NCBI RefSeq assembly: GCF_000155975.1
Contig: NZ_GG730303.1
Coordinates: forward strand, 611-64,610
Direction of reading: 5' to 3'
Length of the DNA stretch: 64,000 nt
Source: Citrobacter youngae ATCC 29220
Lineage (GTDB): Bacteria; Pseudomonadota; Gammaproteobacteria; Enterobacterales; Enterobacteriaceae
Shown here: piece after piece, positions 1-64,000 of the stretch
Numbering within the stretch: the stretch's first letter is position 1
Layout of the letters: every line of letters begins with the position of its first letter
Notes under the pieces: generated by a model
What the model was told of the DNA's origin: nothing
The model's input: the letters and a program-made list of their open reading frames with translations, nothing else
The model's database searches: none
Position numbers and translations under genes: made by a program

Positions 1-38
1 GAGCTAACCGATACTAATGAACCGTGAGGCTTAACCTT
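1..38 (+). rRNA. rrlD: 23S rRNA, 3' end (partial)
   Basis: The first 38 bases match the conserved 3' terminus of enterobacterial 23S rRNA, ending in GAGGCTTAACCTT. The rest of the gene lies before the window. The downstream order 5S, tRNA-Thr, 5S is the distal end of the E. coli rrnD operon, which is why the D suffix is used. Confidence 0.93.
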
Positions 39-130
39 ACAACGCCGAAGGTGTTTTGGCGTGAGAGACAATAAGTAAGCTTGATAACAGATTAAATCGA
101 CATGCAAAAAGCGTGTTGATAAACAGAATT

Positions 131-250
131 TGCCTGGCGGCTGTAGCGCGGTGGTCCCACCTGACCCCATGCCGAACTCAGAAGTGAAACGCCGTAGCGC
201 CGATGGTAGTGTGGGGTCTCCCCATGCGAGAGTAGGGAACTGCCAGGCAT
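131..250 (+). rRNA. rrfD: 5S ribosomal RNA (first copy)
   Basis: This is a full 120-base 5S rRNA starting TGCCTGGCGG and ending GCCAGGCAT. Its ends pair to form helix I. It follows the 23S 3' end by 92 bases, as in an rrn operon, and is followed by tRNA-Thr and a second 5S gene. The two 5S copies differ in helix I by a paired change (see the second copy). Confidence 0.97.
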
Positions 251-262
251 CAAATTTAGTGT

Positions 263-338
263 GCTGATATGGCTCAGTTGGTAGAGCGCACCCTTGGTAA
301 GGGTGAGGTCCCCAGTTCGACTCTGGGTATCAGCACCA
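263..338 (+). tRNA. thrV: tRNA-Thr (anticodon GGT)
   Basis: This is a 76-base cloverleaf including the encoded CCA end. The acceptor stem GCTGATA pairs with TATCAGC. The anticodon loop CTTGGTAA places GGT at 296-298, which reads ACC/ACU threonine codons, and the T-loop has the usual GTTCGAC. It lies between two 5S genes, the thrV position in rrnD, and is presumably cut from the rRNA primary transcript. Confidence 0.97.
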
Positions 339-374
339 GTTTTTCGGTTAAAGTTCGGCACTTAGAAAAGAATT

Positions 375-494
375 TGTCTGGCGGCTGTAGCGCGGTGGTC
401 CCACCTGACCCCATGCCGAACTCAGAAGTGAAACGCCGTAGCGCCGATGGTAGTGTGGGGTCTCCCCATGCGAGAGTAGGGAACTGCCAGACAT
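375..494 (+). rRNA. rrfF: 5S ribosomal RNA (second copy)
   Basis: This second 120-base 5S gene is nearly identical to the first copy. The third base is T instead of C (TGTCTGG) and the paired base near the 3' end is A instead of G (CCAGACAT), so helix I stays paired. The same pair difference separates rrfD from rrfF in E. coli. It is the last gene of the rRNA operon. Confidence 0.96.
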
Positions 495-506
495 CAAATA
501 AGTGAA

Positions 507-533
507 AAGGCCATCCGAAAGGATGGCCTTTTT
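507..533 (+). terminator. rRNA operon terminator
   Basis: A perfect 10-bp stem (AAGGCCATCC / GGATGGCCTT) with a GAAA tetraloop and a T run lies 12 bases after the second 5S gene. It is a strong intrinsic terminator in the position of the rrnD terminator. Confidence 0.93.
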
Positions 534-554
534 GCGTTATGCGTCTTGCTAACC

Positions 555-587
555 CGTAGGCCCGGTAAGCGCAGCGCCACCGGGCAA
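555..587. repeat. REP-type palindromic element
   Basis: GTAGGCCCGGTAAGCG followed by CGCCACCGGGC forms an imperfect palindrome of the enterobacterial REP/PU family. It sits between the rRNA terminator and the convergent 3' end of yhdZ. Confidence 0.75.
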
Positions 588-596
588 AACAGAAGG

Positions 597-1355
597 TTAA
601 TGAATCACCTGCGACAGGAATGCCCGCGTACGTTCTGACCTGGGATTGGCAAAAAATTCATCCGGTGGTGCCTGTTCCACAATCTCGCCAAGATCCATAA
701 AGATCACCCGGTCGGCCACTGTGCGAGCAAATCCCATTTCATGGGTAACACACAACATGGTCATACCCGATTGCGCCAGACCGATCATGGTATCAAGCAC
801 CTCTTTCACCATTTCAGGATCCAGCGCTGATGTGGGTTCATCAAACAACATAATTTTGGGTTTCATACACAAAGAGCGCGCAATAGCCACGCGCTGTTGC
901 TGCCCGCCGGAAATCTGTCCTGGATATTTATGCGCATGTTCAGCAATACGAACTCGTTCAAGGTAGTGCATTGCCAAAGCTTCAGCCTCTTTTTTCGGCA
1001 TCTTTTGCACCCAGACAGGTGCCAGCGTACAGTTTTGCAGAACCGTCAAATGGGGAAAGAGATTAAAGTGTTGAAAGACCATGCCAACTTCTTGTCTGAC
1101 GCGCTCAATATTGCGGATGTCTTCGTTGAGCTCGATTCCATCCACGACAATACGCCCTTGCTGATGCTCTTCCAGATGGTTAATACAACGAATAGTCGTC
1201 GATTTACCCGAGCCGGAAGGGCCGCATAAGACGATACGCTCTCCTTGCTTTACCTGCAGATTAATGTTCTTCAAAACGTGGAACTGTCCGTACCATTTGT
1301 TGACGTTTTCCAGCGTAATCATCGCGTCGGTAGACGGCATTAATAATTGGTTCAT
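597..1355 (-). CDS. yhdZ: YhdZ, ATP-binding subunit of polar amino acid ABC transporter
   Basis: This 252-residue protein is the ATPase of an amino acid importer of the AapP/GlnQ type and powers uptake through YhdX/YhdY on the cytoplasmic face. The Walker A motif GPSGSGKST is at residues 45-53. The signature SGGQQQ, Walker B MLFDEP and switch histidine region VTHE follow in order. The length equals the E. coli protein. The ATG at 1355 has a GAGGA ribosome site. It is the last gene of yhdWXYZ, 7 bases after yhdY. The substrate was not shown here; Aap-type relatives carry polar or general L-amino acids. Confidence 0.95.
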
Positions 1356-1362
1356 AAATTCC

Positions 1363-2469
1363 TCAGTGCGGTGTACGCCCGGTGTTAAAACGTTTTTCCA
1401 GATGTTGGCTGTAACGCGACATACTGAAACAAAAGATCCAGTAAATCAGTGCGGCGAAAACATATCCTTCAGTCGACATACCCAACCATGCGGGGTCCAC
1501 AGTTGCCTGTTGCACGCTGCTGAAGAGATCAAACAGGCCAATGATGATGACCAGGCTGGTATCCTTGAACAGAGCAATGATCGTATTAACCAAACCAGGA
1601 ATAACCAGCTTGAGGGCTTGCGGAAGAATGACCAGCCCTTGAGTTTTCCAGTACCCTAACGCCAGTGATTCAGCCGCTTCATACTGACCTTTTGGCAAGG
1701 CCTGCAATCCCCCACGAACCACCTCTGCAACATAGGCTGACTGGAAAAGGATGACGCCGACCAGCGCCCGGATAAGCTTGTCGATACTGGTCCCCTCCGA
1801 CATAAACAGAGGCAGCATGACCGAGGACATAAACAGGACGGTGATTAACGGTACGCCACGCCAGAATTCAATAAAAATGACGGATAAAATCCGCACGACG
1901 GGCATATGAGAACGACGCCCCAATGCCAGTAGAATTCCCCACGGAAGCGCACCCGCAATACCGACAGATGCGATGATAAGCGTCAGCGTTAATCCGCCCC
2001 ACTGCCGGGTTTCTACCCGTTCAAGCCCGAAAAAACCACCGTACATCAACCACCAAACCACCAAAGGATAAACTACCGCCCAAACGGCGATATAACGACC
2101 ACGATGGGGAAGGGTTTTGCAGAACATGGGAACGATTGAAAGCAGGCCAATAATCAGGGCCATATTTATGCGCCAGCGTTGATCGTGTGGGTAAAGTCCA
2201 TACATGAATTGCCCGAAGCGTTCATGAATAAACACCCAGCATGCCCCCGCCTTCGTACAGTCTGCACGGGTAGAGCCGACCCAGTTGGCCTGAAAAAATA
2301 CCCAGTTCAACAACGGTGGAAGGAAAGACCAAATCAGCCACACGCATAGCAGCGTGAGCAGGCTATTTGACCAACTGGAGAACAGGTTTTTGCGAACCCA
2401 GAATAGCCAGCGGCTCACCGGGTTACTGCTCTGACGCGAGGCGGGAGACAGCAGTACTTTTGTCATCAT
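1363..2469 (-). CDS. yhdY: YhdY, amino acid ABC transporter permease
   Basis: This 368-residue inner-membrane permease is of the HisM/AapM family. A long N-terminal region with hydrophobic segments comes first. The C-terminal ABC permease domain then carries the EAA-type loop (EAAESLALG) that contacts the ATPase. It lies between yhdX (6 bases upstream) and yhdZ (7 bases downstream), so the three are clearly one operon. It is expected to pair with YhdX as a heterodimeric channel. The length is within one residue of E. coli YhdY. Confidence 0.94.
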
Positions 2470-2475
2470 GGCTCC

Positions 2476-3657
2476 TTAGCGCTCGATCAATGCAATACGG
2501 CGGTTATAAATATTCATCAGCAGAGAAATGCTCAGGCTGATGATCAGGTATACCGACATTGTGATGGCGATAGTTTCAATGGCTTGCCCCGTTTGATTGA
2601 GTACCGTACCGGCAAACAGGGAAACCATATCCGGATAGCCAATGGCGGCAGCGAGAGACGAGTTCTTGACGATATTAAGGTACTGACTGGTTAGCGGGGG
2701 AATGATGACGCGCAGCGCCTGCGGGATAATGACCTGGCGGAGCGTTACCGGATTTGGCAAGCCCAATGAGCGTGCTGCCTCATGTTGGCCATAAGGAACA
2801 GCCTGAATTCCTGCCCGAATTATTTCTGCAATAAACGCTGAGGTATACACTGAAAGCGCCAGCGTCAGAGCCGCCAGTTCAGGTATAAGCACCATGCCGC
2901 CACGAAAGTTAAAACCGCGTAGTTCGGGGATATCCCAGTGAAGTGCCGCGCCAAAAAACCATTGTGAAATCATCGGTAAAAACATGAATAATGCCAGAGC
3001 TGTGGGCCAGGTACGGCGTAACTGACCGGTTTTGATCTGGTGCATTCTGTTGAAGCGAAATAGCCCGAAGGTGACAGCGATGGCAATAAGGACAGCGGTA
3101 CAAAAGGCAAAAAGACCTTCTCCCATTTGCGGCGCCGGAATATAAAGCCCCCGGTTGCTCAGAAACATCAAATCCAGCGCGTTAACCGCCTGACGTGGGC
3201 CGGGCAGGTTACGTAATACGGCAAAATACCAAAAGAAGATCTGCAACAGCGGCGGGATATTGCGGAACGTTTCGATATAGACCGTGGAGAGTTTTCTCAG
3301 TAACCAGTTATCTGACAGGCGTGCCAGCCCGAGAAAGAACCCAAGGAATGAAGCGAAGACGATACATAGTGCAGAAACGAGCAGCGTATTGAGCAGACCG
3401 ACAAGGAAGACGCGGCCATAGGTATCGCCTTGCTCGTAATCAATCAGATGCTGGACAATACCAAATCCGGCGCTGCGATCGAGAAAAGAAAATCCAGAGG
3501 TAATACCGCGACTGCTCAGGTTATTAATTGTGTTATGAATGAGATAGACCGCGATGCTAATAACCGCAATGACGGCAAGTAGTTGAAATAACCAGGCGCG
3601 GACCGCAGGGTTAGAAAAGGATAGCGATCCTTTCACGGTTAAGCGGCGATGAAACAT
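2476..3657 (-). CDS. yhdX: YhdX, amino acid ABC transporter permease
   Basis: This 393-residue membrane protein of the AapQ family is the first of the two permeases of the operon. A signal-anchor-like hydrophobic segment lies at residues about 25-40. The C-terminal BPD transporter domain contains the EAA loop EAARSLGLP. The length matches the E. coli protein. It starts 69 bases after the yhdW stop, the largest gap in the operon, as is common after a binding-protein gene that needs higher expression. Confidence 0.94.
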   Translation of the reverse strand: MFHRRLTVKGSLSFSNPAVRAWLFQLLAVIAVISIAVYLIHNTINNLSSRGITSGFSFLDRSAGFGIVQHLIDYEQGDTYGRVFLVGLLNTLLVSALCIVFASFLGFFLGLARLSDNWLLRKLSTVYIETFRNIPPLLQIFFWYFAVLRNLPGPRQAVNALDLMFLSNRGLYIPAPQMGEGLFAFCTAVLIAIAVTFGLFRFNRMHQIKTGQLRRTWPTALALFMFLPMISQWFFGAALHWDIPELRGFNFRGGMVLIPELAALTLALSVYTSAFIAEIIRAGIQAVPYGQHEAARSLGLPNPVTLRQVIIPQALRVIIPPLTSQYLNIVKNSSLAAAIGYPDMVSLFAGTVLNQTGQAIETIAITMSVYLIISLSISLLMNIYNRRIALIER

Positions 3658-3726
3658 AAGAAAACCTCGGTAACAATGACTCTGGGCTGAGCGCCGCAGC
3701 CGCGGCGCCCGTTACATCACTTCGCA

Positions 3727-4752
3727 TTAGCGCACCGGTGGCGCATATTGAATGCCACCGTTGTTCCAGAGGTTGTTCTGTCCACGTTTGATCTTCAATG
3801 GACTTTCCGATCCAACGTTACGTTCAAAGATCTCCGAGTAGTTACCTACCTGCTTAATAATGTTATAAGCCCACTTGTTATCAAGCTTCAGATCCTTGCC
3901 GTAATCCCCTTCTTTACCTAGCAGGTGAGCCATATCCGGTGTTGCAGGATTAGCTGCTTTTTCATCAACGTTTTTCGAGTTAACACCCATCTCTTCCGCA
4001 TTCAACATAGCGAAAAGCGTCCAGCGAACAATGGAAAACCATTCATCGTCGCCACGACGTACAACCGGGCCCAGCGGTTCTTTAGAAATAACTTCTGGCA
4101 GGACAATCCATTCTGCAGGGTTGCTCAGCTTGATTCGCAGGGCATACAGCTGAGACTGGTCGGAGGCAAGGGTATCGCAACGACCTGACTCCAGCGCCTT
4201 AGCGGATTCATCCGAGCGGTCAAAGGTGACGGGAGTGTACTTCATATTGTTGGCTTTAAAGTAGTCAGCCACGTTCAGTTCGGTATCGGTTCCTGCCTGA
4301 ATACACACCGTTGCGCCATCCAGCTCTTTCGCGCTCTTCAGGCCCGCTTTATTGTGGGTAAGAAAACCAATGCCGTCGTAATAGGTTACGCCAGTGAAGG
4401 ACATGCCCATACCTGCATCGCGGGAGGAGGTCCATGTGGTATTACGAGAGAGCATGTCGACTTCACCAGACTGTAACGCGGTAAAGCGTTCCTTGGCGGT
4501 GAGAGGGGTATATTTTACTTTGCTATCATCGCCAAATACGGCGGAGGCAACGCCCCGGCATACGTCGACATCAATACCTGAAAACTTACCGCTCGCATCG
4601 GCGTAAGAGAAGCCCGGCAACCCGTCACTGATCCCGCATTGCACAAACCCTTTTTTCTTTACGGCATCAAGTGTTGCGCCGGCATGTGCCTGATTCGCAA
4701 TCGCAAGCAGCACGCCGGCCGCAGCCAGGCTGGCTATTATCATCTTTTTCAT
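3727..4752 (-). CDS. yhdW: YhdW, periplasmic amino acid-binding protein
   Basis: This 341-residue solute-binding protein has a Sec signal peptide (MKKMIIASLAAAGVLLAIAN, cleaved after AHA near residue 24). The mature start GATLDAVKKKGFVQCG and the SBP_bac_3 fold resemble AapJ. It captures amino acids in the periplasm and delivers them to YhdXY. Known family members have two cysteines, which are seen here in QCG and VCI/VCR. It is the first gene of the operon and lies behind a near-perfect sigma-54 promoter, so expression is probably tied to nitrogen limitation. Confidence 0.95.
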   Translation of the reverse strand: MKKMIIASLAAAGVLLAIANQAHAGATLDAVKKKGFVQCGISDGLPGFSYADASGKFSGIDVDVCRGVASAVFGDDSKVKYTPLTAKERFTALQSGEVDMLSRNTTWTSSRDAGMGMSFTGVTYYDGIGFLTHNKAGLKSAKELDGATVCIQAGTDTELNVADYFKANNMKYTPVTFDRSDESAKALESGRCDTLASDQSQLYALRIKLSNPAEWIVLPEVISKEPLGPVVRRGDDEWFSIVRWTLFAMLNAEEMGVNSKNVDEKAANPATPDMAHLLGKEGDYGKDLKLDNKWAYNIIKQVGNYSEIFERNVGSESPLKIKRGQNNLWNNGGIQYAPPVR

Positions 4753-4839
4753 AGAGCATCCTGTGTGGAGGAATTATTGTTATGAAAACGTTCTGAAAAC
4801 GTCTTTTACCGGTCTGTGGCTTTGGCCATACTCTTTTAA

Positions 4840-4854
4840 GCAAAGGTAGTGCCA
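4840..4854 (-). promoter_or_regulatory. Sigma-54 promoter of yhdWXYZ
   Basis: Read on the minus strand this is TGGCAC-TACCT-TTGC. The GG and GC doublets have the exact -24/-12 spacing, and every invariant base of the RpoN consensus matches. Transcription would start near 4829, leaving about 76 bases of leader before yhdW. yhdWXYZ is known in E. coli as a nitrogen-regulated transporter, which agrees with this site. Confidence 0.88.
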
Positions 4855-4917
4855 GGTTTTTTGCGCACGATTATTCGACGCAATATGCAGAGTGTAGACA
4901 GGAAAAAATAAATGCAG

Positions 4918-4934
4918 CGCCCTGAAGTGGTGCA
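4918..4934 (-). promoter_or_regulatory. Possible NtrC-type activator site
   Basis: The stretch ends in TGGTGCA, a perfect half of the NtrC palindrome (consensus TGCACC-N5-GGTGCA). The other half is weak (CGCCC). It lies about 65 bases upstream of the -24 element, a usual enhancer distance. Only one half matches well, so this is a candidate only. Confidence 0.35.
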
Positions 4935-4980
4935 AAATTGAAACGTAAGCCACATTTCGGCGCAAAAAATTTTAAAATCA

Positions 4981-5172
4981 GACAGGATGCGTGATAACGA
5001 TTTCGTACGTTAATATTGAGCGCGTGAGAATAATTAAAAGAAAGTGCAGTGTTACGAAGAACAGGGAAAATGCTAATTTCAAATCGTGGATATGTGAGGT
5101 AACTCTATAATAATTTTATTATTTAGAAGGGACTCTAAACCAACGTTTTGTCTTATATGTGGATTTTTTTGT
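4981..5172. other. AT-rich gap between yhdV terminator and yhdW control region
   Basis: Together with 4753-4980 this forms the 455-base gap between yhdW and yhdV. The yhdW-proximal half holds the sigma-54 promoter and possible enhancer. In the remaining AT-rich part no gene or clear site was found. Confidence 0.5.
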
Positions 5173-5200
5173 TAAAAGCGCAGTAATAACTGCGCTTTTA
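5173..5200 (-). terminator. Terminator after yhdV
   Basis: A perfect 11-bp stem (TAAAAGCGCAG / CTGCGCTTTTA) with a 6-base loop lies 7 bases after the yhdV stop. A/T-rich flanks on both sides would let it work in either direction. Confidence 0.8.
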
Positions 5201-5207
5201 AGAATCG

Positions 5208-5429
5208 TTATTTCGTCAGGGCAACTATCCCAAGCGTCAATCCGGCAACGGCGGCTGCGCCACCGGCGATGGCTCCGGCTGTTTCCCAGTTATCCTGCGT
5301 AGTGCCTTTCATACAGGTATTAGTATGAACCAGGCGTCCCTGATCGTCATATACAGGTACGCAAGGAGAATCGTGTGCACAACCGGCCAGAAACGCGGTA
5401 AGCAATGCAACGGATATTAATCTTTTCAT
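5208..5429 (-). CDS. yhdV: YhdV, small lipoprotein of unknown function
   Basis: This 73-residue protein has a lipoprotein signal peptide. A short basic start (MKR) and hydrophobic core lead to the lipobox LAGC, with Cys17 as the lipidated residue. The following Ala-His does not suggest inner-membrane retention, since Asp is absent at +2. The mature part has two further cysteines and a glycine/alanine-rich C-terminal segment (AGAIAGGAAAVAG) resembling glycine-zipper envelope proteins. It is monocistronic with its own terminator. Its function is not known. Confidence 0.88.
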   Translation of the reverse strand: MKRLISVALLTAFLAGCAHDSPCVPVYDDQGRLVHTNTCMKGTTQDNWETAGAIAGGAAAVAGLTLGIVALTK

Positions 5430-5667
5430 GATGTTACCTCAAAAATAGGCGTTTCGCTAATTGAGCAAAGACACACGCTAAGCCATCTGCGAACTCGGTC
5501 ATTATTTTACCACTTCTTAAAAAAAGACTGACATGAGGAATAATCTCAATTCATGTGGATTGTAAACATAATGGATGCAAAGAAAGGTTACAGGCGGGTT
5601 TTAAGGAATAACTTAAATAAAGTAAATGGCTATCTTGTTAATAAACAAAGAGAGTGTGTATGAATGG

Positions 5668-5695
5668 AAAAGGCGTCCGTAGACGCCTTTATTTT
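5668..5695 (-). terminator. Terminator of acrEF
   Basis: A 9-bp stem (AAAGGCGTC / GACGCCTTT) with a 4-base loop lies just after the acrF stop. On the minus strand it is followed by a T run. Confidence 0.85.
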
Positions 5696-5700
5696 ACAAA

Positions 5701-8700
5701 TTAATCGTTGTGCCGACTAAAACGCCGTCTGACGACAACAAAGAAGACGGGAACAAAGAAGATTGCCAACAATGTTGCGGTCAGCATGCCCCCCATTACG
5801 CCTGTACCAACCGCATTCTGCGCACCACTACCCGCGCCGCGGCTGATAACCAGAGGCATAACCCCCAGAATAAACGCCAGGGATGTCATCAGGATAGGGC
5901 GAAGACGCATGCGAGATGCTTCCAGCGTCGCTTCGATCAACCCTTTGCCCTCTTTATCCATCAGGTCTTTGGCAAACTCGACGATCAGGATGGCGTTTTT
6001 AGCCGAGAGGCCGATAGTGGTTAACAGGCCAACCTGGAAGTACACATCGTTATTCAACCCGCGTATTGATGCCGCTAACAGTGCGCCAACCACGCCAAGC
6101 GGTACAACCAGCATCACCGAGAACGGAATCGACCAGCTCTCATACAGTGCGGCAAGGCACAGGAAGACAACGATTAACGAGATGGCATACAGCGCAGGAG
6201 CCTGGTTACCCGACAGTCGTTCCTGATAAGACATACCCGTCCAGTCATGGCCGATGCCGTTTGGCAGTTTCTCCGCCAGGCTTTCCATCAGCGCCATCGC
6301 TTCACCGGTGCTTCGTCCTGGAGCCGCTTCGCCTAACAGTTCCATAGAAGGCATACCGTTGTAACGTTCCAGGCGTGGTGAACCATAGACCCAATGTGAT
6401 GCGCTGAACGCAGAGAACGGAACCATTTCGCCATTGGAACTGCGTACATACAGATTGTTGATGTCTGCTGGCAGCATACGGTATTTGGCATCCGCCTGAA
6501 CGTACACTTTCTTCACGCGGCCACGGTCAATGAAGTCGTTGACGTAATAGCCACCCAGCGCAGCGGAAATGGTTTCGTTAATATCGGACAGCGAGACGCC
6601 AAGGGCTTGTGCTTTCTCCTGATCAACATCCAGCTTAAACTGAGGAGTATCTTCCAGTCCGTTAGGGCGCACGCGAACCAACAGATCGGGGTGCTTAGCC
6701 ACCATTCCCAGCAGTTGGTTACGTGCTTGCGTTAACGCCGCATGTCCCAGTCCGCCCTGATCGATCAGCTCGAAGTCGAAGCCGGTTGCGGTACCCAGTT
6801 CCACGATAGCGGGCATATTGAAGGGGAAGACTAACCCATCGCGGATCTGGCTGAACGCGCGCGTGGCTCGTGCAATGACCGCTTCAACACTATTTTCCTT
6901 GCCGCTACGTTCATCCCAGGGCTTGAGGCTAACGAATGCCAGACCTGAGTTTTGTCCCTGACCGCTGAAGCTAAAGCCGTTAACCGTAAAGACGCTTTCG
7001 ACGTTCGCTTTCTCATTGTTCAGGTAGTAGTGGGTGACCTGATCCAGCACTTTCTGAGTACGCTCTTGCGTTGCCCCTGCCGGGAGTTGAATCATGGTCA
7101 TAAATACCCCCTGATCCTCATCTGGCAGGAAGGAGGTCGGCAGACGCATAAACAGCACCGCCATCCCAATCACGATAATCAGGTAGACGATCAGGTAACG
7201 CCCGGTCTTACGCACAATACCGCTGACGCTATTGGTGTAATGGTTGACGCTGTGATCGAATTTGGCATTAAACCAGCCAAAGAAACCGCTTTTTTTCTCG
7301 TGATGCTCAGCCGATACCGGCTTCAACAGCGTTGCACAAAGCGCGGGGGTCAGGATCAGCGCTACCAGTACTGAAAGCGCCATTGCAGAAACGATGGTGA
7401 TTGAGAACTGCCGATAGATAGCCCCGGTTGAGCCGCCGAAGAAGGCCATCGGGATAAATACCGCAGACAGCACCATAGCGATACCGACCAGCGCGCCCTG
7501 AATTTGTGACATGGATTTTTCTGTTGCCTCTTTGGGCGGCAGATTATCCTCCATCATCACACGTTCCACGTTTTCCACCACCACTATCGCATCATCAACC
7601 AATAGGCCGATGGCGAGCACCATGCCGAACATCGTCAGGGTGTTTATTGAGTAGCCAAACGCGGCAAGTACAGCAAAGGTGCCCAACAATACAACAGGCA
7701 CGGCAATGGTTGGAATGAGCGTTGCCCGGATGTTTTGCAGGAACAAATACATCACGAGGAATACCAGTATGATTGCTTCAAACAGCGTTTTCACGACCTC
7801 ATGAATAGAGATAGTGACGAACGGGGTGGTGTCATACGGGTAGACCACCTTCATTCCCTGCGGGAAGAACGGTTGCAGTTCAACCAGCTTGGCTTTGATG
7901 GCGTTAGCGGTATCCAGCGCGTTTGCGCCGGTGGCCAGTTTGATCCCGAGACCGGATGCAGGCTTACCGTTAATACGCGCGACCACGTTGTAGTTCTCAC
8001 CACCCAGCTCAATACGCGCGACGTCCTTCAGATGAACAACCGAACCATCGCTGTTGACGCGTAACGTGACCTTCCCGAACTCTTCTGGATCTTTCAGGCG
8101 CGTCTGCGCGATGATTGAGGCGTTAAGCTGCTGATTAGGTAATGCAGGCGTTCCGCCTAACTGACCTGCGGCAATCTGATCGTTTTGTACCTGCAACTGA
8201 TTGATCACATCAACCGGCGTGAGCTGGTACTTGTTCAGCAAGTTCGCATCCAGCCAGATGCGCATGGCGTACTGCGCACCAAACAGCTGCACGTCACCTA
8301 CACCATTCAGACGGCTGATTGAGTCTTTAACGTTAGAGGCGACATAGTCGGAAATGTCATCCTGCGTGGTTTGTGGGTTATCAGAAACAAACCCCGCGAC
8401 CATCAAAAAGCTGCTGCTGGATTTCTCGACGCTGATCCCCTGCTGCTGAACTTCTTGCGGCAGTAAGGGGGTGGCGAGCTGCAGTTTGTTTTGGACCTGA
8501 ACCTGCGCGATATCCGGATCGGTGCCGGACTGGAACGTCAGCGTAATGGTTACGCTACCGGCCGAATCACTGGTCGAGGACATATACATCAGGTTATCGA
8601 TACCGTTCATGTTCTGTTCGATAACCTGCGTCACGGTGTCCTGCACCGTTTGCGCATCCGCCCCCGGGTAGGTGGCGGAAATCGATACGGCAGGGGGCGC

Positions 8701-8814
8701 GATGGTCGGGTACTGCGCCACGGGCAGTTGCATGATTGCCAGAGCGCCCGCCATCATCAGAATGATGGCCAGTACCCAGGCAAAGATTGGACGCCTGATA
8801 AAAAAGTTAGCCAT
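5701..8814 (-). CDS. acrF: AcrF, RND multidrug efflux pump
   Basis: This 1037-residue inner-membrane H+/drug antiporter is the paralogue of AcrB. It works as a trimer with AcrE and TolC. It begins [17 protein letters not shown], typical of the HAE1 family. The proton-relay aspartates are in [13 protein letters not shown] (about residues 407-408), with the matching lysine in [12 protein letters not shown] of TM10. Two large periplasmic loops follow TM1 and TM7. It lies 11 bases after acrE in one operon. In E. coli and Salmonella acrEF is usually silent under H-NS. The gene is intact here. Confidence 0.96.
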
Positions 8815-8825
8815 GTCCGGTTACC

Positions 8826-9986
8826 TTATTGGGCTTTCGTCGCAGGGGTTTCGGTATCGGCGGTTGCTTTAACCTGAACGCCAGGGCGTGCTTTCTGTAA
8901 ACCGCTTACGATAACTTTGTCACCGGGTTTCAGGCCTTCGCTGATGAGCCATTTGTCACCAACAGCTTGAGCGGCGACAACTGCCCGCGCTTCAACCTGG
9001 CTCTTGTCGTTGACGATCATCACCGTGGCATCGCCGCGAGGCGTACGCGTCACACCCTGCTGCGGAACGAGAATGGCATTTGGCTGGACGCCTTCATCAA
9101 TGCGCGCCCGTACAAACATGCCAGGCAGTAGCGTATGCTGCGGGTTAGGGAATACGGCTCTGAGGGTGATAGAGCCGGTGCTCTCATCAACCGTCACATC
9201 AGAAAACTGCAAAGAACCCTTCAGCGGATATGACTGACCATTCTCCATCACCAGTTCGACGGTGCTGCTGGCGTTGTCTTTATGCAGACTACCTTGTTCA
9301 ATCGACTGTTTGAGGCGCATAAAGTCGTTGCTGGACTGTGTCACATCGACGTAGATGGGATCGAGTTGTTGAACGGTTGCGAGCTCCGTTGTCTGACCAT
9401 TAGTGACTAATGCGCCTTCGGTAACGTTAGATTTACCGATTCGCCCGCTAATGGGGGATGTCACCTTGGTGTAAGCCAGATTGATACGGGCGCTTTCGAC
9501 TGACGCCTTTGCCGCGATCACGGTGGCATCGGCCTGGCGCGCATCAGCAATCGCCTGATCGTATTCTTGTTGGCTGATGTACTTGGTGCCAACCAGCGGC
9601 ACATAACGTTTTACCGTTAAATGCGCGATCGCCGCTGCCGCTTCACTCTTGGCCAGCTCACCTTTTGCGCTGTCATAGTCAGCCTGGTAGGTCGCGGGAT
9701 CGATCTGATAAAGCGACTGACCGGCTTCAACATCGCTTCCTTCGGTGAAATTCCGCTTAAGTACGATCCCGCTGACCTGGGGGCGGACTTCCGCAATACG
9801 GAATGCTGTTGTACGCCCAGGTAACTCGGTCGTCACGGCTAAAGGGGCCTTTTCGACGACATGGACAGTAACCTGCGGCTCTGCGGGATGAGCTTGTGTT
9901 TCTCCCTGATCGTTACAACCGGCGAGTAATGCAGCGGAGATGATGATGAATGAGGGCAGGAGTGAGAACCTGGCATTTTTCGTCAT
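8826..9986 (-). CDS. acrE: AcrE, periplasmic adaptor lipoprotein of the AcrEF pump
   Basis: This 386-residue membrane fusion protein of the HlyD/RND type bridges AcrF and TolC. The lipoprotein signal peptide ends in LLAGC, with Cys24 lipidated. The lipoyl-like and hairpin regions follow (LPGRTTAFRIAEVRPQVSG, then the Ala-rich coiled coil around residues 100-170), then the beta-barrel and membrane-proximal domains. It is the first gene of acrEF, with acrS divergent 410 bases away. Confidence 0.95.
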   Translation of the reverse strand: MTKNARFSLLPSFIIISAALLAGCNDQGETQAHPAEPQVTVHVVEKAPLAVTTELPGRTTAFRIAEVRPQVSGIVLKRNFTEGSDVEAGQSLYQIDPATYQADYDSAKGELAKSEAAAAIAHLTVKRYVPLVGTKYISQQEYDQAIADARQADATVIAAKASVESARINLAYTKVTSPISGRIGKSNVTEGALVTNGQTTELATVQQLDPIYVDVTQSSNDFMRLKQSIEQGSLHKDNASSTVELVMENGQSYPLKGSLQFSDVTVDESTGSITLRAVFPNPQHTLLPGMFVRARIDEGVQPNAILVPQQGVTRTPRGDATVMIVNDKSQVEARAVVAAQAVGDKWLISEGLKPGDKVIVSGLQKARPGVQVKATADTETPATKAQ

Positions 9987-10396
9987 TACTATTCCTTAAA
10001 AAACCGAATGCTCGTTATTAACCGGGTAACCAAGGGCGATAACGCGCGCACAAAATAATAGTTGGCTATCCTACAAATTATTAGCTTGCGATGTAAGCAA
10101 TACTTATTTATAGGCGGCGTGCACGGCACATAAAAGCAAAAAAAGATTAAATTGGCTGTCGTTTCATTATGCTATTTATAGCAATACTATGATGCTGATA
10201 AAAACATTTTGAAATGATCATCTGCATAGTGAATATATTGGTTTTTGTTATTTGTTTTATCTATTCGTGTGTAATGTCCGCAATTAAATACTTTAGAACT
10301 CGTCTAAATAAACGCTAAGTGATACATTTGTTCCGGATAGCAAATATTATATAAGAAAGTGAATCATTCTCTACTCCACCCCAGATAGTCGGAATC
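9987..10396. other. acrE-acrS divergent control region
   Basis: This 410-base gap without a gene is very AT-rich, notably 10080-10350, much more so than the flanking genes, and fits an H-NS-silenced control region. TGCTAT-TT-ATAGCA at 10170-10183 is a perfect 6-bp inverted repeat and could be a regulator site. No strong promoter could be assigned. Confidence 0.6.
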
Positions 10397-11059
10397 ATGG
10401 CCAGAAAAACGAAAGCGGACGCCCTCAAAACGCGGCAGCACCTGATGGAAACGGCGATTGTACAGTTTGCTGCACGTGGTGTAAGTAATACGACGCTAAA
10501 CGACATAGCGGATGCCGCCAATGTGACGCGGGGCGCACTTTATTGGCATTTCGAAAATAAAACTCAATTGTTTAATGAGCTATGGTTACAGCAACCGCCT
10601 TTACGCGATCTTATTCAGGACAAACTTATTGGTCGTTGGGGGGATAACCCTTTACAGCGGTTGCGTGAAAAGTTTGTGGTGGGGTTACAATATATTGCGG
10701 AGAACCCTCGTCAGCAGGCATTAATGCAGATTTTATATCATAAGTGCGAATTTCATAATGATATGATATCTGAGCAGGCTATTCGCGATAAAATAGGTCT
10801 TAGCCACCAAACCATTCGTGATTCGCTCCAGCGCTGCGTGGATGAAAACCTGATTGCCACCAGTCTGGATTTAGATGTCATCATAATTATTTTACATGGT
10901 AGTTTTAGTGGAATAATAAAGAACTGGTTAATGAATCCAGAGAGTTATGATCTATATGGGCAAGCGCCAGCATTAGTTGATAATGTATTAAAAATGTTAA
11001 GCCCAGACGGCTGTGTCATGCAATTAATGCAGAGTGAAAACCAGGTCGGGGAGTTTTAA
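10397..11059 (+). CDS. acrS: AcrS (EnvR), TetR-family repressor
   Basis: This 220-residue regulator has the same length as E. coli AcrS. The N-terminal TetR helix-turn-helix spans about residues 10-60 (TLNDIADAANVTRGALYWHFENKT), and a TetR_C_2 ligand domain follows. In E. coli AcrS mainly represses acrAB and is encoded divergently from acrEF, as here. The ATG at 10397 has a weak ribosome site. Base composition of the 3' half is more AT-rich than neighbouring core genes. Confidence 0.93.
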   Translation: MARKTKADALKTRQHLMETAIVQFAARGVSNTTLNDIADAANVTRGALYWHFENKTQLFNELWLQQPPLRDLIQDKLIGRWGDNPLQRLREKFVVGLQYIAENPRQQALMQILYHKCEFHNDMISEQAIRDKIGLSHQTIRDSLQRCVDENLIATSLDLDVIIIILHGSFSGIIKNWLMNPESYDLYGQAPALVDNVLKMLSPDGCVMQLMQSENQVGEF

Positions 11060-11099
11060 CCGCCAGTGCCTGACGGCTGTCGACGTGGTCGCGGCGGTG

Positions 11100-11264
11100 C
11101 TAGTCGAGATCGGCGCAGTTGACCAGCTTTAGGGGATTTACCGAGTTCATGTTTCGGCACTTGTCGTGCTCTGTTGTCATCAGCTCTATCCACTGAATGA
11201 GCAGCGCGTCAAAAAGAAAAACGAAGACCGCAAAAACAACCAGCCACCAATACTTGCGAATCAT
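11100..11264 (-). CDS. yhdU: YhdU, small single-span membrane protein
   Basis: This 54-residue protein of unknown function starts MIRKYWWLVVFAVFVFLFDA, an N-terminal membrane anchor. A short tail with two cysteines follows (KCRNMNS...LVNCADLD). A longer reading from 11369 is possible, but ATG 11264 has AGGA seven bases upstream and gives the length known for E. coli YhdU. It sits between convergent acrS and the 3' end of yhdJ. Confidence 0.82.
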   Translation of the reverse strand: MIRKYWWLVVFAVFVFLFDALLIQWIELMTTEHDKCRNMNSVNPLKLVNCADLD

Positions 11265-11346
11265 TGCTAAATCCTGTGTATTCATGCCTAAGCGTGCAGG
11301 GAATATACACGAAATCAGCGAGCTGAAAAGCAGACTTACAATGCTT

Positions 11347-12231
11347 TTACTTTGCAGAAAGATCGCCACTATTTGCCGTTAACCGGCTCTTTTTGGACAG
11401 GTTTTTTGTCTTACGTTTTTTCACTTTTGCAAGCTCAACCTCTGAAAAATGAGAACCAATACTCAGTCTTCTGAGACCCATTTTTACGTATTCAGCATTG
11501 ATTTCAATACCGACAAACTGGCGGCCTAATTCCACCGCGGTGGCGCCGGTTGTAAAGCTGCCGGCAAACGGATCCAGAACTTTGTCATCCGGGTTGGAGG
11601 AAGCCAGAATGATGCGTTCCAGGAGGGCTTTGGGTTTTTGGGTTGGGTGATTTTCGTATTCGTCCATCAGATAGCGAACGCGCGGAAAATCCCAGACATT
11701 GCCAGGCACTTTTTTCTGATTGTAAGGCTGAGGCGGATTCTTTCTATAGTCTATTAGCGCGCGTTTAGCGCCCGTTTTGGCTTCAACCAGAACATCATCG
11801 CGATTAAACGTGTAGTTTTTCTGATCTTTTACCATCATCAGGATCGGTTCATACATCGAACCAAAGTAATTTTTGGCCTGTACCCCTGAGCTATCATATG
11901 ACCACACGATACGGCTCTTGATGGTAAAAATCTGACGACATTTGAGGTCGATGTACGGCATGTTCTCCGTACTATTCATGATGTACATGGTTCCGTGTGG
12001 TTTGAGAATGCGATGGCACTCGTCAATACATTCAAACAGCCATGCCAGAAAGGTCTCTTCGTTCCAGCGCTCCACCATTCCGTCAAAGTCTTTGCCGATG
12101 TTATAAGGGGGATCGGCAAAAATGAGATCGACGCTTTCAGAGGGCAGCTTTTTTAGCTCGGTCAGTGCATCACCCAGGATTATCTTTTTAGATTCATCGC
12201 CAAAATAGACAGGTTCACATCTTGCGTGCAT
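11347..12231 (-). CDS. yhdJ: YhdJ, DNA adenine methyltransferase
   Basis: This 294-residue orphan N6-adenine methyltransferase is of the beta class. The catalytic DPPY is at residues 40-43, ahead of the AdoMet-binding motif DPFAGSFTTG near the C-terminus. E. coli YhdJ (M.EcoKII) methylates the second A of ATGCAT and has no partner nuclease, and none is seen here. ATG at 12231 was chosen because GGGAGG lies eight bases upstream and the length then equals E. coli YhdJ. A TTG two codons earlier is less likely. The protein ends in a lysine-rich tail. Confidence 0.93.
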   Translation of the reverse strand: MHARCEPVYFGDESKKIILGDALTELKKLPSESVDLIFADPPYNIGKDFDGMVERWNEETFLAWLFECIDECHRILKPHGTMYIMNSTENMPYIDLKCRQIFTIKSRIVWSYDSSGVQAKNYFGSMYEPILMMVKDQKNYTFNRDDVLVEAKTGAKRALIDYRKNPPQPYNQKKVPGNVWDFPRVRYLMDEYENHPTQKPKALLERIILASSNPDDKVLDPFAGSFTTGATAVELGRQFVGIEINAEYVKMGLRRLSIGSHFSEVELAKVKKRKTKNLSKKSRLTANSGDLSAK

Positions 12232-12254
12232 CGCCAAAACCTCCCGTGTGATGT

Positions 12255-12294
12255 TAATAAAAAAGGCGCTTCCCCATGCCGAGTAGCGCCTTTT
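12255..12294 (-). terminator. Terminator of dusB-fis
   Basis: A perfect 10-bp stem (AAAAGGCGCT / AGCGCCTTTT) with a 14-base loop lies 26 bases after the fis stop. On the minus strand it is followed by a T run. Confidence 0.88.
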
Positions 12295-12319
12295 AAAACA
12301 AACATTTCGCTGATTAGTA

Positions 12320-12616
12320 TCAGTTCATGCCGTATTTTTTCAGTTTTTTACGCAGCGTACCACGGTTGATGCCCATCATCAGGGCAGCACGGGTCTGGTT
12401 ACCGCGGGTGTATTGCATCACCATGTCCAACAGGGGCTGTTCTACTTCAGCCAGTACCAGCTCATAGAGATCATTAACATCCTGACCATTCAATTGAGCA
12501 AAATAGTTCTTCAGTGCCTGTTTAACCGAGTCACGCAGGGGCTTTTGAGTCACCTGGTCCTGAGAGTTAACGGTAGAAACGGTCAGTACGTCAGAATTTA
12601 CGCGTTGTTCGAACAT
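12320..12616 (-). CDS. fis: Fis, nucleoid-associated DNA-bending protein
   Basis: This 98-residue homodimeric regulator activates rRNA promoters and organises the nucleoid. It appears identical in sequence to E. coli Fis. The flexible N-terminal beta-hairpin arm spans residues about 11-26, and the C-terminal helix-turn-helix is [20 protein letters not shown]. It is the second gene of the dusB operon, 25 bases after dusB. Expression is driven by the growth-phase-controlled promoter upstream of dusB. Confidence 0.98.
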
Positions 12617-12641
12617 AGTTCTGTCAGCTCTTTATTTCTGT

Positions 12642-13607
12642 TTACGCAAAATTTTCGAAGTATGCCTCCAACGCCGCCAGCTGTTCGCTGGAATCTTCAA
12701 TGGCGTTGAATGTGCGCCGAAACTGGTCATCCGGAGCGTGTTCCTGGAGATACCAGGATACGTGTTTACGCGCAATTCGGTACCCTTTTGCCTGACCATA
12801 AAAGTCGTGCAATTCCCGAACATGCGCACAAAGCAAGCGCTTCACCTCTGCCAGAGGCAGCGGGGGAAGCAACTCCCCAGTGTCCAGATAATGCTGGATT
12901 TCCCGAAAGATCCAGGGTCTTCCCTGAGCTGCCCGGCCTATCATCAGGGCATCCGCCCCCGTATAGTCGAGTACAGCTCTGGCTTTAAGCGGGTCAGTAA
13001 TGTCGCCATTCGCGATAATCGGAATGGAAACTTTCTGCTTAACTGCCCGAATACTGTCGTACTCAGCATCTCCATTGAACAAACAGGCGCGGGTGCGTCC
13101 ATGAATGGTCAGAGCCTGAATGCCACAGTCTTCGGCCAGTTGGGCAATCTCTACGCAGTTACGGTGTTCCGGAGCCCAGCCGGTGCGAATCTTGAGTGTG
13201 ACAGGAACGTCCACTGCATTGACGACCTCGGTTAGTATTGATTTCACTAAATCCGGGTACTGCAAGAGGGCTGAACCTGCGAGCTTGCGATTCACTTTTT
13301 TAGCCGGACACCCCATATTGATATCAATAATTTGGGCGCCGCTTTTCACGTTAATACGTGCGGCATCGGCCATCTCAACGGGATCGCTACCGGCAATTTG
13401 CACCGTGCGAACTCCTGGCTCATCAACGTGCACCATCCGTAAACGAGACTTGTCGCTTTCCCAAACCTGCGGGTTAGAAGACATCATCTCGGATACCGTC
13501 AATCCGGCTCCCATCTCATAGCACAGCGTCCTGAATGGTCTGTCAGTGATGCCAGCCATAGGTGCTGCGATCAGGCGATTTCTGAGCTGGTATTGTCCGA
13601 TGCGCAT
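12642..13607 (-). CDS. dusB: DusB, tRNA-dihydrouridine synthase B
   Basis: This 321-residue FMN enzyme reduces uridine to dihydrouridine in the tRNA D-loop. The TIM-barrel N-terminus ([15 protein letters not shown]) and the conserved [17 protein letters not shown] segment mark the Dus family. The catalytic cysteine is expected in this segment, and the phosphate-binding [15 protein letters not shown] comes later. No clear Shine-Dalgarno sequence precedes ATG 13607. In E. coli dusB is poorly translated and mainly helps fis translation. Confidence 0.95.
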
Positions 13608-13646
13608 GAGTTAAGAAATGACCATACTGTGACTGCAAGGCGGCGT

Positions 13647-13675
13647 ATATTACGCATTTTTCGCACGAGATGAAA
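13647..13675 (-). promoter_or_regulatory. dusB-fis promoter
   Basis: On the minus strand there is a -35 TTTCAT, 17-base spacer and -10 TAATAT, followed by the GC-rich discriminator ACGCCGCC. This is the arrangement of the E. coli fis promoter, whose discriminator and CTP-initiated start make it sensitive to ppGpp and supercoiling. The leader to dusB is about 32 bases. Confidence 0.87.
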
Positions 13676-13905
13676 GGCCAAACTTTGACCAATCCACTGA
13701 GGTGGATCAATGAATTGCCGTAAATGTGAACGCATGAAAATATTTAATCATATAAATCATCGAATTACAAAAATGTGTCGATTTTATATGCACATATAAT
13801 TTTGCGTAACTTCTCATTTTTTCTTCAGTTGCAGACGGTACTGACAAGATATTCTGCTGAATTAATCAGCAAATTACCTCGCCATTGTGTGATCGTTACC
13901 TCATT

Positions 13906-14682
13906 TTAGTACAGGATCTCGGTATCACCTGAATTGCTGTCCGTAATCTTGCGTTGATTCAGCGGCTGCGTTGGGCGATTGTTCGCTGGCCCAACAATGT
14001 AGCGAAATTTATCCAACTGTTCGGCGGAAAGGACAACAGGCTTTTTCAGGACAACCCAGGAGACGCCTTCAGTACAGGGAGGCGTTGTTAACGAACCACT
14101 GTAGAGCCAGTAGGTTTTATTGTCGGGTAGAAGCTGATTGATATCGACCGGCGAAAAGATGGGCATGCTGCTGTCCTTCATGGCTGGAAAGGACTCCCAC
14201 AGGTTTTGAATCGCCTGGTTAGGTTCGCCCACATCAAACATGACCGCCACAATAGCGATGTCGCCATGGTGGTTTTTGTGGACTAACTGCAGCTCCAGCG
14301 GATAGGTTTTGCCGTTGAGGGTATGTTCGGCTGGGGCATGAAAATCTAATTGTTTTAGATAATAAATCTTTTCATCAACTTCCAGGGCGTTGGCGGAATA
14401 GCTACTCATTGTTGCCCGCAGCGTATGGTCAATGCTCCAAAATCTTGTCGGACTATCGACGTATTGCATGTTGAGCGCGGGAAGGCCGAGTTTGTTGGTT
14501 GTGGCGGTCTGAATATCAATGGGTGATTGGTGGATGCCAGTCTGGCATGTTGCATACTCTTTGCTGATTTCTCCCCACTGCGCAGGGCCGTTTTCTCCGG
14601 TATACCCCCATGGCGCGGCCAGCGTTGTCAGGGGCATCAGGCATGCTGCCAGTAAAGTTGTGGTAAAACGGGTGAAACGCAT
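13906..14682 (-). CDS. cah: Periplasmic alpha-carbonic anhydrase-like protein with altered zinc ligands
   Basis: This 258-residue exported protein is of the alpha-carbonic anhydrase family. The signal peptide is cleaved near residue 22-23 (TLA/APWGY). Family features include HQSPIDIQ (51-58), a cysteine pair (Cys46 and the Cys of LTTPPCTEG) and Glu119. The zinc site is abnormal: QLDFH puts Asp113 where the first histidine should be, His115 is kept, and ELQLVH puts Gln132 where the third should be. Normal hydration of CO2 is therefore doubtful. ATG 14682 was chosen; a TTG four codons upstream is the other option. It lies alone between prmA and dusB. Confidence 0.85.
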   Translation of the reverse strand: MRFTRFTTTLLAACLMPLTTLAAPWGYTGENGPAQWGEISKEYATCQTGIHQSPIDIQTATTNKLGLPALNMQYVDSPTRFWSIDHTLRATMSSYSANALEVDEKIYYLKQLDFHAPAEHTLNGKTYPLELQLVHKNHHGDIAIVAVMFDVGEPNQAIQNLWESFPAMKDSSMPIFSPVDINQLLPDNKTYWLYSGSLTTPPCTEGVSWVVLKKPVVLSAEQLDKFRYIVGPANNRPTQPLNQRKITDSNSGDTEILY

Positions 14683-14774
14683 ACATATACTCAACGGGAA
14701 ATAATATAAAAATTAACAAAATCAAGTAAATATTATATATCGAGGGGATGTGTTGTTGTGCTGGTCAATTGTCT

Positions 14775-14802
14775 GAAAATGGCGTGGTCGGGCAACCACG
14801 CC
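14775..14802 (-). terminator. Terminator after prmA
   Basis: An 8-bp stem (GGCGTGGT / ACCACGCC) with a 6-base loop lies 8 bases after the prmA stop. On the minus strand it is followed by ATTTTC. Confidence 0.75.
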
Positions 14803-14810
14803 GGAAGGGA

Positions 14811-15692
14811 TTATTTTTTCTGACCGGTAATGCGGCACCACTCTTCTTTCTCGATTACCGGATCGAGCGTAAAGAGATCGGCATAGGCTTCGCAAACGCT
14901 TTCCGCCTGGCTGGCAAGAATACCAGAAAGCCCCAGCAAACCGCCCTCAACGGGCAGTACGCTGATTAACGGCGCCAGTTCACGTAATGGGCCAGCAAGG
15001 ATGTTAGCGACCACCACGTCGGCTTTCATCGCCTCTGGCTGGTCTTTTGGCAGGTACAGTTCCAGACGCTCAGAAACGCCATTGCGCTGGGCATTATCAC
15101 GGCTGGCCTGAATCGCTTGCGGATCGATATCCACGCCGATAGCCTTCGCCGCCCCCAGCTTCAGTGCCGCAATGGCGAGAATGCCGGAGCCGCAGCCAAA
15201 GTCGATAACCGTTTTACCGTTAAGATCGAGACCGTCCAGCCACTGCAGGCACAGAGAGGTGGTAGGGTGAGTGCCGGTGCCAAATGCCAGACCAGGGTCC
15301 AGCATCACGTTGACGGCATTCTCATCCGGCACATCGCGCCAGCTGGGGCAAATCCACAGACGTTCGCCAAAGCGCATCGGGTGGAAGTTGTCCATCCACT
15401 CGCGTTCCCAGTCTTTGTCTTCGAGCTGTTCGATTTTATGCGCGAAGCCTTCACCCAGCAGCGGATGCTGCTCCAGGATGGCAACCACTTCTTTCATGTC
15501 GGTTTCTGCATCGAATAAGCCGATAACGTCGGTATCGCCCCACAGGCGAGTCTCGCCCGGCAGAGGCTCAAATACCGGCGTATCATGCGTATCCTGGAAA
15601 GTAATGGAAACGGATCCCGCTTCCATCAGCGCATCGCTCAACTCTTCAGCGTTGGCACCGGTCGTATTCAGTTTCAGTTGAATCCATGGCAT
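14811..15692 (-). CDS. prmA: PrmA, ribosomal protein L11 methyltransferase
   Basis: This 293-residue AdoMet-dependent enzyme trimethylates lysines and the N-terminus of ribosomal protein L11. The N-terminal substrate-recognition domain (about residues 1-60) and linker are followed by the class I methyltransferase fold. The AdoMet loop is [13 protein letters not shown] and the catalytic-region motif [10 protein letters not shown]. The length equals E. coli PrmA. It lies 11 bases after panF and is presumably co-transcribed with yhdT-panF. Confidence 0.96.
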
Positions 15693-15703
15693 GGCAAAAC
15701 TCT

Positions 15704-17155
15704 TTATTTATCAGTAGTCAATATGGCGACTTGCGGAACGGCGGAACCAAAACGGTTGCCGATCAGGAAAGCCAGCAAACTTATCAGTAACGCGGGCACA
15801 ATAGGGTGGAAACCCAGGTACTGAATGTTAAAGGTAGCGAGTACGGCATACAGTACGCCGCCAGCAATCATTGCGCTCAAGGCGCCTGCCGCGTTTGCCC
15901 GCTCCCAGTACAGGCCCAGCACCAGCGGCCACAGGAAGACGGCTTCCAGCCCGCCAAACGCCAGCAGGTTAAGCCAGATAATCATCTCTGGCGGTTTCCA
16001 GGCGGCCAGCAGCAGCAACGCGCCCAGCAGCAGAGTGATCGCTGCCGACATGCGCTTCAGCCGCGTTTCATTTCGCAGCTGTTCCGGGCGAAGGTTCAGG
16101 TAGAGATCTTTAATGATCGTAGCGGAACTTTGCAGCAATTGAGCATTGATCGTCGACATGATCGCGGCCATGGGCGCGGCGAGGAAGATCCCGGCAGCCA
16201 CCGGCGGCAAGACTTTTACCATCAACGTGGGAATAACCAGATCCGGTACCGTCAGGTCGGGGAGCACCGCCCGGCCCAACGCACCCGCCAGATGCATACC
16301 AAACATCAGGATGGCCACCACGATAGTGCCGATGATAATTCCACGATGCACCGCTTTACTGTCCTTATAGGAAATGCAGCGCACCGCCGTATGCGGCAGG
16401 CCAATCACGCCAAAGCACACCAGTACCCAGAACGAAGTCATAAACGTGGGGGACAAAATGTCATCAGCGCCCTGCGGTGAGACCAGTTTAGGATCGATCG
16501 TTTGCAGGGTGACTACCGCATTGCTAAGACCGCCTGCGGCATGGACGACACCGACCAGCAAAACGATAGTACCAATCAGCATCACCATGCCCTGCATGGT
16601 GTCGTTCAGTACGCTGGCGCGAAATCCGCCGAACGCCGTGTACAATGCGATACTGACGCCAAAAATCAGCAGACCGGTTTCGTAAGGGATACCTGCGGCC
16701 GTTTCCAGTAAACGTGCGCCGCCAATAAACTGTACGGTCATTGCTCCGACAAATGCGACCAGCAGGCTGAGGCTCGCCAGCCATACCAGCAGGCGGCTTT
16801 GGTAGCGAGCAAACAGCATATCGTTGAGAGTAACCGCGTTGTAGCGGCGCGCCAGAATGGCGAATTTTTTGCCGAGAATACCCAACGACAGCCAGACGGC
16901 GGGCAGTTGGATCATCGCTAACAAAACCCATCCCAGCCCGTATTTATAAGCAGCACCAGGGCCGCCGATAAACGAGCTGGCGCTAATGTAGGTTGCCGTT
17001 AGCGTCATGGCTAACACGACCCCGCCCATAGAGCGGCTGCCGAGGAAATATTCATTCAGGAAGGTGCCGGTCGACCTCTTACGCATGGCGTAAACAGAGA
17101 GGCCGAAGACCACCAGAAGATAGGCGACCAGCGGCAAAATCACTTCAAGCTGCAT
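15704..17155 (-). CDS. panF: PanF, sodium/pantothenate symporter
   Basis: This 483-residue inner-membrane transporter of the SSS family takes up pantothenate with Na+. It has about 13 hydrophobic segments and the family signature around [19 protein letters not shown]. Three ATGs occur in a row; the third, at 17155, has GGAGG six bases upstream and gives the E. coli length. Its start overlaps the end of yhdT by 11 bases, so translation is probably coupled. Confidence 0.95.
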
Positions 17156-17387
17156 CATCATCCTCCAGCGGAATGTCGCGATAGATAAACTTCACCATCG
17201 CCCAGCACAGCACGATGAAAACCAATGGCGTCAGCAGACAGGCCATTTCGAACCAGTGCGGCAGGCCGGTAAAACCCAGTGTAGAATCTGGTAAGTAAGC
17301 GGCCACTAACCATGCGGCAAGATATAAAAGGGTCAGCCACAGCGCCCAGCGCGCCTCTTTATGGGCCTGAACAAAACGAGCGTCCAT
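17145..17387 (-). CDS. yhdT: YhdT, small membrane protein (DUF997)
   Basis: This 80-residue protein has two membrane spans (ALWLTLLYLAAWLVAAYL and ACLLTPLVFIVLCWAMVKF) and an acidic tail (LEDDDAA). Such small proteins are often encoded directly ahead of SSS symporters. The overlap with panF supports a role as accessory or stability subunit, which is inferred and not shown. The length equals E. coli YhdT. Confidence 0.92.
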   Translation of the reverse strand: MDARFVQAHKEARWALWLTLLYLAAWLVAAYLPDSTLGFTGLPHWFEMACLLTPLVFIVLCWAMVKFIYRDIPLEDDDAA

Positions 17388-17456
17388 TTTTTGTCCCTTA
17401 TGGATAAAGAAAGCGGGGATTGTACCTTATGGCACCTATAGGAGGGGAGAAAAACA

Positions 17457-17480
17457 AAAGGCCGGAATTTCCGGCCTTTT
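17457..17480 (-). terminator. Terminator of accBC
   Basis: AAAAGGCCGG / CCGGCCTTTT forms a perfect stem with a 4-base loop (AATT). It lies 14 bases after the accC stop and is flanked by T-rich sequence on the minus strand. Confidence 0.88.
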
Positions 17481-17494
17481 CGGTTAGCGCATGC

Positions 17495-18844
17495 TTACTT
17501 TTCCTGAAGTCCGAGTTTTTTCTCCAGGTAGTGGATATTGGTTCCACCGTGCTGGAAGTGCTCGTCGTTCATGATGCGAATCTGCAGATCAACGTTGGTT
17601 TTGATGCCGTCGATGATCAGTTCCTGCAATGCGTTTTTCATACGGGCGATAGCGACGTCGCGGTTTTCGCCATAGCAAATCAGCTTACCGATCATTGAGT
17701 CATAGTACGGAGGTACGGTGTAACCTGCGTAGATATGAGACTCCCAGCGCACACCAAAGCCACCCGGCGCGTGGAAACGCGTGATTTTACCCGGGCTTGG
17801 CAGGAAGGTGTTCGGGTCTTCGGCGTTGATACGGCATTCCACCGCATGGCCTTTAACCATAACTTCGTCCTGCTTGATGGACAGCGGTTGGCCCGCTGCG
17901 ATGCGCAGCTGCTCTTTGATCAGGTCAACGCCGGTGATCATTTCGGTTACCGGGTGTTCAACCTGAATACGGGTGTTCATCTCAATGAAGTAGAACTCGC
18001 CGTTTTCGAACAGGAACTCGAAAGTACCCGCCCCGCGATAGCCGATATCAACGCACGCTTTGGCGCAACGCTCGCCGATGTAGCGACGCAGTTCCGGGGT
18101 AATGCCCGGTGCCGGTGCTTCTTCGACCACTTTCTGGTGACGACGCTGCATGGAGCAGTCACGTTCAGCCAGATAAATCGCGTTACCCTGACCGTCTGCC
18201 AGCACCTGAATTTCGATGTGGCGTGGGTTTTCCAGGTATTTCTCCATGTAGACCATGTCGTTATTGAAAGCCGCTTTCGCTTCCGCTTTGGTCATGGAGA
18301 TGGATTGCGCCAGTTCGGCATCGCTGCGCACGACGCGCATGCCGCGACCGCCGCCGCCGCCGGAGGCTTTGATGATTACCGGATAACCGATGCGTTTAGC
18401 ATGAGCGCGGTTAGCGTCCATATCATCGCCCAACGGGCCGTCAGAGCCTGGGACAGTCGGTACGCCAGCTTTCTTCATCGCGGTGATAGCAGACACTTTA
18501 TCGCCCATCAGGCGGATGGTGTCGGCTTTCGGGCCGATGAAGATAAAGCCAGAACGTTCTACCTGCTCAGCAAAGTTGGCGTTCTCTGAGAGGAAGCCAT
18601 AGCCCGGGTGGATTGCCACTGCGCCAGTGATTTCAGCGGCGCTGATGATAGCCGGGATGTTCAGATAGCTTTTTACGGACGGAGCCGGGCCAATACAGAC
18701 CGTCTCATCCGCCAGCAATACGTGTTTTAAATCGCGATCCGCGCTTGAATGCACCGCGACAGTCTTGATGCCCAGTTCTTTACAGGCACGAAGAATACGC
18801 AAGGCAATCTCGCCGCGGTTAGCGATGACAATTTTATCCAACAT
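17495..18844 (-). CDS. accC: AccC, biotin carboxylase subunit of acetyl-CoA carboxylase
   Basis: This 449-residue ATP-grasp enzyme carboxylates the biotin of AccB with bicarbonate and ATP, the first half of malonyl-CoA synthesis. The N-terminal domain begins [16 protein letters not shown], the glycine-rich ATP loop is GGGGGRGMR, and the catalytic region includes [19 protein letters not shown] 18844 was chosen over an upstream start because GAGG precedes it and the length then matches E. coli AccC. It lies 10 bases after accB. Confidence 0.97.
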
Positions 18845-18854
18845 GTTCGCCTCG

Positions 18855-19325
18855 TTATTCGATGACGACCAGCGGCTCGTCAAATTCTACCGGTTGACCA
18901 CTTTCTACCAGAATCGCTTTAACTACGCCGGATTTGTCGGCTTCGATCTGGTTCATCATTTTCATGGCTTCAACGATGCACAGGGTATCGCCCGCATTCA
19001 CTTTCTGGCCGATTTCGATGAACGCTTTGGCATCCGGGCTCGGGGTGCGGTAGAACGTACCAACCATTGGGGAGCGTACGATGTGACCACTGATTTCCGC
19101 TGCTGCCGGAGCTTCCATACTTGGAGAGGCAGTTTGTGCGACAGCGTTAGACAGAGCTGGCTGCTGCATCACTGGTGCAGCATAAGCCTGTTGCATCATT
19201 GGAAAACTTGCAGCTGGCGCCGCACGGCTGATGCGTACAGACTCTTCGCCTTCAGAAATTTCCAGTTCGGAGATGCCTGATTCTTCAACCAGCTCGATCA
19301 GTTTTTTAATCTTACGAATATCCAT
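18855..19325 (-). CDS. accB: AccB, biotin carboxyl carrier protein
   Basis: This 156-residue carrier has an N-terminal segment, an Ala/Pro-rich linker (about residues 35-80) and the C-terminal biotinyl domain. The biotin-accepting lysine is in EAMKMMN. BirA attaches biotin there. It is the first gene of accBC. In E. coli AccB represses its own operon, and the long leader upstream here fits that control. Confidence 0.97.
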
Positions 19326-19592
19326 GAGTGGGTTCCGTACTCTTTGTTTAGTGAGATTGTGACAGGCGTTTTACCGCCGTCTGTATAGCATTTTTATAAC
19401 AGTGAGTGACAAGTGTCACGTATCTCAGACGTTGCACTGGGTGCTGTCGCCATTAAGTGAGATTGCCAGACTTGTTAGTCATTGTGCGGCTATCTTCTGC
19501 CATTTTCGGGCAAAAGACAAAATATACCTTCGGTATGCGATTGTCACCCTTTCCGCGCCGTAAAAACGCTACCGGGGATAGCAAAGTCGCAC
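19326..19592 (-). other. Long untranslated leader of accBC
   Basis: About 260 bases separate the likely transcription start from accB with no gene inside. A long leader is also known for E. coli accBC. Together with the promoter and the stretch to 19716 this fills the 391-base gap after msrQ. No aroQ gene is present, unlike in some other gamma-proteobacteria. Confidence 0.55.
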
Positions 19593-19620
19593 ATTATAAC
19601 TATTTCGTAGCAATTGGCAG
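19593..19620 (-). promoter_or_regulatory. accBC promoter
   Basis: On the minus strand there is a consensus -10 TATAAT, a 16-base spacer and a -35 CTGCCA (4 of 6). The start point would be near 19586. The placement far upstream of accB agrees with the E. coli operon. Confidence 0.7.
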
Positions 19621-19716
19621 CTAAATACTGGTCTTATCAGGGAAGATAATCAACCGTTAACATGTAAAGAAAACCGGATCGTCCGCGTTTTGCAACGTAC
19701 TCCACATATCGTGAAA

Positions 19717-20316
19717 CTACCGCCACCACTGGCGAAACTTCTTGTAGCGGCAGGCTAACAGCACCGCAGCAAGTGCGGCATAAATAATCGGTTGAGGGGA
19801 GATAATTTTAACCGACCAGAGATAATGTATGGGGGCAAGGATCGCCACAAGATAGACGAAGTTGTGCAAAAATTGCCAATACTTACCCAGCTTTCGCTGA
19901 GCCGATAGCGTGGACGTTAAGGTGAGGGCAAATAATATGACCCAACTGACAATTCCTAACGTCAAATACGGTCGCGAGATTAATTCCCGCCCCAGCAGCG
20001 CCAGATTATGAATACCCAGTTCCAGTAATGCGTAGCTGGTTAAATGCAGCGTGGCCCAGGCGAAGCACCATAGCCCTAACAGTCGACGCGTGCGTATCAA
20101 TAATGGCTGTTTAGCGTAGCGCGCGAGGGGAGAGACCAGCAAGGTCGCCAGCAAGAATTTCAGAGCTGTCCTACCGGTAAAGTGCTGGATATCTTTGACC
20201 GGGTCGGCGCTCAAACCGCCGTTATTTACCGCCCAAAAGAGCCAGATAAACGGTAAAAAGCCGGCAAGATGCAGGCAAACTTTCAGCCCGGTAATGTGCT
20301 TCGCGGTCAGGCGCAC
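19717..20316 (-). CDS. msrQ: MsrQ, heme-binding membrane subunit of MsrPQ
   Basis: This 199-residue inner-membrane cytochrome b-like protein has about six hydrophobic segments with histidines for heme. It passes electrons from the quinone pool to periplasmic MsrP for repair of oxidised methionines. It begins immediately after the msrP stop with no gap, so it is translated from the same mRNA. In E. coli msrPQ lies elsewhere beside hprSR; no two-component genes accompany it here. Confidence 0.93.
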
Positions 20317-21342
<1,026 letters not shown>

Positions 21343-21439
21343 TCATAACTGACAGGGATGCGTAGTTAATATGGCAGGGAGTCTCTAAGTATGCCGCGAA
21401 ATTTCGCTAATTAAGTGTAAATTTCTGCGCCGGAGCGTG

Positions 21440-22414
21440 CTACTTCACCTTAACCAGCGTACGACCTTGCACCTGGTTATTGATAATGGCATCGGCGAAC
21501 TTCGGCGCTTCCGCCAGCGTAATCTCCGTGGCGGCCTGAGCATAGAAAGATTCCGGCAGATCTTTAACCAAACGCGCCCAGGCTTCCGCGCGGCGTGCCG
21601 GTGGGGTCATCACCGAGTCCACCCCTTGCAAGCGAACGTTGCGCAGAATGAATGGCATGACGGTGGTCGGCAGCGCGAAACCGCCCGCCAGGCCGCAAGC
21701 GGCCACGCAGCCACCGTAGTTCATCTGTGCCAGGACTTTCGCCAGCACTTTGTCGCCAACGGTATCAATCGCACCGGCCCACAGTTGTTTTTCCAGCGGG
21801 CGAGATTCAGCAAACTCATCGCGGCCAAGAATACGATTCGCGCCCAGGCTTTTCAGGTAGTCGTGGGTGCTTTCGCGCCCTGATACTGCCGCAACCTGAT
21901 AACCCAGCTTATGCAGTAACGCCACGGCCGTGCTGCCCACGCCGCCGCTGGCGCCGGTGACGACAATCTCACCGTCTTGCGGGCGAATACCTGCATCTTC
22001 AAGCGCCATGACGCACAGCATGGCGGTAAAACCGGCGGTGCCGATGACCATCGCTTTACGCCCGTCCAGCCCTTGCGGCAGCGCAACCAGCCAGTCGCCT
22101 TTTACGCGCGCACGTTCAGCCAGCCCACCCCAATGGTTTTCACCCACACCCCAGCCGGTCAGTAAAACTTCCTGACCCACATGAAAACGGGGATCTTCGC
22201 TGGCGCGAACGGTGCCGGCGAAATCAATGCCAGGAATCATCGGAAAATTACGAATGATTTTACCCTTGCCGGTGATAGCCAGGGCGTCTTTATAGTTCAG
22301 GCTCGACCAGTGGACATCCACCGTCACATTGCCTTCCGGGAGCTGATTTTCGTCGAGGGGTTGAACGGATGCGAGGGTTTTTCCGTCCTGCTGTTCTAAG
22401 ATCAAAGCCTGCAT
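21440..22414 (-). CDS. acuI: AcuI, acrylyl-CoA reductase (NADPH)
   Basis: This 324-residue zinc-free MDR-family quinone oxidoreductase-like enzyme (YhdH) reduces toxic acryloyl-CoA to propionyl-CoA. The nucleotide-binding loop is VTGASGGVGSTAVALLH, and the substrate-domain motif NYKDALAITGKG lies near residue 40. The length equals E. coli AcuI. ATG 22414 has GAGGA upstream. It is transcribed divergently from csrD across 225 bases. Confidence 0.95.
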   Translation of the reverse strand: MQALILEQQDGKTLASVQPLDENQLPEGNVTVDVHWSSLNYKDALAITGKGKIIRNFPMIPGIDFAGTVRASEDPRFHVGQEVLLTGWGVGENHWGGLAERARVKGDWLVALPQGLDGRKAMVIGTAGFTAMLCVMALEDAGIRPQDGEIVVTGASGGVGSTAVALLHKLGYQVAAVSGRESTHDYLKSLGANRILGRDEFAESRPLEKQLWAGAIDTVGDKVLAKVLAQMNYGGCVAACGLAGGFALPTTVMPFILRNVRLQGVDSVMTPPARRAEAWARLVKDLPESFYAQAATEITLAEAPKFADAIINNQVQGRTLVKVK

Positions 22415-22639
22415 AACCTGTCCTCAATTCGTATAGTGGATTGGAAAATTGTTGATGAAGACTATACTCGCTAATCAAAACATGATGCCGATTCTGCGCA
22501 ATAAATTGCCAGATATACCTGATTTGGTAGTATGCCCACATAGTTTGCATAAATTGCCGGATTTTGCGTTCAGTTTTGCATTTTTGAGCCGCTTTATCAT
22601 TTTCATACCTGTTTCATAACTGTCGGAGTTAACACAAGG

Positions 22640-24580
22640 ATGCGATTAACGACGAAATTCTCAGCTTTTGTCACGCTGCTTACTGGGTTAACGATCTTTG
22701 TGACGCTGATAGGCTGCTCGCTGAGTTTCTACAACGCGATTCAATATAAGTTCACCACGCGAGTTCAGGCGGTGGCGACGGCGATTGATACACATCTTGT
22801 CTCCCGCGATTTCGTTTCGCTGACGCCGCAAATCGATGACCTGATGGTTTCTGTTGATATCGTGCGTATCGAGTTGTTGCAAGGGGAGCATGTAGTGTAT
22901 GACCACTCCCGCACCAGCAGCTACCGCCCGGCAGGAACGAACAACCTCTACCGCAATATCACCGTACCGTTGGTCAAGCATCCGGGCATGTCAGTGCGGC
23001 TGGTTTATCAGGATCCGATGGGCAACTATTTCCACTCGCTACTGACTACCGCGCCGCTCACGGTGGCCATTGCTTTTATTATCCTGATGCTCTTTTTGTC
23101 GGTACGCTGGCTTCAGCGTCAGCTTTCAGGCCAGGAGTTGCTGGAGATTCGTTCCACGCGCATTCTGAACGGTGAGCGTGGGCCGAATGTGCGAGGAACG
23201 GTCTATGAATGGCCTGCGCGTACCAGCAGTGCGCTTGATATGCTGCTGACCGAAATTCAAAATGCTCGCGAGCAACGCAGCCGACTGGACACGCTGATTC
23301 GCTCCTATGTGGCGCAGGATACAAAAACCGGGCTGAGTAACCGCTTGTTTTTTGATAACCAACTGGCAACCCTGCTGGAAGATCAGGAAAAGGTGGGATC
23401 GCATGGCGTGGTGATGATGGTGCGCCTGCCGGACTTTACTCTGCTGCGAGATAGCTGGGGAATCACCCTGGCGGAAGAACAAATTTCAACGCTTATCAAT
23501 TTGTTGTCGACGTTTATGACGCGCTATCCGGGGGCATTGCTGGCGCGCTACCACCGTAGCGATTTTGCCATCCTGCTGCCGCATCGCACGCTGAAAGAAG
23601 CCGAAAGCATCGCCGGGCAGTTATTAAAAGCGGTTGATGCGCTTCCGGCTAATAAAATGATCGATCGTGCCGATATGGTTCATATTGGCATTTGCGTATG
23701 CCGCAGCGGCCAGTCGACGGAACAGGTGATGGATCATGCTGAGGCTGCCACCCGAAACTCGGTGTTGCAGGGCGGAAACAGCTGGTCGGTTTATGATGAC
23801 TCCCTGCCGGAAAAAGGCCGGGGCAATGTGCGCTGGCGAACGCTGATTGAGCAGATGCTTAGCCGGGGCGGGCCAAGAATTTATCAAAAGCCTGCGGTAA
23901 CGCGTGAAGGACGGGTACACCACCGGGAACTGATGTGCCGTATTTTTGATGGCAGCGAAGAGGTTATCTCGGCGGAATATATGCCGATGGTGCTGCAATT
24001 TGGCCTGGCTGAAGAGTATGACCGTTTGCAGTTAAGCCGCCTGATCCTGCTTTTGGGTTACTGGCCGCAGGAGCGGCTGGCGATGCAGATAACGGTTGAA
24101 TCGCTTATTCGCCCACGTTTTCAGCGCTGGCTGCGTGATACATTGATGCAGTGCGAAAAATCATTACGCAAACGCATAATTATTGAACTTGCAGAGGCAG
24201 ATGTCTGTCAACATATCAGCCGGTTACAGCCCGTCATCCGCCTGATGGATGCGCTGGGCGTGCGAATTGCCGTTACGCAGGCTGGTTTAACGCTGGTGAG
24301 CACCAGTTGGATTAAAGAGCTTAACGTTGAATTATTGAAGCTGCATCCAAGCCTGGTGAGGAATATTGATAAGCGAACCGAAAACCAGCTGCTGGTTCAG
24401 AGCCTGGCGGAGGCCTGTTCAGGTACGCCAACGCAGGTTTACGCCACCGGCGTTCGTTCGCGTAGCGAGTGGCATACGCTAACGGAACGTGGCGTTGCGG
24501 GTGGGCAAGGGGATTTTTTTGCCGCATCACAGCCACTTGACACTAACGTGAAAAAATATTCGCAAAGATATTCGGTTTAA
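22640..24580 (+). CDS. csrD: CsrD, regulator of CsrB/CsrC small RNA decay
   Basis: This 646-residue inner-membrane protein brings CsrB and CsrC RNAs to RNase E. It has two N-terminal membrane spans around a periplasmic region of about 100 residues, then a HAMP-like segment. Degenerate GGDEF (HRSDF) and EAL (ELM) domains follow. Both catalytic signatures are lost, as is normal for CsrD, which does not make or cleave cyclic di-GMP. The length equals E. coli CsrD. Confidence 0.96.
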   Translation: MRLTTKFSAFVTLLTGLTIFVTLIGCSLSFYNAIQYKFTTRVQAVATAIDTHLVSRDFVSLTPQIDDLMVSVDIVRIELLQGEHVVYDHSRTSSYRPAGTNNLYRNITVPLVKHPGMSVRLVYQDPMGNYFHSLLTTAPLTVAIAFIILMLFLSVRWLQRQLSGQELLEIRSTRILNGERGPNVRGTVYEWPARTSSALDMLLTEIQNAREQRSRLDTLIRSYVAQDTKTGLSNRLFFDNQLATLLEDQEKVGSHGVVMMVRLPDFTLLRDSWGITLAEEQISTLINLLSTFMTRYPGALLARYHRSDFAILLPHRTLKEAESIAGQLLKAVDALPANKMIDRADMVHIGICVCRSGQSTEQVMDHAEAATRNSVLQGGNSWSVYDDSLPEKGRGNVRWRTLIEQMLSRGGPRIYQKPAVTREGRVHHRELMCRIFDGSEEVISAEYMPMVLQFGLAEEYDRLQLSRLILLLGYWPQERLAMQITVESLIRPRFQRWLRDTLMQCEKSLRKRIIIELAEADVCQHISRLQPVIRLMDALGVRIAVTQAGLTLVSTSWIKELNVELLKLHPSLVRNIDKRTENQLLVQSLAEACSGTPTQVYATGVRSRSEWHTLTERGVAGGQGDFFAASQPLDTNVKKYSQRYSV

Positions 24581-25930
<1,350 letters not shown>

Positions 25931-25994
25931 TCGGATGCAGGTAGGGCGGCCCGCGGGTTGCCCTTCCGCTCTGATACGAGAATACGCATAGACT

Positions 25995-26993
25995 ATGAAG
26001 CCAATTTTTAGCCGTGGCCCGTCGCTACAGATTCGCCTTATTCTGGCGGTGCTGGTGGCGCTCGGCGTTATTATTGCCGACAGCCGCCTGGGTACGTTTA
26101 GTCAAATCCGAACGTACATGGATACCGCCGTCAGTCCTTTCTACTTTATCTCAAATGGTCCTCGTGAATTACTCGATGGCGTGTCGCAAACGCTGGCTTC
26201 GCGTGACCAACTCGAACTTGAAAACCGGGCGCTGCGTCAGGAACTGCTGCTGAAGAACAGCGAGCTGCTGATGCTGGGGCAATATAAACAGGAGAACGCG
26301 CGTTTGCGCGAGCTGCTGGGGTCGCCGCTGCGCCAGGACGAACAAAAGATGGTGACGCAGGTCATCTCAACGGTTAACGACCCTTACAGCGATCAGGTGG
26401 TGATCGACAAAGGGAGCGTTAACGGCGTCTATGAAGGTCAGCCGGTTATTAGCGACAAAGGCGTAGTGGGTCAGGTCGTTGCGGTAGCAAAACTGACCAG
26501 CCGCGTGCTGCTGATTTGTGATGCAACCCATGCGCTGCCAATCCAGGTTCTGCGTAACGATATTCGCGTCATTGCTGCGGGTAACGGTTGTACGGACGAT
26601 CTTCAGCTCGAACATCTGCCGGCTAACACCGACATTCGCGTTGGCGATGTGCTGGTGACTTCCGGTTTGGGTGGACGCTTCCCGGAAGGTTATCCGGTTG
26701 CTGTGGTTTCTTCCGTTAAGCTGGATACTCAACGCGCTTATACCGTCATTCAGGCGCGTCCGACCGCGGGTTTGCAGCGTTTACGCTACCTGCTGCTGTT
26801 GTGGGGCGCAGATCGTAATGGCGCCAATCCGATGACGCCGGAAGAAGTACACCGCGTTGCCAATGAACGTCTGATGCAAATGATGCCGCAAGTTCTGCCT
26901 GCGCCAATGCCAGCACCTGCTACAGGCGTGACGCCAGCGCCTGCGGATACCACGTCGCCACAACCTGCTCCGCGTAAGCCGGGAGGACAGTAA
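25995..26993 (+). CDS. mreC: MreC, periplasmic cell-shape scaffold protein
   Basis: This 332-residue bitopic protein links cytoplasmic MreB to periplasmic wall enzymes. A short cytoplasmic tail and TM helix (residues about 12-32) are followed by a coiled coil (LELENRALRQELLLKNSELL, about 75-100) and the double beta-barrel domain. The C-terminal Pro/Ala/Thr-rich tail is shorter than in the 367-residue E. coli protein. This accounts for the length difference; the folded part is intact. Confidence 0.95.
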   Translation: MKPIFSRGPSLQIRLILAVLVALGVIIADSRLGTFSQIRTYMDTAVSPFYFISNGPRELLDGVSQTLASRDQLELENRALRQELLLKNSELLMLGQYKQENARLRELLGSPLRQDEQKMVTQVISTVNDPYSDQVVIDKGSVNGVYEGQPVISDKGVVGQVVAVAKLTSRVLLICDATHALPIQVLRNDIRVIAAGNGCTDDLQLEHLPANTDIRVGDVLVTSGLGGRFPEGYPVAVVSSVKLDTQRAYTVIQARPTAGLQRLRYLLLLWGADRNGANPMTPEEVHRVANERLMQMMPQVLPAPMPAPATGVTPAPADTTSPQPAPRKPGGQ

Positions 26994-27482
<489 letters not shown>

Positions 27483-27485
27483 TGA

Positions 27486-27575
27486 AAATGCCTGATGGCG
27501 CTGCGTTTATCAGGCCTACGGATAGTGCTGTTGTAGGCCGGATAGGGCGCTTGCGCCGCCATCCGGCAAAACAGG
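27486..27575. repeat. BIME (paired REP elements)
   Basis: Two REP units lie in opposite orientation. GCCTGATGGCGCTGCG...TATCAGGC is followed by GTAGGCCGGATAGGGCGC...GCCATCCGGCA. This fills the gap between mreD and yhdE. Confidence 0.85.
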
Positions 27576-27588
27576 CTTGGGATTTGCT

Positions 27589-28182
27589 ATGACTTCTTTA
27601 TATCTGGCGTCCGGATCGCCTCGCCGCCAGGCGTTGTTGACTCAACTGGGTGTTTCTTTCGAACGTATCGTTACGGGAATTGAAGAAAAACGTGGCGAAG
27701 GTGAAAGCGCGCAGCAGTACGTTTCTCGTCTGGCGCGCGAAAAAGCGCAGGCTGGCGTTACGCTGGTGCAGCGCGATTTGCCGGTATTGGGCGCGGATAC
27801 CATTGTTATTCTTAACGGTGAAGTGCTGGAAAAACCGCTCGATGCCGCCCATGCCGCCGCAATGCTGCGTAAACTGTCAGGTAAAACGCATCAGGTCATG
27901 ACGGCTGTGGCGTTGGCCGATCGCCAACACACTCTGGACTGTCTGGTGGTGACGGAAGTGACATTCAGAGCACTCACCGATGAGGACATCGCGGGTTATA
28001 TTGCCAGCGGTGAACCAATGGATAAAGCAGGTGCATACGGTATTCAAGGGTTGGGTGGCTGTTTTGTCAGGAAGATAAATGGCAGCTATCACGCCGTAGT
28101 CGGCTTACCGCTGGTAGAAACGTATGAGTTGTTGACCAATTTTAACGCACTGCGTGAGCAAAGGGATAAACATGACGGCTGA
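27589..28182 (+). CDS. yhdE: YhdE, Maf-family dTTP/UTP pyrophosphatase
   Basis: This 197-residue nucleoside triphosphate pyrophosphatase hydrolyses dTTP and UTP (and modified forms) to monophosphates, a house-cleaning role. It begins with the Maf signature LASGSPRRQ. The catalytic aspartate is in [11 protein letters not shown] 27589 is chosen over a start four codons upstream to match the family N-terminus. Its end overlaps the start of rng by 11 bases. Confidence 0.94.
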
Positions 28183-29641
28183 ATTGTTGGTAAACGTAAC
28201 GCCATCGGAAACTCGGGTGGCTTACATTGATGGCGGTATTCTGCAGGAAATTCATATTGAACGTGAGGCGCGACGTGGAATCGTAGGCAATATCTACAAA
28301 GGTCGTGTAAGTCGTGTACTTCCGGGTATGCAGGCGGCTTTTGTAGATATTGGACTGGATAAAGCCGCATTTCTTCATGCGTCAGACATCATGCCGCACA
28401 CCGAATGTGTGGCCGGTGAAGAACAAAAACAGTTCACCGTACGCGACATCTCCGAGCTGGTTCGTCAGGGGCAAGACCTGATGGTGCAGGTGGTAAAAGA
28501 TCCGCTTGGCACCAAAGGCGCACGTCTGACGACGGACATTACTCTTCCTTCCCGCTATCTCGTTTTTATGCCTGGCGCATCACATGTTGGCGTCTCGCAG
28601 CGCATTGAAAGCGAAACTGAACGTGAACGCCTGAAGAAGGTCGTGGCAGAGTATTGTGATGAGCAGGGCGGATTCATCATTCGCACGGCGGCGGAAGGCG
28701 TGTGTGAAGAGGATCTGGCTTCTGATGCGGCCTACCTGAAGCGTGTCTGGACGAAAGTCATGGAGCGCAAAAAGCGCCCGCAAACGCGCTACCAGATGTA
28801 CGGCGAGCTGGCGCTGGCGCAGCGCGTTTTGCGTGATTTTGCCGATGCGCAGCTTGACCGGATCCGCGTCGACTCCCGCCTGACCTATGAAGCGTTGCTG
28901 GAGTTTACGGCGGAGTACATTCCTGAAATGACCAGCAAGCTGGAACATTACAGCGGACGTCAGCCCATTTTCGATCTCTTTGACGTTGAAAATGAAATTC
29001 AGCGCGCGCTGGAACGTAAAGTTGAGCTGAAATCCGGCGGCTATTTGATCATCGATCAAACCGAAGCGATGACCACCGTGGATATCAATACCGGCGCGTT
29101 TGTTGGGCATCGTAATCTCGACGACACTATCTTTAATACTAATATTGAAGCAACGCAGGCGATTGCGCGTCAGCTGCGCCTGCGTAACCTGGGCGGCATT
29201 ATCATTATCGATTTTATCGACATGAATAATGAAGACCATCGTCGTCGGGTGTTGCACTCTCTGGAGCAGGCGCTGAGCAAGGACCGCGTAAAAACCAGCA
29301 TTAACGGTTTTTCACAGCTGGGCCTGGTGGAGATGACGCGCAAGCGTACGCGCGAAAGCGTGGAGCATGTGCTGTGCAATGAGTGCCCTACCTGCCATGG
29401 ACGCGGTACCGTGAAAACGGTGGAAACCGTATGCTATGAAATCATGCGTGAAATTGTGCGCGTACACCATGCATACGACTCCGATCGCTTCCTGGTTTAT
29501 GCATCTCCGGCAGTGGCGGAAACCCTGAAAGGCGAAGAGTCGCACGCGCTGGCGGAAGTCGAAATCTTTGTGGGTAAACAGGTCAAAGTACAAATTGAAC
29601 CGCTCTATAACCAGGAGCAGTTCGACGTCGTCATGATGTAA
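28172..29641 (+). CDS. rng: Rng, ribonuclease G
   Basis: This 489-residue endoribonuclease is a homologue of the RNase E catalytic half. It matures the 5' end of 16S rRNA and degrades some mRNAs. The S1 domain is near residues 38-120. The DNase I-like core has magnesium-binding aspartates in TTVDINTG and IIIDFIDM, and the zinc-link CNECPTC lies near residue 405. ATG 28172 gives the E. coli length. A start six codons upstream is less likely. Confidence 0.96.
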
Positions 29642-29663
29642 TCGAGTAGTGGCACCTGCGCAT

Positions 29664-29699
29664 GTAGGCCGGATAAAGCGCAAGCGCCGCCATCCGGCA
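29664..29699. repeat. REP element
   Basis: A single REP palindrome (GTAGGCCGGATAAAGCG / CGCCGCCATCCGGCA) sits between rng and yhdP. Confidence 0.85.
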
Positions 29700-29750
29700 A
29701 TATGCACTCAAGGGGTGTGAGTCACATTTTTGGTAGACAAGGAGAGGCGC

Positions 29751-32700
29751 GTGAGGCGATTGCCGGGGATATTACTGCTCACTGGAGCCGCATTCGTTGT
29801 CATTGCAGCGCTGCTGGTCAGTGGGCTGCGCCTTGCGCTACCTCATCTTGATAGCTGGCGCCCGGCTATTCTCGGCAAGATTGAATCGGCGACCGGCCTG
29901 CCCGTTTCCGCCAGCCAACTGTCCGCCAACTGGCGAAATTTCGGTCCTACGCTTGAAGCGCGTGATATCCATGCGCAGCTCAAAGACGGCGGCGAGTTTT
30001 CGGTAAAACGCGTCACGTTGGCGCTGGATGTCTGGCAAAGTTTGCTGCACATGCGCTGGCAGTTTCGCGATCTCACCTTCTGGCAATTGCAGCTGCGCAC
30101 CAATACTCCCATCCAGAGCAGCGAAAACGGTGATGGAATTGAAGCCGGTCACCTGAGCGATCTCTTCCTGCGCCAGTTCGATCATTTCGATCTCCGCGAC
30201 AGCCAAATTAGCTTTTTAACCCTTTCTGGCCAGCGTGCTGAACTGGCGATCCCACAGCTTACCTGGCTGAACGGTAAAAACCGGCATCGCGCAGAGGGTG
30301 AGGTGAGTCTCTCCAGTTTGACCGGGCAGCATGGCGTTATGCAGGTGCGCATGGATCTGCGCGACGACAATGGGCTGTTGAATAATGGTCGGGTCTGGCT
30401 GCAGGCCGACGACATTGACGTCAAACCGTGGCTGGGCAAATGGATGCAGGATAATGTCGCGCTACAAACCGCGCGTTTTAGCCTGGAAGCATGGATGACG
30501 ATTAATAAAGGCGTCGTCTCCGGAGGCGATGTCTGGCTGAAAAAAGGCGGCGCCAGCTGGCTGGGTGATAATCGTACGCATACGCTCTCCGTCGATAACC
30601 TGACGGCGCACATCAGCCGCGAACAGCCGGGCTGGCAATTCTCTATTCCCGATACCCGTATCACCATGGATGATAAACCCTGGCCAAGCGGGGCGTTAAC
30701 GCTGGCCTGGATCCCTGAGCAGGAAGTCGGTGGTGAGAATAACAAGCGCAGCGACGAGCTACGCATTCGCGCCAGCAATCTGGAGCTGGCCGGATTAGAA
30801 GGGCTGCGCCCGATGGCGGCTAAGTTATCGCCAGCGCTCGGTGATATCTGGCGCGCCACGCAGCCAAGCGGCAAAATTGATGTGCTGGCGCTGGATATCC
30901 CATTACAGGCAACAGAAAAGACCCGCTTCCAGTCCTCGTGGACCAATCTGGCCTGGAAACAGTGGAAGCTGTTACCGGGGGCGGAGCATTTCTCCGGTAC
31001 GCTGGCGGGCAGCGTGGAAAATGGTGCGCTTACCGCCTCCATGCAGCAAGCCAAAATGCCGTATGAGACCGTCTTCCGCGCACCGTTGGAAATAGAAAAC
31101 GGCGTGGCGACGCTAAGCTGGCTGAAAAATGATAAAGGTTTTCAGTTAGACGGGCGCAACATCGATGTCAAAGCGAAAGCGGTACGCGCGCGCGGCGGTT
31201 TTCGTTATCTGCAGCCCACTGGCGATGAGCCGTGGTTGGGCATTCTGGCGGGGATCAGTACTGATGACGGATCTCAGGCCTGGCGCTATTTCCCGGAAAA
31301 CCTGATGGGCAAAGAGCTGGTTGACTACCTCAGCGGCGCGATTCAGGGCGGCGAAGCGGATAATGCCACGCTGGTGTATGGCGGCAACCCGCATCTGTTC
31401 CCGTATCTGCACAATGAAGGGCAGTTTCAGGTCCTGGTGCCATTACGCAATGCGAAGTTTGCTTTCCAGCCCGACTGGCCCGCGCTGACTGACCTCAATA
31501 TTGAACTGAACTTCATTAACGACGGTCTGTGGATGAAGACGGATAGCGTTAATCTGGGCGGCGTGAAGGCCACTAATCTGACGGCCAACATCCCCGATTA
31601 TGCAAAAGAAAAACTGCTGATTGATGCCGACATCAACGGGCCGGGCAAGGCGGTTGGACCTTATTTCGATGAGACGCCGCTAAAAGATTCTCTGGGCGCC
31701 ACGCTTGAGCAGCTACAGATTGATGGTGATGTGAATGCTCGCTTACATCTCGATATCCCGTTGGATGGCTCGCTGGTCACGGCCAAGGGCGACGTCAACC
31801 TGCGTAACAACAGTCTGTTTATTAAACCGCTCGACAGCACGCTGAAGAATTTGACCGGTAAGTTCAGCTTTGTGAACGGCGATTTGAAGAGCGAGCCGAT
31901 GACGGCAAACTGGTTTAATCAGCCGCTGAACGTCGACTTTTCGACGACCGAAGGGGCGAAAGCCTATCAGGTCGCCGTAAATCTGCAGGGTGACTGGCAG
32001 CCAGCCCGCATGGGGATTTTACCGGCGCAGGTCAATGAGGCGTTAAACGGCAGTATGGCGTGGAACGGCAAGGTGGGAATCAATCTTCCGTATCATGCCG
32101 GGGCGACCTACGACATTGAGTTAAAGAGCGAGCTGAAGAATGTAAGTAGTCACTTACCTGCTCCACTGAATAAGAGAGCCGGCGAGGCGTTGCCGGTGAA
32201 CGTTAAGGCCAACGGCAATCTGCGCAGCTTTGATCTGACCGGCAACGCAGGAAGTAAGAATCACTTCAACAGCCGCTGGCTGCTGAATCAGAAGCTGACC
32301 CTTGACCGCGCTATCTGGACGTCGGAAAGCCGAACCGTGCCTGCATTACCCGATCGGCAAGGCATTGAGCTCAATCTTCCTCCTATGGACGGCGCGCAAT
32401 GGCTGGCATTGTTCCAGAAAGGCGCTGCGGATAACGTTGGCAGCAATGCGAACTTCCCACAGCGTGTTACGGTACGAACGCCATCGTTGTCCCTGGGCGG
32501 CCAGCAGTGGAATAATTTGAGTATCGTCTCTGAACCTACGAGCAATGGCTCCTCCGTGCAGGCGCAGGGCCGTGAGATTAACGCGACGCTGGCTATGCGC
32601 GATAACGCCCCGTGGCTGGCGTCTGTTAAGTATCTTTATTACAACCCGAATACCGCGAAACCATCACAAACCGCCGCGTCAACTTCACCGTTTTCTGACG

Positions 32701-33551
32701 TCGGCAGAGTCAGCTTCCGCGGTTGGCCAGATGTACAGTTACGCTGCGCCGAATGCTGGATGTGGGGGCAGAAATACGGGCGGATTGATGCTGACGTCGC
32801 AATTAAGGGCGATACGCTTACGTTGAGCAACGGTCTGTTGGATACGGGCTTTGCCAGACTGACTGCCGACGGTGAATGGGTGAATACACCGGGCAAAGAG
32901 CGCACGTCTCTGAAGGGCAAACTGAATGGCAATAAAATTGATTCTGCAGCCGGGTTCTTTGGCGTCTCAACCCCGATCCGCAACTCGTCGTTTAATGTGG
33001 ATTATGACCTGCACTGGCGCAATCCACCTTGGGCGCCGGATGAGGCTTCGCTGAACGGTATTTTGCGTACCCGTTTAGGCAAAGGTGAGCTAACCGAGCT
33101 GAGCACCGGACATGCGGGGCAACTGTTGCGTCTGCTGAGCTTTGATGCGCTGCTGCGTAAGCTGCGCTTTGACTTTAGCGACACCTTCAGCGAGGGTTTC
33201 TACTTTGACTCTATCCGCAGCACGGCGTGGATCAAAGATGGCGTGATGCATACCGACGATACGCTGGTGGACGGTCTGGAAGCCGACATTGCAATGAAAG
33301 GCTCGGTGAATCTGGTACGCCGTGAACTGGATATGGAAGCGGTTGTTGCACCGGAAATTTCTGCTACCGTTGGCGTTGCCGCCGCGTTTGCCGTCAACCC
33401 GATTGTCGGCGCGGCGGTGTTTGCCGCCAGTAAGGTTCTGGGTCCGCTGTGGAGTAAAGTTTCGATTCTGCGCTATCGCATCACCGGTCCGGTCGATAAG
33501 CCGCAGATTAACGAAGTTCTGCGTCAGCCGCGCAAAGAAAGCCAGCAATGA
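29751..33551 (+). CDS. yhdP: YhdP, AsmA-like envelope lipid transport protein
   Basis: This 1266-residue protein has an N-terminal membrane anchor (RRLPGILLLTGAAFVVIAAL) and a very long periplasmic domain of repeated beta-strand groups. It ends in the AsmA_2/DUF3971 region. YhdP, TamB and YdbH together move phospholipids to the outer membrane. GTG 29751 was chosen: GGAG lies closely upstream and the length then equals E. coli YhdP exactly. A TTG at 29730 would add seven residues. No frameshift is seen over the 3.8 kb. Confidence 0.95.
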   Translation: MRRLPGILLLTGAAFVVIAALLVSGLRLALPHLDSWRPAILGKIESATGLPVSASQLSANWRNFGPTLEARDIHAQLKDGGEFSVKRVTLALDVWQSLLHMRWQFRDLTFWQLQLRTNTPIQSSENGDGIEAGHLSDLFLRQFDHFDLRDSQISFLTLSGQRAELAIPQLTWLNGKNRHRAEGEVSLSSLTGQHGVMQVRMDLRDDNGLLNNGRVWLQADDIDVKPWLGKWMQDNVALQTARFSLEAWMTINKGVVSGGDVWLKKGGASWLGDNRTHTLSVDNLTAHISREQPGWQFSIPDTRITMDDKPWPSGALTLAWIPEQEVGGENNKRSDELRIRASNLELAGLEGLRPMAAKLSPALGDIWRATQPSGKIDVLALDIPLQATEKTRFQSSWTNLAWKQWKLLPGAEHFSGTLAGSVENGALTASMQQAKMPYETVFRAPLEIENGVATLSWLKNDKGFQLDGRNIDVKAKAVRARGGFRYLQPTGDEPWLGILAGISTDDGSQAWRYFPENLMGKELVDYLSGAIQGGEADNATLVYGGNPHLFPYLHNEGQFQVLVPLRNAKFAFQPDWPALTDLNIELNFINDGLWMKTDSVNLGGVKATNLTANIPDYAKEKLLIDADINGPGKAVGPYFDETPLKDSLGATLEQLQIDGDVNARLHLDIPLDGSLVTAKGDVNLRNNSLFIKPLDSTLKNLTGKFSFVNGDLKSEPMTANWFNQPLNVDFSTTEGAKAYQVAVNLQGDWQPARMGILPAQVNEALNGSMAWNGKVGINLPYHAGATYDIELKSELKNVSSHLPAPLNKRAGEALPVNVKANGNLRSFDLTGNAGSKNHFNSRWLLNQKLTLDRAIWTSESRTVPALPDRQGIELNLPPMDGAQWLALFQKGAADNVGSNANFPQRVTVRTPSLSLGGQQWNNLSIVSEPTSNGSSVQAQGREINATLAMRDNAPWLASVKYLYYNPNTAKPSQTAASTSPFSDVGRVSFRGWPDVQLRCAECWMWGQKYGRIDADVAIKGDTLTLSNGLLDTGFARLTADGEWVNTPGKERTSLKGKLNGNKIDSAAGFFGVSTPIRNSSFNVDYDLHWRNPPWAPDEASLNGILRTRLGKGELTELSTGHAGQLLRLLSFDALLRKLRFDFSDTFSEGFYFDSIRSTAWIKDGVMHTDDTLVDGLEADIAMKGSVNLVRRELDMEAVVAPEISATVGVAAAFAVNPIVGAAVFAASKVLGPLWSKVSILRYRITGPVDKPQINEVLRQPRKESQQ

Positions 33552-33608
33552 TTTGACGGGGGCGAGTAATTGCCCCAATCTCAGTACAACGATCTTCTAC
33601 CGCAGTCC

Positions 33609-35160
<1,552 letters not shown>

Positions 35161-35168
35161 ATGTCAGT

Positions 35169-35257
35169 GCCGGATGGCGGTGCAGTGAACTGCATCTTAT
35201 CCGGCCTATAAATCGAGTACTGGCTGTAGGCCCGATAAGCGTAGCGCCATCGGGCAA
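35169..35257. repeat. BIME (two REP-like palindromes)
   Basis: GCCGGATGGCGGTGCAG...CTTATCCGGCC and GTAGGCCCGATAAGCG...CGCCATCGGGCA lie between the convergent ends of tldD and aaeR. Confidence 0.85.
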
Positions 35258-35258
35258 T

Positions 35259-36191
35259 TTATCCCTTCTCTTTCCCCCGACCATACATTCCCTGGAACAG
35301 CTGCGCCACATCGACAAAATAATCCGTCAGATAGTTAATCACCACCTGAACCTTAAGCGGCAGTTTGTCTTTTTCGGTATACAGCGCATAGACCGGACGC
35401 GGATCCGACTGGTAGCGGGGAAGCAGGATCTCCACTTCGCCGCGATTGATCTCATTGATCACCCACATCAATGGTACATAGGCAATGCCCGCGCCTGCGG
35501 CCAGCCAGCGCACCAGCGTCATCGGATCGTTAGTCACGAAGCGCCCTTCTGGGATCAGGCGCGTAGAGATCCCCTCCGGGGCGATAAGCTCGAATTCGTT
35601 ATCCGGGCGTACGCTGTATTCCAGCCATGAGTGATTGCTGAGATCGGCAGGTTTTTCCGGAACGCCAAACTGCGCGAGGTAGCTTTTAGCGGCGCAGACC
35701 ACCATCGGCATAGCTCCCAGGCGACGTGAAAACAGGCTGGAGTCCTGCAACGCGCCGACGCGGATAACCACGTCCAGACCATCGGCGATTAAATCCGGCG
35801 CCGGAATGCCAGTGACCAGATTTACGGTCAATCCCGGATACTCTTTCAGCATCGTGGCGGTCAGCCCGGCGAGGACATTTTGCGCCATGGTTGAAGAACA
35901 GCCAATGCGCAGGGTACCGATGGGGGTGTTATTAAAGGCATAAAGCTGCTCGTGAACGTCCTGCGCTTCGTGCAGCATCCGGCGGCAGCCCTGATAATAA
36001 ATTTTACCGGCTTCAGTCAGGCCAATGCTGCGCGTACTGCGGTTTAGCAGCTTGACCTGTAGCTCATCTTCCAGTTTGGAGACCGTCTGGCTTATCGATG
36101 AAACGCTCATTTGTAGCTGTCTTGCGGCGGCTGTGAAAGAGCCCAGCTCGACAACTTTGGCGAACACCGACATACGTTTTAATCGTTCCAT
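35259..36191 (-). CDS. aaeR: AaeR, LysR-type regulator of aaeXAB
   Basis: This 310-residue LysR-family activator has an N-terminal winged helix (SFTAAARQLQMSVSSISQTVSKLE, about residues 17-40) and a C-terminal effector domain. E. coli AaeR activates aaeXAB in response to p-hydroxybenzoate and related aromatic acids. It is divergent from aaeX with a 184-base control region between them. Confidence 0.94.
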   Translation of the reverse strand: MERLKRMSVFAKVVELGSFTAAARQLQMSVSSISQTVSKLEDELQVKLLNRSTRSIGLTEAGKIYYQGCRRMLHEAQDVHEQLYAFNNTPIGTLRIGCSSTMAQNVLAGLTATMLKEYPGLTVNLVTGIPAPDLIADGLDVVIRVGALQDSSLFSRRLGAMPMVVCAAKSYLAQFGVPEKPADLSNHSWLEYSVRPDNEFELIAPEGISTRLIPEGRFVTNDPMTLVRWLAAGAGIAYVPLMWVINEINRGEVEILLPRYQSDPRPVYALYTEKDKLPLKVQVVINYLTDYFVDVAQLFQGMYGRGKEKG

Positions 36192-36375
36192 TGTTCACTC
36201 TGGCTTAAAAGTGATTTAGATCACATAATATAGATAACAGCATAACAGTTACGTTAATATATTATTATTCAAATAACGGCTATGTCGCTCTCGCCCGGCT
36301 CATCCTTGCCCTTCTCTGCGGTGACATACGCTAGAAAATCTATCACCTGCACTCTCTTAAGTTACCAAGGTCAAC

Positions 36376-36579
36376 ATGAGTCTGTTTCCCGTTATCGTGG
36401 TGTTTGGTCTGTCCTTCCCACCGATTTTTTTCGAATTGCTTTTGTCACTGGCGATTTTCTGGCTGGTGCGCCGGGTGCTGGTTCCGACTGGCATCTATGA
36501 TTTTGTCTGGCATCCGGCTCTGTTTAACACCGCGCTGTATTGCTGCCTGTTCTATTTAATAACGCGCCTGTTCGTTTGA
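36376..36579 (+). CDS. aaeX: AaeX, small membrane protein of the aae efflux operon
   Basis: This 67-residue protein of the DUF1656 family has two membrane spans. It begins [20 protein letters not shown] and ends in a second hydrophobic stretch. It is first in the operon, 7 bases before aaeA. Its function is unknown; efflux in E. coli needs AaeA and AaeB, not clearly AaeX. Confidence 0.93.
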
Positions 36580-36586
36580 GGTTGAA

Positions 36587-37519
36587 GTGAAAACACTAAC
36601 AAGAAAACTCTCCCGTACGGCCATGACTCTCGTACTGGTCATTCTGGCCTTTATCGCTATTTTCCGCGCATGGGTGTTCTACACCGAATCGCCGTGGACG
36701 CGTGATGCGCGTTTCAGCGCTGATGTGGTTGCTATCGCGCCGGACGTCGCGGGTCTTATTACCAACGTTAACATCCATGATAACCAACTGGTGAAAAAGG
36801 ATCAGGTCCTGTTTACCATCGACCAGCCTCGTTATAAAAAAGCCCTCGAACAGGCTGAAGCTGACGTCTCTTATTACCAGGTTCTGGCGCAGGAAAAACG
36901 CCAGGAGGCCGGGCGTCGTAACCGGCTGGGCGTGCAGTCCATGTCTCGCGAAGAGATCGACCAATCAAACAACGTCCTGCAAACCGTATTGCACCAGCTT
37001 GCGAAGGCGCAAGCGACCCGCGACCTGGCAAAATTAGATCTGGAACGTACCGTTATTCGCGCGCCAGCAGACGGCTGGGTGACTAACCTGAACGTCTACA
37101 GCGGCGAATTTATTACCCGTGGCTCCACGGCGGTGGCGCTGGTCAAACAGCACTCGTTCTATGTGCTGGCCTATATGGAAGAAACCAAACTGGAAGGCGT
37201 ACGCCCTGGGTATCGCGCAGAGATCACCCCGCTTGGCAGTAATAATGTGTTGAAAGGGACCGTTGATAGCGTGGCGGCTGGCGTAACGAATGCCAGCAGT
37301 ACGCGGGATGCAAAAGGTATGGCGACTATCGATTCCAACCTTGAATGGGTCCGTCTGGCACAGCGTGTGCCGGTGCGCATTCGTCTTGATGAGCAGCAGG
37401 GAACCCTGTGGCCTGCCGGGACTACGGCTACTGTTGTTATCACCGGCAAGCAGGATCGCGATGCCAGCCAGGAATCCTTCTTCCGTAAAATGGCGCACCG
37501 CCTGCGCGAGTTCGGTTAA
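36587..37519 (+). CDS. aaeA: AaeA, membrane fusion protein for aromatic acid efflux
   Basis: This 310-residue HlyD-type adaptor has an N-terminal membrane helix (residues about 13-32) and a lipoyl-like domain ([15 protein letters not shown]). A coiled-coil hairpin (about 85-150) and beta-barrel domain ([16 protein letters not shown]) follow. It works with AaeB to expel hydroxybenzoates, and lies 5 bases before aaeB. Confidence 0.94.
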
Positions 37520-37524
37520 TTGCG

Positions 37525-39492
37525 ATGGGTATTTTTTCCATTGCCAACCAGCATATCCGCTTTGCGGTAAAACTGGCGTGCGCGATTGTCCTGGCGCTGT
37601 TCGTTGGTTTTCACTTTCAGCTTGAGACCCCGCGCTGGGCGGTGCTGACCGCGGCAATTGTGGCGGCAGGCCCGGCCTTTGCTGCGGGTGGAGAACCCTA
37701 TTCAGGCGCCATCCGCTATCGCGGGATGCTGCGTATTGTCGGCACATTTATTGGCTGTATTGCCGCACTGATCATTATTATCAGTATGATCCGCGCCCCG
37801 TTATTGATGATCCTGGTGTGCTGTGTCTGGGCCGGTTTTTGTACCTGGATCTCCTCGCTGGTGAAGATCGAAAACTCCTATGCCTGGGGGCTTTCGGGTT
37901 ATACGGCGCTGATCATCGTCATTACTATCCAGGCTGAGCCGCTGCTGACGCCGCAATTTGCACTCGAACGCTGCAGCGAGATTGTGATGGGGATTGTCTG
38001 CGCCATTGTTGCCGATCTGCTCTTCTCGCCCCGCTCGGTGAAACAGGAGATTGATGTCGAACTGGACAGTCTGCTGGTGGCGCAGTATCAGCTTATGCAG
38101 CTGTGTATAAAGCATGGCGACAGTGAAGAAGTGGACAAAGCCTGGGGTGATTTAGTCCGCCGCACGGCAGCGCTGGAGGGGATGCGCAGTAACCTTAATA
38201 TGGAGTCTTCACGTTGGGGGCGCGCTAATCGCAGGCTCAAGGCCTTGAACACGCTGTCGCTCACGCTTATTACCCAGTCCTGTGAAACTTACCTGATTCA
38301 AAACACCCGCCCGGAACTGATCACCGACACCTTCCGCGAGTTGTTCGATACGTCGGTTGAAACGGTGCAGGATGTCCATAAACAGCTGAAGCTGATGCGC
38401 CGGGTGATCGTCTGGACCGGCGAGCGCGAAACGCCGGTCACAATATACAGCTGGGCCGGCGCCGCGACGCGCTATCTGCTGCTCAAACGCGGGGTGGTGA
38501 GCAATACTAAAATTAGCGCGACGGAAGAAGAGATCCTGCAAGGCGAGCCGGTAGTGAAAGTGGAGTCTGCCGAGCGTCACCATGCGATGGTCAACTTCTG
38601 GCGTACCACGCTCTCCTGTGTGCTGGGCACCTTATTCTGGCTGTGGACCGGATGGACCTCCGGCAGCGGCGCGATGGTGATGATCGCGGTTGTCACCTCG
38701 CTGGCAATGCGTTTGCCGAATCCCCGGATGGTAGCAATAGACTTTATTTACGGTACCTTGGCGGCGTTACCGCTTGGGGCGCTCTATTTTCTGGTGATTA
38801 TCCCCAATACCCAGCAAAGTATGCTGCTGTTGTGTCTGAGCCTGGCGGTGCTGGGGTTCTTTCTGGGGATCGAGGTTCAGAAAAGACGGTTGGGATCGAT
38901 GGGCGCGCTGGCCAGCACCATTAATATCATCGTGCTGGATAACCCGATGACCTTCCACTTTAGTCAGTTCCTTGACAGTGCGCTGGGGCAGATTGTGGGT
39001 TGTGTGCTGGCATTTCTCGTCATTTTGCTGGTGCGTGATAACTCGCGTGACAGAACCGGCCGCGTGTTGCTCAACCAGTTTGTCTCCGCCGCGGTTTCTG
39101 CCATGACCACCAACGTCGTTCGTCGTAAAGAGAACCACCTTCCGGCGCTGTATCAGCAGCTGTTCTTACTGATGAACAAATTCCCGGGCGATCTGGCAAA
39201 GTTTCGCCTGGCGCTGACGATGATTATTGCGCATCAGCGTCTGCGCGATGCGCCGATACCGGTAAATGAGGATTTATCTGCGTTCCACCGCCAGCTTCGC
39301 CGAACTGCCGATCATGTGATTTCAGCCGGAAACGACGACAAGCGCCGACGCTACTTTAGTCAGTTGCTGGAAGAGCTTGAGATCTATCAGGAGAAATTGA
39401 TCGTTTGGCAAGCCCCTTTGCAGGTGACCGAGCCGGTAAAACGACTTAGCGGGATGCTACACAAATATCAGCATGCGCTGACCAGCAATTAA
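37525..39492 (+). CDS. aaeB: AaeB, aromatic carboxylic acid efflux pump
   Basis: This 655-residue inner-membrane protein of the FUSC (fusaric acid resistance) family has two blocks of six hydrophobic segments (about 10-170 and 350-520), each followed by a cytoplasmic domain. It is the transporter part of the aae system, which protects against p-hydroxybenzoic acid. The length equals E. coli AaeB. Confidence 0.95.
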
Positions 39493-39500
39493 ACGTGAGA

Positions 39501-39529
39501 AACCGATGCCAGAAGCGTCGGTTTTTTTA
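39501..39529 (+). terminator. Terminator of aaeXAB
   Basis: AACCGATGC / GCGTCGGTT forms a 9-bp stem with one G-T pair and a 4-base loop. A seven-base T run follows, just after the aaeB stop. Confidence 0.87.
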
Positions 39530-39609
39530 TGGCTATACTTACCTGAAATGCGGGAGGCCCTGCATATTGGTGGTCCGTAGAGTGACTGGCGTCGGGATGG
39601 TGGCTATAG

Positions 39610-39888
39610 ATGAACATCTATACGTTTGATTTTGACGAGATAGAAGACCAGGGTGATTTCTACCGCGAGTTCACGCGCACATTTGATCTGGCCCGGGAAA
39701 AAGTGGTCGACTTAGATTCTCTGTGGGAGGTCGTTACCGGAGAAGTCTTGCCGCTGCCGCTGGAGATAGAATTTGTCCATTTGCCGGACAAGCTGCGCAG
39801 GCGATACGGCGCGCTGATTTTACTGTTCGATGAAGCGGAAGAAGAGCTGGAAGGGCAGTTGCGCTTTAACGTTCGTCACTCAACTTAA
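39610..39888 (+). CDS. yhcO: YhcO, barstar-family protein
   Basis: This 92-residue acidic protein belongs to the barstar family ([20 protein letters not shown], then [21 protein letters not shown]). Barstar-type proteins inhibit barnase-like RNases, but no barnase gene is nearby and the E. coli target is unknown. It stands alone between aaeB and yhcN. Confidence 0.9.
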
Positions 39889-39892
39889 AGCA

Positions 39893-39918
39893 TAAAAAAG
39901 CCCCCGGCAGGCGGGGGC
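39893..39918 (-). terminator. Terminator of yhcN
   Basis: The 7-bp GC stem GCCCCCG / CGGGGGC is followed on the minus strand by TTTTTTATG. It lies between the convergent ends of yhcO and yhcN. Confidence 0.9.
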
Positions 39919-39944
39919 AAGTCGTCGGACTAGACGACGAGGGT

Positions 39945-40211
39945 TTATTTGTAGAGTTCTGCAGTTGCGTGCCAGTGAGCGCCTTCACGGAGTTCGGTGA
40001 CGCGATAGCTGCTGGCACCCGCTTTTTCGGCTTTAGCGGCGATGGCCTGACGCATGTCCATTGGTGAACTACCGATCTGAGATACGGAGATGCTCCCCAT
40101 GGATTGCAGGTTCTGTGCTTCTTGTGAGTTCACCTGAGTAACCGCGGCGCTTGCGCCGAAGGAGAGAACAGAAAGAAGGCTTAAGGTTGCAATAGTCGTT
40201 TTGATTTTCAT
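39945..40211 (-). CDS. yhcN: YhcN, periplasmic stress protein (YhcN/BhsA family)
   Basis: This 88-residue secreted protein has a signal peptide cleaved near ASA/AVTQ. The YhcN/BhsA domain includes YRVTELREGAHWHATAELYK at the end. In E. coli YhcN responds to acid and cytoplasmic pH stress and peroxide. ATG 40211 has GAGG eight bases upstream; the longer open frame to 40283 is not supported. Confidence 0.92.
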   Translation of the reverse strand: MKIKTTIATLSLLSVLSFGASAAVTQVNSQEAQNLQSMGSISVSQIGSSPMDMRQAIAAKAEKAGASSYRVTELREGAHWHATAELYK

Positions 40212-40585
40212 GATATTTACCTCGTCGAATTCTTTTATTGGGGTCTGCGTTTCGTGACCCTCATCACAAAATCGAGTATACACTAATAACGCGATAAATT
40301 AATACCACGCTAATTGTTTCTTTGGGTATTAAGTGTTAAGAAAAATAATTCTTATAACCAAACGGAATTAAAAATCGCATTTTTAACATTTAAATAGAAA
40401 TAAATTCAATAAAATCAGTTAGATATGAATTTTTGCAAAATGTGCGCTTTAAGATTTTACATTTGCTGTGTGAATGATTTTTCGCGGTTAAACGCACCAT
40501 TTGTTAAATGAATGGCAGTGGAAAATAGAGGACAGAGGGAGAAAACCGAGGTTTTTCCCCGCCGCGAGGCGACGGGGAGGAGGCA
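40212..40585. other. yhcN control region and end of argR transcript
   Basis: This 374-base gap has no gene. The yhcN side is very AT-rich and must hold its promoter. Near the argR end, CCCCGCCGC (40557-40565) pairs with GCGACGGGG (40569-40577) with one mismatch. It may end the argR transcript, although no T run follows on the minus strand. Confidence 0.5.
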
Positions 40586-41059
<474 letters not shown>

Positions 41060-41102
41060 TCACCCGTAATATGGCAGTAGAAACAACATTATTGTGCATA
41101 CA

Positions 41103-41120
41103 GATGAATTTTTATGCAAA
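41103..41120 (-). promoter_or_regulatory. ARG box upstream of argR
   Basis: TGAAT-TTTT-ATGCA differs from the ArgR consensus (TGAAT-W4-ATTCA) at one base. It lies about 47 bases before the argR start. A weaker second half-site with TGCAT is next to it on the argR side near 41083-41100, which would fit the usual paired boxes. Confidence 0.7.
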
Positions 41121-41327
41121 CGGTCTGCCTTGTGAAAGGCTGAAATAATGTTATGAAAGGGCGGAATTTTATCAAATTTCGTTATTGAGAAACATGCCTG
41201 CGTCACGGCTCGCAAATAAGATTAAAAGTAAATTTATTGTTATCAAATTGATGTTGTTTTGAGGGGGAGGTAGGGTATATTGTCAGCACCTGTTGGAAAG
41301 TTGCTCTACTGGGCGGGTGGTTTTGAA

Positions 41328-41356
41328 TTACGTAACTTAGGTTTTATTTTACGTAA
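41328..41356. promoter_or_regulatory. Paired TTACGTAA palindromes upstream of mdh
   Basis: The perfect 8-bp palindrome TTACGTAA occurs twice (41328-41335 and 41349-41356). The centres are 21 bp apart, two helical turns, on the same DNA face. It lies 137 bases before mdh in the 436-base argR-mdh region. Which protein binds there, if any, cannot be told by eye. Confidence 0.45.
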
Positions 41357-41369
41357 GTTAAATGCATAA

Positions 41370-42428
<1,059 letters not shown>

Positions 42429-42436
42429 CGCGATTT

Positions 42437-42466
42437 GTAGGCCTGAAAGCTGCGCGCTATCAGGCA
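42437..42466. repeat. REP-like palindrome after mdh
   Basis: GTAGGCCTGAAAGC...GCTATCAGGC is a degenerate REP unit between the mdh stop and the shared terminator. Confidence 0.6.
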
Positions 42467-42498
42467 TTACATGCTAACCCTTGCGATATCGCCTGATA

Positions 42499-42533
42499 AA
42501 AACCGGAGCTCATTATTGTGCTCCGGTTTTTTT
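42499..42533. terminator. Bidirectional terminator between mdh and degS
   Basis: AACCGGAGC / GCTCCGGTT with a 10-base loop is followed by T runs on both strands. It lies between the convergent ends of mdh and degS. Confidence 0.9.
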
Positions 42534-42556
42534 ATGGTCAGCGGGTGGACGTGACG

Positions 42557-43624
42557 TTAATTGGTGGCAGGGTATTCCTGGATCGTTACCTGCAGCGTCA
42601 ATTGCTTATCATCGCGCATTACGACGACGGGGATGACCGAACCCGGGCGAATTTCGGCCACCTGGTCCATGGTCTCCAGTGCAGATACCGCCGGTTTGTT
42701 ATTGACCGAAATAATCAGATCGTTGACCTGGATACCTGACTGGGCTGCCGGGCCGTCCGGGGACACTTCGTTAACCACAATCCCCTGAATTGGATCCATC
42801 CCGCCGCTCTGGGCGTGCAGTGGCGCAATTTCGCGACCGCTGATGCCGATGTAGCCGCGAATTACGCGCCCGTCACGAATCAGCTTATCCATGATTTTGG
42901 TCGCCAACTGAAACGGAATAGCGAAGCCAATACCTTCCGGGGTTTCGCCGTCGTTGCTCTTATCAAATGACAGCGTATTAATGCCCATTAACTCACCCAG
43001 CGAGTTGACCAGCGCACCGCCGGAGTTTCCGTGGTTGATTGAGGCGTCCGTTTGCAGGAAGTTTTGGCGTCCTGTTGGGTTCAGGCCAATACGACCGGTA
43101 GCGCTGATAATCCCCTGAGTAATGGTTTGTCCAAGGTTGTATGGGTTACCGATGGCGAGAACCACATCGCCAATGTGCGGCACACGCTTATTATTAATTG
43201 GGATCGTCGGCAGCCCGCCGGTCGCGTTGATTTTCAGCACCGCAAGGTCGGTTAACGTATCAGAACCTACGAGCAGCGCTTCAAATACACGCCCATCCTG
43301 CAATGCGACGATGATTTGGTCAGCATCATTAATGACGTGCTTATTGGTAATGATATAGCCGCGCTGATCCATGATAACGCCTGAGCCGAGTGTGCGGATC
43401 TCAAGCTGGTTATGCGCTGTGCTGTTCATACTGCGGTTATAAACGTTAACCACCGCAGGCGCTGCGCGGCGCACCGCCGGGTTATAGCTGGCAGGGGTTT
43501 CATCAGTACTGTCGAACTGTGGCGCAGTAAGCGTATTTATTTTGCGCAGAGAGGGCATCGCGGCCAGCAGAATGGCGCCGACGATTAAACCAATCGCGAC
43601 CGAACGTAAAAGCTTCACAAACAT
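42557..43624 (-). CDS. degS: DegS, site-1 protease of the sigma-E stress pathway
   Basis: This 355-residue membrane-anchored serine protease cleaves RseA when its PDZ domain senses unfolded porin ends. An N-terminal anchor helix is at residues about 5-24. The catalytic triad is His96 (NKHVI), Asp in TDLAVL and Ser in NHGNSGGAL. One PDZ domain forms the C-terminal third. The length equals E. coli DegS. It lies 92 bases after degQ. Confidence 0.96.
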   Translation of the reverse strand: MFVKLLRSVAIGLIVGAILLAAMPSLRKINTLTAPQFDSTDETPASYNPAVRRAAPAVVNVYNRSMNSTAHNQLEIRTLGSGVIMDQRGYIITNKHVINDADQIIVALQDGRVFEALLVGSDTLTDLAVLKINATGGLPTIPINNKRVPHIGDVVLAIGNPYNLGQTITQGIISATGRIGLNPTGRQNFLQTDASINHGNSGGALVNSLGELMGINTLSFDKSNDGETPEGIGFAIPFQLATKIMDKLIRDGRVIRGYIGISGREIAPLHAQSGGMDPIQGIVVNEVSPDGPAAQSGIQVNDLIISVNNKPAVSALETMDQVAEIRPGSVIPVVVMRDDKQLTLQVTIQEYPATN

Positions 43625-43716
43625 GATAGCGGCGTCATTAATAAAGGGAACGACAGCAGCATATCACGAGTTAACCGGACATCACACGGGAGGCTGATGT
43701 CCAGTTTGCTATTGGC

Positions 43717-45084
43717 TTAACGCAGGAGCAGGTAAATACTTTCGTTACCGCGAACCACCTGCAGAGCAATGATCGACGGTTTCGCTTCCAGCACTTTGCG
43801 CATTTCGGCAATGGAGTTCACGCGGTCGCGGTTAACGGCAATGATGACATCATCTTTATGCAGACCGGCCTGCGCGGCTGGACTACTTTTTTCAACATTA
43901 TCAATTCTGATGCCTTTACTACCGTCTTTTAACTGACCGTCGCTGAGCGTGGCGCCTTGTAACGCGGGGGCTATCATTTCCGCGCTGGCGGATGATGACG
44001 TGCTGGTATCCAGGGTGACTTCAACTTCCAACGGTTTACCGTTGCGCAGCAGGCCCAGTTTGACTTTGGTGCCAGGTTCCGTTGTCGCAATGCGCGAACG
44101 CAGTTCGGCGAAGCTGTTGAGCGGTTTGCCGTTGAGGCTGGTAATCACGTCGCCGGATTTCACCCCAGCTTTAGCGGAGCCTGAGTTAGGCAGAACCTCG
44201 CTGACAAACGCGCCGCGCTGTACGTCCAGATTGAACGCTTTGGCGATATCGGCGGTCATTTCGGTACCTTTAATCCCTAACAGACCGCGTTTGATTTCGC
44301 CAAACTGCATCAACTGCTGCGCCAGCGTGCGCGCCATGTTGCTTGGGATAGCAAAGCCAATGCCGATGCTGCCGCCGCCGGGCGCCAGAATGGCAGTGTT
44401 AATGCCAATCAGCTCACCGTTCAGGTTAAGCAACGCGCCGCCGGAGTTACCGCGGTTGATGGAGGCGTCGGTCTGAATAAAGTTTTCCAGACCTTCCAGG
44501 TTCAGCCCGCTGCGGCCTAATGCCGATACGATGCCGGAGGTGGCTGTTTGCCCCAGACCGAACGGGTTACCTACGGCCACTGCGAAATCACCCACGCGGA
44601 GTTTATCGGAGTCGGCAATGGCAATTTGCGTCAGGTTGCTGGGGTGTTGAATTTGCAGCAGGGCGATATCGCTTTGATCGTCGCTGCCAATCAGCTTCGT
44701 GTCGAACTCGCGGCCATCATTAAGCTGAACGCTGATTTTTTGCGCCTGGTTAATGACGTGGTTATTGGTCAGGACGTAGCCTTTGGCGGCATCAATGATG
44801 ACCCCAGAGCCCAGGCCTTCAAAAGGTTGTGAAGGTTGATCGGGAAGTTCATCACCAAAAAACTTTTTGAACTCTTCCGGGACTTTTTGTCCCTGAGCGG
44901 CGGTACCTTCGACCCTTACGCTCACCACGGCAGGCAACACTTTCTCCAGCATCGGGGCGAGGCTGGGGAGCGCCGCCTGACCGGGAACCTGGCCGGGAAT
45001 CGACGCGGTGGCCGGGAAGGGCGCCGAGAGAGTTAACCCGACACTTAACGCTAAAGCACTCAACAGCTGGGCTTGTTTTTTCAT
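43717..45084 (-). CDS. degQ: DegQ, periplasmic HtrA-family protease/chaperone
   Basis: This 455-residue soluble HtrA protease degrades misfolded envelope proteins. The signal peptide is cleaved after about residue 27 (ATA/SIPG). The triad is His109 (TNNHVI), Asp (QSDIALL) and Ser (NRGNSGGAL), followed by two PDZ domains. ATG 45084, with AGGA upstream, gives the E. coli length; an ATG 14 codons upstream would destroy the signal peptide. Confidence 0.96.
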   Translation of the reverse strand: MKKQAQLLSALALSVGLTLSAPFPATASIPGQVPGQAALPSLAPMLEKVLPAVVSVRVEGTAAQGQKVPEEFKKFFGDELPDQPSQPFEGLGSGVIIDAAKGYVLTNNHVINQAQKISVQLNDGREFDTKLIGSDDQSDIALLQIQHPSNLTQIAIADSDKLRVGDFAVAVGNPFGLGQTATSGIVSALGRSGLNLEGLENFIQTDASINRGNSGGALLNLNGELIGINTAILAPGGGSIGIGFAIPSNMARTLAQQLMQFGEIKRGLLGIKGTEMTADIAKAFNLDVQRGAFVSEVLPNSGSAKAGVKSGDVITSLNGKPLNSFAELRSRIATTEPGTKVKLGLLRNGKPLEVEVTLDTSTSSSASAEMIAPALQGATLSDGQLKDGSKGIRIDNVEKSSPAAQAGLHKDDVIIAVNRDRVNSIAEMRKVLEAKPSIIALQVVRGNESIYLLLR

Positions 45085-45252
45085 GGATCCTGCTCTCGTA
45101 CCTTGAGTAAACGGAAGATGATTCAAAACAGTCTGATGTTATTGAATTTTCGGTTTGGTCACAATGAGGCTAATGACTAAATAATAGCTGGGACGGGAAG
45201 AGAAGCGGAGGGCGCAATTGCTGCGCCCAATAAATTTCTTAACGATGTGCGT

Positions 45253-45651
45253 TTAGTCGCGCTTTGCGCCACTACGCAGCAGACCGGAGGCCCCTTCAGA
45301 ATAGTCACGCGGCATCTGAACCGGCGCCTGATCGTTGCCTGCTTCAGACTCTGCCAGACGGTTACGGAACGGGTTGTTTTCCGGTGACATACCCGGCAGC
45401 AGACTGCTCGAGCTTTTCGCCATATGCTGATAGATCTGACGATAATCGTCCGCCATGTTATCCAGTAATTCAGCGCTGCGGGCAAAGTGGCTCACCAGCT
45501 CTTCGCGGTACTCTTCCAGCTCAGCTTTGTTTTTTTCCAGTTCGTACTGCAATGCCTGCTGTTGACGTAATTTACGATTACCAAAACGCATGGCTACAGC
45601 ACCAATGATGATACCGACGACTAACCCAATTAGCGCATATTCCCAGGTCAT
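45253..45651 (-). CDS. zapG: ZapG (YhcB), cell-division associated membrane protein
   Basis: This 132-residue protein has one N-terminal membrane span (YALIGLVVGIIIGAVAMRF) and a coiled coil (about residues 25-75). A disordered tail ends in LLRSGAKRD. It belongs to DUF1043 and links envelope growth with division in E. coli. The second of two close ATGs (45651) is chosen because GGGAG lies six bases upstream; it abuts the first ATG. Confidence 0.93.
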   Translation of the reverse strand: MTWEYALIGLVVGIIIGAVAMRFGNRKLRQQQALQYELEKNKAELEEYREELVSHFARSAELLDNMADDYRQIYQHMAKSSSSLLPGMSPENNPFRNRLAESEAGNDQAPVQMPRDYSEGASGLLRSGAKRD

Positions 45652-45843
45652 GAACATCTCCCGTTGTCTTGTGTTTCCGTAGGGTGTTGGCTTTAGGCTC
45701 CATGCCTGCGCCTGATTATGCCACTATAACCGCTAATCCCGTAGAAGTGGAATCCCGTGTTTATATCACGTAATGTAGAACGGCCTTTTTTTCGTCAACC
45801 GTGAGCGACGGCACATCGATTCTCAAGGAATAACAATAACATC

Positions 45844-46971
45844 ATGCAAAGCCTTACCCCGACATCGCGTTACCAGCAAGCCCTCAAAGATGGCACTCAT
45901 CAGCCCGATACCGTACAACAAGAAGCCGTGAATCGACTGGAAACGATTTTCCAGGCGCTTTCGACGCCAGCGCGTCCAGCGCCGCAGGAGAGCGGGCTGA
46001 TGGCGCGTTTGGGCAAATTGTGGGGTAAGCGTGAGTCGCCATCCAATGCGCCAGTGCGCGGTCTGTATATGTGGGGGGGCGTCGGGCGAGGGAAAACCTG
46101 GCTGATGGATCTGTTCTACCATAGCCTGCCGGGCGAGCGTAAACAGCGTTTGCACTTTCACCGTTTTATGCTGCGCGTCCATGAAGAGCTGACCGCGCTG
46201 CAGGGGCAGAGCGATCCGCTGGAAATCATCGCCGACCGTTTTAAGGCCGAAACGGACGTGCTGTGCTTTGACGAATTTTTTGTTTCCGATATTACCGACG
46301 CCATGCTGCTTGGCGGCTTAATGAAGGCGCTGTTTGCCCGGGGCATCACATTAGTGGCGACCTCCAATATTCCGCCGGACGATTTGTATCGCAACGGCTT
46401 ACAACGTGCGCGTTTTCTGCCTGCCATTGACGCCATCAAACAGCATTGCGACATCATGAATGTCGACGCTGGCGTCGATTATCGTCTGCGCACCTTAACG
46501 CAGGCGCATTTGTGGTTGTCGCCACTGAATGAGGAAACCCGCCAGCAGATGGATAAGCTGTGGCTGGCATTAGCGGGAACCACAGGTGAACATGCGCCGA
46601 CGCTGGAGATCAATCATCGCCCGATGCCGACGCTGGCCGTAGAAAACCAAACGCTGGCGGTGTCATTCACCACCCTCTGCGTCGATGCCCGTAGTCAGCA
46701 TGACTACATTGCGCTGTCGCGTCTGTTTCACACGGTGCTGCTGTTTGATGTGCCGGTCATGACGACGCTGATGGAAAGTGAAGCGCGGCGCTTTATCGCG
46801 CTGGTGGATGAATTCTACGAGCGTCACGTCAAGCTGGTGGTCAGCGCGGCAACACCGCTCTATGAAATTTATCAGGGCGAGCGCCTGAAGTTTGAATTTC
46901 AGCGTTGTTTGTCGCGTTTGCAGGAGATGCAAAGCGAGGAGTATCTGAAGCGGGAACATTTAGCCGGTTAA
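45844..46971 (+). CDS. zapE: ZapE, FtsZ-associated ATPase
   Basis: This 375-residue AFG1-family ATPase destabilises FtsZ rings during constriction, mainly under stress or anaerobiosis. The Walker A loop is GGVGRGKTW near residue 80 and the Walker B is LCFDEFFV. It is transcribed divergently from zapG. The length equals E. coli ZapE. Confidence 0.95.
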   Translation: MQSLTPTSRYQQALKDGTHQPDTVQQEAVNRLETIFQALSTPARPAPQESGLMARLGKLWGKRESPSNAPVRGLYMWGGVGRGKTWLMDLFYHSLPGERKQRLHFHRFMLRVHEELTALQGQSDPLEIIADRFKAETDVLCFDEFFVSDITDAMLLGGLMKALFARGITLVATSNIPPDDLYRNGLQRARFLPAIDAIKQHCDIMNVDAGVDYRLRTLTQAHLWLSPLNEETRQQMDKLWLALAGTTGEHAPTLEINHRPMPTLAVENQTLAVSFTTLCVDARSQHDYIALSRLFHTVLLFDVPVMTTLMESEARRFIALVDEFYERHVKLVVSAATPLYEIYQGERLKFEFQRCLSRLQEMQSEEYLKREHLAG

Positions 46972-47019
46972 ACCTGCCGCAAATCACATAAAGGGGTCGA
47001 TCTTTGACCCTGACTTCTC

Positions 47020-47615
<596 letters not shown>

Positions 47616-47627
47616 TCGGGATTATAG

Positions 47628-48023
<396 letters not shown>

Positions 48024-48339
48024 TTGTGCTCTGCTTCGGCAGACGACAATTTGCGAAAAAACCCGCTTCGGCGGGTTTTTTTATAACGATTTCTCTGCAT
48101 AGATCCATGGTAATCCGCTGATTGCCACCTCTTTTTCCCCATTTCAAGAATCGACTCACCACAACGGTCACAAAATCTGGTAAACTATCATCCAATTTTC
48201 TGCCCAAATGTCAGGTATCGCTCATTTTTTGTTTGTATTTTGAACAGTAATAGCTTTCCTGGGTCTGGGTGACATCACTTCTGGCTGGCCACTGAGTGGC
48301 TGGTAGCAGTAAAAATTCTGAATATACCTGGAGGTTTTC
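48024..48339 (+). other. rpsI-sspA gap with sspA promoter region
   Basis: These 316 bases without a gene contain the rpsI terminator (48056-48083) and then the sspA upstream region. The hairpin-like GCTGGCCACTGAGTGGC lies about 50 bases before sspA. No clear promoter could be fixed. Confidence 0.5.
48056..48083 (+). terminator. Terminator of rplM-rpsI
   Basis: AAACCCGC, a TTCG tetraloop and GCGGGTTT are followed by a T run, about 35 bases after the rpsI stop. Confidence 0.93.
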
Positions 48340-48978
48340 ATGGCTGTCGCTGCCAACAAACGTTCGGTAATGACGCTGTTTTCTGGTCCTACTGACATCT
48401 ATAGCCATCAGGTCCGCATCGTGCTGGCTGAAAAAGGTGTTAGTTTCGAGATTGAGCACGTGGAGAAGGACAATCCACCTCAGGATCTGATCGACCTCAA
48501 CCCGAATCAGAGCGTACCGACACTGGTGGATCGTGAGCTGACCCTGTGGGAATCTCGCATCATTATGGAATACCTGGATGAGCGCTTCCCGCATCCGCCG
48601 CTGATGCCGGTTTACCCGGTTGCGCGTGGTGAAAGTCGCCTGTACATGCAGCGTATCGAAAAAGACTGGTACACGCTGATGAACGTCATCGTGAACGGTT
48701 CTGCTTCTGAAGCCGAGGTCGCGCGTAAGCGTCTGCGCGAAGAGCTGCTGGCAATTGCGCCCGTATTCGGTCAGAAACCTTATTTCCTGAGCGATGAGTT
48801 CAGCTTGGTAGACTGCTACCTGGCGCCGCTGCTGTGGCGTTTACCGCAGCTGGGTATTGAATTCAACGGCGCGGGTTCGAAAGAACTGAAAGGGTACATG
48901 ACTCGCGTCTTTGAACGCGATTCTTTCCTGGCTTCTCTGACTGAGCCTGAACGTGAAATGCGTCTGGGCCGGGGTTAA
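48340..48978 (+). CDS. sspA: SspA, stringent starvation protein A
   Basis: This 212-residue RNA polymerase-associated protein has a glutathione-transferase fold but no enzyme activity. It helps phage P1 late transcription and acid and stationary-phase survival in E. coli. It begins MAVAANKRSVMTLFSGPTD, with the thioredoxin-like half first and an all-helical half after about residue 95. TGGAGG precedes the ATG. It is co-transcribed with sspB. Confidence 0.97.
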   Translation: MAVAANKRSVMTLFSGPTDIYSHQVRIVLAEKGVSFEIEHVEKDNPPQDLIDLNPNQSVPTLVDRELTLWESRIIMEYLDERFPHPPLMPVYPVARGESRLYMQRIEKDWYTLMNVIVNGSASEAEVARKRLREELLAIAPVFGQKPYFLSDEFSLVDCYLAPLLWRLPQLGIEFNGAGSKELKGYMTRVFERDSFLASLTEPEREMRLGRG

Positions 48979-48983
48979 CCTGT

Positions 48984-49487
48984 ATGGATTTGCCACAGCT
49001 AACACCACGCCGTCCGTATCTGCTGCGCGCATTCTATGAGTGGTTGTTAGACAATCAGCTCACGCCGCATCTGGTGGTGGATGTGACGCTCCAGGACGTG
49101 CAGGTTCCGATGGAATACGCACGTGACGGGCAAATAGTTCTGAACATTGCGCCGCGTGCGGTGGGTAACCTGGAACTGGCTAACGATGAAGTGCGCTTTA
49201 ACGCGCGCTTCGGCGGTGTGCCGCGTCAGGTTTCTGTGCCGATGGCTGCAGTTCTGGCGATTTATGCCCGTGAAAACGGCGCCGGTACGATGTTCGAACC
49301 GGAAGCCGCCTACGACGAAGATGTCGCCAGCTTAAATGATGATGACAACGACGCGTCTGGTTTTGAGAGTGAAACGGTCATGTCGGTCATTGATGGCGAT
49401 AAGCCTGACAATGGCGACGACAACGATCCGGATGACACTCCGCCGCCTCCTCGCGGTGGGCGTCCAGCGCTGCGCGTAGTGAAGTAA
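48984..49487 (+). CDS. sspB: SspB, ClpXP specificity factor
   Basis: This 167-residue adaptor binds ssrA-tagged proteins and RseA fragments and delivers them to ClpXP. The folded part (about residues 1-115) is followed by an acidic flexible linker. The C-terminal ClpX-docking tail is RGGRPALRVVK. It lies 5 bases after sspA. Confidence 0.97.
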   Translation: MDLPQLTPRRPYLLRAFYEWLLDNQLTPHLVVDVTLQDVQVPMEYARDGQIVLNIAPRAVGNLELANDEVRFNARFGGVPRQVSVPMAAVLAIYARENGAGTMFEPEAAYDEDVASLNDDDNDASGFESETVMSVIDGDKPDNGDDNDPDDTPPPPRGGRPALRVVK

Positions 49488-49492
49488 CAATC

Positions 49493-49517
49493 AAACAGGC
49501 CCTTTGGGCCTGTTTTG
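49493..49517. terminator. Terminator between sspB and dcuD
   Basis: A perfect 10-bp stem (AAACAGGCCC / GGGCCTGTTT) with a TTT loop sits between these convergent genes. Confidence 0.9.
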
Positions 49518-49533
49518 CTTTCTGTGCCTGCCA

Positions 49534-50901
49534 TCAATAAAACAGTGCGATGGTGACTATCATGTTCACCACAAATCCCACCGCCATCGGAATAGCGGTA
49601 CGCTTTACCACCTCAAAGGGCGACACGCCGGCAATACCTGACGTCACGACAATCACCGCGGTAATGGGTGACACCGCGCGGGCCAGCGTTGTGGCAAAAT
49701 GCATCGGCATAATCATCACTACCGCAGGAATATGCAGCCCGGCGGCAATATCCGGAATGAGGCTGGCAAAAGACATAAACGGCGCGTTGCCTGATCCCAT
49801 GACGATCGCGCAGGCGGCGATGACCACGGCCATAATGATCATCACGCCGATGCCGCCAAGGCCGGAGTGTTCCGCGCCTTTTATTACCGCGTCGACTGTG
49901 CCGATAGTCGTCAACCCTTTCGCAAAGATCTCACCGGCGACCACCAGCGTGACAACGTTGGCAAACTGCGTCCCCATACCGTCAAAAAAAGCCTGCACAT
50001 CATCCATCGTTTTGCGTAGATCATGTTTATGCAGGAATTCGACAAACATGGTCAGCGTCATGCTCATCAGCATCACCACCACCAGATTCAGTTCAGCCTG
50101 CATGAGTCCCATATGTGCCAGCAACAGCGAGCCCAGCATCAGGATCAGCGGCATCACCGGTAAGATGGCGTAATACAGCGGAGGAACGTCTTCCAGCGTT
50201 TTTTGCTCCGCGAATCCATTGCTTTCCGGTACTGCTTGTTGATCAAACCGACGCTGCACGAAAAAGTGGGCGACGGCAACGGCGATAATGACGCATGAGG
50301 CGACGGGAAGCTGATAATGGAAGAAGTAGGTGGCGATTTTCATGCCCGCGACCTGTGCGGCAAATATCGAGTTGGTTTCCAGAATACCCCATTCAATCGA
50401 CATCGACGTGGCAATGACCGCAACTGCGGATAAACGACTCACGCCAAGGCTGACCAGCGTTGGGAAAAGCGTCACCATCAGCAGCATACCTAACCCGGAA
50501 GCGCTGGTAATGAACTGCGCCATGATCTGCCCAATCACATAGGTGGCGGCCAGCACGACATAGGGCGAACGGATTAATTTCAGCGGGCGGCTTAACAGGC
50601 TAACCATCGCTCTGCTGGCCCCCATCTTGTCCATATAACGGGCATAACCGCCCACCGCCATGATGGATAAACCCAGCCCGGCCGCGCGATTTGAGAGCAT
50701 GCGCAGAATTTCGTTGTAAATATCGACCAGCAGATAGCCGCTGCTTTTATCATCAGCGACCAGCGCGCCGTAACCCAGCCAGACGCCGCAGATCATCAGG
50801 AAGATCCCGGCGGCAGCCAGCACTACCTGAGGTTTGTAGTTTTTGAGGATCAAGTAACCCATCGTTAATAAAACGATGACAGAGATAATGATGCCGAACA
50901 T
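49534..50901 (-). CDS. dcuD: DcuD, DcuC-family C4-dicarboxylate transporter
   Basis: This 455-residue inner-membrane protein has about 12 hydrophobic segments and belongs to the DcuC family of anaerobic C4-dicarboxylate exchangers. E. coli DcuD (YhcL) is at the same place beside nanR, but its substrate is not established. ATG 50901 was chosen over 50958 because GGAGTG lies upstream and the length equals E. coli DcuD. Confidence 0.93.
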
Positions 50902-51268
50902 TGTTTCACTCCATGCCAGAGAAGAAGATAAATCCGGTAATAACGCTGTTATCAACACGGATGTTATATTTTTCCGGGTCCTTTTTATGGAGTGGATATC
51001 TTATTTTTAATTCAATGTATAATTTATTTTTCGTTATAAAATAGTGGGTTATGATAAATTATCACGTTCATATTCATAAATTTCACGAAGCTGATATCGT
51101 CTGGTTTAATTAAAGATAATCAGCATGCTTAAGCTAATTTAATATCACTGTTAAATATAGTATTCATCAGTCGGCCTGTCTGAATGACCATCATTTCACC
51201 CTGCTTTCGATCCTGTGTTAGGATAAACCCGCTGCTGTTTGCCACCACGACTTAGCTGAATAGGCCCT
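50902..51268. other. dcuD-nanR divergent control region
   Basis: These 367 bases are AT-rich at 50990-51180 and lack a gene. Promoters of both flanking genes must lie here, but no pair stands out clearly. Confidence 0.5.
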
Positions 51269-52051
51269 ATGAACGCATTTGATTCGCAAGCTGAAAACTC
51301 TCCATCCACCATTGGCCGTAGCTTACGCAGCCGCCCGCTGGCGCGTAAAAAACTGTCTGAAATGGTTGAAGAAGAACTGGAGCAGATGATTCGTCGCCGG
51401 GAATTTGGCGAGGGGGAACAGTTGCCGTCAGAGCGGGAGCTGATGGCCTTCTTTAACGTGGGCCGTCCTTCCGTACGTGAAGCGTTGGCGGCGTTAAAGC
51501 GCAAAGGTCTGGTACAAATCAACAACGGCGAGCGCGCCCGCGTTTCCCGCCCTTCGGCTGATACCATTATCAGCGAGCTGTCCGGTATGGCGAAAGATTT
51601 CCTCTCCCATCCCGGCGGCATTGCCCACTTCGAGCAGCTGCGGCTGTTCTTTGAATCAAGCCTGGTGCGTTATGCCGCCGAACATGCCACTGACGAGCAA
51701 ATCGACCGGCTGGCGAAGGCGCTGGAGATCAACAGCCAGTCGCTGGATGACAATGCGCTGTTCATTCGCTCGGACGTTGATTTTCACCGGGTACTGGCGG
51801 AGATCCCCGGTAACCCCATCTTTATGGCAATCCATGTGGCGCTGTTAGACTGGCTGATCGCCGCCCGCCCGACCGTTCCGGATCAAGAGCTGTATGAGCA
51901 CAATAGCGTGAGCTATCAGCAGCATATCGCTATTGTCGAGGCGATTCGCCAGCGCGATCCTGAAGAAGCCGACCGCGCACTGCAAGAACACCTCAACAGC
52001 GTTTCCGCCACCTGGCACGCCTTCAGCAAAAATAAAAAATTGCGTAAGTGA
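51269..52051 (+). CDS. nanR: NanR, GntR-family repressor of sialic acid genes
   Basis: This 260-residue FadR-subfamily regulator represses nanATEKQ and is released by N-acetylneuraminate. The N-terminal wHTH is at about residues 30-100 ([29 protein letters not shown]). The helical effector domain with metal-binding histidines follows. It lies just upstream of nanA, and its GGTATA operator is present there. Confidence 0.95.
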
Positions 52052-52082
52052 TCGCGATCCTGACGATCGTTTAAACCCAAAA

Positions 52083-52196
52083 TCATTCAAGTCGCATCAA
52101 GGCGGCAAGAGAGCGAGTCCCCTGGAGCATAGATAACTATGTGACAGGGGGGGAGCGAACGCAGCCAACGCAGAGGCGGCTCGAAGGATGAAGAGT
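52083..52196. repeat. ERIC (IRU) element
   Basis: About 114 bases match the enterobacterial repetitive intergenic consensus. The ends are inverted (TCATTCAAGTCGCATCAAGG against TCATCCTTCGAGCCGCC). The core has GAGTCCCCTGGAGCATAG...AACTATGTGACAGGGGGGAG followed by CGCAGCCAACGCAGAGG. It lies between nanR and the nanA operator. Confidence 0.9.
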
Positions 52197-52253
52197 TTAG
52201 TGAAGCAGATCGCATTATAAGCGTTCTGTATTGTATTGCTGCTTATTTGATCT

Positions 52254-52276
52254 GGTATAACAGGTATAAAGGTATG
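52254..52276 (+). promoter_or_regulatory. NanR operator before nanA
   Basis: Three direct repeats of the NanR half-site occur: GGTATA at 52254-52259, GGTATA at 52263-52268 and GGTATG at 52271-52276. They lie 36 bases before nanA. The spacing is that of the E. coli nan operator; only the last base of the third repeat departs from the motif. Confidence 0.9.
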
Positions 52277-52311
52277 TAGTCAGATAACACTAATCATCGT
52301 CAGAGGTCGTT

Positions 52312-53205
52312 ATGGCAAGAGATTTAAAAGGCGTAATGCCAGCGTTGTTAACCCCATTCGATAACCAACAGCGGCTGGACGTTGAGAGCCTGCGCCGCTT
52401 GGTGCGTTTCAACATTGGTCAGGGGGTCGACGGGCTTTATGTCGGTGGCTCCACGGGTGAGGCCTTTGTGCAAAACCGCGCTGAAAGAGAGCAGGTGCTG
52501 GAAATCGTTGCCGAAGAGGCGAAAGGCAAGGTAACGCTTATCGCCCACGTTGGCACGGTGAGCACCGAAGAGAGCCAGCAGCTGGCGAGCGCCGCGCATC
52601 GCTACGGCTTTGATGCGGTTTCGGCCGTTACGCCGTTTTACTATCCGTTCAGCTTTGAAGAGCACTGCGACCACTACCGCGCAATTATTGATTCAGCGAA
52701 TGGATTGCCGATGGTGGTCTATAACATCCCTGCGCTGAGCGGCGTGAAACTGACGCTGGATCAGATCAACACGCTGGTGACGCTACCCGGAGTGGGGGCG
52801 CTGAAGCAAACCTCCGGCGATCTCTATCAGATGGAACAGATCCGCCGCGCTCACCCCGATCTGGTGCTTTATAACGGTTATGACGAGATCTTCGCTTCGG
52901 GTCTGCTGGCGGGCGCAGATGGCGGTATCGGCAGTACTTACAACATCATGGGATGGCGTTATCAGGGAATTGTGAAAGCGCTCAAAGAAGGCGACGTTCG
53001 GACGGCGCAAAAGCTGCAAACCGAGTGCAATAAGGTTATCGATCTGCTCATTAAGGTTGGCGTGTTCCGCGGCCTGAAAACGGTACTCCACTATATGGAC
53101 GTGGTTTCTGTTCCGCTGTGTCGCAAGCCGTTTGCCCCGGTAGATGAACGCTATCTGCCAGAACTGAAAGCGCTGGCTAACCAACTGCTGGCGGAAAAGG
53201 CGTAA
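52312..53205 (+). CDS. nanA: NanA, N-acetylneuraminate lyase
   Basis: This 297-residue class I aldolase splits sialic acid into ManNAc and pyruvate. The Schiff-base lysine is in [13 protein letters not shown], the partner tyrosine in [12 protein letters not shown], and the carboxylate-binding GGSTGEAF is near residue 45. It is the first gene of nanATEKQ, with AGAGG before ATG 52312. Confidence 0.97.
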
Positions 53206-53253
53206 TCGCGGGTCGCCGGGGGCGCTTCGCTCGCCCGGCCTGGATTTTCGACC

Positions 53254-53287
53254 GTAGGCCGGATCGGGCAAAGCCGCTATCCGGCAT
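53254..53287. repeat. REP element between nanA and nanT
   Basis: GTAGGCCGGATCGGGC...GCTATCCGGCA is a REP unit. A GC-rich hairpin (GCCGGGGGCG...CGCCCGGC, 53216-53239) precedes it. Such intra-operon elements often stabilise the upstream mRNA. Confidence 0.8.
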
Positions 53288-53314
53288 AACAACAAAAATC
53301 GTCGGGAGAGTAAA

Positions 53315-54805
53315 ATGAGTACTTCTACCCAGAGCATCCCGTGGTATCGCCATCTCAATCGGGCGCAATGGCGGGCATTTTCTGCCGCCTGGCTGGGATA
53401 TTTACTTGATGGTTTTGATTTTGTGTTAATTGCCCTTGTGCTGACGGAAGTACAAGGCGAATTCGGTCTGACGACGGTACAGGCTGCCAGTCTGATCTCG
53501 GCCGCCTTTATCTCCCGCTGGTTTGGCGGGTTAATGCTGGGGGCCATGGGCGATCGTTATGGACGCCGCCTGGCGATGGTCACCAGCATCATTCTGTTCT
53601 CTGTGGGGACGCTGGCCTGCGGCTTCGCGCCGGGCTACACCACCATGTTTATCGCCCGTCTGGTGATCGGGATGGGGATGGCCGGTGAGTACGGCTCCAG
53701 CGCCACCTATGTTATTGAAAGCTGGCCTAAACACCTGCGCAACAAGGCCAGCGGTTTCCTGATCTCCGGCTTCTCCGTTGGCGCAGTGGTCGCCGCCCAG
53801 GTTTACAGCCTGGTGGTCCCGGTCTGGGGATGGCGTGCGCTGTTCTTCATCGGCATTCTGCCGATTATCTTCGCCCTCTGGCTGCGTAAAAATATTCCGG
53901 AAGCGGAAGACTGGAAAGAGAAACACGAAGGCAAAGCGCCGGTGCGTACGATGGTGGATATTCTCTACCGGGGCGAGCATCGGGTTATCAATATTCTGAT
54001 GACACTCGCCGCCGCATCCGCGCTGTGGTTCTGCTTTGCGGGCAACCTGCAAAATGCGGCCATTGTGGCGGTTCTCGGGCTGATATGCGCATTCATCTTC
54101 ATTAGCTTTATGGTGCAGGGCAGCGGGAAACGCTGGCCGACGGGCGTCATGCTGATGGTGGTCGTGCTGTTCGCTTTCCTCTATTCATGGCCGATTCAGG
54201 CGCTGCTGCCAACTTATCTGAAAACCGAGCTGCTGTACGACCCGTCTACGGTGGCTAAAGTGCTGTTCTTTAGCGGCTTTGGCGCGGCGGTCGGCTGCTG
54301 CGTCGGTGGGTTCCTTGGCGACTGGCTGGGCACCCGTAAAGCCTATGTCTGTAGCCTGCTGGCCTCACAGTTGCTGATTATTCCGGTATTTGCTATCGGC
54401 GGGGCAAACGTCTGGGTGCTGGGTTTATTGCTGTTTTTCCAGCAGATGCTTGGCCAGGGGATCTCCGGGATCTTACCGAAATTAATTGGCGGCTATTTCG
54501 ACACCGACCAGCGTGCGGCGGGTCTGGGCTTCACCTACAACGTTGGCGCACTGGGCGGGGCGCTGGCGCCGATCATCGGCGCGCTGATAGCCCAACGTCT
54601 GGATCTGGGTACCGCGCTGGGCTCGCTCTCTTTCGGTCTGACATTTGTGGTGATCCTGCTGATTGGTCTCGATATGCCGTCCCGCGTACAGCGCTGGCTG
54701 CGTCCTGAAGCGTTACGCACGCATGACGCTATCGATGGTCGACCGTTTAGCGGGGCCGTGCCGTTCGGCGGTGATAAAAGCGCCATGGTGAAATCCAAAA
54801 CGTAA
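53315..54805 (+). CDS. nanT: NanT, sialic acid:H+ symporter
   Basis: This 496-residue MFS transporter imports N-acetylneuraminate. It has the family motif [10 protein letters not shown] after TM2. Its 14 rather than 12 membrane spans, with an extra pair in the middle, are typical of NanT. The length equals E. coli NanT. GGGAGAG precedes ATG 53315. Confidence 0.96.
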
Positions 54806-54852
54806 TCCAATTGCCCGGCGTAAAGCTGGGCAACAGTGGTAAGGGAAGATGT

Positions 54853-55094
54853 ATGTCGTTACTTGAACAACTGGATAAAAAAATAGCCGCCAACGGCGGA
54901 TTGATTGTCTCCTGCCAGCCTGTTCCTGGCAGTCCGCTGGATAAACCCGAAATTGTCGCCGCGATGGCATTGGCGGCAGAGCAGGCTGGCGAAGCCATGC
55001 GCCACGGGGCGTGGGCGGTTACCGTCAGCTCTGCCATTACCCGACTGGAACATATTTGCCAGTGGTATACCGCGGCGATGAAAAAGACTGTGCT

Positions 55095-55098
<4 letters not shown>
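54853..55098 (+). pseudogene. nanE: NanE with large internal in-frame deletion (81 of about 229 residues)
   Basis: NanE normally converts ManNAc-6-P to GlcNAc-6-P. Here the first 46 residues ([16 protein letters not shown] to LAAEQAG) are joined directly to the last 34 or so ([12 protein letters not shown] to AAMKKTVL). About 148 central residues, with most of the TIM barrel and the catalytic residues, are absent. The conserved GSAIT near the end reads SSAIT. No stop or frameshift is present, and the stop overlaps the nanK start (ATGA). Activity is very unlikely. A second nanE elsewhere in the genome could substitute. Confidence 0.92.
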
Positions 55099-56434
<1,336 letters not shown>

Positions 56435-56448
56435 CGATGAGAGAGGCA

Positions 56449-56481
56449 GTGTCGGATGGCAGGGCGTGCGCCATCCGACAC
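56449..56481. repeat. REP-like hairpin between nanQ and codA
   Basis: A perfect 12-bp stem (GTGTCGGATGGC / GCCATCCGACAC) with a 9-base loop lies between these convergent genes. It could end or protect both transcripts. Confidence 0.83.
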
Positions 56482-56494
56482 GGGATATAACAAC

Positions 56495-57775
56495 TTAGCG
56501 CTTAAACGTCACCGTTTCCGGCTGCGCTAAATGCAGCGTGGTCTGGCTGGGTACCGTCTCGGCAATAACCCGCCCGTGACGAATAGAATATCGCGCAGGC
56601 GTCTGGCGACGAACCGCGTCAAACCCATTCTCTGCCGGTAAAATCACCAGATTCGCGGAATTCCCCACGTTCAGGCCGTAGTCCTGCAAATGCAGCGTTT
56701 TGGCGCTGTGGGTGGTGATCAGATTCAGCCCGTCATTAATTTGCCCGTATCCCATCAGATGGCACACGTGTAACCCCATATGCAGTACCTGTAACATATT
56801 GGCGGTGCCCAATGGATACCACGGATCGAAGACGTCATCATGACCGAAGCAGACGCTGATCTCTGCTTCCAGCATCTCTTTGACGCGCGTGACGCCGCGA
56901 CGTTTAGGGTAGGTGTCAAAACGCCCCTGCAGGTGAATATTCACCAGCGGATTCGCGACAAAGTTAATGCCGGACATTTTCAACAGGCGGAAAAGACGGG
57001 ACGCATACGCGCCGTTATAGGAGTGCATCGCCGTGGTATGGCTGGCGGTCACGCGTTCCCCGATACCATCGCGATGCGCCAGCGCCGCGACGGTTTCAAC
57101 AAAGCGCGATTGTTCATCATCAATTTCGTCGCAGTGGACGTCGATTAGCCTGTCGTACTTCTGCGCCAGGGCGAAAATCTTATGCAGTGATTCAACGCCG
57201 TATTCACGCGTAAATTCAAAGTGGGGGATCGCGCCAATGACGTCGGCACCCAGACGCACGGCTTCCTCTAATAACGCCTCACCGTTGGGATAAGAAAGAA
57301 TGCCCTCTTGCGGGAATGCGACAATCTGCAGCTCCACCCACGGGGCGACCTCTTGCTTCACTTCCAGCATGGCTTTCAGCGCCGTCAGCGTCGGGTCGGA
57401 AACGTCAACGTGGGTACGGACATACTGGATGCCGTTGGCTATCTGCCACTTCAACGTCTGCATGGCGCGGGTTTTCACGTCTTCATGCGTGAGCATCGCC
57501 TTACGTTCAGCCCAACGTTCAATCCCCTCAAACAGCGTACCCGACTGGTTCCAGCTCGGTTCACCCGCGGTTTGCGTGGTGTCCAGATGAATATGTGGCT
57601 CAACGAACGGTGGGATTGCCAGACCGCCCTCGGCATCAAGCACTTCGCCCTGCGGCAACGCAGCGGCGTCCTGAGGCTCAATCCGGCTAAAGCGCCCGTT
57701 TTCAATCGTGAGCTGCCACAATCCTTCGCGTCCCTGTAAACGCGCCTGACGGATGGTGATGTTATTGTTCTGCAT
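56495..57775 (-). CDS. codA: CodA, cytosine deaminase
   Basis: This 426-residue amidohydrolase deaminates cytosine to uracil. Metal ligands are in PHIHLDTTQ and [11 protein letters not shown]. Catalytic residues are in the HCDE segment and [14 protein letters not shown] 57775 overlaps the codB end by 14 bases. E. coli has codBA near lac, so this is a different chromosomal place, shared as far as known with Salmonella. Confidence 0.96.
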
Positions 57776-59015
57776 GGCTGACCTCTGGTGATTTAGCAAG
57801 GCTGCGATTGAAAAGTGGATTCAGCAGGATATAGCTGAATACGCCGCCGAGTACGGCGTTGACTGGCACAATACCGGGAATATAGTGACCGGCGGCAATG
57901 CCCAGTGCAACGGACAGAATAGCTATCCAGTTGACGGTCATAAATCGTGCTTTGCTGAAATCGGCATATCGGCGATGGTTCAGCAGATAGTCGGCGATAA
58001 TCACCCCGCCAATCGGCGGGATCGCTGCCGACAGAAATGTTAGCCAGCCAACAAAGTTATTGTACAGCCACAGCGCGCAAAGCGTGCCGATAATGCCGTT
58101 AGCCACCGACAGCGTGCGGCTGGAAAGGCCGGTCACGTTGGCGAAGCCCAGGCCAGACGCGTACAACGCGTTGTCGTTGGTGGTCCAGATGTTCAGGCCG
58201 AGAACGACAATCGCGGGCAGCAGCAGCCCTTGCGCAATCATCACGTCAGAGATATCCGCCTGGCCGACAGCGGCTGCCCCTGCGGCACCAAAGATAAACA
58301 TCAACGAGTTGCCAAGGAAAAACGCCACCATGGCAATCAGTACCGCACCTTTGGCATTACGACCAAAGCGAACAAAGTCGGCGGTTAACGTACCGGCGCT
58401 AACAAACGAGCCAACCACCAGCGCCAGCGCGGTAGAAAAATTCAGCGGCGTCTGCGGCACAATCGTCTTTAAATGATCCAGCCCGCCCACATCGCTTACC
58501 GCCAGCCACACGGAGTAGCTGCCCAGAATAACGATAGCGGGTACGGCGATGATGGATAAGATAGTCAGCGCTGAGATGCCGAAAAAGATGGTCAGGGTCA
58601 TCAGCAGACCGGAAACCGCAATCAGGATGTTAACGTCGATTCCCGTCGCTTTGCCGACCGGGATAGCAAACATGGCCACACCAACGCCAAACCAGCCTAC
58701 CTGCGTGCCGCCTAATAGCAGAGAAGGAAGCCAGGAACCTTTAACACCGAATGAGTAACGCGCCAGGAGGTGGGTTGAGAGCCCTGTTTTAGCGCCAATA
58801 TAACCGAGGAATGCAGTGTAAATACCGAGGAGAAGATTACCGAAGAGAACTGCCAGGAAGAAATCGTTATAGGAAAGACCGGTACCGAGCGTGCCGCCGG
58901 TCCACATACTGGCGGAAAAAAATGTGAGTCCCAACATGACAAACGTCAGTGGAATCACGCCTTTCCGCGCCGCCAGAGGGACGGGGCCCTGGCTATAATT
59001 GTTGTCCTGCGACAC
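57762..59015 (-). CDS. codB: CodB, cytosine permease
   Basis: This 417-residue NCS1-family transporter has about 12 hydrophobic segments and takes up cytosine with Na+. GTG 59015 was chosen because GGAGG lies four bases upstream and it gives the E. coli N-terminus ([13 protein letters not shown]). An upstream ATG eight codons away is unlikely, since that ATG overlaps the ribosome site. It is the first gene of codBA. Confidence 0.95.
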
Positions 59016-59073
59016 AACGCCTCCATGAATTTTGCCCAAAAAATCCGCCGCATAATATACAGTTCACAGAGAA

Positions 59074-59089
59074 AAGCAAACGTTTCCGT
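59074..59089 (-). promoter_or_regulatory. PurR box in the codBA promoter
   Basis: AAGCAAACGTTTCCGT matches the PurR consensus ANGCAANCGNTTNCNT at every fixed base. It lies 59 bases before codB. A possible -10 TATTAT at 59052-59057 and -35 TTTGCT at 59075-59080 (17-base spacer, minus strand) would place the box over the -35. PurR repression of codBA is known in E. coli. Confidence 0.87.
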
Positions 59090-59800
59090 CTGATTTTTTC
59101 TTAACAACTATTTGTATGATGAATGTGTTGCGGGGTTAGTGTACGGTTAATTGCGGGGACGGTGGGGCTGCTATATCAGGAGGCGTCATCCCCTGAAGGC
59201 GCAATGGCTTACCACTGGAGGATTTTGTTTTTCTAATACACGTCTGATTTAATCATTCGATTAATAAACATATATGGTGAGAACATTTTTGATGCTGAGA
59301 TTACGGTGCGTTCATTACTATTTTATATTCTATTTTGGTCATGCAAATTATTATTGATATTATAATTTTATGCAAAACTAAATTTTCTCCGCCGATAACG
59401 CATTGGTCATGATGATGAAAGTGTTCGAGTATTAAGCAATTAAATCCTCGCCTGTTCATTTTTTGACAATTTCCATCGTATTTTTGTACGGTTGTCATCT
59501 GAAATTAGTAATAATTATTTTTATTAACTTTTGTTTTAAGTATTAATTGATTTCACCCTGAGTATATGTATCTATACTTCCCGGCGTTGATGCGCATTAA
59601 TAATTTTATTATTGTGTGGGCTGTAAATATAATTTTATGGCTGGTTTCTCATTAATTAATTTTACTTGAGATACAAAAATATCTTTGATGAGTGAATAAT
59701 CAACGTCCTGTTTACCCGGAGTTTTGAGCATTTCTCCTTTCCCTTTATGTCGGGGGAAATAATTATGCTTATTTAAATTTAATGTTTTTAAGGATGAAAA
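59090..59800. other. AT-rich gap before the fimbrial operon
   Basis: These 711 bases hold no supported gene and are very AT-rich, as is typical for H-NS-controlled fimbrial loci. A TTGACA is at 59463-59468 without a good -10 partner. No inverted repeat pair suggesting a phase switch was noticed. Confidence 0.6.
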
Positions 59801-60361
59801 ATGAAAACTGTAGTAAAAACAGCGGTTGCTGCAGCACTGGTTATGGGTTTTGCTTCTTTCGCAAATGCGGCAGGAACTAACACCGGCACCGTAACGTTCG
59901 CCGGCACTATCGAAGATTCTCCGTGCTCAATTGTGGTTGGCGATGAGCACCAGACGGTAAACCTGGGCCACATCGGTACCGGCTCTCTGACCAACGGTGG
60001 TCAGTCTTCTGCGGTTGACTTCCACATTGGTCTGGAAAACTGCGCGTTTACCACCGAAGCCACAATGAACACCGTCTTCTCTGCCGCAGGCAACGAGTCT
60101 ATCGCCAATAAAGGCAACATCGCTCTGATGGGCGCTAACGGCGAGATGGAAGGCTCCAGCATTGTTCTGGCAACCTATAAAGGCGCGCAGATCAAGGTGG
60201 GTGATACCGACGTTCAGAACCTGGTTGTGGATGCTGATGGCAAAGGCCTGGCCGATCAAACGCTGAACTTTAAAGCCTGGGTTCAGGGCGATGCGACCAC
60301 CACCACTATCGACACGGGTGAATTCAGCAGCGTTGTAAACTTCGCGATTAGCTACCTGTAA
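59801..60361 (+). CDS. Major fimbrial subunit of a chaperone-usher system
   Basis: This 186-residue pilin has a Sec signal peptide cleaved after residue 23 (ANA/AGTNT). A Cys42-Cys81 pair as in type 1 pilins (SPCSIVV, LENCAF) is present. The usher/chaperone-recognised C-terminus FAISYL has the penultimate Tyr. It starts the operon with AAGGATG upstream. No gene name is given because the fimbrial type was not recognised; it is not the yhcADEF order of E. coli. Confidence 0.92.
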   Translation: MKTVVKTAVAAALVMGFASFANAAGTNTGTVTFAGTIEDSPCSIVVGDEHQTVNLGHIGTGSLTNGGQSSAVDFHIGLENCAFTTEATMNTVFSAAGNESIANKGNIALMGANGEMEGSSIVLATYKGAQIKVGDTDVQNLVVDADGKGLADQTLNFKAWVQGDATTTTIDTGEFSSVVNFAISYL

Positions 60362-60370
60362 GGTATGTCA

Positions 60371-60397
60371 TTCCCTGCGGCATTCCGTCGCAGGGAA
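60371..60397 (+). terminator. Hairpin after the major pilin gene
   Basis: A perfect 9-bp stem (TTCCCTGCG / CGCAGGGAA) with a 9-base loop lies 10 bases after the pilin stop. It has no T run, so it probably limits read-through or stabilises the pilin mRNA, giving more subunit than usher. Confidence 0.7.
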
Positions 60398-60478
60398 AAT
60401 AGTTATTTCTGTTATCCACCGATTGGATTTGGATAACTTTATTTGCCGTCATTTTTTATTATCAGGGACAGATATTTG

Positions 60479-63142
60479 ATGAGCCGTTATTCATCCTTTC
60501 GTTTGCGTGCGCTCACTATTTTCGTCAGTCTGGCGCTCTCTGGGGTGTTGAATAATTGCTATGCGGAAGATGCCATCCAGTTTAATACCGATTTTCTTGA
60601 TGTGAAGGATGGGGCGAAGCTCGATCTGCATCGTTTTTCCCGCAAAGGATATATTATGCCGGGGAAATATACGCTACAGGTTATGGTTAACCAGAGTCAG
60701 ATAACCCAGGATAGTGTAATAACCTATGCGGTCGAAGAGAACGATAACAATAATAGCTTCCCCTGTTTATCACCGGAACTGGTGGCGCAGTTTGGCTTAA
60801 AACCCGAACTGGTTGAAAAATTACGCTGGATAAAATCCGGCGCCTGCTTACAGCCGAATCAGCTTGAGGGTATTGAAACGCAAACTGATTTAGGCAAGTC
60901 GATGTTAACGGTCATTATTCCACAGGCTTATTTACAATATTCAGATAAAGACTGGGATCCGCCATCGCGTTGGGACGACGGGATCTCGGGCGTACTGTTT
61001 GACTATAACGTGAACAGCCAGTGGCAGCACCCCGAACACCAGGCTGGCGACCAATACGATGTCAGCGGCAACGGTACGCTGGGGGCGAACATCGGCCCGT
61101 GGCGTTTGCGTGCCGACTGGCAGGCGAGCTACCGCCATGAAGATGCCGACAAAAGCGACGATGACGTTTCGCAGTACGCTTCAGCGCAAACCGATCGCAA
61201 CTGGGACTGGAGCCGTTACTACGCCTATCGCGCAATACCCTCGCTGGGCGCGCAGCTGAAATTTGGCGAGGATGCGCTGACGTCGGATATTTTCGACAGC
61301 TTTAACTATATCGGCAGCAGCCTGATTACCGACGATCAAATGCTACCGCCTAACTTACGCGGCTATGCGCCGGATATTTCGGGCGTGGCGCGCACCAACG
61401 CGAAAGTCACGATCAGCCAGCAGGGACGCGTGATCCATGAGTCGCAGGTGCCCGCTGGCCCGTTCCGCATCCAGGATTTGAATGAAGCCGTTTCCGGCGA
61501 CCTGCATGTGCGCATTGAAGAACAAAACGGGCAGGTACAGGAGTATGACGTCAGTACCGCCTCGATTCCATATCTGACCCGCCCAGGGCAGCTGCGTTAT
61601 AAAGTGGCCGTTGGCCGCCCGCAGGATTGGGATCACAATCTGCAAGGTTCGCTGTTCGCCACCGGAGAAGCCTCCTGGGGGATCACCAACGGCTGGTCGC
61701 TGTACGGCGGCGGGATTGGCGAAGAGAAGTATCAGGCGCTGGCGATTGGCGTGGGGCGTGACATGGCGGCGCTGGGCGCGCTGTCGCTGGATCTTACCCA
61801 TTCACGGGCGGAGGTGCCCGAAGGCAGCGAATATGGCGACGGTATACTTCACGGCAACTCGTTTCGCGCCAGCTACGCCAAAGATTTTGATGATATCGAC
61901 AGCCGTCTGACCTTCGCGGGGTATCGCTTCTCGCAAGAGAACTACATGACGATGGACGAGTATCTCGATACGCAGAATACCGAGAGCAACCTGATCCGCA
62001 CCGGCCACGACAAAGAGATGTATACGCTGACCTGGAGCCAGAATCTGGCCGATATCAACGTCAACGCTTATGTGAACTTTACGCACCGTACTTACTGGAA
62101 CCGCCCGGCCGAGGACAGCTACAACCTGACGGTCTCCCACTATTTCGATCTTGGCGATGTGCGCAACATTAGCCTGTCGGTTAACGGCTATCGCAATGAA
62201 TACGATAACGAGACCGACGACGGCGTATTCATCTCCCTGAGCGTGCCGTGGGGGAACGATCGCACCCTGAGCTATAACGGCTCCTTCAGCGGCGACGATA
62301 ACAGTCACCAGGTGGGTTATTACGAACGGCTGGACGATCGCAATAACTACCAGCTTAACGTCGGCCACGGTAACGATGGGGCAATGATGGACGGTTACTA
62401 CCGCCATACTGCGAATTTCGCCGATATTGACGCCAGCATGAACTACCAGGAAGGCGAATACGTCTCCGGCGGGTTGTCTTTGCAGGGCGGCGCGACGCTA
62501 ACCGCGCAGGGCGGGGCGCTGCACCGCACCGGCGTGAATGGCGGTACGCGGCTGCTGGTGGATGTCGACCAACTGGCCGATATCCCGGTTGGCGGCTATG
62601 ACACGCCGGTCTATACCAACGACTTCGGCAACGCGGTGCTGACCGATGTTAATGACTACTACCGCAACCAGGTGCGTATTGACCTCACCCAGCTTCCGGA
62701 TAATGCGGAGGCGATCAACTCCGTGGCGCAGGCAACGCTCACCGAGGGCGCTATCGGCTATCGCCATATGGAAGTCATTAGCGGCGAAAAAGCGATGGCC
62801 GTTATTCGGATGTTCAATGGCGAGTTCCCGCCCTTTGGCGCGGAAGTACGCAATGAGCGCCAGCAGCAGGTGGGGATTGTCGATAGCGACGGTAGCGTCT
62901 ACCTGGCCGGCGTGAACGCCGGCGAGCGCATGCAGGTTATCTGGGACGAGCGGCCGCAGTGCGAAATCAGACTGCCGACGCCGTTGCCGAAAGATCTGTA
63001 CAGCGGCCTGTTATTACCCTGCCAGAGCGATGATCCGTCGTTAACGTCACCGCCCGCTCCGCCCGTAAAACCCCTGCTTCAGCAGCAGACCCGACTCGCG
63101 CCTTCGCCTGAACCCGAAGCGCTGTCATCCCGTAACCGCTGA
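60479..63142 (+). CDS. Outer-membrane fimbrial usher
   Basis: This 887-residue PapC/FimD-family usher has a signal peptide cleaved near CYA/EDAIQF. The N-terminal chaperone-binding domain (FNTDFLDVKDGAKLDLHRFS), a large beta-barrel with plug domain and the PapC_C domain follow. The last 30 or so residues form a Pro/Gln/Ser-rich tail beyond the usual end. ATG 60479 with AGGGA upstream was chosen over an ATG 12 codons earlier. The gene is intact. Confidence 0.94.
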   Translation: MSRYSSFRLRALTIFVSLALSGVLNNCYAEDAIQFNTDFLDVKDGAKLDLHRFSRKGYIMPGKYTLQVMVNQSQITQDSVITYAVEENDNNNSFPCLSPELVAQFGLKPELVEKLRWIKSGACLQPNQLEGIETQTDLGKSMLTVIIPQAYLQYSDKDWDPPSRWDDGISGVLFDYNVNSQWQHPEHQAGDQYDVSGNGTLGANIGPWRLRADWQASYRHEDADKSDDDVSQYASAQTDRNWDWSRYYAYRAIPSLGAQLKFGEDALTSDIFDSFNYIGSSLITDDQMLPPNLRGYAPDISGVARTNAKVTISQQGRVIHESQVPAGPFRIQDLNEAVSGDLHVRIEEQNGQVQEYDVSTASIPYLTRPGQLRYKVAVGRPQDWDHNLQGSLFATGEASWGITNGWSLYGGGIGEEKYQALAIGVGRDMAALGALSLDLTHSRAEVPEGSEYGDGILHGNSFRASYAKDFDDIDSRLTFAGYRFSQENYMTMDEYLDTQNTESNLIRTGHDKEMYTLTWSQNLADINVNAYVNFTHRTYWNRPAEDSYNLTVSHYFDLGDVRNISLSVNGYRNEYDNETDDGVFISLSVPWGNDRTLSYNGSFSGDDNSHQVGYYERLDDRNNYQLNVGHGNDGAMMDGYYRHTANFADIDASMNYQEGEYVSGGLSLQGGATLTAQGGALHRTGVNGGTRLLVDVDQLADIPVGGYDTPVYTNDFGNAVLTDVNDYYRNQVRIDLTQLPDNAEAINSVAQATLTEGAIGYRHMEVISGEKAMAVIRMFNGEFPPFGAEVRNERQQQVGIVDSDGSVYLAGVNAGERMQVIWDERPQCEIRLPTPLPKDLYSGLLLPCQSDDPSLTSPPAPPVKPLLQQQTRLAPSPEPEALSSRNR

Positions 63143-63165
63143 ACTGACTAAAAAAGGATTGAAAT

Positions 63166-63909
63166 ATGCAAGGACATCTTAAGCTGATGCTTATCAGCAG
63201 CCTGGCGTTTAGCGCCTGTAGCGCGCAGGCGGCGGTAGCCCCGGATCGCACTCGATTGGTCTTTCGCGGGGATGAAAAATCCATCAGCGTGGATCTCAAA
63301 AATGCGAGTGAAAAGCTGCCCTACCTGGCGCAGTCGTGGGTCGAAGACGACAAAGGACAGCGAATTGCCTCGCCGCTGGCGGTCGTACCACCGGTACAGC
63401 GCATTGAAGCGCAGGGGATTGGTCAGGTCAAAATCCAGGGAATGCCCGGACTGAGCGCGCTGCCGCAGGACAGAGAAACGCTGTTTTTCTATAACGTCCG
63501 GGAGATCCCGCCGAAAAACGATAAACCCAATACGTTACAGATTGCCCTGCAAACGCGCATCAAACTGTTTTATCGCCCGGCATCGCTTGCCAACGTTGAC
63601 TCGATGCATCCCTGGCAGCACCAGGTGACGCTGGAGAAAAAAGGCAACCAGTACCAGGTAAATAACGCCACGGGCTATTACGTCATTTTAAGTAACGCCA
63701 GCAATCGGGTGGACGGGACAACCGCAAAAGGATTCGAGCCGATGGTGATTCCGCCGCGCACCAGTCCGGTGATGCAGGTGAACGCCGCCGATCTGGGCAG
63801 TGCGCCAGTGCTGACCTATGTGAACGACTATGGCGCGCGCCTGCCGCTGATTTTCGACTGTAGCGCCGGGAAATGTAAGGTCAACGAAGAGAAGAGTAGA
63901 AAATCGTGA
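63166..63909 (+). CDS. Periplasmic fimbrial chaperone
   Basis: This 247-residue PapD-like chaperone has a signal peptide ending near AQA/AVAPD. The subunit-binding Arg (DRTRLVF) comes first. The G1-strand/hinge motif LPQDRETLFFYNVREIPP and the conserved LFYRP before the second Ig-like domain follow. AAGGAT precedes ATG 63166. It comes after the usher, and its stop overlaps the next gene. Confidence 0.95.
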   Translation: MQGHLKLMLISSLAFSACSAQAAVAPDRTRLVFRGDEKSISVDLKNASEKLPYLAQSWVEDDKGQRIASPLAVVPPVQRIEAQGIGQVKIQGMPGLSALPQDRETLFFYNVREIPPKNDKPNTLQIALQTRIKLFYRPASLANVDSMHPWQHQVTLEKKGNQYQVNNATGYYVILSNASNRVDGTTAKGFEPMVIPPRTSPVMQVNAADLGSAPVLTYVNDYGARLPLIFDCSAGKCKVNEEKSRKS

Positions 63910-64000
63910 GCAGCCTGAGCGGTTGGAGCATCAGGCGATCATGGTGCCTGGCGGCGCTGGCGCTTGGCATCGGCGCTGTCGCACCGCTTCATGCGACGAG
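63906..64000 (+). CDS. Next fimbrial gene, probably minor subunit or adhesin (5' end only)
   Basis: A GTG overlaps the chaperone stop (GTGA), and the frame stays open to the window end, giving 31 residues. It reads MSSLSGWSIRRSWCLAALAL and continues GIGAVAPLHAT, a clear signal peptide. Translation is likely coupled to the chaperone. By position it would be a tip adhesin or minor pilin; the product itself cannot be seen. Confidence 0.65.
   Translation, partial: MSSLSGWSIRRSWCLAALALGIGAVAPLHAT

Follow-up and report, generated by a model that had tools for sequence, protein, structure and literature searches.

In-frame deletion of nanE at a 10-nt direct repeat in the nan operon of Citrobacter youngae ATCC 29220, whose genome holds a second full-length nanE gene

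Background

In the Gamma-Proteobacteria examined in PMC2693436 nanE and nanK were always coupled, with the exception of Yersinia. The main survey of that paper, with its requirement of nanA, nanK and nanE in a span of 10 ORFs, did not take in split operons. Such arrangements have been described in PMC3716653, where nanE is placed outside the operon in Citrobacter freundii and Edwardsiella tarda (after an earlier source) and in Cronobacter sakazakii. Growth in M9 with sialic acid is reported there for C. sakazakii, C. koseri, C. freundii and E. tarda, and the Cronobacter NanE falls in one clade with NanE of C. freundii and Enterobacter. A duplicated nanE has been noted in S. Typhimurium (PMC3658417). 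The active site of Staphylococcus aureus NanE (SaNanE) is formed by Gln11, Arg40, Lys63, Asp124, Glu180 and Arg208; the kinetics of the Lys63, Arg40 and Asp124 variants are given as ND, and the Glu180Ala variant has about 0.05% of wild-type activity (PMC8482478).

In this work we have analyzed a nan operon in which, according to a preliminary description, nanE carries a precise in-frame deletion. We consider it very likely that this nanE is non-functional as the result of a deletion between 10-bp direct repeats, and that the loss is affordable because a paralogous NanE, designated here NanE2, can do the same step.

Methods

The window is the whole stretch of DNA analysed, 64,000 nucleotides, corresponding to positions 611-64610 of contig C6 in a genome of 5.15 Mb and 10 contigs. 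The reference for the deletion was G001, which has the closest nan operon with an intact nanE. The genus survey covered 17 Citrobacter genomes, all of them searched (G000 is the window genome), and the family sample 119 genomes of 118 genera, with a NanT limit of E ≤ 1e-150; for six family genomes with NanE2-type scores or pieces the surrounding stretch was examined. Scars were sought as short ORFs in three frames ending at most 12 nt from the nanK start. The coupling survey comprised 81 loci, i.e. the window and 80 named loci, ten of which are the same records as genomes of the genus and family sets; 67 had a co-directional nanK with a clear start. Of the other 14, four had nanK divergent, eight lacked it in the stretch and two were unclear. 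For nanE2, dN/dS was calculated against 11 of the 12 relatives that carry the locus; G010, whose stretch (L217) contains the eno part only, was left out.

Results

Organization of the nan operon

The ORF list and reading of the sequence gave the operon order nanR, nanA, nanT, nanE remnant, nanK, yhcH/nanQ, with the following features:

51269..52051, + strand: nanR, repressor of the nan operon, 260 aa, intact open frame (ORF)
52254..52276, + strand: NanR-operator-like GGTATA repeats upstream of nanA (pattern scan)
52312..53205, + strand: nanA, N-acetylneuraminate lyase, 297 aa, intact, dN/dS 0.02 vs G001 (ORF, gene order as in E. coli)
53315..54805, + strand: nanT, sialic acid transporter, 496 aa, intact, dN/dS 0.03 vs G001 (ORF)
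54853..55098, + strand: nanE remnant, residues 1-46 fused to 195-229 of a 229-aa enzyme, 148 codons gone in frame (comparison with G001, profile scan)
54982..54991, + strand: deletion junction, one copy of the 10-nt repeat CAGGCTGGCG (comparison with G001)
55095..55098, + strand: ATGA, stop of the nanE remnant overlapping the nanK start codon (sequence)
55095..55964, + strand: nanK, N-acetylmannosamine kinase, 289 aa, intact, dN/dS 0.20 vs G001 (ORF)
55967..56434, + strand: yhcH/nanQ, N-acetylneuraminate anomerase, intact, in-frame ATG at 55967, the listed ORF opening at an upstream TTG (ORF)

The regulator gene is presumably nanR, by position and similarity, and GGTATA repeats are the motif of the NanR operator. 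In the 260-bp nanR-nanA gap (52052-52311) there seems to be an intergenic repeat-like stretch, after the end of nanR and before the GGTATA repeats. Apart from nanE, the operon is intact as had been claimed: nanR, nanA, nanT, nanK and yhcH/nanQ are all open and of normal length. The best named matches of NanT are from C. portucalensis (99%), C. werkmanii (98%) and C. braakii (98%), records of the window genome itself possibly being excluded. Two of the loci collected have doubtful names. L131, titled Chryseobacterium sp. 18061, has a nan operon with a NanT 88% identical to the Enterobacteriaceae NanT of the window; the record is probably mislabelled or contaminated. L122, titled Citrobacter freundii M-21, has a NanT of only 90% and a nanE-nanK pair divergent from nanT, as in the Atlantibacter loci L107-L109; its name is perhaps wrong.

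The deletion and its junction

The remnant ORF consists of 81 codons and a TGA that overlaps the nanK ATG at 55095, the stop-start overlap of translationally coupled genes. From the nanT stop to nanK the sole length change relative to G001 is 444 bp, i.e. 148 codons, and 46 N-terminal and 35 C-terminal codons are kept. The in-frame deletion with retained ATGA overlap is thus confirmed, and the residue counts given earlier (46, about 34 and about 148) were correct within one residue. Between the window and G001 there are 11 mismatches in the 322 bp compared, a length that takes in 30 bp at the start of nanK.

The breakpoint is ambiguous across 10 nt, and in G001 the same exact 10-nt repeat flanks the lost 444 bp on both sides. 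Of the wording "precise in-frame deletion" only the second part stands; in-frame deletion at a 10-nt direct repeat describes the event better. A short direct repeat at the junction is the usual footprint of deletion between such repeats, and slippage is suggested as the mechanism here because the lost stretch sits between two exact 10-nt repeats in G001. Insertion or excision of a mobile element was considered as a cause and rejected, the short repeats in 54600-55400 being unlike element ends and the 10-nt repeat fitting the junction better. The sole tRNA gene in the window is a tRNA-Thr at 263-338.

In favour of an assembly artefact, a full nanE collapsed at the short repeat, is the perfect match of the 10-nt junction to both ends; the deletion is read from the assembled sequence. 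We regard such an artefact as very improbable, as the remnant has substitutions of its own, among them a Ser for the Gly of the VGSAITR motif (its C-terminal part has VSSAITR, that of G001 VGSAITR), and sister species bear other nanE deletions at the same place. Ten nucleotides are also shorter than the usual assembly k-mers and short for assembler collapse.

Activity expected of the remnant

The remnant is recognizable as NanE: with the full-length NCBIfam model PRK01130 it scored 82 bits in two stretches, against a cut-off of 189 bits. Its C-terminal piece alone reached 37.1 bits with Pfam PF04131 (cut-off 27), over profile positions 156-192 only. The six SaNanE active-site residues correspond to Gln22, Arg51, Lys74, Asp132, Glu184 and Arg212 of E. 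coli NanE. The remnant keeps the equivalents of SaNanE Gln11 and Arg208 and lacks those of Arg40, Lys63, Asp124 and Glu180. Because four of the six active-site residues are deleted, the 81-aa remnant should be inactive as an epimerase. Its open frame with retained start and stop would also suit a working mini-protein, e.g. a regulator or a subunit. We find this scarcely credible for a product that lacks the barrel core along with the four active-site residues and in whose retained part the Gly to Ser change falls within a signature motif. Moreover, the size is not conserved: the ten nanE-less genomes of the genus hold just 11-20 codons, from the two ends of nanE. An inactive remnant is the reading followed below.

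A second epimerase gene

The preliminary description had reasoned that either a second epimerase exists or growth on sialic acid is lost, and had proposed a search of the whole genome for another nanE. The first alternative proved right. With PF04131 two places were found: the remnant and one full-length match, nanE2, without a stop at C8:215319-215915 (profile positions 1-191 of 192, E 8e-69). NanE2 passes PRK01130 with 316 bits against the 189-bit cut-off, is identical to SaNanE in 138 of 215 aligned columns and has all six active-site residues of the SaNanE type.

The gene lies between eno and queE, downstream of a PTS EIIBC gene and with an RpiR-type regulator gene divergent from both. This PTS neighbour suggests that NanE2 has its own job. 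Its dN/dS against the 11 relatives is 0.03-0.07. In a pattern scan of the NanE2 stretch L003 no pair of NanR-type GGTATA repeats was found; NanR control of the locus was rejected on this ground, and for the same reason NanE2 may not be directly responsive to sialic acid. At L003:8608-8656, between rpiR and the PTS gene, there are inverted arms, TGATGATAATTTT and AAAATTTTCATCA, a possible operator of an RpiR-type regulator. The RpiR-type NanR of pneumococcus binds ManNAc-6-P (PMC12713135). By analogy, we propose that ManNAc-6-P may also be sensed by the regulator beside NanE2 and would then, as it accumulates, turn NanE2 on.

Operon nanE and NanE2 in the genus

Among the 17 Citrobacter genomes the operon nanE is intact in six (G001, G002, G007, G009, G012 and G016), truncated in G000 and replaced by a short nanT-nanK scar in the other ten. 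The comparison with the same locus in relatives, proposed in the preliminary description, thus revealed scars of only 11 to 20 codons in 10 of the 16 other genomes, and loss of the operon nanE is not peculiar to the window genome. The rpiR/PTS-nanE2 locus is present in 13 of the 17 genomes and absent in G002, G009, G012 and G016, all four of which have the operon nanE. NanE2 accompanies every loss (11/11 genomes without an intact operon nanE) and is found in 2/6 genomes with an intact one; at least one full-length NanE is encoded in 17/17. The link between NanE2 and nanE loss gave p 0.006 in Fisher's exact test over the 17 genomes; once shared ancestry was allowed for it was not significant, as the well-supported branches gave no more than 2 independent pairs.

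These data bear on the possibility that the pathway is dying: nanE loss would be its first step of decay, growth on sialic acid would be gone and NanE2 would be confined to the PTS substrate. The dN/dS of nanK in the window/G001 pair, higher than the 0.02-0.03 of nanA and nanT (though nanK of the pair G001/G002 stands at 0.11), may indicate some relaxation of nanK. The locus of NanE2, moreover, includes an RpiR-type regulator gene and showed no paired NanR-like sites. On the other hand, nanR, nanA, nanT, nanK and yhcH are all open, and nanA and nanT are strongly constrained as judged by dN/dS. Ten other genomes of the genus without the operon nanE still retain nanT and nanK, and C. freundii, for which a split nanE is reported, grew on sialic acid (PMC3716653). 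On balance a dying pathway appears improbable, and we retain the reading of a nanE loss made affordable by NanE2.

The family sample and Escherichia coli

NanT at E ≤ 1e-150 was found in 21 of the 119 family genomes, and all 21 had a full-length NanE match (profile positions 1 to 190-192). The other 98 genomes yielded a near-full-length NanE match in nine and a long partial one in two more; small genomes that have undergone reduction figure among the 98, so that the contrast is only rough. In five of the six genomes examined around NanE2-type matches nanE2 lies beside rpiR (G042, G050, G096, G102 and G109); both eno and queE accompany it in three, G042 shows only queE, and the G102 stretch contains neither. 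In G096 the eno-queE locus (L222 1865-3543) has lost the PTS gene and keeps rpiR and nanE2; NanT is present in G096, nanE2 is its sole NanE match, and its nanT runs straight into nanK (L173). The sixth genome, G080, holds rpiR and nanE2 in decayed pieces between eno and queE (L221 5490-5907) and has no NanT at E ≤ 1e-150.

In E. coli nanE was detected in 5359 of 5426 genomes, each time at ≥80% coverage, and nanT likewise in 5359 of 5426 (5356 at ≥80%), the two genes being counted separately. The PTS-nanE2 stretch is present at ≥80% in 465 of the 5426. No partial nanE occurred among the 5359 matches despite these spare copies, so that a spare copy permits the loss and does not itself cause it. 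The E. coli PTS-nanE2 stretch, e.g. NZ_CP075731.1 1033717-1036000, is 90-91% identical to that of Citrobacter among the ten best matches.

In-frame scars and coupling to nanK

In all ten scars the leader and the start codon of nanE remain, and a short frame runs into the nanK ATGA. The scar is 20 codons long in G003, G006, G011, G014 and G015, 17 in G008, 14 in G004, G005 and G010, and 11 in G013. A scar of 28 codons occurs in L103 and L104, loci titled Citrobacter; that of L103 is the same as in G109 (L171), which is assigned to another genus in the genome set. Counting the window (81 codons), six scar lengths are known, all in frame, and the scar ORFs all terminate at the nanK ATGA. For four or five separate deletions, assumed independent, the probability that all are in frame is by arithmetic (1/3)^4 to (1/3)^5, about 0.012 to 0.004.

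An ATGA overlap with an upstream frame of at least 10 codons was seen in 64 of the 67 loci with a co-directional nanK, the window included: 38/39 with intact nanE, 14/15 with a scar and 12/13 in which nanT runs into nanK. The loci without it are L142, L121 and L124. We read the scar pattern as probable selection for translational coupling of nanK, the translation of which would then depend on the frame upstream. In a literature search, with most subscription papers beyond reach, no description of in-frame nanE scars was found.

Some scars may be related. For the 17-codon scar an origin from the 20-codon one is possible: in the nanK tree (91/89) and in the nanA-nanT-nanK tree (87/84) its bearer, G008, clusters with a genome that has the 20-codon scar, and in the housekeeping tree (80/95) it lies near such a genome. 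The 14-codon scar could likewise be a trimmed form, although by eye its last codons resemble those of intact nanE. Such trimming would itself have had to stay in frame. The 20-codon scar is common to two clades (G003/G006/G015 and G011/G014) and may have been moved by recombination.

Loss, regain and recombination

The minimum number of state changes of the operon nanE was 5 on the relA-pyrG-eno housekeeping tree, 5 on the nanT tree, 4 on the nanK tree and 5 on the nanA-nanT-nanK tree; several forks in the trees are open, so loss is not always separable from regain. In the housekeeping tree G000 pairs with G015 (100/100), the bearer of a 20-codon scar. In the nanT tree it pairs with the intact G001 (100/98), and G015 comes next (97/95). 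The dS between G000 and G001 is 0.03 for the N-terminal part of nanE (46 codons), 0.13 for the C-terminal part (35 codons), 0.20 for nanT and 0.23 for nanK, a pattern that fits recent import of nanE followed by its deletion and is only a hint of it.

The nanE of C. braakii (G002, one of the four genomes without a NanE2 locus) groups with that of C. amalonaticus (100/100). In 100-column windows the two species are 93-100% identical in nanE, 77-95% in nanT and 59-82% in nanK, with abrupt changes of identity near the end of nanT and the beginning of nanK. The C. braakii nanE appears, from these comparisons, to be a single-gene import by recombination, and so regained. Comparison of L087 (C. braakii, 6488-7225) with L095 (C. 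amalonaticus) shows the nanE block of high identity, with about 70% in nanK beyond it. In G014 (L203) nanA and nanT stand unusually far from the rest of the genus (79% and 82%, respectively, against G000) and nanK groups with relatives; its nanA-nanT segment is likely recombinant.

Discussion

The favoured explanation for the window genome is as follows. NanT would import sialic acid and NanA would split it to give ManNAc. NanK would convert ManNAc to ManNAc-6-P, and NanE2, rather than the remnant, would turn this into GlcNAc-6-P for the presumed NagA/NagB; the scheme presumes that NanE2 is active and expressed on sialic acid in this strain. The in-frame remnant may survive because its translation delivers ribosomes to nanK through the ATGA, if nanK needs such coupling. 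On the genome sequence the pathway is very probably still whole. The trapping of ManNAc-6-P feared in the preliminary description is not expected in the strain because a second full-length epimerase gene is present in the same genome, and loss of growth on sialic acid seems unlikely. What looked like a metabolic paradox becomes ordinary redundancy; the operon read alone would wrongly predict a sialic-acid defect.

Tentatively, and with slightly less than even confidence, we propose a wider reading in which nanE is a module swapped in and out between nanT and nanK. It would combine at least four different in-frame deletions in the genus (five with the two further Citrobacter-titled loci), a coupling peptide left each time, the gene put back in C. 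braakii and at least one epimerase always present; the window would then represent an early-stage loss, perhaps of a second round. If this wider pattern holds, it offers a natural experiment on repeated gene excision with start codon, frame and coupling kept, and the need for nanE-nanK coupling becomes directly testable. The occurrence of several different nanE deletions, every Citrobacter scar being in frame and coupled, and the regain in C. braakii may be new. Specialists might wish to examine further the recurrent in-frame loss, with coupling kept each time, and the regain in C. braakii.

Comparison with known systems

The window shares with the annotated nanATEK-nanQ operon of E. coli the order from nanA to nanQ, the intergenic layout and the nanE/nanK ATGA overlap. 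It differs in the truncation of nanE, which is at least 80% complete in all 5359 E. coli matches. NanE2 resembles S. aureus NanE (PDB 6vva; PMC8482478) in the aligned columns and active-site residues given above; it adjoins an EIIBC PTS gene and an RpiR-type regulator gene, and the likeness is drawn from the protein alone.

The nearest counterparts are the closely related C. freundii, E. tarda and C. sakazakii, which like the window have nanA-nanT-nanK without a working nanE and a full nanE elsewhere (PMC3716653). The NanE of the clade described in that paper is probably the NanE2 described here. A part-deleted nanE with its repeat junction is still visible in the window, whereas the available text of PMC3716653 deals with the separate location and separate lineage of nanE and describes no scars. 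With nanA, nanT and nanK clustered without a working nanE and a full nanE elsewhere in the genome, the arrangement in the window is a further example of the known split nan type.
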